43,044 bases of DNA from contig JAKAFX010000005.1 of the NCBI GenBank assembly GCA_021817735.1, forward strand, positions 1-43,044. The letters are read 5' to 3'. Under the pieces are notes generated by a model. It ran no database searches. It had not been told where the DNA came from and worked only from the letters and a program-made list of their open reading frames with translations. Origin of the DNA: Thermoplasmata archaeon. GTDB lineage: Archaea; Thermoplasmatota; Thermoplasmata; Thermoplasmatales; Thermoplasmataceae. Shown one piece after another: positions 1 to 43,044 of the stretch. A program made the position numbers and the translations under genes. Numbering within the stretch: position 1 is the stretch's first letter; every line of letters begins with the position of its first letter.

Positions 1-111
1 GTAATGGGCGAGATCATAAGGGCGAAAAGAACGGATTACATGATCCAGGAAGTTGGATTGAAGGTGCTATACTACAACATGATGAGAGAAAATACAAGGA
101 CATATGGGTAG
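1..111 (+). CDS. C-terminal fragment of a possible transposase (partial)
   Basis: An open frame runs from the window edge to TAG at 109-111 and gives 36 residues ending in ENTRTYG. The segment IIRAKRTDYMIQEVGLKV followed by LYYNMMR looks like the C-terminal tail of IS4/IS5-type transposases, where a basic stretch precedes a helix ending in a YN-x-x-R pattern. The rest lies outside the window, so the assignment is resemblance only. It sits about 120 bp from a tRNA-Leu gene, a common neighbourhood for insertions. It could equally be the end of an unrelated gene. Confidence 0.4.
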   Translation, partial: VMGEIIRAKRTDYMIQEVGLKVLYYNMMRENTRTYG

Positions 112-161
112 TTATGCAACACACTTGCTCCAGCGCCAAAATACTCGATCATTCTGGAAAG

Positions 162-192
162 AAGGCCCATACGCATAGAGAGGCCGGGCCTT
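162..192. repeat. Short inverted repeat between gene tail and tRNA-Leu
   Basis: AAGGCCC (162-168) and GGGCCTT (186-192) are perfect 7-bp inverted arms separated by 17 nt. The repeat follows the stop codon at 111, so it could be a transcription terminator hairpin or an inverted end of a mobile element. No T-tract follows directly, so neither reading is secure. Confidence 0.3.
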
Positions 193-232
193 GCAGAACA
201 AAATTTGGGGAATTATCGATTAATAAGTAAAA

Positions 233-317
233 TGCGGAGGGCCGGATTTGAACCGGCGAATCCCTACGGAAATGGACCCTGAATCCATCGCCTTTAGCCA
301 AGCTCGACAACCTCCGC
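233..317 (-). tRNA. tRNA-Leu (CAG anticodon)
   Basis: The minus strand reads GCGGAGG at the 5' end (317-311), pairing with CCTCCGC at the 3' end, with an A discriminator at 233. The anticodon stem is ATGGA/TCCAT around the loop TTCAGGG, giving anticodon CAG (Leu, CUG codons). A T-arm with GGTTCAAATCC is present and the variable arm is long, as expected of class II tRNA-Leu. CCA is not encoded. A TATA-like element lies about 30 nt upstream. Confidence 0.95.
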
Positions 318-342
318 AAGGCAACCTACATAATTGGTGAGT

Positions 343-352
343 ATATTAAAGA
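343..352 (-). promoter_or_regulatory. TATA box of tRNA-Leu
   Basis: The minus strand reads TTTAATATAC here, centred about 30 nt upstream of the tRNA-Leu 5' end at 317. That is the normal archaeal distance for a TATA box. Confidence 0.5.
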
Positions 353-703
353 ACTCTGATCCAGGCTTAGTAACTCTCGTTTCCACGATGCATGTCCATA
401 CCCTTCTGCATTACATATTCAGTATTGGTTCACCATACCGGTTCGGTAATCCTGATAAACCTCCCCTAATCCTGGATTAGATGATCTATTGTAACCATCT
501 ATTAATGACCGATCTGCTTCGAGTTATCAGATCCGGAAGCTAAATTTATCTGCTCGCGCAATCCAAATTGCAGATCCCTTCGAACTATGAATTTAACCAT
601 TCTACGATTCATCGGCGAACCATGCCGAATCTGGTTGCCCTGACCGTATACACAGATATCCTCACTTTCCCTTCGCTGGGCAACTTGGGCGGTTAGTGCC
701 CTT
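353..703. other. Gene-free stretch between tRNA-Leu and the MMPL gene
   Basis: I see no convincing coding region here. The only long open frame (minus strand, 502-729) has no family resemblance, no start signal and an atypical composition. The stretch contains a compact inverted repeat, CTAATCC-T-GGATTAG, at 466-480. It may be decayed DNA next to the possible transposase remnant. Confidence 0.5.
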
Positions 704-719
704 AGAATAAATTTATTCT
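704..719. promoter_or_regulatory. Perfect 16-bp palindrome upstream of MMPL gene (possible operator)
   Basis: AGAATAAATTTATTCT is a perfect palindrome with 8-bp half sites and no spacer. It lies 51-66 bp before the MMPL start codon and just upstream of its TATA-like element (about 733-740). That placement suits an operator for a dimeric transcription factor. AT-rich palindromes can also arise by chance. Confidence 0.35.
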
Positions 720-732
720 TACACCACAAATA

Positions 733-740
733 TTCATAAA
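733..740 (+). promoter_or_regulatory. TATA-like element of MMPL gene
   Basis: TTCATAAA is centred about 33 nt before the ATG at 770. This would give a leader of only a few nucleotides. No Shine-Dalgarno site precedes the start. Confidence 0.4.
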
Positions 741-769
741 TCGTGCAACTATCAGGCGAACGTTAACCG

Positions 770-3700
770 ATGTTTGAGAATAACTTCCTATCCATTGGCA
801 GGTTTGCCGAGAAGAATCGCAAGAAGATAGTGATATTCTGGATTGCAGTCTTCCTTGTAATGGTTCCCTTTGCAGGGAGCTTTTTCAGCAATGTAAGCTA
901 CGACCTCGCGTCTGGGATTGTTCCCTCGAGTTCTCAGTCCAACATTGCCCAGAATTACCTGAATCAGTATTTCTCAAGTGCTAACGGCAGTTCAGGCAAC
1001 AACTCTCTTGTCATAGTCACAAGCGGAACCAGCGTCCTGAATAATACCCCTGAGCTTCTCCAGATGCAGGACTCCCTTGTAACAGAGTTCCAGAACAGCA
1101 AGTATGATTATGTTTCAATTGAAAGTGTATACACGGTAGAAAAAGGGATACTTCGCCAGTTTTCACTGGTTCTGTACAATGAGACAAGCGGCACCGATAC
1201 TGCAATGACCTCTATCAACAGCCAACTCTTCCTACTAAATAATTCCCTCAACCAGACCTCTGCAATTGTCTTCGGGTTTCCGCTCATTTATCTGTCCAAT
1301 TTCTCTAATGCACTGCATTCTACGGGAAACGTAAACCAGAGCAGGAACTCTGCGTATAACGCCACTATTGCTGCTGCTTCCCAGATTCCACCTATAGGTG
1401 GGTTCAAACTTGGCATAAGCTATGTAGACAATTTTACAGCAGTGTGGAATTCAACTTTCAATATCACCTCTTTTTCATCCCAACCAGTTGGGTACATGAA
1501 CTCAATCGTGAATTCCACGATAGCAAGCACATGGATCCAGAGTCTTGCCGCGGCGAACTCTTCTATCGCAGGGATATTCTCGCTGCTGGATAGCCACGTA
1601 TACCTTTTTAACTATACAGAACCCGCCGTTTTTGCCTCGAATCTCCACACGATATCCAGTTCACAGATCTCCTCATACATTGCATCAAACTCAACGCTGA
1701 ACGATTTCATCACCAAGTACCTCTTTATCACCCCATCCCAGTTTGTCAGCACCTCTTATGCTCTTGGTGAGAATCCAACCAGTCTTTCCGTGGCCCTCAG
1801 TTCCCTCACTCTCGTAGTTGAATCAATGTACTCCCTTCTTCTTGGAAATCCGCTGGTACAGCCTAATCCAAGCAGTAGTGTGATATACACCTATGCAGAG
1901 TCCACGTATCTATCGGGGAAGCCGTTGAACGAACAAATCAATGTTGAACTGAACAGTTCAAACATCTGGAATTATCCATTCCTGCCAACCCCGTATGTGA
2001 TACACCAGTTCGTTGGTTTTAACAATGAGACTACAATAACAGTTTTACAGTTCGGGCTGCCATTCGGGATCAGCCTTGTCAACCAGGCTCAGGATCTTGC
2101 AAATAATTATTCCAGTGTAATGCAAGGGAGCAAGTACTATGTCGCAGGCTCTTCCGCGTTCAGTTCCCAGCTTGGCCAGGAATCGCTGGGTGGCCTTATC
2201 ACCGCCCTGGGAATTGGTATCTTTCTTTCAGTCATAATCGTTGGCGTATTCTTTAGGTCCCCTATTTCTGCTTTTGTTCCGCTGATGATATTCGGCATGG
2301 TCGCGGTTATTGCAATGGGTGCCAATGGTCTCCTTTACACCTATGTTTTCCATTCAGAGGCATCGTTTATAACTCCCACGTTGCTTCTAATCCTTCTGCT
2401 TGGCCTTACTACCGATTATGTTGTATACATGATGTCAAGGTTCAGGAGAGAGCTTAGGAATGGCAACGGGGATGCGGTTGCAGAGGCGGCTCACTGGTCC
2501 GGACATGCAGTGTTCACCTCTGGAGTCACTGTTGCAATTTCCTATCTGATACTTTGGGTAGCAAATGTACCATTGTTCAGCGATGCCGGAGTCACAAATG
2601 CCCTGGGGATAACTGTCTCCATCCTTGTAGCCCAGACATTCCTTGTGGCACTGTTTGCCATTTTCAGGGAGAGGTTGTTCTGGCCATCCAAGCCTTCGGA
2701 GAGGAAACACGCTCCGTTTGAGAAGAGCATGCAGAACGTCGGTGAGATCGTTGTTCACAATAAGGGTAAGATACTGGCTGCCTTCGTGGCTGCTACTTTT
2801 CTCGCTACATATGTTTATGCGATCACCCCGGTCGGCATGGACGTCTTCAGCCTTCTCCCAAGCAGCAGTGGCATTGAAGCAATTTCAGTAGTCAACTCTT
2901 CTTTCCATGGAGACTTCTTTGAGAGAAACTTCATGGTCGTGAAGCTACCTTCCCCTATCTCAACTGGTTCCGGCAAAAATATTACCTACAATCTCCAGGA
3001 AGTCAATACAATTACAACCATTGAGAACTCGCTCCTAAGGAACCCTGGCATCTCACAGGTGTACGGCCCAACACTTCCCTTCGGTTACTACGTTCCTATT
3101 AACCTCACTGGAATACCTCAGCTTCAGCAGGCCGCGTACCAGTCCCAGATTGCATCTTACATTGGAAGCAATGCAAGCTTCGTGATCATTTATTTCCAGA
3201 TGCACAGCCTTGCGTACTCCAACAATGCAACAGTGGCAAATCTGAATATTCCGTCTGAGCTTTCATCAGTATCTCCTCCGACCCCGTACTCGTACTACAT
3301 CGGAGGGCTTACTCAGGGATTATCGGACTCCAATTCCTACGTTCACTCTACTTTTGCGTTGATGGTTCCACTCCTTGCCATTTCCATCTTCATAATCCTG
3401 CTCATCCAGCTCAGCTCAGTTCTGACTCCAGTCCGGTTGATTCTTATGGTGATATCCACTGTGTTGATGTCACTTGTTTTCACATATGCTTTCTTCTATT
3501 ACCTGCAGCATCTGCCCCTGCTCGTCTTTGTACCTTTGTTCACGTTCATAACGCTCCTGGCAGTGGGCCTAGATTATGATATATTCATGATAACAAGGGC
3601 TAGGGAAGAGGTCATGAAGGGCAAGGACACAAAGGAAGCTATAAAAACGAGCATATCCGAGAATGGGGGAGTTATAGTGACCCTTGGAACCATCCTGTTC

Positions 3701-3895
3701 GTGACTTTCTTTGCCCTGGATTTCAGTGGGATTGCCATAATTCAGGAAATAGGACTTGGAGTTGCGATGGGAGTTCTTTTTGATACTTTCATAAGCTGGC
3801 CATTTTTCGTGCCTGCCGTGATGCTGTTCCTGGAGCGGTTCAACTGGTGGCCTTCGAGGATGTCAAGAAAGGGAGGAAACGGACCGGTAGAGTGA
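770..3895 (+). CDS. RND superfamily / MMPL-type exporter, 1041 aa
   Basis: This is a large cytoplasmic-membrane transporter of the MMPL branch of the RND superfamily, expected to export lipids, drugs or other hydrophobic compounds using the proton gradient. It has the duplicated RND layout. One N-terminal membrane helix (about residues 18-40) precedes a long external loop (to about 465). A block of helices follows (about 470-660), then a second helix and loop (about 690-855) and a final helix block (about 860-1025). Each helix block carries the acidic RND motif: GLTTDY near 543 and GLDYD near 932, both followed by basic residues. The loops contain roughly 25 N-x-S/T sequons, suggesting a glycosylated exterior. 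It stands alone, so the substrate cannot be inferred. Confidence 0.9.
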   Translation: MFENNFLSIGRFAEKNRKKIVIFWIAVFLVMVPFAGSFFSNVSYDLASGIVPSSSQSNIAQNYLNQYFSSANGSSGNNSLVIVTSGTSVLNNTPELLQMQDSLVTEFQNSKYDYVSIESVYTVEKGILRQFSLVLYNETSGTDTAMTSINSQLFLLNNSLNQTSAIVFGFPLIYLSNFSNALHSTGNVNQSRNSAYNATIAAASQIPPIGGFKLGISYVDNFTAVWNSTFNITSFSSQPVGYMNSIVNSTIASTWIQSLAAANSSIAGIFSLLDSHVYLFNYTEPAVFASNLHTISSSQISSYIASNSTLNDFITKYLFITPSQFVSTSYALGENPTSLSVALSSLTLVVESMYSLLLGNPLVQPNPSSSVIYTYAESTYLSGKPLNEQINVELNSSNIWNYPFLPTPYVIHQFVGFNNETTITVLQFGLPFGISLVNQAQDLANNYSSVMQGSKYYVAGSSAFSSQLGQESLGGLITALGIGIFLSVIIVGVFFRSPISAFVPLMIFGMVAVIAMGANGLLYTYVFHSEASFITPTLLLILLLGLTTDYVVYMMSRFRRELRNGNGDAVAEAAHWSGHAVFTSGVTVAISYLILWVANVPLFSDAGVTNALGITVSILVAQTFLVALFAIFRERLFWPSKPSERKHAPFEKSMQNVGEIVVHNKGKILAAFVAATFLATYVYAITPVGMDVFSLLPSSSGIEAISVVNSSFHGDFFERNFMVVKLPSPISTGSGKNITYNLQEVNTITTIENSLLRNPGISQVYGPTLPFGYYVPINLTGIPQLQQAAYQSQIASYIGSNASFVIIYFQMHSLAYSNNATVANLNIPSELSSVSPPTPYSYYIGGLTQGLSDSNSYVHSTFALMVPLLAISIFIILLIQLSSVLTPVRLILMVISTVLMSLVFTYAFFYYLQHLPLLVFVPLFTFITLLAVGLDYDIFMITRAREEVMKGKDTKEAIKTSISENGGVIVTLGTILFVTFFALDFSGIAIIQEIGLGVAMGVLFDTFISWPFFVPAVMLFLERFNWWPSRMSRKGGNGPVE

Positions 3896-3930
3896 TAACT
3901 CCAGTTTGCTGAACCTTTGCTCCTGGCGAA

Positions 3931-3940
3931 AGGATAAATA
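3931..3940 (+). promoter_or_regulatory. TATA box of the small conserved gene at 3968
   Basis: AGGATAAATA is centred about 31 nt before the ATG at 3968, implying a transcript with almost no leader. Confidence 0.55.
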
Positions 3941-3967
3941 GCCCCCAGGGATTTCCGCACAGTTTCC

Positions 3968-4195
3968 ATGAAGACTTACCTCGACGTTACGTTTTCCAGC
4001 GAGGGCGCGAAGCCAAGCGAAGTCATAAACAGGCTTAGGTCCCTGGGGTTCAAGCCCATGATCGGTGAACACGACATGGTCTATGAATGGGGCAAAAATG
4101 CCACTGCAGAAGATTCTGTATGGTTTGCCGATAAAATCCAGGCCACCATGGAAGGCTTCAAGGTAATGTTCCATATAGAAACGGTCAGCGATTAG
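3968..4195 (+). CDS. Small conserved archaeal protein of unknown function, 75 aa
   Basis: This 75-residue protein starts MKTYLDVTFSSEGAKPSEV and has an alternating strand/helix pattern, with the aromatic and charged segment DMVYEWGKNA in the middle. I recall similar short proteins in other euryarchaea, beginning with the same TYLDVTFSSEG-type motif, but no function is attached to them. It has its own TATA box and no Shine-Dalgarno site. Its last 11 nt overlap the 3' end of the convergent RNase P gene, so the two transcripts overlap tail to tail. There is no signal peptide or membrane segment, so it is probably cytoplasmic. Confidence 0.75.
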   Translation: MKTYLDVTFSSEGAKPSEVINRLRSLGFKPMIGEHDMVYEWGKNATAEDSVWFADKIQATMEGFKVMFHIETVSD

Positions 4196-4481
4196 TCCGG
4201 TAGGGTAGCCTTCGAATATTACCGCAACTTGAGCATTTCACTGTCACAAGCCCGTTCTTGAGCCGTATCCCAGATCCATAGCTGTATGGAGTGTTGCAGC
4301 TCTTGCAGAACCTTCTCTTTAGGTATGAGGGGATTGTAAGGTCCATGCGCTTTGCGATCCTTCTCGAGATCTCCACATATCTCCTCGAAAGCTCCCTTTC
4401 CCGATGACCTTCTGCGAGACCTATGAGCGACTCGATCTGGTTCATTGCCTTTTCCTTTGTCTTTGGACTATTCCTGCTCAT
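4185..4481 (-). CDS. rnp4: Ribonuclease P protein component 4 (Rpr2/Rpp21 family), 98 aa
   Basis: This is a protein subunit of archaeal RNase P, which trims the 5' leader from pre-tRNAs. The N-terminal half is helical and basic (HRERELSRRYVEISRRIAKRM). The C-terminal half holds the zinc ribbon, with C59/C62 (FCKSC) and C83/C86 (KCSSCG) as ligands, followed by the family ending IRRLPYR. Length and motif order match Rpp21 homologues. The start overlaps the end of pyrC by 14 nt, so it is the last gene of a queE-pyrC-rnp4 transcription unit. Its own 3' end overlaps the convergent gene at 3968-4195. Confidence 0.92.
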   Translation of the reverse strand: MSRNSPKTKEKAMNQIESLIGLAEGHRERELSRRYVEISRRIAKRMDLTIPSYLKRRFCKSCNTPYSYGSGIRLKNGLVTVKCSSCGNIRRLPYRTNR

Positions 4482-5739
4482 TCTCCACTCTGCCTTTCTT
4501 GAACGATAGATACTGCCCGAAATGATCCTCGATCATTTCTCCCTTTTCAAGTGCAACGTTACCACCCACAACCACATACTGTGGGAACACTGCGTCAAAT
4601 CCGTGAAATGGACTGGCAGTAATCATTGAGTGGAGACGCTCCTGGTTTATCCTGTTGACTTTCTTCAGATCCACTGAATAGAAGTCTGCGTCATAACCGA
4701 TGTCAATCTTCCCTTTTTTTAATTCGAAGAGTTTTGCCGGGTTTTCGCTTGAGGTCTTTGCCATCAGGCTTGTTGGCAAGATTCCCTTCGAGACAAGTGC
4801 AAGAAGGATGGGGAGCCTGGTTTCAACTCCAATTATGCCTGCCTTTGCGCTCTCAAACTCAAGCTTGTCCTCCTCAGCGTGGGGTGCATGGTCTGAGGAG
4901 ACCATGAAGAACCTGCCGTCAAGGAATGAAGTAAGCACCCTTTCCTGGGTAGTTCTGTCCCTGAGCGGTGGATTAACCTTACCCCATGGTCCGAGGTCCA
5001 TGCTGTCGTGCAGGAGCATGTGATGCGGAGTTACCTCCTGCAATATGTTGCCAAAATCAAATGCTGGAGGAATAGAACTTACGTGTGCTGCCACCGGCTT
5101 AGTTAGGGCAAGTCTCCTGACAGTATCATACGCCTTCCATTCACACCTCTCTGGCCTATAGAGATTATGCTCCCTGAGGCTCTTTGGTTCCTGTTTCGTT
5201 GATTTGAGGCATTCCTCGTCCTCCGCATGAAACACAACAGGCCTTCCAAAGTCATTAAGGAACTTCGAATCCTTATTCCCTAGGTCCCCAATGCCCACCG
5301 TATTGGTGCTCCCCCCGAGGTATATCTTCAGGGAGGCTGAATCCTCATGGATCACTGAACCGTTTCCGGGAATATACATTGAATAAAGTCCAAAGTCTGA
5401 GAACGCTTTCCTGCGTACTATACCCAGTTTCCTTTCATATGCCTCATAGTCGGTGATCGGGCTGAGGTTGTTTGGCATGTCGAACACTGTCGTAGTTCCT
5501 CCATAGATCGCAGCGGTCGTTCCCGTGGAAAAGTCTTCCTTCTGGGTTTCCCCTGGATCTCGAAAGTGAACATGTGTGTCTATTCCGCCTGGGAAAACTG
5601 CGCCTGGCAGTTCTATTGCTCTTTCTCCGGGAATTGCCTTGGCAATTCTTGCTATCTTTCCCCCTGTAACCCCAATGGCTAGTTTTTCGAATTCACCATT
5701 CTGGTAAAAGTTCCCGGTGTAGACAGTGTCATATGGCAT
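4468..5739 (-). CDS. pyrC: Dihydroorotase, 423 aa
   Basis: This enzyme interconverts N-carbamoyl-aspartate and dihydroorotate, the third step of pyrimidine synthesis. It belongs to the amidohydrolase TIM-barrel superfamily. The metal-binding motif DTHVHFRDPG is at about 54-63 (H56, H58). A candidate carbamylated lysine is K138 in SLKIYLGG, with H171 in VVFHAEDE and a C-terminal SSDHAPH for the last metal and catalytic aspartate. The length and the DHAPH form match the class I (pyrC/allantoinase-like) group. The ATG at 5737-5739 lies 3 nt after the queE stop, which implies cotranscription. Allantoinase is the main alternative, but no purine-catabolism genes are nearby. Confidence 0.93.
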   Translation of the reverse strand: MPYDTVYTGNFYQNGEFEKLAIGVTGGKIARIAKAIPGERAIELPGAVFPGGIDTHVHFRDPGETQKEDFSTGTTAAIYGGTTTVFDMPNNLSPITDYEAYERKLGIVRRKAFSDFGLYSMYIPGNGSVIHEDSASLKIYLGGSTNTVGIGDLGNKDSKFLNDFGRPVVFHAEDEECLKSTKQEPKSLREHNLYRPERCEWKAYDTVRRLALTKPVAAHVSSIPPAFDFGNILQEVTPHHMLLHDSMDLGPWGKVNPPLRDRTTQERVLTSFLDGRFFMVSSDHAPHAEEDKLEFESAKAGIIGVETRLPILLALVSKGILPTSLMAKTSSENPAKLFELKKGKIDIGYDADFYSVDLKKVNRINQERLHSMITASPFHGFDAVFPQYVVVGGNVALEKGEMIEDHFGQYLSFKKGRVENEQE

Positions 5740-5742
5740 TGA

Positions 5743-6372
5743 CTATACCCCCTGTATTTCTCCCCATATCTGCTTGTGCAACTGCGACATTAAACGCACC
5801 TGGACACGGTCCCTCATGATCAGCTCGACCAGCCACTTCATGTCCGTTCCCCAGCAAGGCTGGAAAACTGCTGGAATTCCCTGTGGCACATTTTTCAGGA
5901 ACTTCCTGGAGAATTCATAGTCTGTTTCATCGGATATTACAAATTTGAGATAGTCTCCATTCCTCATGGTCTTGAGGTTGTCCATCAGGAAGGAACCACT
6001 CTCCCCTGATGAGGGAGTCTTTACGTCGACATCGAAACTAACCAGGTCAGAGAAAGCGAACCGTTCAATGTTGATAGATCCGCTTGTCTCAACCAGCACC
6101 CTTTTCCCTGACTCCGTGACGGCCCTAAGAAAATCCCCCGCATCTTTCTGGATCAGCGGTTCCCCTCCAGTGAAACAGATCCACTCTTCCCAGGATCCTA
6201 TCGCCTCTTTTGCAACTTTTCCAGTATCCATTTCCTCGCCCCCGGTGAAAGTATACTTTGAATCGCACCAGATGCACCTCAGGTTGCACCTGTTGGTACG
6301 GACAAACAGCATTGGAATTCCAGTGTACAGTCCTTCACCCTGTATGCTATGGAATATCTCGGTAATTCTCAA
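5743..6372 (-). CDS. queE: 7-carboxy-7-deazaguanine synthase (radical SAM), 209 aa
   Basis: This radical SAM enzyme makes the 7-deazaguanine ring (CDG), the precursor of archaeosine in archaeal tRNA. The family opening ITEIFHSIQGEG is followed by the cluster motif C29-x3-C33-x2-C36 (RCNLRCIWCD), typical of QueE/radical SAM, and then FTGGEPL. I place the start at TTG 6370-6372, because family members begin a couple of residues before ITEIF. An upstream TTG at 6438 would add 22 residues without family character, and no in-frame ATG is available. It is the first gene of queE-pyrC-rnp4 and is divergent from pepQ. Confidence 0.9.
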   Translation of the reverse strand: MRITEIFHSIQGEGLYTGIPMLFVRTNRCNLRCIWCDSKYTFTGGEEMDTGKVAKEAIGSWEEWICFTGGEPLIQKDAGDFLRAVTESGKRVLVETSGSINIERFAFSDLVSFDVDVKTPSSGESGSFLMDNLKTMRNGDYLKFVISDETDYEFSRKFLKNVPQGIPAVFQPCWGTDMKWLVELIMRDRVQVRLMSQLHKQIWGEIQGV

Positions 6373-6480
6373 TGCCGACTCATTGCCCTTGCAGTTATTA
6401 CTCTTTTGCCTTTCGACAGAACACCGGTACCGTCGCAAGACTCTGCTGCAGGTCCCTGACTATTTTGGTTTGCCGAAAAA

Positions 6481-6490
6481 ACATTATAAC
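6481..6490 (+). promoter_or_regulatory. TATA box of pepQ
   Basis: ACATTATAAC is centred about 25 nt before the pepQ ATG at 6511, consistent with a leaderless transcript. It lies in the divergent spacer shared with queE. Confidence 0.55.
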
Positions 6491-6510
6491 GGGCTAGCAC
6501 TAACCATCGT

Positions 6511-7587
6511 ATGGAGTACGAGCACATTTTTGACTATGCACGTGAAGCGGAGACCATACTCATCCTGAATGATGGCGAGGGATCAATCGATAAGACCTTT
6601 TTCTACCTGACTGGGGCTTCAAGCGGAATATTTGAGGGTTCTGCCCTTATAGTTGAGCCCAAGGCCCTTAAGATAGTAACTGGAAAGCTTGAGGAGGAGT
6701 CTGCCAGGAACACGGGCCATGAAGTCATTACTTTCAATACCATGTCTGAATATCACGATGTCATAAGAGAACAGCTCAAGAATGCTGAGACCGTTGGTCT
6801 CAACTACTCTTCCCTCACCCTTAAAATGTATATGGATCTACTAAAGATGGTCCCAGAGAAGAGGTTTGTCGACGTATCGGGATCTATTTCTGAGTCCAGG
6901 AAATTCAAGTCCAACGAAGAGCTGGGCAAGATAAAAGAAGCTGCGAGAATTGCAGGAGATGCCTTCGACAAGGTACTGGGTAAAATCCACGAAGGAATGA
7001 CCGAGAAGGAACTTTCTGCTGAAATTGGTTACCAGATGATGAAGGAAGGCGCTACGGGTCCTTCGTTCAGTACCATTGTTGCGTTTGGTGCCAACAGTTC
7101 GATGCCACATTACTCACCTGGCGACAAGAAGCTCAAGAAGGGAGAATTTGTGCTGATGGACTTTGGTGCGCTCTACGAGAGGTACTGCTCAGACATGACT
7201 AGGACGGTTGTGTTCGGCAAAGCCACCGAGGAGCAGAAGATTATGTACGAAACTGTCAGGGAGGCCCAGGCTAAGAGCATGAAGGCAATCAGGGAGAACG
7301 CTAACGGCAAGGATGTTGACAGGGTAGCCAGAGATATCATCGATGCTTCGAAATACAAGGGAAGGTTCATCCATTCACTGGGGCACGGCCTTGGGATGGA
7401 TGTCCACGACCACCCTGCACTATCGCCAAACTACGACTTTCCCCTGAAGGCAACCATGGTCGTGACCGTGGAACCAGGCGTGTACGTTCCCAAGGTAGGC
7501 GGCGTAAGGATAGAGGATGATGTCGTCGTCACTAAGGATGGGTTCCAGCAGATCACGAAGCCGCAGAATGGCCTGGTAGAACTTTAA
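6511..7587 (+). CDS. pepQ: Xaa-Pro dipeptidase/aminopeptidase (M24 family), 358 aa
   Basis: This cytoplasmic metallopeptidase removes residues before proline and helps recycle peptides. The N-terminal creatinase-like domain (about 1-125) is followed by a pita-bread catalytic domain. All five metal ligands are visible: D217 (LMDFG), D228 (SDMTRT), H292 (SLGHGLG), E321 (TVEPGVY) and E335 (RIEDD). Their spacing matches prolidases, and the length is normal for archaeal PepQ. A TATA box 25 nt upstream implies leaderless expression. priL follows after 10 nt and is probably cotranscribed. Methionine aminopeptidase is unlikely, given the extra N-terminal domain. Confidence 0.93.
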   Translation: MEYEHIFDYAREAETILILNDGEGSIDKTFFYLTGASSGIFEGSALIVEPKALKIVTGKLEEESARNTGHEVITFNTMSEYHDVIREQLKNAETVGLNYSSLTLKMYMDLLKMVPEKRFVDVSGSISESRKFKSNEELGKIKEAARIAGDAFDKVLGKIHEGMTEKELSAEIGYQMMKEGATGPSFSTIVAFGANSSMPHYSPGDKKLKKGEFVLMDFGALYERYCSDMTRTVVFGKATEEQKIMYETVREAQAKSMKAIRENANGKDVDRVARDIIDASKYKGRFIHSLGHGLGMDVHDHPALSPNYDFPLKATMVVTVEPGVYVPKVGGVRIEDDVVVTKDGFQQITKPQNGLVEL

Positions 7588-7597
7588 GCCATGAAAG

Positions 7598-8614
7598 ATG
7601 CCCATTAATTTCAACACTAATAAGTATGGAGACCCTCGATGGGTAGACTCAGTGCTTACAGGGTATACCCAAGACCAGTACGAGATCCAGAAGTACGCCA
7701 CCGACCTGGTGAGTGACACAGCCGAGGGTTCAAGACCCAATATCACTGAAAGGCATCTTGAAGAGACGTTCTTCTTCTGCATGTGGATGCTCAGGTGCAT
7801 AGACGAAAGCACTCTGTCCTCCCGATTCATAAACGAGATGCGTGACTACGTCGTAAGGGAGGCTGAAAGAGAACGGGATCCGGATGCCATAGAAGCCATG
7901 GTTCAGGGCATAGGGCTCGATGCGATCAGGTTGAAAGATACCTTTTCCGTCTATTTTGTTGATTTTATACGATACAGCAAGAAGCTCACAGGCAATGCGT
8001 ACAGGCTGGTCTTTCACCCTCTTTCGGGAGGGCGTGTGGAGGTTGAGTCGAAAATCCTGGTAAACCTATACCGGGAGAGGTTTGTCGAATCGGCATTCAA
8101 TTTTCTCGGGTCCATAAGCAAACCCAATGCGCTTGATGCAATGACTGAACTGGGAGAGTTCATATCGAGCGTGAAGCAGGATTACCTGAACCGCAGGAAG
8201 AAGGAGGCCGTTGACCTTGGAAGCGTTGACTCCTCGAAGTTCCCGCCTTGTATTTCAGAATATCTGAAACTGATGCGAGAAGGGGTGAACCTCCCGCAGA
8301 TGGCAAGATTTACCCTCGTCAGCTTCCTGCACAAAGTAGGAATGAGTTCTACTGAGGTGATTGCACTCTTCAGGAGCGCCCCGGACTTCAACGAGAAGAT
8401 AACGACCTATCAGGTAAACCACATAACCGGCCAGATTTCAGGCACCGTCTATTCTCCGCCGAAGTGCGCTGTGTTGCTTTCCAACCATATTTGCTTCAAG
8501 GGGGAAGATCCGCTTTGTAACCAGGAGTGGCTCAAGCACCCTCTGAGATACTATCAGATCAAGAAAATGAGAGACATTAAGAACACACCAAAAGCGAGCG
8601 CTGAAAAAAAATAG
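7598..8614 (+). CDS. priL: DNA primase large subunit PriL, 338 aa
   Basis: This is the regulatory, iron-sulfur subunit of the archaeal/eukaryotic-type primase, which works with PriS to start primers at the replication fork. The C-terminal domain carries the four cluster cysteines C218 (KFPPC), C290 (PPKCA), C299 (NHICF) and C307 (DPLCN). The PPC-x-x-x-YL and LPQMARF-type context of PriL surrounds them. The helical N-terminal half is less conserved, as usual. Length is normal. It lies 10 nt after pepQ with no obvious Shine-Dalgarno site. priS is not in this window. Confidence 0.93.
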   Translation: MPINFNTNKYGDPRWVDSVLTGYTQDQYEIQKYATDLVSDTAEGSRPNITERHLEETFFFCMWMLRCIDESTLSSRFINEMRDYVVREAERERDPDAIEAMVQGIGLDAIRLKDTFSVYFVDFIRYSKKLTGNAYRLVFHPLSGGRVEVESKILVNLYRERFVESAFNFLGSISKPNALDAMTELGEFISSVKQDYLNRRKKEAVDLGSVDSSKFPPCISEYLKLMREGVNLPQMARFTLVSFLHKVGMSSTEVIALFRSAPDFNEKITTYQVNHITGQISGTVYSPPKCAVLLSNHICFKGEDPLCNQEWLKHPLRYYQIKKMRDIKNTPKASAEKK

Positions 8615-8623
8615 ACCAGCGGT

Positions 8624-8884
8624 TCAGTATTTTTCCAGTTTACGTTCAATCATCTTCAGAACTGTGCTCTTCCTAACGTCTGCTTCTAGGTCATAAATGA
8701 AACCCTTGTTCCAGGGTATCCGGGGATAACTGCCTTCCCTCCTCTCATACTTTATGTTCATGGATTTCAGGATATCAACGAGCCTTTCTTCGGAAAATTT
8801 GATCGCAGCATCCCTTGAAATCCTGCGACCCAGTCTTCTTGAGGATTTTGGGTTAAAATAATCTGAGTATAACGTTATCTTCAT
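8624..8884 (-). CDS. srp19: Signal recognition particle protein SRP19, 86 aa
   Basis: SRP19 binds the tips of helices 6 and 8 of 7S RNA and helps SRP54 join the particle for membrane targeting. The sequence has the family features: an opening YSDYFNPKSSRRLGRRIS block, then a short KYERREGSYPRIPW segment with a basic C-terminal helix. Length is typical of archaeal SRP19. Its ATG overlaps the stop of rps8e in an ATGA arrangement, so the two are translationally coupled. It ends 9 nt from the convergent priL stop. Confidence 0.93.
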   Translation of the reverse strand: MKITLYSDYFNPKSSRRLGRRISRDAAIKFSEERLVDILKSMNIKYERREGSYPRIPWNKGFIYDLEADVRKSTVLKMIERKLEKY

Positions 8885-9258
8885 ACAAGGACTGCGTTAA
8901 TGACCCCGTCCTGTCCTGGCCTGGAAGTAACCCTTGCATTTCCGGCCTCCGTGCTTATTATGGTACCCTTGCTAAGGATATTTCTCTGGACATGGTGCGG
9001 GTTTGCTGGATTTTCCTTGACTGTAATAATCTTGGTCGTGATCATCTTCTTTTCCTTGGGATCGTAAACATTGGCTATGTTTGACTCCATGAGAACAACC
9101 TTGGTATTGCTTCCAAAGCCTCTCTGAACCTTTCTCCTTACTGCACCGACTCTTGTGAGTGTGGGCTCTCTCCCAAGTTCATATCTACGCTTTATTCTAG
9201 ACTGTCTTCTCTTTCCCCCGGTATATTTCCTGGAGGCTTTGCCCATGAACGTTGTCAT
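8881..9258 (-). CDS. rps8e: 30S ribosomal protein S8e, 125 aa
   Basis: S8e is a small-subunit ribosomal protein found in archaea and eukaryotes. The family opening is clear (GKASRKYTGGKRR then RRYELGREPTLT), followed by the conserved RKVQRGFGSNTKVVLM and the C-terminal strands with VTSRPGQDG. Length is normal for the short archaeal form. A strong TATA box lies about 27 nt upstream and no Shine-Dalgarno site is evident, so the message is probably leaderless. It is the first gene of a two-gene unit with SRP19. Confidence 0.95.
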   Translation of the reverse strand: MTTFMGKASRKYTGGKRRQSRIKRRYELGREPTLTRVGAVRRKVQRGFGSNTKVVLMESNIANVYDPKEKKMITTKIITVKENPANPHHVQRNILSKGTIISTEAGNARVTSRPGQDGVINAVLV

Positions 9259-9281
9259 TCCTGTCTCGTATCAATAAGTGC

Positions 9282-9289
9282 TATATAAA
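9282..9289 (-). promoter_or_regulatory. TATA box of rps8e-srp19
   Basis: The minus strand reads TTTATATA here, followed by a start codon about 27 nt downstream at 9258. An A/T-rich run lies upstream of it. Confidence 0.6.
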
Positions 9290-9365
9290 AAAAATCGTGG
9301 TGTCTAAGTAGAAGTTGATTATCCATCGCCGGTTCCGCTCCTGTGTCCTTTGGTTTATTGATAGC

Positions 9366-9935
9366 CTACCCAGTAGAGCCAAGTTTTTCTCTGATATAGT
9401 AGCGACGTTCTGGATCCACTAGTACTGCTAAGTCATTTTCAGGATAGTATTTTTTTATCCTGTCTATGATGGCATTGTTAGGGCCCATCCAGGATATCTT
9501 TTCATACTCGTAGATCAGGTCAGAAATGAGAGCGTGCTTTGCCTTGAATATTGAGTCTGTCAGGTCAGAATTTACTTTCTCGGGATATTCCCAGAACGTC
9601 TCCAGGTAGCTGTTGATTGATTCCTCAATGACTTCAACCAGCTTGACCTTCACGCTCAAGTCTGCAGAGTTCATTGCCCTGTCCAGAAAACTCTGCTTTT
9701 CCTCATAGAAAGATGACAGATCAACGTCTAGATGTTCGATCCTGATACCATCAAGCGATTCGCCGTTGAATTTATTGATGGAGTCATGTTCCAAGGCGTT
9801 CGGGACGGTAATCCTGACAAGAACTGCTCTCTTTATCCCTGCTGACTGAAGGTATCGTTTCAGGCGCTCAAAATAAGCATGTTCCCCAATGTTCTTACTC
9901 TTGAGTGATGCACCTATTACCTTCATTAATACCAT
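9366..9935 (-). CDS. Unrecognised protein, 189 aa
   Basis: I do not recognise a family. The protein opens with a strand followed by a helix (KVIGASLKSKNIGEHAYFERLKR split by short loops). The segment AVLVRITVP follows, then a mostly helical, acidic C-terminal half with EKISWMGPN and a final strand LAVLVDPERRYYI. No metal or nucleotide motif is visible, and there is no signal peptide or membrane segment. Start is ATG at 9935, with a second in-frame ATG three codons later. It lies 12 nt after the other unknown gene (9948-10277) on the same strand, so the two are probably one operon. Codon use looks like its neighbours, so it is a real gene. Confidence 0.7.
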   Translation of the reverse strand: MVLMKVIGASLKSKNIGEHAYFERLKRYLQSAGIKRAVLVRITVPNALEHDSINKFNGESLDGIRIEHLDVDLSSFYEEKQSFLDRAMNSADLSVKVKLVEVIEESINSYLETFWEYPEKVNSDLTDSIFKAKHALISDLIYEYEKISWMGPNNAIIDRIKKYYPENDLAVLVDPERRYYIREKLGSTG

Positions 9936-9947
9936 CGGTGGCGGATA

Positions 9948-10277
9948 TTACCTATACTTACTGTAATCGTATACCAGATCGAGCAGTTTCTTCTCCATTG
10001 AGTTGTCAATAATGCCTTCGGACTTCTTCTTCACGATGTAGTCCTTTGCTTCCTTGACCCCCTGCTTTGAGGCTATGGCATATACGCTCCCCTTTATCTG
10101 TCCGCGTATGCTGTCTGGCAAGGACTCTACCGTTCTTGAAAGTATAAAGCTGAACTCGTCTATACGGCCCATATCCAGTTTCTTGATCCTGACTTCTGGT
10201 TTCTTTCTTTCCCGGTTCTGCATATCGGGCTTATATGGCTTGTAGGGACCGCGTCTCCTGAATCTTCCGTTATTCAT
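9948..10277 (-). CDS. Unrecognised small basic protein, 109 aa
   Basis: I do not recognise a family. The first ~30 residues are strongly basic and low in hydrophobics (FRRRGPYKPYKP then RERKKPEVRIKK), like a flexible nucleic-acid or ribosome-binding tail. The remaining ~75 residues look like a compact helical domain with evenly spaced hydrophobics (FSFILSRTVESLPDSIRGQI and later KKLLDLVYDYSKYR). It starts with ATG about 30 nt after a good TATA box and leads a probable two-gene operon with 9366-9935. An RNA- or DNA-associated role is a guess from charge only. Confidence 0.7.
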   Translation of the reverse strand: MNNGRFRRRGPYKPYKPDMQNRERKKPEVRIKKLDMGRIDEFSFILSRTVESLPDSIRGQIKGSVYAIASKQGVKEAKDYIVKKKSEGIIDNSMEKKLLDLVYDYSKYR

Positions 10278-10299
10278 TTTGTAATTGAGTAGTGGTTGA

Positions 10300-10313
10300 T
10301 ACTATTTATATAT
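10300..10313 (-). promoter_or_regulatory. TATA box of the 10277 operon
   Basis: The minus strand reads GAATATATAAATAG here, centred about 30 nt upstream of the ATG at 10277. It is one of the best TATA matches in the window. Confidence 0.55.
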
Positions 10314-10453
10314 TCTACAGACAAAAAATTGTGTGCGACTATTCATTACAGCAGTTACTCAATCTACCTTCTTTCCTATCAAGACCCACGACAATAAACC
10401 GAATCCTTTCCCAAGCTTTCTCCTCAACAGCGACTATCATATGCATTTTGCAA

Positions 10454-10469
10454 GGTTCCTATTGGAACC
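10454..10469. repeat. Perfect 6-bp hairpin in gene-free stretch
   Basis: GGTTCC and GGAACC pair perfectly across a TATT tetraloop. Its role is unknown. It could be part of a small RNA or the terminator of a transcript reading into the gap. Confidence 0.35.
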
Positions 10470-10816
10470 GGATAATCAGTGTGATTTCCTAATAAAGCGA
10501 TTTGGGATCGGTCGCTTGGCCGAACATACTGCCGTCATTCAGACTGAATGATCGAAGCTTTCCCAATATTCTCAGGATATTGTAAAATGCACCTCATGAT
10601 GGATATCTGCAGAAAGGGAGATCAGATTACTGCTTTAAGGATGTCTAGGATCAAACATCATTACAATTCTCCTTCATGGTTCAAAATTTCACGAACCGCA
10701 AATAGCGAGTTACAACCGAACTACAGTTGACGGCAAAATCAGATATCTGCGACCTGTATCCATCGAGAACCTCCATAATCCATAGATAATCCAGACAGAA
10801 GAATCGGTTTTTGCAG

Positions 10817-10832
10817 TGGTCTTAATAGACCA
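10817..10832. repeat. Perfect 6-bp hairpin in gene-free stretch
   Basis: TGGTCT and AGACCA pair perfectly across a TAAT tetraloop. It has the same architecture as the hairpin at 10454-10469 (6-bp stem, 4-nt AT loop) but an unrelated sequence. Confidence 0.35.
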
Positions 10833-11036
10833 TATGAAAGAACGAAGTGTTAGCGTGGACGCCGTTTGACGCAACAAAGAAAAAATAAATAAACCCTAAA
10901 ATCTCAGGAATTCTTAGAAATACAGGAGTTCTGTGCGTAAAATTGGACAGGCTGCCCATTTTGCGGTTGAATGACGTTTTGCCAATACAAATGATCGCAC
11001 GGCAGACTTTTCTCAACAAGACTGCAACATGCACTG

Positions 11037-11043
11037 TTTATTT
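11037..11043 (+). promoter_or_regulatory. TATA box of the DUF357 gene
   Basis: TTTATTT is centred 25 nt before the ATG at 11065, consistent with leaderless transcription. Confidence 0.5.
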
Positions 11044-11064
11044 GCTTTCACCTGATATGCCAGC

Positions 11065-11358
11065 ATGGAAGGAACAGGTTTGAAGGAGATCGTTGAGAAA
11101 TATCTTTCAGTTCAGGAGGAGGCCATCAACAAGATCAGGATCTCTGTTCCAGAGAAGTCTTTTCTTGAGACAGCAGCCAGTGATTACCTCTCCATGATAA
11201 GGAGCTATTTCTCAGACTCAAGGTACTTCTACGAGAAAGGAGATTATGCCAGAGCGCTGGCCTCCATAAACTACGCCTATGGGTGGCTGGACTCTGCTGT
11301 GAGGTTCGGATTGCTCGATGGCGGTTCTGATAACAGGTTATTCACCCTCTACAAATGA
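11065..11358 (+). CDS. DUF357 family protein, 97 aa
   Basis: This is a small all-helical archaeal protein of the DUF357 family. Its hallmark is the C-terminal segment YARALASINYAYGWLDSAVRFGLL, where aromatic and small residues alternate on a helical hairpin, and the motif is intact here (split by one turn). The first helix (about residues 4-30) is charged. No catalytic residues are known or visible, and the family has no established function. It stands alone with its own TATA box, upstream of the rps13 operon on the same strand. Confidence 0.85.
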   Translation: MEGTGLKEIVEKYLSVQEEAINKIRISVPEKSFLETAASDYLSMIRSYFSDSRYFYEKGDYARALASINYAYGWLDSAVRFGLLDGGSDNRLFTLYK

Positions 11359-11487
11359 CAGGATTCCCTGGGATCTCTTGTATTGAATGATATGCTACGG
11401 TGATCTAAGTAGATGTGCGGGACAGTTTTGCCTTTGAAAGCATGAAAAGGCGCCTCAAGGTACATCTGGAACAAACCTGTGATGAGC

Positions 11488-11497
11488 GATATATCTT
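11488..11497 (+). promoter_or_regulatory. TATA box of the rps13 operon
   Basis: GATATATCTT is centred about 64 nt before the rps13 ATG. Transcription would then start about 40 nt upstream of the gene, leaving room for the Shine-Dalgarno site GGTGGG at 11541-11546. This differs from the leaderless heads elsewhere in the window. Confidence 0.45.
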
Positions 11498-11556
11498 TTA
11501 ACCCGAAGGGCATTCCCTCTACTACTCGTTGAAAAAGCTAGGTGGGATTAAGTTTA

Positions 11557-12150
11557 ATGGCAAAGGAAGAAGAGAACAAGGCTGAGGCAGAAGTCAAGAA
11601 GCCTGTTAAGAAGACTAAAGTTGCGAAGGCGACCGAAGAGGCTAAAAAAGAGGAGCCAAAGGTAAAACCGAAGCCGAAAGAAAAGGCCGACTTCCTGTAC
11701 ATCGTGAGAATAGGGAATAAGGATCTCGATGGTGAAAGATCGGTTATACTGGCGCTTGCAGACCTCAAGGGCATAGGAATGAGGCTTGCGCAGATAATCG
11801 TCAGGAAACTCGCTTTAGATGGAAAGGCCAGACTGGGAGACCTTAGCGAAGAGACTATTGAAAAGATCAGAAACTTCGTTGAGAGTAAGGAATATGAGGG
11901 AATTCCAGAATGGGCCGTAAATCACAGGAATGATGTTACCACTGGCGCGGACCTTAATCTTGTTTCAAATGAACTGGAAATCCAGCTACAGGATGACCTG
12001 AACCTCATGAAGAAGGCACGCTCATACAAGGGAATAAGACATGAGACCGGTCACAAGGTGAGGGGACAGAGGACAAGATCGAATGGTCGCAGAGGACTTG
12101 CAATAGGAGTCATCAAGAAGAAGGAAGCACCCGGCCAAAAGCCGTCGTGA
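11557..12150 (+). CDS. rps13: 30S ribosomal protein S13, 197 aa
   Basis: S13 sits in the head of the small subunit and contacts the P-site tRNA and S19. The S13 core begins near residue 45 (DFLYIVRIGNKDLDG) and contains the helix-two-turns-helix segment LADLKGIGMRLAQIIVRKL. It ends in the basic tail GHKVRGQRTRSNGRRG. I chose ATG 11557, preceded by GGTGGG with 10-nt spacing, over an in-frame GTG at 11542 that overlaps that site. About 45 residues of lysine- and glutamate-rich sequence precede the core, longer than in most archaeal S13. It is the first gene of rps13-rps4-rps11-rpoD. Confidence 0.93.
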   Translation: MAKEEENKAEAEVKKPVKKTKVAKATEEAKKEEPKVKPKPKEKADFLYIVRIGNKDLDGERSVILALADLKGIGMRLAQIIVRKLALDGKARLGDLSEETIEKIRNFVESKEYEGIPEWAVNHRNDVTTGADLNLVSNELEIQLQDDLNLMKKARSYKGIRHETGHKVRGQRTRSNGRRGLAIGVIKKKEAPGQKPS

Positions 12151-12160
12151 GGGATAGAAA

Positions 12161-12784
12161 ATGGGAGATCCTAAATTTCAGAGAAAGACATATTCAACAC
12201 CCAGGCACCCTTGGGAAAAGACCAGAATTGATGAAGAGAGAGCCGTCCTATCGAAATACGGGCTTAAGAACAAGAGAGAACTGTGGAAAGCCCAGTCCAT
12301 CCTTGACTCGTATAGGACACAAGCCAGGTTTTTGCAGGCCCAACTCAGGACCGGAAATCAGGTATCACTCGCACAGTTCCAGATGATGATTAAGAAACTG
12401 AACAGATACCGGATCCTAGGAGAAAACGCCACTCTGGACGATGTCCTTTCACTTTCACTTGAGAGCATACTTGAAAGGAGGTTCCAGAATCTGGTTTATA
12501 GAAAGCATCTTGCCTCCACTCAGAAACAGGCCAGGCAGTTAATAACACACGGGCATATTCTTCTCAATGGAAGACGCGTGAGCATTCCCGGGCTAATGGT
12601 CGAAGCCACGGTTGAAGACTCAATTACCTATGATCCAAGTTCCATTCTTATTGATGAAGATCACCCACTGAGAAGGGCACTTGCAGGCGTGAAGGAATCT
12701 GCTGAGGAAGAGGTCCCTGCTGCTGAGTCGGCGTCTTCCGAGGAGGAAGAGAAAGCGGCTGAAGGAGATGAGAACACACAATGA
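12161..12784 (+). CDS. rps4: 30S ribosomal protein S4, 207 aa
   Basis: S4 is a primary 16S rRNA-binding protein that nucleates small-subunit assembly. It opens with the archaeal S4 start [18 protein letters not shown] and carries an S4 RNA-binding domain around residues 104-165 ([14 protein letters not shown] and later [13 protein letters not shown]). The C-terminus ends in about 30 mostly acidic, low-complexity residues ([16 protein letters not shown] at the end), beyond the usual fold. The start lies 10 nt after rps13, with AGGGA as a weak ribosome-binding site. Its stop overlaps the rps11 start by 4 nt (ATGA). Confidence 0.95.
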
Positions 12785-13164
12785 ATAAGACTGGCATTGC
12801 CCATATTTTTGCCTCCCAGAACAACACACTGATTCTTGTTACAGATGTAACAGGAGCGGAAACCATCGCAAAGGCGACCGGAGGCATGGTAGTAAAGAAC
12901 GACAGGGATGAGGCGAGTCCATACGCAGCAATGAAGGCTGCAGACCTGGTTTCAGAGAAACTCAGGGAAAGGGAAATCACAGACCTCATCATTAAGGTAA
13001 GAGCACCTGGAGGAAACAAGTCTAAGATCCCTGGCCCTGGGGCACAGTCCGCCATAAGGGCTCTCTCTAGGGCAGGATTCAAGATTGTCAGAATCGAGGA
13101 AGTTACTCCAATACCGCACGACGGAACCAAGAAAAAAGGCGGAAAGAGGGGAAGGAGAGTTTAG
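12781..13164 (+). CDS. rps11: 30S ribosomal protein S11, 127 aa
   Basis: S11 lines the platform of the small subunit near the E site. The archaeal family pattern is clear: [23 protein letters not shown], then [17 protein letters not shown], the [15 protein letters not shown] block and the basic end [11 protein letters not shown]. Length is normal. The ATG overlaps the rps4 stop (ATGA), implying translational coupling, and rpoD begins 3 nt after the stop. This is the conserved archaeal order S13-S4-S11-rpoD. Confidence 0.96.
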
Positions 13165-13167
13165 AGA

Positions 13168-13989
13168 ATGGACTTGAAGGTTCTGGAATATTCTCCCCGT
13201 TTCATACGGTTCTCTGTGGAAGGAATAACGCCTGCAATAGCAAATTCTATCAGGAGAACCCTTGTTTCCGATATCCCAAAACTGGCTATAGACAAGGTCG
13301 TAATACACCATGGCCAGATCAGGGACAGGGAGGGAAATGTCTATGACTCGTCCCTTGCTCTTTTCGACGAGATGGTTGCCTTGAGGCTCTCGCTGGTTCC
13401 GATCGTTACGGATCTTAAGATGAATTTCAGGGACCAGTGCACATGTGAGGGAAAAGGATGCCCACTTTGTACGGTGAGCTATTCAGTCAACAAACTCGGA
13501 CCGGCAGTTGTCACTTCCGGAGATATCCAGGCTGTTTCCAACCCAGAACTGAAACCATCAGATCCTGACATCCCCATAGTCAAGCTGGGCCCGAAACAAG
13601 CTATGCTCGTCAGCGCAGATGCGGTTCTCGGCAGGGGGAAGCAGCATGCCAAATGGCAGGCTACCTCAGGCGTTTCATACAAGTATCACAGGGAGTTTGA
13701 AGTGGATAAACATTCTTTTCCCGAATGGAGTGCCATAAAGGAGAAGTGCCATAGATCAGTCTTGAAGGAAAACAGCAAGACTATTACTTTCACTGATGAT
13801 TTTCCATGCCGGCTCTTCAACAAATTGTTTGAGTCGGATGGCGTAAAGATCACTGAGGACGACACAAACTTCGTCTTCAAGTTTGAGACTGATGGTTCTC
13901 TTGATCCACTGGTTATACTAGACTACACATTCAAGAGGTTATCACAGAGACTTAACCTGCTGCATGAGAGTCTTGTGGGGAACGACTGA
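13168..13989 (+). CDS. rpoD: RNA polymerase subunit D, 273 aa
   Basis: RpoD is the archaeal equivalent of bacterial alpha / eukaryotic Rpb3 and pairs with RpoL to seed polymerase assembly. The dimerisation region includes [21 protein letters not shown] zinc-type loop C91-x-C93-x4-C98-x2-C101 ([11 protein letters not shown]) matches the Rpb3 zinc site. Domain 3 (about 150-220), which in many archaea holds a 4Fe-4S cluster, has only C194 and C214 here, so the cluster appears to be absent. It is the last gene of the S13 operon, 3 nt after rps11. The GGAGAG motif in the rps11 tail may serve as its ribosome-binding site. Confidence 0.95.
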
Positions 13990-14001
13990 TCAGAGCGCAA
14001 A

Positions 14002-14010
14002 CTTTTATAC
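14002..14010 (+). promoter_or_regulatory. TATA-like element before the IMPase-family gene
   Basis: CTTTTATAC lies about 40 nt before the ATG at 14046 and about 55 nt before the alternative ATG at 14058. A second AT-rich element (AATTATAAAA, about 14023-14032) is closer to the start. Either could serve, so the exact promoter is uncertain. Confidence 0.35.
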
Positions 14011-14045
14011 AATTACCTGAAAATTATAAAACCATTGTTGCCATT

Positions 14046-14828
14046 ATGCGCGGTAGGATGAACCATCTCACTAGGATCCTGATTGACACTGGCAGATCGA
14101 TTCGCGAGGAATTAGACTCACGCAGAATGGAGCTTTCTCTTGGTAGCGACACTGGAATGGGAGCTGACGGTACACCCACGAAAAAGGCAGACAAGGTCGC
14201 AGAGGACATTTTCATCGAGGCGGTTATGTCCAATGATCTTCCATATAATATAATCAGTGAAGAGATTGGATTCATAGACAGGGGCTATGAGAGTAACTTG
14301 GTGGTGGATCCTGTGGATGGGACAACCAATCTGATTGCAGGCATCCCACTTTATGCCATATCAGTGGCTGTAATGAAGGATGACGTGAAATCGACGGATT
14401 ATGGCTTCATAATGAATCTGTCAAATGGCAATTATTATGAGGCTACCCCGGGGGAAGGCATAACCTTCAACGGCAAGCCTGTTTCCCGAAGAGATAGCAA
14501 GACGGGAATCTGCCTTCTCTCCATCTCGGGAGCGATTGATCCTATTGGCTCAAAACTTGTTGCGAGGAGCAGGAAGATAAGGGACCTTGGATGCACATCA
14601 CTGGAAATGGCCCTGGTATCAACAGGGGCTGCAGATGCAGTATGCCATCTTGGTGACAGAGGGGTTGTCCGCAATGTCGACGTAGCAGCGGGTGCGCTGA
14701 TGATCTGGGAATCTGGCGGAAAGATAATAGACCAGCATGGCAGGGAATTCAACATGGGCAGAGACCCTAAGGAGAGAAAGAACATGGTCGCGGCACGGGA
14801 TCACAACATTCTGGAGGGGTTGTTCTGA
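14046..14828 (+). CDS. Inositol-phosphatase family protein (IMPase/FBPase-like), 260 aa
   Basis: This is a metal-dependent, lithium-sensitive-type phosphatase. Archaeal members often hydrolyse both inositol phosphate and fructose 1,6-bisphosphate, so it may serve lipid headgroup synthesis, gluconeogenesis or both. The metal ligands are visible: SEE at 71-73, DPVDGTTN at 88-95, and the C-terminal NVDVAAG motif with its aspartate near 217. Length is standard. An internal ATG four codons in (14058) is a possible alternative start. The gene immediately precedes nadK, and its TGA shares bases with the nadK CTG start. The IMPase-NAD kinase pairing recalls archaea in which the two activities are fused or adjacent. 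Confidence 0.9.
   Translation: MRGRMNHLTRILIDTGRSIREELDSRRMELSLGSDTGMGADGTPTKKADKVAEDIFIEAVMSNDLPYNIISEEIGFIDRGYESNLVVDPVDGTTNLIAGIPLYAISVAVMKDDVKSTDYGFIMNLSNGNYYEATPGEGITFNGKPVSRRDSKTGICLLSISGAIDPIGSKLVARSRKIRDLGCTSLEMALVSTGAADAVCHLGDRGVVRNVDVAAGALMIWESGGKIIDQHGREFNMGRDPKERKNMVAARDHNILEGLF
14813..14817 (+). promoter_or_regulatory. Shine-Dalgarno site supporting the CTG start of nadK
   Basis: GGAGG lies 7 nt before CTG at 14825-14827 and matches the archaeal 16S 3' end. It is the only good ribosome-binding site in the region and fits no other start codon. Confidence 0.6.
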
Positions 14829-15643
14829 AGATTGGGTTTGTAATCAGAAGGGGGTGCGATAGATGCGCCAGGATAGTAAAGAGAATTCTGGAAATACTGC
14901 CCAGTGACTGGCAGGTCTGCCTGGATCCTGAAAGTGCGAGATTTCTCGATACCAAGGGGAAACCAATCGAGAAGATGGACGTCGACATGATCATTACAAT
15001 TGGAGGGGATGGAACAGTGCTAAGGACCCTTCAGGTCGCCCGTTGCCCTGTACTGGGGATCAACATGGGGGGGCTTGGATTTCTCTCTGAAGTTGAGATT
15101 GGTGATGTTGAAAGTACAATTTACAAGCTAATCCGTGGAGAGTACAGCATCGAGAGAAGCCTGAAGATGAGGGTTATGGTTAATGGGATGAGGCTGCCTG
15201 ACAGCGTCAATGAAGTCCTGGTTCATTCAAACAAGATATCGAAGATCAGAAGGTTCAGCATTTCAACCCGGAACAATTTCATCGACCTTACGGCTGCGGA
15301 TGGAGTTATAGTATCAACCCCGGTTGGTTCCACGTCATATTCCTTCAGCGCGGGAGGTCCCATAATTTATCCCACTCTCAAGGCCATGGTCATTTCGTAC
15401 CTGGCACCGTTCATTTCTAGATCCAGGTCAATTGTCGTACCACCGGAGGAGACGATACAGATCAAGATTATAGGGGCTGGCCAGGATTGTCTTCTTGCCA
15501 TTGACGGGCAGTACCAGCAGCAGGTTACCTCCAAGGATGAAATACTGGTGACTATATCGGAAAACAGCGCTGAGTTTGTCACCGTTGGTAATTCCTTCTT
15601 TGACAGAGTCAGGGAGAAACTGATAAAGAATGTGGTTAATTAG
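14825..15643 (+). CDS. nadK: NAD kinase, 272 aa, apparently starting at CTG
   Basis: NAD kinase phosphorylates NAD to NADP in the cytoplasm. The GGDG motif is at residues 60-63 (IITIGGDGTVLR), followed by NMGGLGFLSE and the conserved STPVGSTSYSFSAGGP block. The frame upstream of the first ATG (14975) encodes a typical N-terminal strand and helix (KIGFVIRRGCDRCARIVK), so that ATG would delete the start of the domain. From the TAA at 14768 to 14975 there is no in-frame ATG, GTG or TTG. CTG at 14825 gives MKIGFV, has GGAGG 7 nt upstream and overlaps the previous stop as CTGA. From there the length is normal for the family. The extreme N-terminus has an unusual C-x2-C pair. Confidence 0.88.
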   Translation: MKIGFVIRRGCDRCARIVKRILEILPSDWQVCLDPESARFLDTKGKPIEKMDVDMIITIGGDGTVLRTLQVARCPVLGINMGGLGFLSEVEIGDVESTIYKLIRGEYSIERSLKMRVMVNGMRLPDSVNEVLVHSNKISKIRRFSISTRNNFIDLTAADGVIVSTPVGSTSYSFSAGGPIIYPTLKAMVISYLAPFISRSRSIVVPPEETIQIKIIGAGQDCLLAIDGQYQQQVTSKDEILVTISENSAEFVTVGNSFFDRVREKLIKNVVN

Positions 15644-15992
15644 GGAGAAAATCCTGAGAATGATCATGGAGGCTTCCAAGGATACCTATCCAAGGGAGTT
15701 CGGGGCAATGCTCAAGGCCGAAAGCGGGGTGATCTACGAAATTGCGATCTTGCCCGGCACCATACAGGGGGACCGTCACACCATGTTCTGGATGTACATG
15801 AAGCCGGTGGATTTTTCCATAGTTGGAAGCGTGCACTCCCATCCCAACGGGATTACCCTCCCATCGGATCAGGATCTCCAAATGTTCTCCAACAACGGGC
15901 CGATCCACATAATAGTTGGATATCCCTACAACCTGCGGGACTTCAATGCCTATGACAGGGCAGGGAATCCGGTTGAACTCAAGGTAGTTTAA
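15630..15992 (+). CDS. JAMM/MPN+ metalloprotease, 120 aa
   Basis: This is a small zinc isopeptidase of the JAMM (MPN+) family. In archaea such proteins release ubiquitin-like SAMP modifiers from targets or process sulfur-carrier proteins. The signature is complete: E23, then H69-x-H71, seven residues, S79, two residues, D82 (VHSHPNGITLPSDQD). The domain is compact with no extra regions. The ATG overlaps the end of nadK by 14 nt, so the genes are cotranscribed. Its stop codon abuts the convergent citrate-synthase stop with no gap. The target cannot be told from the sequence. Confidence 0.9.
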   Translation: MWLIREKILRMIMEASKDTYPREFGAMLKAESGVIYEIAILPGTIQGDRHTMFWMYMKPVDFSIVGSVHSHPNGITLPSDQDLQMFSNNGPIHIIVGYPYNLRDFNAYDRAGNPVELKVV

Positions 15993-17063
15993 TCACGGGA
16001 CTTCCAGACCTACCGGGCCAACATACTCGGACTGTGGCCTTATGATCTTGTTGTCAGATACCTGCTCCACGTAATGGGCTGACCACCCGAATACCCTGGA
16101 TGCAGCAAAGATTGGCAGGTAGAATTTCTCTTCTATCCCAAGAGAATGCATCAGCAATGCGCCGTAGAAGTCAAGATTTGCGGGGATTTGCTTTTCTTCC
16201 CACATGTAATTCTCGATTGCCTCGGCATATCCGATGTACTTCCTGGCTTCACTGAGTGTCTTGAGTTTTGATTTGACGTACTGGGCACGCGGATCCTTGA
16301 TCTTGTACACCCGGTGGCCAAAACCCATGATCTTCTCCTTCCTCGCGAGTTTCTCCTTGATAAACTCCACTGCCTCCTCATTTGACCTGAACTTCAGGAG
16401 ATACTGGAGCACCTCGGAATTTGCACCCCCATGGAGCGGGCCCTTAAGGGTGGATAGCGCGGCTGTCACTGCACTGACCGGATCCGCAAGAGTGGAGGCG
16501 GCAACCCTGAGGGCAAATGTTGAGGCATTGAATTCATGCTCCATATACATTACCAGGAGCTTTTCAAGATAACTGGCCATCCGGGTGTCCTTCCTGCCGG
16601 TGAGCAGATAATAAAACCTCTCGGCATAGCTGCCTTCCTGCGGAAATACTTCCTTCCGCCCGGTCAGTGCCGCATCTGAGTAGTAGATGATTGATGGTAT
16701 CTTGGATGCAATCTCCATCAGGAGATCAGGGTTGGCATTATGCTGGTACGGGCAAATGGACACCATTGATCTGAGGCTGTTCATTATGTTCGTTTCCTTC
16801 ATCAGCCTCATCACTTCCGGTACTCTGGGGTCCAGGCCGGAATTCTTTACTAGAAACCTGGAAAAAACGCCCTTTTCCTCGCTGGAAGGCAGTTTTCCAT
16901 GAAATACAAGGTAGGCCACTGATTCGAAATCTCTCTTCTCGGCCAGGTCAACGACCCTGTACCCCCTGTAAAGGAGGTTTCCTTCCCTGTCAGTGGTGGC
17001 AATGGCAGTCTTGTCTACAATCACACCTTCGAGTCCTTTCGCAACCTTAATAGATTCAACCAA
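15993..17063 (-). CDS. prpC: Citrate / 2-methylcitrate synthase, 356 aa
   Basis: This enzyme condenses oxaloacetate with acetyl-CoA or propionyl-CoA. The catalytic set is intact: H211 in GPLHGGAN, H250 in GFGHRVYK and D298 in NLDFY, with H176 in MEHEFNAS. Length fits the short archaeal/Gram-positive dimeric type. Its place as third gene after prpD and prpB points to 2-methylcitrate synthesis. Thermoplasma-type enzymes accept both acyl-CoAs, however, and if this is the only copy it may also serve the TCA cycle. The ATG begins 2 nt after the prpB stop. Its own stop directly abuts the convergent JAMM stop. Confidence 0.88.
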   Translation of the reverse strand: MVESIKVAKGLEGVIVDKTAIATTDREGNLLYRGYRVVDLAEKRDFESVAYLVFHGKLPSSEEKGVFSRFLVKNSGLDPRVPEVMRLMKETNIMNSLRSMVSICPYQHNANPDLLMEIASKIPSIIYYSDAALTGRKEVFPQEGSYAERFYYLLTGRKDTRMASYLEKLLVMYMEHEFNASTFALRVAASTLADPVSAVTAALSTLKGPLHGGANSEVLQYLLKFRSNEEAVEFIKEKLARKEKIMGFGHRVYKIKDPRAQYVKSKLKTLSEARKYIGYAEAIENYMWEEKQIPANLDFYGALLMHSLGIEEKFYLPIFAASRVFGWSAHYVEQVSDNKIIRPQSEYVGPVGLEVP

Positions 17064-17065
17064 TC

Positions 17066-17953
17066 CTATCTCCCTCCCCTGGAAAGCTCCAGGTCTTCTT
17101 TTGCATAATCTGAGTATCCAATGACCTCATAGTATTCCTTTCTGTCCATGAGGCTGGAAATGAATCCTGACTGCGTACCCTTCCGGTAAAGTTCCTGATA
17201 GGTGCCGTATATTGTCTTAAGGGCTGCACGAAAGGCTGTCAGGGGGAATATCACCATCCTGTATCCAATCGACTGTAATTCTTCAGCAGAAAGCAGAGGG
17301 CTCTTCCCGAACTCAGTCATGTTAGCAAGCAGCGGGGCCTTGACCTCTCTTGCAAATCTCTCGAATTCTGCCTTAGATTCCAGCGCTTCAGTGAAGATAA
17401 CGTCTGCACCTGCCTCCAGGTAGACTTTTGCACGCTCGATTGCGTCTTCCAATCCGCCCACTGATCTGGCATCAGTTCTTGCGATGATCTGGAAATCACT
17501 GTTCTTCCTCGCCTGCACGGCAGCAAGAATTTTCTTGGCCATGTCGTCGGAGCCAATGATGGTCTTCCCATCAAGGTGACCACACCTCTTTGGGAGGACC
17601 TGATCCTCAATGTGTATCCCCGAGGCTCCGGCTGATTCCAAGACCCGGACTGTGCGCGTAACGTTCACTGCCTCTCCAAAACCCGTATCGGCATCAACAA
17701 TGAGGGGAGACCTTGATACTGCTGTTATCCTCCGTACTTCCTCTGCGACTTCGGAGAGAGTTGTGACGGATATGTCCGGAAGTCCCATCACTCCTGCAAC
17801 GCCAGATCCAGAAAGGTAAAGGGCGTTGAATCCAGCTCTTTCAGCAAGCACGGCGGATATTCCGTTGAATACGCCGGCACATGTCACAAACGACTTCATC
17901 TGCACCCTGAGGCTCTTCGGCCCCATATTTACATTATCTCTTAGCAGGGACAT
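17066..17953 (-). CDS. prpB: 2-methylisocitrate lyase (isocitrate lyase family), 295 aa
   Basis: PrpB splits 2-methylisocitrate into pyruvate and succinate, the last step of the methylcitrate cycle. The isocitrate-lyase superfamily fold is recognisable from LYLSGSGVAG, the metal site IVDADTGFG (86-93) and the catalytic loop PKRCGHLDGK at 121-130, with C124 as acid/base. KRCGH matches the ICL/MICL group rather than PEP mutase. Length is that of PrpB, not the much longer isocitrate lyase. The start lies 20 nt inside the end of prpD, so translation is coupled. Confidence 0.93.
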   Translation of the reverse strand: MSLLRDNVNMGPKSLRVQMKSFVTCAGVFNGISAVLAERAGFNALYLSGSGVAGVMGLPDISVTTLSEVAEEVRRITAVSRSPLIVDADTGFGEAVNVTRTVRVLESAGASGIHIEDQVLPKRCGHLDGKTIIGSDDMAKKILAAVQARKNSDFQIIARTDARSVGGLEDAIERAKVYLEAGADVIFTEALESKAEFERFAREVKAPLLANMTEFGKSPLLSAEELQSIGYRMVIFPLTAFRAALKTIYGTYQELYRKGTQSGFISSLMDRKEYYEVIGYSDYAKEDLELSRGGR

Positions 17954-19268
17954 TGGAGATTACCTCCATCAGTTCATGTGTGTCATGTTTCTCGAAGTCT
18001 TTCACGACCTCAAGTATTGCACTGGCAGAATCTTCGCCCATAATTCTTGCCCCCTTGTTCTTCAAGTCATCCCAGGTGTATGGATTCTTGAAATGCCCCT
18101 TGGGAACGTTCAGGTCGGACTTGTATTCACCATGATCGGTGACCACCCTGATGGAAAACGGAAGAAACTCTGGATACATTGAATTGTACTTTTCTGTCAC
18201 GGTGAATTTCATCCTGTCCATGAGGTCGAGAATCCTCGGATCAGACAGGTACCTGTCTTCGTATGATGCTGGTTCAGGATCGCCATAGAGGAGTGAATAT
18301 GCGATGATGAACGGCATGCTGTGATCGGCAGTTTCTTTTGTCTTCGGCCTGAGTTTCTCCGGGTCCTTGATTATTATCCGATGAGCAACCGAGAAGGTTT
18401 CCACCTCGATCTCCGCGATCTTCCCCTTGATCTTGTCCCGAAGGGCGCAAGCTACCTCAGCTGCACTCATTGCGTGGTATTCCACTGGGTAGTTCTTGAT
18501 CATTGTCTTCCTGACTCTTGTATTGTCAAGTTCCAGGTTGAAGCCCCCTGTAACTTGCTGGAAAAAGCCCATTTCACCGGTGAAGATTGGGGATGGCCCC
18601 GTAAAACCCTCGTTGGCTAGGATAAGTGCAAATACGCTGTTTCTTCCTGCATTTGCAGCTGTTGCGCCTTTCCACATGCTCAATTCCCCGGCCCTGGTTT
18701 GCCTCATGCTGATATTGTTGTTTAGGCCAAGATTTATCGTGTTCTCGAACTTCTTCTCATCCAGCTGCAGGAGGGACGCAAGGCCAGTGGCTGAGGATAT
18801 GCTAATGTACGTGACATGGTCCCAACCTAGGTCCCTGATGGAGATCGCATCAGATAGCGCCCCTACAACCTCGTACGCGACATCTATTGCCCTGATAACG
18901 CGCTCCCCTTTTATGTCCATGGCCTCTGACACCGCAAGGATTGGAGGTATGTTATCAGATGGATGCAGCGCCTCCTTTGAAAGATATGTATCGTTGTAGT
19001 CAAGATACCTGGTCATGGTACCGTTCAGGAAGGCAGCAATGTCTACGGGTGCTTTCTGGCTGGAAAAGTAGACTGAGGAGTTATACCTGCCACTTGAAGG
19101 AAGTAACGCATTCCTGATTATGTTTACAGGGGGTGAATCCTTTGCCCCATAGGAAACAAAGATTGAGTCGCCTATCCGTTTTTTTATCTCGTCCCTGTCG
19201 GTTTTGTCTATGCCGTCAGCCATGACCTTTTCTGAGAAGTTGAACAACTTGGTGACTATGGAATCCAT
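17934..19268 (-). CDS. prpD: MmgE/PrpD family 2-methylcitrate dehydratase, 444 aa
   Basis: PrpD-family enzymes dehydrate 2-methylcitrate to 2-methylaconitate. The family is recognisable by YLDYNDTYLSKEALHPSDN near 90-108, the helical domain with AYEVVGALSDA, and the glycine/alanine-rich WKGATAANAGRN segment. A later AMSAAEVACALRDKI region leads into the smaller C-terminal domain with KETADHSMPF. Length is standard. It heads prpD-prpB-prpC with a TATA box about 24 nt before the ATG and no ribosome-binding site. The family also contains cis-aconitate decarboxylases and iminodisuccinate epimerases, but the prpB/prpC neighbours favour methylcitrate. Confidence 0.9.
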   Translation of the reverse strand: MDSIVTKLFNFSEKVMADGIDKTDRDEIKKRIGDSIFVSYGAKDSPPVNIIRNALLPSSGRYNSSVYFSSQKAPVDIAAFLNGTMTRYLDYNDTYLSKEALHPSDNIPPILAVSEAMDIKGERVIRAIDVAYEVVGALSDAISIRDLGWDHVTYISISSATGLASLLQLDEKKFENTINLGLNNNISMRQTRAGELSMWKGATAANAGRNSVFALILANEGFTGPSPIFTGEMGFFQQVTGGFNLELDNTRVRKTMIKNYPVEYHAMSAAEVACALRDKIKGKIAEIEVETFSVAHRIIIKDPEKLRPKTKETADHSMPFIIAYSLLYGDPEPASYEDRYLSDPRILDLMDRMKFTVTEKYNSMYPEFLPFSIRVVTDHGEYKSDLNVPKGHFKNPYTWDDLKNKGARIMGEDSASAILEVVKDFEKHDTHELMEVISNVPAKR

Positions 19269-19287
19269 TGGGAGAAGATATTCCGGC

Positions 19288-19296
19288 GATATATGA
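19288..19296 (-). promoter_or_regulatory. TATA box of the prpDBC operon
   Basis: The minus strand reads TCATATATC here, centred about 24 nt upstream of the prpD ATG at 19268. This implies a leaderless operon transcript. Confidence 0.55.
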
Positions 19297-19401
19297 AACT
19301 GTCCAGAAGACTTCAGGAAAGGTCAGGACACCAGCAAACGTGGATGGTGTTCGTATAATGGCAAATAACCCTGTCATAGCCTTCTGTAAGGAGTTAGGGC
19401 T

Positions 19402-20430
19402 TCATGGATTCCGATCCTTTCTCACCCTTACAGATGCAGATATATGCCACTGGTTCGGGGCATATGACTTCACAATCCTTTTTCTTGATACCTCAAGCGC
19501 AGCGGGGAGGTACGATAGTCTGTCAAGAAGATACCGCTCGATTTCTGAGATTCTTGAAGTGTCCAGCAGGAAATGCAGGATCAGGGTCCCACTATCCTTC
19601 AGGCACCCATATGCATGATCGACATATTCCAGAGACTTGAAGTTTCCCATAACTGCGATATCAACTTTAGCTCCGGGAGTATAATCCAGGCAGTTACGGT
19701 TGAATGCCTCGATCACTGAGCTAACGTTGTTGATGCTGGCGGACATCCTCAGGAATTCGATTGCGTCCGGGTTTATGTCAGTGCAGTATACCCTGGCGGC
19801 CCTTGAATATTTTGCGATGGGAAGCGAGAAGTATCCAATTCCGGAGAACATGTCGAAGACTGTGGACCCAGCTGCAGCAAGATCAGCAGCCGCGACCCGT
19901 TCGTTGACATTGCCCGGAGAGAACATCACCCTCTGGGGATCGAAGCAGTAAGTGATCCCGTTCTCCCTGTGCCTTAAGATTCCTGGTTCACCATATGCAA
20001 GCATGACGGATGGGTGCCTCATATCGTCAGATATCCTGCCAGTGAGCAGGTAGATCCGGTCTGCACCAATGACTTCAGCAATGACCCTTAAGACCCTGGG
20101 ATCATCAGAACCCCTAAATGGCCTGACCATGACCGCTTTTCCGTACCTCACGAACGCCTGCGGAAATTCATCAGGCAAACCAAGGCGGAGGAGTTCCCTG
20201 TTTACGTCAACTGAGGGAGATCTCGGTCTTGCCCGCGTCTCGAATACATGCTCCAACGTCCCGTAACCTTCCACGCGATAATTTCCCTTCAGCGGGACCA
20301 GTATGAAATCTCCACTCTTCTCGATCTTTAGGTCTTTTCTCACGGCGTCCTTCCGTAAAAGCAGCCTGATGTAATCCTCTGCTTCCGCTTTTGGTATGAG
20401 GACACCAATACAATTAGCGGTCTCAGCCAT
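19402..20430 (-). CDS. taw2: Trm5/Tyw2-family tRNA G37-modifying enzyme, probably Taw2, 342 aa
   Basis: The protein acts at position 37 of tRNA. The C-terminal Rossmann domain has the SAM motif VFDMFSGIGYFSLPIAK, followed by YCTDINPDAIEFL. Where Trm5 m1G37 methyltransferases carry an N-x-P-type motif, this protein has DIAVMGNFKSLEYVDHA. That resembles the TYW2/Taw2 group (VIMGY-type), which transfers the aminocarboxypropyl group from SAM during wyosine synthesis on tRNA-Phe. The N-terminal ~120 residues contain the family segment HVFETRARPRSPS. Length fits either group. The subfamily call is inference from one motif. The gene is divergent from hemL. Confidence 0.72.
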   Translation of the reverse strand: MAETANCIGVLIPKAEAEDYIRLLLRKDAVRKDLKIEKSGDFILVPLKGNYRVEGYGTLEHVFETRARPRSPSVDVNRELLRLGLPDEFPQAFVRYGKAVMVRPFRGSDDPRVLRVIAEVIGADRIYLLTGRISDDMRHPSVMLAYGEPGILRHRENGITYCFDPQRVMFSPGNVNERVAAADLAAAGSTVFDMFSGIGYFSLPIAKYSRAARVYCTDINPDAIEFLRMSASINNVSSVIEAFNRNCLDYTPGAKVDIAVMGNFKSLEYVDHAYGCLKDSGTLILHFLLDTSRISEIERYLLDRLSYLPAALEVSRKRIVKSYAPNQWHISASVRVRKDRNP

Positions 20431-20486
20431 AGGTATGTCTTCCTTCCTACTCAGTGCACTTGACGAGGCAGCATGACATAATCAAC

Positions 20487-20493
20487 CATAAAT
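20487..20493 (+). promoter_or_regulatory. TATA box of hemLCD
   Basis: CATAAAT is centred 25 nt before the hemL ATG at 20515, in the divergent spacer shared with taw2. No Shine-Dalgarno site precedes hemL. Confidence 0.5.
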
Positions 20494-20514
20494 CATCATG
20501 TTCCATTACAGGTT

Positions 20515-21783
20515 ATGCCCAGATCAGAGGATCTTTTTCGCGAGTCATCCGCTTTATTCCCGGGAGGGGTAAATTCACCGGTCAGAAGATACGACCCATA
20601 TCCCAAATTCATGACCAGCTCATCTGGTTCAAAACTCGTTGATTCCGATGGAAAGGAGTATGTGGATTACTGCCTTGGGTTTGGCCCGATGATACTGGGA
20701 CATGGACATCCTGAGCTCAGGAAGGCCCTGCAAAGACAGGTTGAAGCAGGGGTAATATTTGGAACTCCTTCAGAACTTGAAATCAAACTTGCCAGAATGA
20801 TCTCGGCCTCTGTCCCTTCCATCCGCAAGATGCGTTTTACGAACTCAGGAACGGAGGCCACCATGCATGCTGTCAGACTGGCAAGGGCATTCACGCGGAG
20901 AAATATTATACTCAAGTTCGAAGGGGGATATCACGGTGCCCATGACTATGCCCTCATAAAGGCGGGAAGCGGCGCCCTCAGTTTTGGGGCTCCATCCTCG
21001 CCAGGGATTCCTGAACAGGTGACTTCAACTGTGCTGGTTGGCAGGTATAATGACACCCAGTCACTAAGGGCAATTTTTCACGAGCATGGAAACGAGATAG
21101 CCGCTGCGATCGTGGAGCCCGTAATGGGGAATGCCGGATTTATTCTTCCTGATAGAGAGTTTCTGAAAGAACTCAGGCAACTCACCCTTGAAAATGGCTC
21201 TCTTCTCATCTTCGACGAGGTGATAACTGGATACCGCTTCAAGTATGGTGCTTATCAGGATATTGCGGGAATTAGGCCTGACCTCACGACGATGGGCAAG
21301 ATAATAGGCGGTGGATTACCCATAGGCCTGTTTGGAGGAGATTCGGAGATCCTCGATATGATTTCCCCCATGGGGCAGGTATATGAGGCGGGAACTTTCA
21401 GCGCGAACCCGTTGACCATGGCTGCGGGGATAGCAACCCTTTCAGTGCTGGAGAATTCTAACTACGCAGGGCTTTCACGGGCATTGAACACGCTTGTGGA
21501 GGGACTTTCCGAGATACTTGCAAAGGGAGATGGTGATTTTGCCATCAATAGCCTGGTTTCTGCATTCCAGATCTTCTTTGGGACTCCAAGGGTAGAGTCG
21601 TATGAGGACGCAATGAAGGCTAGCAGTAAGAGATACCTCAAAGTATTCCGTGGAATGCTCAGTAGAGGTGTTTATTTGGCGCCTGGACAGTACGAGACTA
21701 ACTTCCTCAGCTTTTCACATAGTGATGAAGACATTGGCCGTACCCTTGATGCCTTCAGGGAGACCATACATGATACAAGATAA
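20515..21783 (+). CDS. hemL: Glutamate-1-semialdehyde 2,1-aminomutase, 422 aa
   Basis: HemL is a PLP enzyme that converts glutamate-1-semialdehyde to 5-aminolevulinate in the C5 pathway to tetrapyrroles. The family N-terminus FPGGVNSPVR is present. The fold-type I aminotransferase motifs follow: NSGTEATMHAVRLAR for phosphate binding, FEGGYHGAHD, IFDEVITGYR and the PLP lysine K262 in TTMGKIIGGG. Length is normal. It heads hemL-hemC-hemD, and hemC starts 14 nt before its stop. hemA is not in the window and hemB lies 17 kb away. Confidence 0.95.
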   Translation: MPRSEDLFRESSALFPGGVNSPVRRYDPYPKFMTSSSGSKLVDSDGKEYVDYCLGFGPMILGHGHPELRKALQRQVEAGVIFGTPSELEIKLARMISASVPSIRKMRFTNSGTEATMHAVRLARAFTRRNIILKFEGGYHGAHDYALIKAGSGALSFGAPSSPGIPEQVTSTVLVGRYNDTQSLRAIFHEHGNEIAAAIVEPVMGNAGFILPDREFLKELRQLTLENGSLLIFDEVITGYRFKYGAYQDIAGIRPDLTTMGKIIGGGLPIGLFGGDSEILDMISPMGQVYEAGTFSANPLTMAAGIATLSVLENSNYAGLSRALNTLVEGLSEILAKGDGDFAINSLVSAFQIFFGTPRVESYEDAMKASSKRYLKVFRGMLSRGVYLAPGQYETNFLSFSHSDEDIGRTLDAFRETIHDTR

Positions 21784-22657
21784 GGTCAGGATCGGCGCGA
21801 GGGGCAGCGCCCTTTCCCTGAAGCAGGCAATGATTGCAGCAGCCTCCATGAGAGAGATCGGGTTCGAGACCGAAATAGTGCCAGTAAACTCCAAAGGAGA
21901 TATCGATCGCAGCAGTCCGCTGTATAAGATGGACAGTCAGGGCGTATTTGTGGATTCCATCAACAGGCTGTTGGTTTCTGGGGAGATAGATATCGCTGTC
22001 CATAGCGCAAAGGACATCCCCAGTGCCATTCAGGAAGGACTTGTTGTTTCTGCTGTCCTGAAGAGATCATCTCCTGAAGACTGCATTGTGTCCAGGCCTG
22101 GAACTGGAATAATGGGGCTTCCCCGTGGTGCAGTTGTAGGGACATCCAGCCTACGAAGAAAATACGATGCTCTTGAGGTACGACCCGATCTGAAAGTACG
22201 GGACATAAGGGGGAATGTTGATACCAGGATAAGGAAGATGTTGGAAAATGAGTTCGATGCGGTTATACTTGCAGAGGCTGGAATCCAGAGGCTTGGGCTT
22301 GATATCCCCCATGCGACGCTGCCGGTAAGGCAGTTTATTCCCTCACCAAACCAGGGAATCATTGCCCTAATGACATCTTCAGGTTCCCCTTTCTCGGGTG
22401 TATCCCGAAAGATTGATCACCCGGAGACCAGGGTCGCATACAATTATGAGAGAATCGCGTCTGAGACCTTACTGGTGGGCTGTTCTCACCCGGCTGGAAT
22501 ACTCTGTGTTCCAGGCGATCCATCGAGTACCCTTATGGTTCGGATCAGGAGCGATGATGGCTCCAGGAAAGTGGAGCTGGTTGAGGAGTTCAGCTCCATG
22601 GGCGAATTTGAAGCTATCCTGGAAGGGCTGAGTAAGTCTGTTGGTGAACTAAGGTGA
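21770..22657 (+). CDS. hemC: Hydroxymethylbilane synthase (porphobilinogen deaminase), 295 aa
   Basis: HemC polymerises four porphobilinogens into hydroxymethylbilane. Motifs in order are RIGARGSALSLKQA, DIAVHSAKDIPS, GTSSLRRK, VRDIRGNVDTR, the SPNQGIIAL region and the dipyrromethane-cofactor cysteine C238 in LLVGCSHPAG. I start at ATG 21770, three residues before the conserved opening and with GGGAGA 5-10 nt upstream. Longer in-frame starts inside hemL would add ~40 unrelated residues. It overlaps hemL by 14 nt, and hemD follows after 42 nt. Confidence 0.95.
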   Translation: MIQDKVRIGARGSALSLKQAMIAAASMREIGFETEIVPVNSKGDIDRSSPLYKMDSQGVFVDSINRLLVSGEIDIAVHSAKDIPSAIQEGLVVSAVLKRSSPEDCIVSRPGTGIMGLPRGAVVGTSSLRRKYDALEVRPDLKVRDIRGNVDTRIRKMLENEFDAVILAEAGIQRLGLDIPHATLPVRQFIPSPNQGIIALMTSSGSPFSGVSRKIDHPETRVAYNYERIASETLLVGCSHPAGILCVPGDPSSTLMVRIRSDDGSRKVELVEEFSSMGEFEAILEGLSKSVGELR

Positions 22658-22699
22658 AACACGCGGCAAAGAGTCATTTTCCTGTGGGAGGTCCTTGAA

Positions 22700-23428
22700 T
22701 TGGGAGGGCTCCTGATCACCACCAGGCCTTCTGGAAAGGCAGTTGAGAAGGACATCACCTCGTCGTGCCTAGAAGTGGTCAATTGCCATCTCACGGAGAT
22801 ACGCTACCTGATGGAACCGGGGGAGGTCAGCAGAGCCCTGGAGACCTTTGGACACACTGCAATAGTATTCACAAGCTCCGTTGCTTCCAGTTTTGCTGTG
22901 AGAAGGCTTCCTCCTGGTGATCTCTCCGGGAAGTCAATTTACTGCATAGGAAATGCATCTGCTGCCCCACTTGTGGAAGCTGGCTACCACCCGCTGATCC
23001 CAGCAAAAAAAGACTCATCCGGTCTCTCGGATCTGGTTTGCTCGGTTGCAGGTAAAGACGAAAAAGTTGCGATCATCAGGAGTGACTTTGGTTCTGAGGT
23101 CCTTACGAATAGGCTGACTTCAGCAGGAATCGATATTTTCGAGCTCAAGCTCTATGAGATCAGGAAGAAAATAGATCCTTCGATCTATGGATCCCTGTGT
23201 CGGCGTGATCTCATCGGCGTACTGGTTACTTCTCCCATGGAAGCACGAATCCTGAGCGAGATAATGAGAGGCATTAATTGTGGGAAGACAGGAATTACAG
23301 CAAAGTTCTTTGCAATAGGGCAACCCACAAGAGAGGAGCTGGAGAGATCTGGACTTGCAGTGTCTGAACCTTACGGGGATTCAGACGTAAAGAGTCTTGT
23401 GTCACGGATAGAGAAAGTGTTTTGCTGA
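22700..23428 (+). CDS. hemD: Uroporphyrinogen-III synthase, 242 aa
   Basis: HemD inverts ring D and closes hydroxymethylbilane to uroporphyrinogen III. This family is poorly conserved, so the call rests on the opening LLITTRPSGKA, the FTSSVASSFAVRRL segment typical of the family (TSxxA), the two-domain length and the position right after hemC. The start is TTG at 22700, preceded by a strong GGGAGGT at 22686-22692 with 7-nt spacing. No ATG fits. It is the last gene of hemLCD and is followed by the convergent tRNA-Met gene. Confidence 0.88.
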   Translation: MGGLLITTRPSGKAVEKDITSSCLEVVNCHLTEIRYLMEPGEVSRALETFGHTAIVFTSSVASSFAVRRLPPGDLSGKSIYCIGNASAAPLVEAGYHPLIPAKKDSSGLSDLVCSVAGKDEKVAIIRSDFGSEVLTNRLTSAGIDIFELKLYEIRKKIDPSIYGSLCRRDLIGVLVTSPMEARILSEIMRGINCGKTGITAKFFAIGQPTREELERSGLAVSEPYGDSDVKSLVSRIEKVFC

Positions 23429-23454
23429 GCGATAAAGAATCCAGAGAAGGCCGA

Positions 23455-23529
23455 TAGCGGGGAATGGATTTGAACCATTGATCTACGGGTTATGAGCCCG
23501 TCGGGATTTCCTAACTACCCTACCCCGCT
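23455..23529 (-). tRNA. Initiator tRNA-Met (CAT anticodon)
   Basis: The minus strand folds as AGCGGGG/CCCCGCT with an A discriminator at 455 in the 23-kb block (23455). The anticodon loop is CTCATAA. Two features mark it as the initiator: an A-T first acceptor pair, and three consecutive G-C pairs in the anticodon stem beside the loop (GGG/CCC). The D and T arms, with GGTTCAAATCC, resemble archaeal initiators closely. It lies downstream of the KH gene on the same strand but has its own TATA box. Confidence 0.93.
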
Positions 23530-23550
23530 CTGGTTCCCTGTGATACCACA

Positions 23551-23561
23551 TGCAGATATAA
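23551..23561 (-). promoter_or_regulatory. TATA box of initiator tRNA-Met
   Basis: The minus strand reads CATTATATCTG here, centred 27 nt upstream of the mature 5' end at 23529. Confidence 0.6.
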
Positions 23562-23607
23562 TGTTTGTTTATGAGCATTTATCTTCGCTGCACCCGGAAC
23601 TGCTGCT

Positions 23608-24174
23608 TCACAGGCCCGAGCCAAACGATTCCTCAAGCTTCTTGTACTTCATGTCCCTGAAGCTCTTCTCAAGGTAGGAGTATACCGTCCTGTGGCGCTT
23701 ACCGTTTATCAGCATCTGTATTGCCTCGAGGGAATAAGACATTGAAATATGGTCCGCAATGACTGAGACAGTGTCACCGTATATAGACAAAAAAGAACCC
23801 GAGAGATCTTCCACTATTTCTCTAGTCTTCCCGTTACGGCCAATCAGTCTCCCCTTTATTTCGGATATCCTGTGTGACCCTGGCCTGGCATAATCCCTGA
23901 GGGAAACTATTACCAACTGCATATCCTCGTCAAAAAGCTGCATAGCCTTCTCTGGGTTGAACCCGCGGCCTATGGCCTTCACCACGTTCGAGGCTGCAAG
24001 TGCGGCCACTGGATCTGTTTTTGGTGTAACGGTGACCAGGCCGGATTCAGAATCCACCTCTACGTCAACTTTTCCCAATCTCTCAATTTTCCGTTTGGTG
24101 CTTCCGTTCTTCCCAACAAGTACAGGGACCCTGTCTGCTGGAATCTTTATCTCAGACCAGTTGTTTTCATTCAT
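23608..24174 (-). CDS. KH-domain RNA-processing protein (Pno1/Dim2-like), 188 aa
   Basis: This is the archaeal homologue of eukaryotic Pno1/Dim2, which assists late small-subunit maturation near the 3' end of 16S rRNA. Two KH domains are visible. The first has VPVLVGKNGSTKRKIERLG (about 17-35) and the second IKGRLIGRNGKTREIVEDLSG (about 105-125); both contain the GxxG loop. The C-terminal helix with HRTVYSYLEKSFRDMK is typical. The ATG overlaps the rio1 stop by 4 nt (ATGA). Eukaryotic Dim2 and Rio1 act in the same pathway, so the gene pairing fits. Confidence 0.92.
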   Translation of the reverse strand: MNENNWSEIKIPADRVPVLVGKNGSTKRKIERLGKVDVEVDSESGLVTVTPKTDPVAALAASNVVKAIGRGFNPEKAMQLFDEDMQLVIVSLRDYARPGSHRISEIKGRLIGRNGKTREIVEDLSGSFLSIYGDTVSVIADHISMSYSLEAIQMLINGKRHRTVYSYLEKSFRDMKYKKLEESFGSGL

Positions 24175-24938
24175 TTGCCCGTCACGAACTTGAAAAGCTT
24201 CTCTTCATCCGCTTTGATTCCTTTCCTTATGAAATAATTGGTAATATTCTTTATGTCCCGCCTCAGGAAAGCCTCTGCAGAAGGGTGCTTAATGCTGACT
24301 CCCTGGGCAAGATCGATAAAATAGGCCTTCTTCCTGTGATAAAGGATATTGTATTCGCTGAGGTCTGCGTGAACGATTGCTGCTTTCCTGTACATTGCCC
24401 GGATCATCGTACGGATCTGGCCATAGACGTCCTCTGCGTCGTAGTCAGCATCCCTGAGCTGTGGTGCAGGGCTCCTTGCCGTCCCTATATATGACATAAG
24501 GATGACGTTCTTGTGGAACATTATTGGTTTCGGGGCTGGCACTCCAGCTTCCTGTAGTGCCTCAAGATTCGAGAACTCCTTCTTGGACCAGAGGTAGATG
24601 AACCTGGACTTCCCAGGCCTCTCGTTTGAAAACCTGTAATCCCCTTCTATGTACTGGCGGATGTTTTGAAACTTTAAGGTAGACATCTTGAATATCTTCA
24701 TGACCAGCGGTTTCTCTTCCCGGTACGCCTTGAAGACTACCGACTCCTTCCCGCTTGATATTGGATAATCTATGTGGGAAATTCCGGATTTCTTGAGCAC
24801 TTCGTAAATTGCCGTAAGCGTACGGCGATCGAAGACCAGGTCCTGCGTCTTCCTGTCAAGTTCCTGGCTTGTCCTGAACTCGTCCTGAGCCAGGAGCGCA
24901 GCGAGGGCAGAAATCTCCTTTCCACTATCTTCTTTCAT
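24171..24938 (-). CDS. rio1: Rio1-type serine/threonine kinase, 255 aa
   Basis: This atypical protein kinase/ATPase is involved in small ribosomal subunit maturation. The RIO fold is seen from the short ATP loop ISSGKESVVFKA (60-71), the lysine K81 in VMKIF and the RIO1-specific STLKFQNIRQYIEGDYRF segment. The catalytic loop is HADLSEYN (190-197, D192, N197) and the metal site FIDLAQ (D209). The STxxFKxRxxYIxGDxRF-like block marks Rio1 rather than Rio2. It has no large substrate domain. It follows aIF1A on the same strand with AGGTGG upstream and overlaps the KH gene by 4 nt. Confidence 0.95.
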   Translation of the reverse strand: MKEDSGKEISALAALLAQDEFRTSQELDRKTQDLVFDRRTLTAIYEVLKKSGISHIDYPISSGKESVVFKAYREEKPLVMKIFKMSTLKFQNIRQYIEGDYRFSNERPGKSRFIYLWSKKEFSNLEALQEAGVPAPKPIMFHKNVILMSYIGTARSPAPQLRDADYDAEDVYGQIRTMIRAMYRKAAIVHADLSEYNILYHRKKAYFIDLAQGVSIKHPSAEAFLRRDIKNITNYFIRKGIKADEEKLFKFVTGK

Positions 24939-25023
24939 CGTTTCTTATTCCACCTAGTGTTGGGATGCATAATTCAATTGCTGTTGATAGAACTGAAACA
25001 TGAAACTTGGACTTTCTTCGTCT

Positions 25024-25368
25024 TCACGCTTTCTTAAAAATATCAATGATCTCTGGCAGCATGTTGTTCCTGCTGAGGTAGTTTGCCTGGGTGTAGGTAT
25101 ACCTGTACTCAACATCTGCTTTTTCCTTCTGGAATTCCCACGGCTTGATAATGACCAGGTCCTTTTCCCTGATCCACATTCGCTTCTTCATCTTGCCAGG
25201 TATCCTGGAACTTCTTGTATAACCATCTTCGCACATTACGGTTAGCCTTGAAGCCCCGGATAGCTTTTCCACTATCCCGAACATCTCCCCTTTCTTCCGG
25301 TTTGGAAGAATAACTCTTACCGCTTCCCCTTCCTGGCTTCCCGGGGACTGATTACCTCGTCCTTGCAT
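25024..25368 (-). CDS. eif1A: Translation initiation factor aIF1A, 114 aa
   Basis: aIF1A binds the ribosomal A site during initiation, together with aIF1 and aIF2. The OB-fold is recognisable from VRVILPNRKKGEMFGIVEKL, the segment LTVMCEDGYTRSSRIPGKMKKRMWI and the following IIKPWEFQKEKADVEYRY. A short flexible N-terminus and a C-terminal helix flank it. I choose ATG 25368; a GTG one codon upstream is equally possible. It leads aIF1A-rio1-KH, a cluster devoted to the small subunit. Confidence 0.94.
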   Translation of the reverse strand: MQGRGNQSPGSQEGEAVRVILPNRKKGEMFGIVEKLSGASRLTVMCEDGYTRSSRIPGKMKKRMWIREKDLVIIKPWEFQKEKADVEYRYTYTQANYLSRNNMLPEIIDIFKKA

Positions 25369-25458
25369 CACTTTCTACTCCATAATATGGACTTTGTTAT
25401 TAATGTAGTTGCCTGTACGCCTTAATTTCGGAACGGGACATGAAAACGTGCAGGGGTA

Positions 25459-25887
25459 TCACTGTTTCACGTTCATGGACTTTATGGGAAAGAACCTTCC
25501 AACTGCTTCCCTGAATAGCTTGATATTTCTTCCTTCCTTTCCGATGAGCTTCCCTACCTCCATCTGCTCCACTGCAACAAGAACATCTGTCTGGCCACCT
25601 TTCCAGGTCACAGTTACTTCCTTGAGGGAGAACCTGAACAGCAAATTTCTCACGAATGTCAGTAAGTCCCTGGAGGCTTCAGCCACCAGCACCTGCTTGT
25701 TCAGTTTATCCCTTAAATTCGAGATAATGTCCTGGTTTCGTCCAAAAACATCCTGGAGTCTCCTCTCCCCGACAACGAATATTATCATGTCCTCGTTTTC
25801 AAGACACTGCTTCAGCTCGACCCTGGTAAGCTTCTCAAAAAGGGCAATGTAGCCCATGATCTTGTTATCTATGGTGACTTCCTTCAT
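25459..25887 (-). CDS. nusA: NusA-like KH-domain transcription factor, 142 aa
   Basis: Archaeal NusA consists only of two KH domains and binds RNA. Its exact role in transcription is not settled. The second KH loop is clear in VEQMEVGKLIGKEGRNIKLFREA (about 107-130), with the GKEG loop. The first is degenerate, around MIIFVVGERRLQDVFGRNQDII. Length is the archaeal one, without the S1 or N-terminal domains of the bacterial protein. It follows rpoA2 after 21 nt, as in other archaeal RNA polymerase operons. The rpl30e, rps12 and rps7 genes often found here are absent. Confidence 0.93.
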   Translation of the reverse strand: MKEVTIDNKIMGYIALFEKLTRVELKQCLENEDMIIFVVGERRLQDVFGRNQDIISNLRDKLNKQVLVAEASRDLLTFVRNLLFRFSLKEVTVTWKGGQTDVLVAVEQMEVGKLIGKEGRNIKLFREAVGRFFPIKSMNVKQ

Positions 25888-25908
25888 GTCAATTCCCTGG
25901 ACTCCGTG

Positions 25909-30097
<4,189 letters not shown>

Positions 30098-30101
<4 letters not shown>

Positions 30102-33100
30102 TTCAAGTCCCCCAGAACAAGTCTCATCATTACACCCATTGTGGCAAGTTCATCTCTCATCAGCTTGAATGCATAACTGGTCTCTACCGGGTGTATATTC
30201 CCGGTGTTTCCACATACCGGACACCTCAGAGTGCCCTTTCTCCTGTCAAAAATGGCAAGATGCCCGCATTGAGGATTACCGCACACATACAGGATTGTGC
30301 CATCACTCTGGTCCAGAAGTCTATCCTTGATGACCATTGCAGCTCCGTGTGCAATAAGCGTATCCCTTTCCATCTCTCCAAACCTGAGACCTCCCTGCCT
30401 GGATCTTCCTTCAGTCGGCTGTCTCGTGAGGATCTGGACTGGCCCCCTGGACCTTGCATGGAACTTCCCTGCAACCATGTGATGCAACTTCTGGTAGTAG
30501 ACTACGCCAGTAAAAATCTCGGCCTTGTATTTCGTTCCAATAATACCGTCATACATTATCTCAGTGGAAGTGTGCCTGAAGCCGTACTTTGTCAGCTGTG
30601 CCCTGAGGCTCTCCTCCGGCTCACCGCTGAATATAGTACCGTCTATCAACTGTCCGTTCATTGAGGCAACTTTTCCACCAATCATTTCCAGTATGTGACC
30701 TACAGTCATTCTCGATGGGACTGCATGCGGGTTAAATACGATATCAGGGATTGTGCCTCCCTCGGTGAAAGGCATGTCTTCCTGTGGGACAACAACCCCT
30801 ATGACTCCTTTCTGACCGTGCCTAGAAGCAAATTTGTCTCCTATTTCCGGAGTTCTATCGCTTCTGACTTTGATTTTTACGCTTCTGCTGTTACTCTCTG
30901 ACACCGTCAGAATGACATTGTCCACAAATCCGCTCTCATTGGGCCTCATTGTAATAGAGGATTCCCTTCTTCTCTGCGGACCGAGCTTATCCCCACCCTC
31001 CTCGAGGAATCTTGGGGGTGAAGTCTTGCCCACTAGCACATCAGAGCCCTGTACATACGACTCAGGGAAAATAACTCCGTTTTCATCAAGATTCTTATAG
31101 AATTCCTCTGCTCGTACCCCTAGAACATCGTGTGTCGGGATCTCAAACTTATCTTCCTGACCTCCTGGATATCTTCTTTCTTCTGCAGAATAAGTCCTGA
31201 AGAACGAGCTCCTGCCGAGTCCTCTTTCTATGGAGGCTTTATTGAAAACGATTGCGTCCTGAATGTTGTATCCCTGGTATGAGAGAACTGCCACTACGAA
31301 GTTCTGTCCCGCTGGCTTTCGTTCATAGTTCACGTAGTCCATGATCCTTGTCTTAACCAGTGGAATTTGAGGGTAATGCAGCACGTGCCCTCTTGTATCG
31401 CTCCTGATCCTGAAGTTTGTTGAGGATAGCCCTATGGACTGTTTTGTCATTGCTGCTGCCATTGTAATTCTAGGAGAAGAGTTGTGTTCAGGATACGGGA
31501 TCATTGAGGCTACTACACCTAGGATGAGTGCAGGGTCTATTTCCAGGTGTGTGTGTTCTTTAGTGAGTAGGCTGTCCACCTTGAATGCCTGGCCACAGAG
31601 TACACACCTTACATCAAACGTTTCTGGAGTGATGTCGCTTGCCTTGCCGGGATCTTCCCATCTTACCTTGCTTCTGTAGATGAAGGAGCCACAATTTGGA
31701 CATTTCTCGGGGACGTTGTATGGATAAACTGCAACGTACAGGTTTTCTTCCTCCTCTGCGTCGATCCATTCTACCATTCCAGAGTTTAGCAAGTCGATTA
31801 TCTGCAGGTCGCCTGTTGCTACCTTCTTCAGTACCTTGTTGTCGATGATAGTATTTCCATTCTTCAGCACCAGGAGTAGTCTGCGGAGTCTTCCCCTGTC
31901 GCAGTTGATGATGACTTCGTTTATCCTCTCATCGTGCTTGATGTTAACTTCGTTTGAAATTTCTCCTGCCCGCCTCTTCTCCCTGATTGCTTTCGTAAGG
32001 GAAGCTGGGTCGTCATAATAACCAACTAGGTCTCCATTGAGGTATACCCTCCCTGCACTGGGCCTTTCCTCCTTTATTTCTCCAACACCTAGTTGAACTA
32101 GCAGGTCCATGATGCTAGATGGATCAATACCCTCGGTCACGTTGATCATTAGCGCAGCATTCTTCACCAGGCCACAGTTCTGACCCTCGGGGGTCTCGTT
32201 TGGACACATTCTTCCCCACTGGGTGGGATGAAGGTCTCTTGCCTCAAAGTGGGGCTGTGATCTGGTCAGTGGAGAGATTATTCTCCTCAAATGGCTCATG
32301 GTGCTTACGTTCGATACCCTATCCAGGAGTTGTGATATTCCTGTCCTTCCTCCGGTCCAGTTACCAGTGGCCATCGCGTGAAGTATCTTCTGCGTGAGAA
32401 GATCCTGCCGCACCGCAGGCTTAATCCTGATTCCTTTCTTCCTGTTATAGGTCTTCTCGAGTTGGTACTTGAGGTCCTTCATTACAGCCTGAAAAGCACC
32501 CCTAAACAGTTCGTCGAGCAGATCGCTTGAAAGCTTTATCCTCTTGTTAGCAAGGTGGTCCTTGTCGTCCTCCTTCCTGATCCCTAGGTTCAGTTCCAGA
32601 AGAGACCTTGCCATCCTTCCGAGATAGATTGCCTTCTTCATCCTGTCTTCTTGTGAATCCCCAAGATGTGGAAGTAATGACTTGTCCAGCATCTGTGAAA
32701 CTTTCTTTTCTCTGTACTCCTTCGCCTGACCGGATGCGAACCTCTTCTCTAGGTAAGTAATTGAGTCCTCGGTAGTATTTACGCCGTTTGGTGGAAGATT
32801 CTTCACGTTCTTGGAATCCTCGATATTCGCGTATATGATCGGATCCATTTCGGCAACAGACTTTATAGCATCGTGTATCTCGACATCCTTACCCATCCCC
32901 AGTGCCTTCATAAGTATGACAAGCGGAACAGTACCTGCAACGCTTGGGATGGATACACTTATAACGCCATCATTTCCTTTTTCCATTGAGGTAAGAGCCC
33001 TGAAGCCGGACTTTTGTGAAAACACCTTCGCGACTTCTACTTTTGCCTCGTATTTTTCCTCATACTCGACGAGAATCCTGTTGGGTGCTAGATCCTCAAG

Positions 33101-33703
33101 TGAAACTATGACTCTCTCCGACCCACCGATAATGAAGTATCCGCCCGGGTCATTGGGATCTTCCCCAACATACTGCAGCTTCTCCTTCCTGGTGCCATTA
33201 ATCGGGCCGTTGTTCTTTTCGATATAGCTGTCGAGGTTTTCTCCATAAAGTGTGCAAACCTTGGAGCGTACCATCACAGGCATATCCCCAATCTTGATGG
33301 TCTCGAAGTCCTTCTGCATCCCGTCTTCGATTATTGCGACTTTTAGCATAATTGGAGCCATATAGTTGAGATCCCTCAGCCTTGCTTCGTTGGGAGTTAT
33401 CTGATTTGAAGCGCCTGATGCCTCCTTGATCTCTGGTCTCTCTACCCAGATTGTAGCTTCTCCCTTGCCTGCCCCAACGTCATGCTGTCTCCCAAAAACA
33501 ATCTTTATTTCCCTTCCGGACGTCTTGCTCTTGTCCAGTATAAGTGCACCTGGCTCGTCGTTCTCTGTAACCCTTGTCTCATCAACAATTTGCTGCATTA
33601 TGCTTTCAGGGTTGTCCCTAGTGGCCAAAAAATAATTCATTGGTTCAATCTGGTGGTTTACTGCTCCCTCTCGATTAAAAAATGCATCAATAATTTCCTT
33701 CAT
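30098..33703 (-). CDS. rpoB: RNA polymerase subunit B (RpoB, unsplit), 1201 aa
   Basis: This is the second-largest subunit, covering both B'' and B' parts in one chain. Methanogens and Halobacteria split it; Thermoplasmatales and Crenarchaeota do not. Landmarks in order are [41 protein letters not shown], an internal zinc site CPNCG...[19 protein letters not shown] and [12 protein letters not shown]. The C-terminal zinc site [12 protein letters not shown]...CPVCG follows. Length is normal. Its ATG overlaps the rpoH stop and its stop overlaps the rpoA1 start. No intein is visible. Confidence 0.98.
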
Positions 33704-33963
33704 TTAAATACCCCTTCTTCCAAAACCCTATAATATATGGATGAACCCGCAGTGGGGCTCTTTCTCACAATCTTAATTATGGAACCCTCAGGGATGGGTC
33801 CACTAATCTCCTCCAGAGCCTTAATTGCAGGGTCGTTTCTGTTGATTCTTGGAAGCAATTCCTTTGAGATTTCCAATTTCCTTAAAAGGGTTTCTTCTTC
33901 CTTTTTTGACACCAGGGAATGTTGCGGGACTAGTTCGTGTTTAAGCACGTTGAATCTTGCCAT
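33700..33963 (-). CDS. rpoH: RNA polymerase subunit H, 87 aa
   Basis: RpoH is the archaeal counterpart of the C-terminal domain of eukaryotic Rpb5. The family pattern is clear: [18 protein letters not shown], then [28 protein letters not shown] and a final YYRVL. It is the first protein gene of rpoH-rpoB-rpoA1-rpoA2. A Shine-Dalgarno site GGTGGTG lies just before the ATG. The tRNA-Lys gene ends only 16 nt upstream, so a separate rpoH TATA box would have to lie inside the tRNA gene. Cotranscription with the tRNA is therefore likely. Confidence 0.96.
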
Positions 33964-33979
33964 TTTTTCACCACCGTTG

Positions 33980-34053
33980 CGGGCCCGGAGGGGTTTGAAC
34001 CCTCGACCACCTGGTTAAAAGCCAGATGCTCTACCTAACTGAGCTACGGGCCC
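33980..34053 (-). tRNA. tRNA-Lys (TTT anticodon)
   Basis: The minus strand gives GGGCCCG/CGGGCCC as acceptor stem with G as discriminator. The D arm is GCTCAGTTAGGTAGAGC, the anticodon stem CTGG/CCAG surrounds CTTTTAA (anticodon TTT), and the T arm carries GAGGGTTCAAACCCCTC. CCA is not encoded. It sits at the head of the RNA polymerase operon on the same strand. Confidence 0.95.
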
Positions 34054-34081
34054 TTTAACTGAAAGGCAATTCGTATGTGTC

Positions 34082-34103
34082 TTGAGAATATAAACATTCT
34101 CAA
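34082..34103. promoter_or_regulatory. Perfect inverted repeat in the tRNA-Lys/mtnA divergent promoter
   Basis: TTGAGAAT (34082-34089) and ATTCTCAA (34096-34103) are perfect 8-bp inverted arms around a 6-nt spacer. On the minus strand the spacer reads GTTTAT, a TATA-like core about 40 nt upstream of tRNA-Lys. A dimeric regulator bound here would cover that promoter element. The mtnA TATA box lies 35 bp further on. Confidence 0.4.
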
Positions 34104-34135
34104 AAATATGGAAAGTATCAAGTCCCTGTAGATAG

Positions 34136-34145
34136 GTTTTATATG
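34136..34145 (+). promoter_or_regulatory. TATA box of mtnA
   Basis: GGTTTTATAT is centred 25-27 nt before the mtnA ATG at 34167, giving a leaderless transcript. Confidence 0.55.
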
Positions 34146-34166
34146 GTCTTTTGATCCAGAAAACAG

Positions 34167-35189
34167 ATGAAGATCAGTATCGACGGCCAGGTCAGGAATT
34201 TGCAGGCGGTGTGGTATGAAAACTCCACTGTCCACCTTATAGACCAGAGGAAATTGCCCGCCAATGTTGAAATATTCAAGGCATCCTCATCAGATGAGGT
34301 AGCATTTGCCATCAAGGATATGGTTGTTAGAGGGGCCCCCGCAATAGGTGTTGCCGCTGCCTATGGACTTGCAATGGCGAAGGAGAAGGGGGAAGACATG
34401 GAAAAGGTTGTTACTAAAATCCGCTCCACAAGGCCGACAGCCCACGATCTTTTTGCTGCGATCGACTACATGACCAGGAACCAGTTTGCATTGTCATCCG
34501 CGAGAAGATACGCACAGGAGATATCCAACAGATGCAAGAAAATAGGTGAAATCGGAAATCCATTGATCGGACAAAAATCCAGAGTCCTCACGCACTGCAA
34601 CGCTGGTGCGCTGGCCGTTCTGGACTGGGGTACCGCGCTTGCGCCCATGAGATTTGCCAAGATTGAAGGAAAGGAGATCTTCGTGTTCGTGGACGAAACT
34701 AGGCCAAGGCTGCAAGGGGCAAACCTGACAGCCTGGGAACTCCTACAGGAAGGAATTGATCATGCCATTATAGCTGACAATGCTGCCGGGCATTTCATGC
34801 ATACGGGACAGGTTGACCTGGCAATAGTTGGTGCAGACAGGATCGCAGCAAACGGAGATTTCGCAAACAAGATAGGCACCTATGAGAAAGCTGTGGTCGC
34901 AAGGGAAAATAACATCCCTTTTTACGTAGCAGCCCCTGGCAGTACCTTTGACTTTTCTCTAAACTCAGGGAATGAGATTCCCATTGAAGAGAGATCACAG
35001 GACGAAGTAAAGACAGTCGGGATACAGAAAGTTGGGCCACAGGACAGCAAAGCGAAGAACCCCGCGTTTGATGTTACTCCAGCAAGGTATGTCACTGCTT
35101 TCATAACCGAATACGGCCTGTTTAAGCCAGATGAGCTCCCAAATCTTCGTCTCAAAATGGACAGGGACCTTTTCATGCAGGGAAGGTAA
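34167..35189 (+). CDS. mtnA: Methylthioribose-1-phosphate isomerase, 340 aa
   Basis: MtnA isomerises 5-methylthioribose-1-phosphate to the ribulose form in methionine salvage. It belongs to the eIF2B alpha-beta-delta superfamily. MtnA motifs are present: RGAPAIGVAAAYGLA, the catalytic cysteine C144 in THCNAGALA, DETRPRLQGANLTAWEL and the catalytic aspartate D224 in VGADRIAANGDFANKIGTY. Length fits. The archaeal homologue ribose-1,5-bisphosphate isomerase is the main alternative, but the NAGALA and GADRIAANGD forms favour MtnA. It converges on trpS with a 2-nt gap. Confidence 0.92.
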   Translation: MKISIDGQVRNLQAVWYENSTVHLIDQRKLPANVEIFKASSSDEVAFAIKDMVVRGAPAIGVAAAYGLAMAKEKGEDMEKVVTKIRSTRPTAHDLFAAIDYMTRNQFALSSARRYAQEISNRCKKIGEIGNPLIGQKSRVLTHCNAGALAVLDWGTALAPMRFAKIEGKEIFVFVDETRPRLQGANLTAWELLQEGIDHAIIADNAAGHFMHTGQVDLAIVGADRIAANGDFANKIGTYEKAVVARENNIPFYVAAPGSTFDFSLNSGNEIPIEERSQDEVKTVGIQKVGPQDSKAKNPAFDVTPARYVTAFITEYGLFKPDELPNLRLKMDRDLFMQGR

Positions 35190-35191
35190 AA

Positions 35192-36340
35192 TCAGTCAAA
35201 AGTCCCCAACCGGTCGAAAAGATTCTCGAGATCTACGTCTTCGTTGGCAATGATAACCTTTTTGAGATCCTTCTCGTTTACACGAGAATAGTTTTCCTGG
35301 AATTTCGCAACACGCTCCACGACTCGATCCGCTAACATTTTCTTCATCTCCCCGCTAAGGAGTCTTCCTTTCCTGTACTCACCTGCAATCTGTTCCGACT
35401 CCACTGCTGTGAGAAAATAGTGCTTCAAGTAGATGAATGGAACGTCTATTTCTGGGTTCCCACCTAGCCTGCGGTGTTCCTCTATCGAGGCCTGTCCTCC
35501 ACTGAATGCATTTGCGATTTTTTTCCTTATGGTCTTTTCATCCTCCACCAAGAAGATCGCATTTCCCTTTGACTTGGACATCTTCCCGCCGTCGATTCCC
35601 GGCATGAACTTTGAATGGACTACTGCGGGTTTGCTGAAACCATGCAGTTCTGCGACATCCCTGCATATCCTCAGGTGAGGATCCTCGTCGGGCCCAATCG
35701 GCACCAGGACATTTCCAATGCCAAACAGGTTCGGCATCAGCACATGCGCTGACTGTACAGAAGGATAAAAGAAAAGACCAACGTTCCTATCATTTCCGTA
35801 GCCATAGCTGGCCTTTACCATCGACATGGTGACAGACCTAGACAGCCTGATCGCAAAATTGTAGATGTTGGTATATAGCTGGTCGATAATAACTTTGGTA
35901 AGATCAAGTTTAAATCCGAGAGCCACGACACTTCTCGCCAGGTATAGCGATTTCCTGAGCCCTTCCTCCTGTGTCTTGACCTTTCCTGACACATAACTTT
36001 CATCGTCTGATATTGGAATGAATACCTGGCATCCATATTTTTCCTGGAAAAACTTGTTGGTATCAAAAACCCCTATATGTCCAATGTGAGGATATGAGCT
36101 CGCATTGAACCCAGACACAATCGCACTGGGTTTCCCTGCTCTAAGCTTAGCGTAAAATATGTCAAAGTCTCTGTGAGAAACGATCAGATCGTTCTGGAAA
36201 GTATAGAAGTCAGGCTTTTCCTTCAGGTCTGTTATGTTTCGTGCACCAAATCGTTCAATCAGTTTCTGGTGATCCAGGGTAAGTTGGAGAACTGTATTCC
36301 TGTTTTCCTGATCCTTTGGATCGAGATTGTCCGGCTGCAT
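35192..36340 (-). CDS. trpS: Tryptophanyl-tRNA synthetase, 382 aa
   Basis: This class I aminoacyl-tRNA synthetase charges tRNA-Trp. The HIGH-type signature is SSYPHIGHIGVFD and the KMSKS loop is at 253-257 (GGKMSKSKGNAIF). The archaeal/eukaryotic TrpRS segments VGLFFYPSVQSAHVLMPN and PIGPDEDPHLRICRD are well preserved and distinguish it from TyrRS. Length is typical of archaeal TrpRS. It starts 36 nt downstream of the 5S rRNA 3' end on the same strand, so read-through from the 5S promoter is possible. Confidence 0.94.
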   Translation of the reverse strand: MQPDNLDPKDQENRNTVLQLTLDHQKLIERFGARNITDLKEKPDFYTFQNDLIVSHRDFDIFYAKLRAGKPSAIVSGFNASSYPHIGHIGVFDTNKFFQEKYGCQVFIPISDDESYVSGKVKTQEEGLRKSLYLARSVVALGFKLDLTKVIIDQLYTNIYNFAIRLSRSVTMSMVKASYGYGNDRNVGLFFYPSVQSAHVLMPNLFGIGNVLVPIGPDEDPHLRICRDVAELHGFSKPAVVHSKFMPGIDGGKMSKSKGNAIFLVEDEKTIRKKIANAFSGGQASIEEHRRLGGNPEIDVPFIYLKHYFLTAVESEQIAGEYRKGRLLSGEMKKMLADRVVERVAKFQENYSRVNEKDLKKVIIANEDVDLENLFDRLGTFD

Positions 36341-36376
36341 TACGGGATGGGTAAACCATCAACCTTAAAAGTGTTA

Positions 36377-36499
36377 GTGGCGACAGCGAATTGCACTTCC
36401 CGTCCCCTCGCGGAAGACAGTACACATACAAAACACAATGGCCTTTACCGTTGGGTTCGGAAAGAGACCCGGTGTTTCACCATTGTTATGGCCGTCACC
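36377..36499 (-). rRNA. 5S ribosomal RNA (stand-alone)
   Basis: The minus strand from 36499 reads GGTGACGGCCATAACAATGG, then GTGAAACACCGGGTCTC, TTCCGAACCCAACGGTAAAG, GTACTGTC, CGCGAGGGGACGGGAAG and CGCTGTCGCCAC. These are the hallmark 5S blocks (CCATA, GAAACACC, TTCCGAAC, GTACTG, GCGAG, GGGAA) in the correct order, and 5' GGTGACG pairs with 3' TGTCGCC to close helix I. The layout and sequence are strikingly like Thermoplasma 5S, where rRNA genes are also unlinked. No 16S or 23S lies in the window. End positions are accurate to a few bases. Confidence 0.95.
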
Positions 36500-36518
36500 A
36501 GCCCCAAATATCGTCTGT

Positions 36519-36528
36519 GTATTTAATC
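36519..36528 (-). promoter_or_regulatory. TATA box of 5S rRNA
   Basis: The minus strand reads GATTAAATAC here, centred 25 nt upstream of the predicted 5S 5' end at 36499. This is independent support for that end. Confidence 0.6.
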
Positions 36529-36570
36529 ATTTTTTCCAGTGCTTGCCTTTGGTTCAATCCTGACAAGTAC

Positions 36571-36589
36571 GTTAGAGCCAGACTCTAAC
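36571..36589 (-). terminator. Hairpin at the end of the small membrane protein gene
   Basis: GTTAGAG and CTCTAAC form a perfect 7-bp stem with a 5-nt loop, and the gene's TAG stop lies inside one arm. It would separate this gene from the 5S promoter about 45 bp further on. No T-tract follows, so the terminator role is a suggestion. Confidence 0.4.
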
Positions 36590-36890
36590 CTTTCAGGAAT
36601 CCAATGGCCAGCCCAACTACAAATATCACGACAAGCAGCGAGAATGACCCAATATACCCAATCGGAGCAAGTGATTCCACGCTGTTTACAAGAACCGTGC
36701 TATGGGCATATATCCAGTTATAGATACTCTGATATGGAATATCGTTTATGAAGGCGATTCCGAGATAAGCTGAAATTACGACCGCAACAATTACCGCTAC
36801 AAAAGCGGCCGCCGCTCGCTTCGCAGCAAAGCCTATCAATAGGCCATCTACGAACATTAAGAGAATTATGACAATCGCGGAGGTGGACAT
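36585..36890 (-). CDS. Small membrane protein of unknown function, 101 aa
   Basis: I do not recognise a family. Three membrane helices are predicted from hydrophobicity: about 4-22, 27-48 and 80-98. A short basic turn (AAKRAA) lies between the first two. A loop of about 30 residues with several polar and aromatic positions (NDIPYQSIYNWIYAHST) would face outside if the basic turn is cytoplasmic. A TATA-like ATTAAATAC lies about 27 nt upstream of the ATG. There is no operon partner on this strand. The function cannot be inferred. Confidence 0.7.
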   Translation of the reverse strand: MSTSAIVIILLMFVDGLLIGFAAKRAAAAFVAVIVAVVISAYLGIAFINDIPYQSIYNWIYAHSTVLVNSVESLAPIGYIGSFSLLVVIFVVGLAIGFLKG

Positions 36891-36912
36891 TTCTCGTTAT
36901 AAACATATTATT

Positions 36913-36921
36913 GTATTTAAT
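36913..36921 (-). promoter_or_regulatory. TATA box of the small membrane protein gene
   Basis: The minus strand reads ATTAAATAC, centred about 27 nt upstream of the ATG at 36890. Confidence 0.45.
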
Positions 36922-37107
36922 TTTGTCTATATCCGCAGGAGCGGGTTATGCAATTGCCCTGAATGTCCGCATATCATTGTGAAATAGTATCTGTCCGCGT
37001 TGAATTAATGGAGATGGCAAAATCGAAACAGGCTAAAAGGCATTAAATATGTACGACAAATATTGAAAGCAAAAATATATACTCCCTGAGCCATGCTTAG
37101 GTACTAT

Positions 37108-37117
37108 AGATTAAATC
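37108..37117 (+). promoter_or_regulatory. TATA-like element of the KaiC/GvpD-like gene
   Basis: AGATTAAATC lies about 22 nt before the ATG at 37134. A second AT-rich element (AAAATATATA, about 37073-37082) lies further upstream and could serve a longer leader. Confidence 0.35.
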
Positions 37118-37133
37118 CTTACGTGATGATCAA

Positions 37134-38591
37134 ATGCTGAACGATGTCCTGCTGGAACTCTTTACTGGCTTTCTGAGGCAGCCTTACGGGGCTTCGCTAA
37201 TTATCAAGGGGAAACCAGGATCCGGAAAGACCACTTTTGCTCTCGAACTAATAGATTCGATCAGAAACGTCTCCCCTGCGTTCTATGTTTCTACAAGGTT
37301 CTCCAATGAACCACTAAAGCAAAAATTCCCATGGCTTTCTGATATCTCGTCATCGTCGAAGGAGAGAGTGCGTGGAAAGGATGAGATGAACGAGGTCTTC
37401 AGGGATAACTTCAACAAACTGGAAAAAATGATCGAGGAGGGCAGGGTCTCAAAGTCTTTTGCCTTTTCGGGAGAACCCGGCCTTGTCCTTAACATCCAGG
37501 AAATACTACCAGAGCTTGAATTGCTTTACCGGTTCATAAGCGAGAACTTGAACAAGTCCCCAGTGGTCGTGATTGACTCCATAGAAGCCCTTGCAGAAAA
37601 ATACGATCTTGATCCTGGACTACTGTTTTCAGTTATACAGAAAGACTTGGTAGAGAACTCTGGGGCGAATATAATTCTGATAATGGAATCAGACAAGGAG
37701 ATTTCTCTTGACTATTACGCTGATGGCGTAGTAAGAATGAATTTCGGGATATCGAAAAATTTCCTCATAAGGACCGTGACAATAGAAAAACTCAGGGGAG
37801 TTTCCATTGGTTCTAACCCTGTTTACCTTTATTCCCTTGAAAATGGAAGGTTCCATTCATTCAGCCGTGACATCATCTCTTACCCAATGCAGAGGATCAA
37901 GAACATCAAGAAACCGGAAGAGAAACAATTTGAGGTTTCCCTTGGAACCGAGTCCCTCAGTAGGCTCCTTTCCACGGGCACCGACAAGATACCACTAGGA
38001 TCCGTGATAATGATTCACCGGGAGACCCCTTCAAATTTTGTAGACAGTTATGTAAACCTCCTCAAGAACAACCTGATCAAGATCAGCGCCATGAACGGGA
38101 GGGGGGTTGTAGACGTAACCAGCAGCAATTACGAGAGTTCAAGGATCTTCGTAAACTGCTTCGATCCGGAGTGGCTGAAACATTATATCACCCTCGAAAG
38201 AACGGACAAGACCAGCCCATTCATAATCAACATTGGCGGAAAGAGCATGCTTGAGGATATCCCCAAGGAAGTCCTCGAATACTACCTCACTAACTCAAAG
38301 CGCCCGTACGTATACATATTCTCCACAGATTTCCTCAGGTTCACATACGGTGACAGTTTCTTTGGAGATCTGTCTACGGTAATCAACAGCGTGAGACCCT
38401 CTGGAATTATAATGATTATAGCAGATGATGAAGAATACAAGAAAATATACCATTATGCCAGCTTCGCAGTTCACGTCAATGACATCAACGGCTATGTGAT
38501 GATGAACTCAAACACCTCAGACTTATATCTTGGCTCCGTAGAGAAGGACAACGACAAGTGGCCGGAGATAAAGCTTTCTGAAGTGGTCTAG
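37134..38591 (+). CDS. KaiC/GvpD-like P-loop ATPase, 485 aa
   Basis: This is a RecA-superfamily ATPase of the archaeal KaiC/GvpD type, often linked to signalling or regulation. The N-terminal domain has Walker A GKPGSGKT at 26-33, followed by TFALELI, and Walker B VVVIDS at 144-149. The second half (about 275-485) has a similar strand-helix rhythm (GSVIMIHRETPSNFVDSYVN at the start) but no Walker A lysine, so it looks like a degenerate second ATPase domain. Size resembles GvpD, the gas-vesicle regulator, but no gvp genes are present. Its stop codon overlaps that of the convergent gene at 38588. Target and partner are unknown. Confidence 0.8.
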   Translation: MLNDVLLELFTGFLRQPYGASLIIKGKPGSGKTTFALELIDSIRNVSPAFYVSTRFSNEPLKQKFPWLSDISSSSKERVRGKDEMNEVFRDNFNKLEKMIEEGRVSKSFAFSGEPGLVLNIQEILPELELLYRFISENLNKSPVVVIDSIEALAEKYDLDPGLLFSVIQKDLVENSGANIILIMESDKEISLDYYADGVVRMNFGISKNFLIRTVTIEKLRGVSIGSNPVYLYSLENGRFHSFSRDIISYPMQRIKNIKKPEEKQFEVSLGTESLSRLLSTGTDKIPLGSVIMIHRETPSNFVDSYVNLLKNNLIKISAMNGRGVVDVTSSNYESSRIFVNCFDPEWLKHYITLERTDKTSPFIINIGGKSMLEDIPKEVLEYYLTNSKRPYVYIFSTDFLRFTYGDSFFGDLSTVINSVRPSGIIMIIADDEEYKKIYHYASFAVHVNDINGYVMMNSNTSDLYLGSVEKDNDKWPEIKLSEVV

Positions 38592-38977
38592 ATTTTCTTG
38601 ACTGATATCTCCTTGACCTTTGGGAAATAGGCATCCAGTCCGTTTGCGAGGGCGTAACGTATGGATTCGTTAAGAAGGTAGATTAGTGCCCTGGAGACTG
38701 CATGCATACCCCTGTCAATATCCTCATAATTTTCAAGTTTGGGCGCTATCCTCAATCTCAGGGACAGGCGGTTGCTGTTTATATCAACCTTCAGGCTTGG
38801 TTTCCCGCTGAATGACCCGAGCGCCTCTGTGCAGAGCCGCATTGCATGGTGAATGACCCCTTTGCTTTCGTTCTTCTGTTTCAATATGCTTTCTGAGAAT
38901 TCAGGATCCAGGACAATCTCGCCGAATATCTCCAGTCCACCGTTACTGCCTCCGCTATTTTCGGTCAATTCGCTCAA
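38588..38977 (-). CDS. Unrecognised protein, 129 aa
   Basis: I do not recognise a family. The first ~15 residues are polar (ENSGGSNGG). The rest looks like a small alpha/beta domain, with GEIVLDPEFSESILKQ, a helix containing CTEALGSFSGK, a strand pair LKVDINSNRLSLRLRI and a final helix with ALIYLLNESIRYALANG. No catalytic motif is visible. The start is TTG at 38975-38977, with a TATA-like element 23-25 nt upstream that lies inside the hemB leader region. It shares a 4-nt stop overlap (CTAG) with the ATPase gene. Confidence 0.65.
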   Translation of the reverse strand: MSELTENSGGSNGGLEIFGEIVLDPEFSESILKQKNESKGVIHHAMRLCTEALGSFSGKPSLKVDINSNRLSLRLRIAPKLENYEDIDRGMHAVSRALIYLLNESIRYALANGLDAYFPKVKEISVKKI

Positions 38978-38978
38978 C

Positions 38979-38986
38979 GTTAAATC
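38979..38986 (+). promoter_or_regulatory. TATA-like element of hemB
   Basis: GTTAAATC is centred about 25 nt before the hemB ATG at 39007. It lies immediately upstream of the TTG start of the divergent gene. Confidence 0.45.
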
Positions 38987-38995
38987 TTGGGCTGC

Positions 38996-39003
38996 ATTTA
39001 TCG
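38996..39003 (-). promoter_or_regulatory. TATA-like element of the divergent 129-aa gene
   Basis: The minus strand reads GATAAATG, centred 23 nt upstream of the TTG start at 38977 and only a few bases from the hemB start codon. It interlocks with the hemB TATA element. Confidence 0.4.
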
Positions 39004-39006
39004 TTT

Positions 39007-39975
39007 ATGTTTCCTGAAACCAGGATGAGAAGACTCAGATCCGGAAGCCTCTTGAGAGACCTGCTCTCCGAGAGCTCAATCAAGAAGGAAAAGATGATCA
39101 TGCCAGTATTTATCGATGAGAACCTGAAGACAAGGAAACCCATAGAATCAATGCCAGGGATTTTCAGGTATGGAACGGAAGATTACCTGAAGTATATCCA
39201 GGGGCTGGCAGACAAGGGTGTCAGATCGATTCTCCTTTTCGGAATTCCATCCGGCAAGGATGCCGCTGGAAGTTCTTCCTACGACAGAAATGGAATTGTG
39301 CAGACTGCCATACGAGGCATCAAAGACTCCACAGGAATCACGGTGATTGCGGATCTTTGCTTATGTGAATATACCGACACGGGTCAGTGCGGAATCATGC
39401 AGGGCCAGTTGGTTGATAATGACAGCACTCTCACGACATATAGGAAGATAGCACACACCTATGCAGATGCCGGAGTCGACATAATTGCGCCCAGTGGAAT
39501 GATGGATGGCCAGGTTGGGGCCATTCGAGACGAGCTGGAAAAGTCAGGATACTCCAATACGCTCATAATGGGCTACAGCGCGAAGTATGCGTCGAATCTG
39601 TACGGTCCATTCCGTGAGGCAGCGGATTCCGCACCAAGAATAGGTGACAGGAAATCGTACCAGATGGATTACAGGAATTCAAGGGAGGCTCTCAGAGAAC
39701 TGGAACTTGATCTTGAAGAGGGGGCAGATATGCTGATGGTGAAACCTGCACTGTTTTACCTTGACGTCCTCAGGGAAGCAAGGGTCAACTTTTCGCTGCC
39801 CCTGGCTGCCTACAGTGTCAGTGGAGAGTACACCATGATCAGGAATGCTGTGGAACAGGGCTTCCTTGGAAAGGATGCAATAACCGAGTCCATAACGAGC
39901 ATTTTCAGGGCAGGGGCAGACCTGTTAATATCCTATTTCACTGAGTATGTATGCAGCGGAAATCTTGATGAGTGA
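39007..39975 (+). CDS. hemB: Porphobilinogen synthase (delta-aminolevulinate dehydratase), 322 aa
   Basis: HemB joins two 5-aminolevulinates into porphobilinogen. The zinc-type active site is visible as C118-x-C120-x7-C128 (DLCLCEYTDTGQCG), so this is a zinc rather than a magnesium-only enzyme. The two catalytic lysines are K193 (YSAKYAS) and K246 (MVKPALF). PFREAADSAP and the C-terminal YSVSGEYTMI segments are as in the family. Length is normal. It is separate from hemLCD, 17 kb away. Its promoter interlocks with that of the divergent unknown gene. ATG 39025 is a possible alternative start. Confidence 0.95.
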   Translation: MFPETRMRRLRSGSLLRDLLSESSIKKEKMIMPVFIDENLKTRKPIESMPGIFRYGTEDYLKYIQGLADKGVRSILLFGIPSGKDAAGSSSYDRNGIVQTAIRGIKDSTGITVIADLCLCEYTDTGQCGIMQGQLVDNDSTLTTYRKIAHTYADAGVDIIAPSGMMDGQVGAIRDELEKSGYSNTLIMGYSAKYASNLYGPFREAADSAPRIGDRKSYQMDYRNSREALRELELDLEEGADMLMVKPALFYLDVLREARVNFSLPLAAYSVSGEYTMIRNAVEQGFLGKDAITESITSIFRAGADLLISYFTEYVCSGNLDE

Positions 39976-40004
39976 GGCTCAATTCAGAAGCTTTTGCCTC
40001 ACTC
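39970..40004. terminator. Bidirectional hairpin between hemB and etfA
   Basis: GAGTGAGGC (39970-39978) and GCCTCACTC (39996-40004) form a perfect 9-bp stem around 17 nt. The hairpin overlaps the hemB stop and lies between two convergent genes. GTTTT follows on the plus strand, as in archaeal T-rich termination sites. It could stop transcription from both sides. Confidence 0.55.
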
Positions 40005-40027
40005 CTCGTTTTCAGGACCGTGGGCTG

Positions 40028-41089
40028 CTACCTTGATGCGACCTTGGCTTTCTTGAGGTGTTCCTTCTTGTACTTCTTAATTTCGTCAATCAGGGCTGGA
40101 AGCACCTTGTTGACATCATCGACGATGACGTAGTCCGAATACCTGAATATCTCCGCATTTGGGTCTATGTTTATTGAAATGATGTTCTCGCTGTTTTTCA
40201 TCCCCATTATGTGCTGAATCTTCCCAGATATTCCACAGGCGACGTAAAGTCTTGGCCTCACCGTCTGTCCAGTCTGACCAACCTGATGATCCCTTGTTAT
40301 CCATCCAAGGTCAGCCGTTGGCCTGGAGGCACCAACGACACCATTCATCTGCTCTGCGAGTTCACCAACGAGCTTGAAGCCCGCAGGTGAGCCAAGGCCC
40401 ATTCCCCCGGAAACAACCACCTTGGCGGCTGTGAGGTCAATTGCCTCCTTTTTCCTGAACTCGATAATCTCCTTCTTGAGCAGGGACTTATCAACTTTCA
40501 CCTTTTCTATCCTCTTCTCGCATTTGCTGCCGTCGACCTTTTCAGGTACTGGAAATATTCCTGCTCTTGCAGTGGCCATTTGGGGCCTGTGCCTCTTGCA
40601 GAGGATTTCCGCCAGCATGCTCTCCCCATAAGTAGGCCTGTTTGCTGAGAGTATCCTTGTGTCCTCCTCGATATCAATTTCGGTGCAGTCTGCGGTGACT
40701 CCTGCCTGGCAACTGACTGCAATCCTTGATGCAAGGTCCCTGCCATTCCTGGTGGCTGGTATTAGAAAAATGTTTGGCTTTTCCTTCTTCACGAAGTCCT
40801 CCACAATCTTCGCATAGGGCATAGTCCTGAAGTCTGCAAGATCGGGCGAGTCAGCTCCGAGAACCATGTCACAGCCGTATGAAGCTGCCTCGTCTGCCAT
40901 TTCAGAAATCTTGCTCCCTATAAGCACGCAGTAAAGCTTCTCGTTGACCTTCTGTGCAAGGCGTTTTCCCACGCCTATCATTTCCAGGGCAGGCCTTTGA
41001 AGCTGTCCGTCCCTGTTCTCCAGATACACGAAAATGTTTCGGTAATCCTCCGGTTTATCTACCGGAGCAGCGTTTATGAGTCCTGCCAT
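40028..41089 (-). CDS. fixB: Electron transfer flavoprotein alpha subunit (FixB type), 353 aa
   Basis: EtfA/FixB pairs with EtfB/FixA to carry electrons from dehydrogenases to the ETF-quinone oxidoreductase. The C-terminal FAD domain is intact: AAKVVVSGGMGLGSPAGFKL, ASRPTADLGWITRDHQVGQTG and ACGISGKIQHIMGM. It ends with INIDPNAEIFRYSDYVIVDD. The N-terminal half has the usual Rossmann-like subunit contact region. Its ATG abuts the etfB stop with no gap. It is the last gene of fixC-fixX-fixA-fixB on this strand. Confidence 0.95.
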   Translation of the reverse strand: MAGLINAAPVDKPEDYRNIFVYLENRDGQLQRPALEMIGVGKRLAQKVNEKLYCVLIGSKISEMADEAASYGCDMVLGADSPDLADFRTMPYAKIVEDFVKKEKPNIFLIPATRNGRDLASRIAVSCQAGVTADCTEIDIEEDTRILSANRPTYGESMLAEILCKRHRPQMATARAGIFPVPEKVDGSKCEKRIEKVKVDKSLLKKEIIEFRKKEAIDLTAAKVVVSGGMGLGSPAGFKLVGELAEQMNGVVGASRPTADLGWITRDHQVGQTGQTVRPRLYVACGISGKIQHIMGMKNSENIISINIDPNAEIFRYSDYVIVDDVNKVLPALIDEIKKYKKEHLKKAKVASR

Positions 41090-41887
41090 CTACTCTTCCT
41101 CCAGTTTCAATATGTTCTTCTCGTAGAGTTCCTTGACCAGTTCGCCAAGGTTGGAGAGGTCGTACTTCTTAGCTGCCCGTTCTTTTTCCTTGATTGATCT
41201 CATCTTTCTTACGATGGTTGGAGAACCCCGAACGCCTACCCACTCTGGGGGAAGGCCAAGTTTCTCCAGATTCCATACTTCAAATCCTTTCTTCATTGCG
41301 TCAATCTTGCGCCTGAGCGTCTGCCTTCGAGGGAAGTTACTGTTCAAGAGGACTGTAATCAGGACCGGCGTTGGTGTTCTTACGACCTCGGTGCCACCTT
41401 CAAGTTCCCTTTCAGCAACGATGAATCCATCCTTATATTCGACATTGCTGCAGTATGTTATCTGCTCTATATTCAGGAATTCTGCGACTCCCGGCCCGAC
41501 ATGGCCTGTCGAAGAGTCAGAAGATTCCTCCCCTGCAATCACCACGTCGAATCTTCCAATCTTGGAAATGGTAGAGGCAAGCGTAAGCCCAGTCGGATAG
41601 GTATCGGCCCCTCCGAATAGCCTGTCTGAAACCAGAATCGCCCGATCCGCCCCCCTTGCCATGCATTCATACATCGTAGTTTCCGCCTGTGGAGGTCCCA
41701 TCGAAATTACTGTGACTGTTCCTCCAGCCTTGTCACGTAGGGATAAGGCGACTTCAAGTGCATTCTCGTCTGCACGGTTGGTAACGTTTCTTGTCAGGCT
41801 CCTGTTTAGGTTCATTGTCACTGGATCGATAACAACTTCCTGGCTGTCTGGGACCTGTTTCACCATAACTATGATATCCAGAGGCAT
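41090..41887 (-). CDS. fixA: Electron transfer flavoprotein beta subunit (FixA type), 265 aa
   Basis: EtfB/FixA forms the second half of the ETF heterodimer. The family start IIVMVKQVPDSQEVVIDPVTMNL is clear, followed by ENALEVALSLRD, VISMGPPQA and the DRLFGGADTYPTGLTLA segment. I start at ATG 41887, five residues before that motif and 5 nt after the fixX stop. An open frame further upstream overlaps fixX and is not coding. Its stop abuts the etfA start. Confidence 0.94.
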   Translation of the reverse strand: MPLDIIVMVKQVPDSQEVVIDPVTMNLNRSLTRNVTNRADENALEVALSLRDKAGGTVTVISMGPPQAETTMYECMARGADRAILVSDRLFGGADTYPTGLTLASTISKIGRFDVVIAGEESSDSSTGHVGPGVAEFLNIEQITYCSNVEYKDGFIVAERELEGGTEVVRTPTPVLITVLLNSNFPRRQTLRRKIDAMKKGFEVWNLEKLGLPPEWVGVRGSPTIVRKMRSIKEKERAAKKYDLSNLGELVKELYEKNILKLEEE

Positions 41888-41892
41888 CTTGA

Positions 41893-42165
41893 TCACCCGA
41901 ATTTGTATTTTATGCCCTGACCCCCCTTGGGGTTGGTCCACATAACGCTGCCATGGCTGCAGGCTATGTCGCAAGTACCGCACTCGACACAGTCTTCGTA
42001 CTTGAAATTGAGCTTTCCGTCAATTAATTTATAGCAGCTCGCAGGGCATGCAAAAGTGCAAAAATGATCAGGACACGTCTCGCATATCTTGGGGTTGACT
42101 GTGATGTGAGCGTATTGATTGTCGGTCTTATAGTTCAGAAGTGCAAGTTTTTCCTCGATTTCCAT
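41893..42165 (-). CDS. fixX: FixX-type ferredoxin-like protein, 90 aa
   Basis: FixX is a small iron-sulfur protein partner of FixC, the membrane quinone oxidoreductase. It has a complete 4Fe-4S motif CVECGTCDIAC (C-x2-C-x2-C-x3-C) in the second half. The cysteine-rich FixX-style segment CETCPDHFCTFACPASCY lies in the first half. ITVNPKICETC and GSVMWTNPKGG-type endings are as in the family. Length is typical. It lies 2 nt after fixC and 5 nt before fixA. Confidence 0.94.
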   Translation of the reverse strand: MEIEEKLALLNYKTDNQYAHITVNPKICETCPDHFCTFACPASCYKLIDGKLNFKYEDCVECGTCDIACSHGSVMWTNPKGGQGIKYKFG

Positions 42166-42167
42166 TT

Positions 42168-43044
42168 CTACATCCTCCTCATCAGTCTGTAGCCCTGTAT
42201 GAGCAGATCTGATTTAGAGATTCCCTGATCGAACGCTGAATCAAGGATGATCTTCATAATGTGGTCTTTCGGTTCACCGGTTTCTTTGAAAAGCCTCATC
42301 ATCGAATTTTCTGCCATCTTCGGCACGATTCTGTGGATCAGAGGGCTCCAGGTGACCTTCTCAATGCCCTTGAAGGTCTTCTTATCCTTAATGGCATAAG
42401 ATTCTCCCAGCATTCTTCCGTAACGTGCAAGCGATGCCTCTGAAAAATCACCATCTTTCTTTGCTTGGATTGCAGCCTCTGCTGCCATTATTCCCGAAGC
42501 GATTGCATAATTCATCCCCTCTATGACCATACCGTTGCTGAAGGAGAAACCTGCAGCATCTCCGGCGATCATGTAACCGTCGCCGAATAGCTTAGCCATT
42601 GTGGAAATGCCGCCTTCATAGACAAGGTGAGCGCTATACTCCTGTATCTGCCCTCCTTCCAGAAGCCTTGATATGAACGGGTGATTGACAAATTTCTCCA
42701 TTATATCGTATGATCGCGTCTTCCCGTTTTCCCTTAGCCTGGATAGTGATACCACCACGCCCACTGAGATGCTGTCCTTGTTTGTGTACAGGAAGCCTCC
42801 GGCATATACGTCATCTCCAATGAAGCTCAACACGTACTCGCCTGCAAAACCAGAATTGCCCCTGAGATTGAACCTGTCATTAATCGTTGCTTCCGGTAGC
42901 TTATAGACCTGCTTTATGCCCAGGGCGACATCGTCATCCCCAGGTGGCTGCCTGAGCCCGGCCTTCATCGCGACTCTCGGGTTGGCGCCCTCCGCAAGAA
43001 TAACGCAGTCGGATGTTATCTTGTCCCCCTCGTTCACGACTCCA
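42168..43044 (-). CDS. fixC: FixC-type electron transfer flavoprotein-quinone oxidoreductase (partial)
   Basis: This flavoprotein passes electrons from ETF to membrane quinone. Only the C-terminal ~290 residues are in the window, because the frame is open to the right edge. Visible parts are the flavin-domain segment DCVILAEGANPRVA, the central VKQVYKLPE-like region, the GGISTMAKLFGDGYMIAGDAAGFS stretch (FAD-binding GDAAG) and the helical C-terminus ending LIQGYRLMRRM. It precedes fixX by 2 nt. The apparent start near 43037 is internal. Confidence 0.93.
   Translation of the reverse strand, partial: GVVNEGDKITSDCVILAEGANPRVAMKAGLRQPPGDDDVALGIKQVYKLPEATINDRFNLRGNSGFAGEYVLSFIGDDVYAGGFLYTNKDSISVGVVVSLSRLRENGKTRSYDIMEKFVNHPFISRLLEGGQIQEYSAHLVYEGGISTMAKLFGDGYMIAGDAAGFSFSNGMVIEGMNYAIASGIMAAEAAIQAKKDGDFSEASLARYGRMLGESYAIKDKKTFKGIEKVTWSPLIHRIVPKMAENSMMRLFKETGEPKDHIMKIILDSAFDQGISKSDLLIQGYRLMRRM

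Follow-up and report, generated by a model that had tools for sequence, protein, structure and literature searches.

The analysed window is a stretch of 43,044 nucleotides, a contig of a Thermoplasmata MAG (99 contigs, 85% complete). Its forward strand carries an IMPase-family gene of the FBPase/IMPase/NADP-phosphatase type (14058-14828, Pfam PF00459) and directly behind it an NAD kinase gene. Read from a CTG to the TAG at 15641-15643, the latter covers 14825-15643 and encodes 272 amino acids. The protein matched the NCBI family profile NF002255 (PRK01185 NAD(+) kinase) with 378.9 bits (cutoff 304). Residues 1-272 aligned with positions 1-271 of the 271 profile positions; that is, the profile begins at residue 1 of the CTG-started protein. 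The Pfam domains NAD_kinase and NAD_kinase_C were also detected, and a GGDG motif is present as IITIGGDGT and invariant in the alignment. The upstream IMPase-family protein scored 202.8 bits against NF009321, below the cutoff of 264.

The open reading frame of the IMPase-family gene was listed from an ATG at 14046. The start is probably the ATG at 14058, since 14046 corresponds to an ATA in the sister species. The segment before the ATG at 14058 is not conserved as protein between the two species. Between the gene of RNA polymerase subunit D and the IMPase gene lies a TATA/BRE-like element, AAACTTTTATA (14001-14011, forward strand). It is kept in the sister species though the surrounding bases vary, and is the probable promoter or TATA box of an IMPase-NADK bicistron. 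In 39 of 70 family members, the stop codon of the IMPase gene and the start codon of the kinase gene form an NTGA overlap; this recurring overlap and the conserved TATA-like element suggest a bicistronic message.

The CTG codon

The CTG occupies positions 14825-14827 on the forward strand. The TGA of the upstream gene (14826-14828) has two bases in common with it, forming CTGA. A Shine-Dalgarno sequence, GGAGGGG, is located at 14813-14819 within the upstream gene; the GGAGG ends at 14817, which leaves a spacer of exactly 7 nt before the CTG. The kinase frame between 14771 and 14974 has no ATG, GTG or TTG in any of its 68 codons. The first in-frame ATG (14975-14977, forward strand) is codon 51 and would be the choice of a gene caller limited to ATG, GTG and TTG. 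These features had been described in the original prediction, and all of them agreed with the raw sequence, including the loss of 50 residues on annotation from the first ATG and the occurrence of an ATGA overlap elsewhere in the window (one, at 12781). CTG is included as a start codon in NCBI translation table 11. With the local codon usage, about 6% of coding stretches are expected to show 50 consecutive codons without ATG, GTG or TTG. The absence of a canonical start is therefore unremarkable alone, and homology has to decide.

The N-terminal region

Codons 2-50 (14828-14974, forward strand) encode the conserved N-terminal region of NAD kinases. Compared with the sister species, they differ at 10 first, 5 second and 26 third codon positions and retain 80% amino acid identity. 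By this substitution pattern, the segment evolves as protein. A structure model had a low overall confidence (mean pLDDT 44.9), and use was made of its first ~60-80 residues, in which the N-terminal blocks were confident. It placed beta1 (residues 2-7), alpha1 (12-24), beta2 (30-33) and alpha2 (35-40) within the first 50 residues.

A translation start at the ATG at 14975 would give a kinase of 222 amino acids. In its favour, no canonical start precedes this ATG, the sister species has the ATG as well, and the shortened protein still matches the Pfam kinase domains. Nevertheless, such a start is very improbable. It would leave the protein-like conservation of codons 2-50 unexplained and, according to the model, delete the beta1-alpha1-beta2-alpha2 unit. 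A homologous N-terminus is found in all family members with a covered 5' end. Across the order, 79 of 90 relatives have a canonical start at the very codon of the CTG. In addition, the ATG lies ~147 nt past the upstream stop, outside the reported range of reinitiation: reinitiation drops steeply with distance in Haloferax and Escherichia coli, and in Haloferax it is near zero at ~22 nt (PMC10666635).

The homologous codon in relatives

The nearest relative is a sister species with 90% protein identity (G046/L002; contig JAKAAY010000001.1). It reads CTGGAGGGGTTATTCTGAAACTGGG at the NAD kinase start, with CTG at the homologous codon. The sister species also contains CTGGAGGGGTTATTCTGAAACTG, and a stop closes the frame 21 nt 5' of the CTG. 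Its kinase frame contains no canonical start 5' of the CTG nor before codon 22, the first ATG. On sequence comparison, the position of the CTG is the only plausible start codon common to both species. A third species of the genus, G045, was left out as its contig begins inside the NAD kinase gene. The sister genus has ATG at the homologous codon in three species.

Among the 70 family members, the homologous codon is ATG in 47, TTG in 12 and CTG in three; the others start at a GTG three codons upstream (3) or a TTG 13 codons upstream (5). In all 20 members from other families of the order, this very codon is canonical: ATG (14), GTG (3) or TTG (3). In another genus, CTG occurs in G065, which sits within a clade that otherwise uses TTG. 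According to the maximum-likelihood tree, CTG must have arisen twice independently, in the genus of the window and in G065; a single transition converts TTG to CTG. Before the change to CTG, this codon would have been ATG or TTG.

Two groups of genomes differed in the arrangement of the locus. In L010, L011 and L012 (g8), the homologous codon is CTG, but the kinase could start at a GTG three codons further upstream, and the overlap with the IMPase stop has been lost. Genus g18 (L018, L019, L021, L022 and L025) has no IMPase gene directly before the NAD kinase, whose apparent start is a conserved TTG located 13 codons further 5'.

An error of sequencing or assembly at 14825, with ATG, GTG or TTG as the true codon, had to be considered for a MAG contig, the more so as TTG is only one base change away. 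The comparison largely refutes it and leaves it an extremely small probability. The same CTG, with no canonical alternative, is present in the independent MAG of G046 (contig coverage 12.5x), a different species, and G065 adds a third genome from another genus. Because synonymous sites are saturated between the window species and G046, it is not credible that both carry one and the same base-call error. With the codon of the relatives, the CTG of the sister species and the coding conservation of the N-terminus in agreement, the interpretation of the CTG as start was borne out: the NAD kinase almost certainly starts at CTG and not at ATG, GTG or TTG.

Initiation across the genome

The comparison covered about 0.5 Mb of the window genome and about 0.64 Mb of the genome of the sister species. 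The unfiltered comparison of open reading frame pairs was dominated by shadow frames. Filtering gave 232 non-overlapping conserved pairs, an upper bound on the number of genes because some spurious frames remain. NAD kinase was alone among the 232 in showing, in both species, clear codon-level conservation well 5' of the first ATG, GTG or TTG. No other convincing gene with a conserved upstream segment was found among these pairs; the next longest segment had 18 codons with six differences in all. Where CTGA occurs between long open reading frames, in most pairs a canonical start lies close by or the second frame is spurious.

A search for an odd initiator tRNA revealed none. The Met tRNA at 23455-23529 on the reverse strand has the expected initiator features, an A1-U72 pair and an anticodon stem with three G-C pairs (GGG/CCC). 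A genome-wide relaxed initiation was rejected, with NAD kinase as the sole convincing case in 232 pairs. The pairwise comparison and the ordinary initiator tRNA indicate a change in one gene.

Proposed termination-reinitiation on CUG

Very probably, NAD kinase is translated from the CUG at 14825, presumably with the ordinary Met-tRNAi and in a termination-reinitiation that would yield a modest amount of full-length enzyme. The overlap of stop and start, together with the strong Shine-Dalgarno sequence, speaks for such a coupling. A ribosome finishing the IMPase-family gene at the UGA would be held by the GGAGGGG and restart on the overlapping CUG. The Met-tRNAi would read the CUG, and the first residue is presumably methionine. 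The predicted duplex with the anti-Shine-Dalgarno sequence has -10.2 kcal/mol in both CTG-bearing members of the genus, versus -5.5 to -6.6 kcal/mol in the sister genus with ATG. The stronger Shine-Dalgarno sequence looks as if it compensates a weak CUG; with few independent lineages, this reading is suggestive only, and conservation of the motif may not reflect initiation since it is part of the IMPase coding sequence.

A low kinase yield is expected from the properties of CUG. In E. coli, CUG initiates with 0.86% of the efficiency of AUG, and it accounts for 0.024% of bacterial starts (PMC11497404). The archaeal factor aIF1 destabilises initiation complexes on non-AUG mRNA (PMC6237735).

Archaea use termination-reinitiation at overlapping gene pairs (PMC6728339). 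The pair described here resembles the known ATGA-type pairs in the 4-nt overlap, the Shine-Dalgarno sequence inside the upstream gene and the co-directional, functionally related partners (PMC6728339; PMC10666635). The reported archaeal overlaps of -4 are ATGA or GTGA, whereas the restart codon here would be CUG.

MJ0917 of Methanocaldococcus combines these two domains in identical order: an IMPase-family domain is fused to an NAD kinase and acts as NADP phosphatase (PMC8553519). This bifunctional NADP phosphatase/NAD kinase (PRK14076) is encoded by one fused gene; in the window, two overlapping genes have a stop between separate frames. The two window proteins obtained 185 and 119.8 bits with PRK14076, short of the cutoff of 493 bits. 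If ribosomes shifted into the -1 frame at the 3' end of the IMPase gene, a comparable fusion would result and no start codon would be needed. Besides the precedent in Methanocaldococcus, the frames overlap in the -1 sense and GGG can re-pair with GGG. The overlap contains no slippery heptamer of the type X XXY YYZ, however, and the G run is missing from G065. Relatives with a normal ATG or TTG start have an IMPase C-terminus that ends at the same place, and the NAD kinase frame of the sister species is open for only six codons before the CTG. Frameshifting has accordingly little more than a trace of probability. ATT is a known start codon, for instance of bacterial infC, yet a start at another near-cognate codon such as ATT 14831 has a practically negligible chance: this ATT is CTG in the sister species, GTT/ATT just upstream varies too, and it is the CTG at 14825 that coincides with the canonical start of the relatives.

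Comparison with known CUG starts

CTG starts are rare but already known. In aligned prokaryotic genomes, switches to CUG were observed for 2 of 61,358 ancestral AUG, 1 of 5,080 GUG and 1 of 2,468 UUG codons (PMC5622118). The NAD kinase start is like these rare cases in having a CTG at a conserved start position together with a Shine-Dalgarno sequence. It differs in belonging to an archaeal housekeeping enzyme and in overlapping the upstream stop. It also differs in being kept by two species and having two origins in one family. For archaea, literature searches on CUG starts yielded little. The remark in the original prediction that archaea have few documented starts of this kind is fair, though not without exception: ribosome profiling (Ribo-seq) of Methanosarcina mazei assigned CTG starts to ~5% of unannotated small ORFs (PMC11456600). 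Those ORFs share archaeal CUG initiation with the present case; they are short and newly found, whereas the NAD kinase is a conserved enzyme of 272 amino acids. Unusually, the CUG is both conserved and recurrent, and it belongs to a housekeeping gene of archaea; it is a well-supported candidate for a rare natural case of archaeal CUG initiation.

Few conserved archaeal genes are documented to initiate at CUG. The occurrence of ATG, TTG and CTG at one homologous codon, with a changing strength of the Shine-Dalgarno sequence, is a clean natural series. It is suited for testing the start-codon strictness of archaeal ribosomes, notably of reinitiating ones. For annotation, gene callers restricted to ATG, GTG and TTG would clip 50 residues from the NAD kinase of the window and 21 from that of the sister species.

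Retention of the CUG

The C of the CTG is also the wobble base of the last codon of the upstream gene, TTC for phenylalanine. A C-to-T change would be synonymous in the upstream gene (TTC to TTT) and restore a TTG start; both sister species keep the C despite the saturation of synonymous sites between them. Phenylalanine codons here are more often TTC (267) than TTT (175), and the retention is therefore weak evidence for selection; chance retention is about as likely. One conceivable, if rather unlikely, reason for selection is that a coupled restart makes NAD kinase almost only after its NADP-phosphatase-type partner has been translated. If so, the CUG overlap would fix the ratio of two opposing enzymes, the NADP-phosphatase type and the NAD kinase. 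A post-terminating ribosome, kept in place by a Shine-Dalgarno sequence, would then accept a codon that is poor for de novo initiation.

Downstream genes

A Prok-JAB (JAMM-like) gene at 15630-15992 overlaps the 3' end of the NAD kinase gene by 14 nt and is possibly a third member of the IMPase-NADK transcript. At 15993-17953 on the reverse strand, a citrate synthase gene with a TTG start adjoins a gene of the PEP mutase/isocitrate lyase family, a neighbourhood reminiscent of the methylcitrate cycle.
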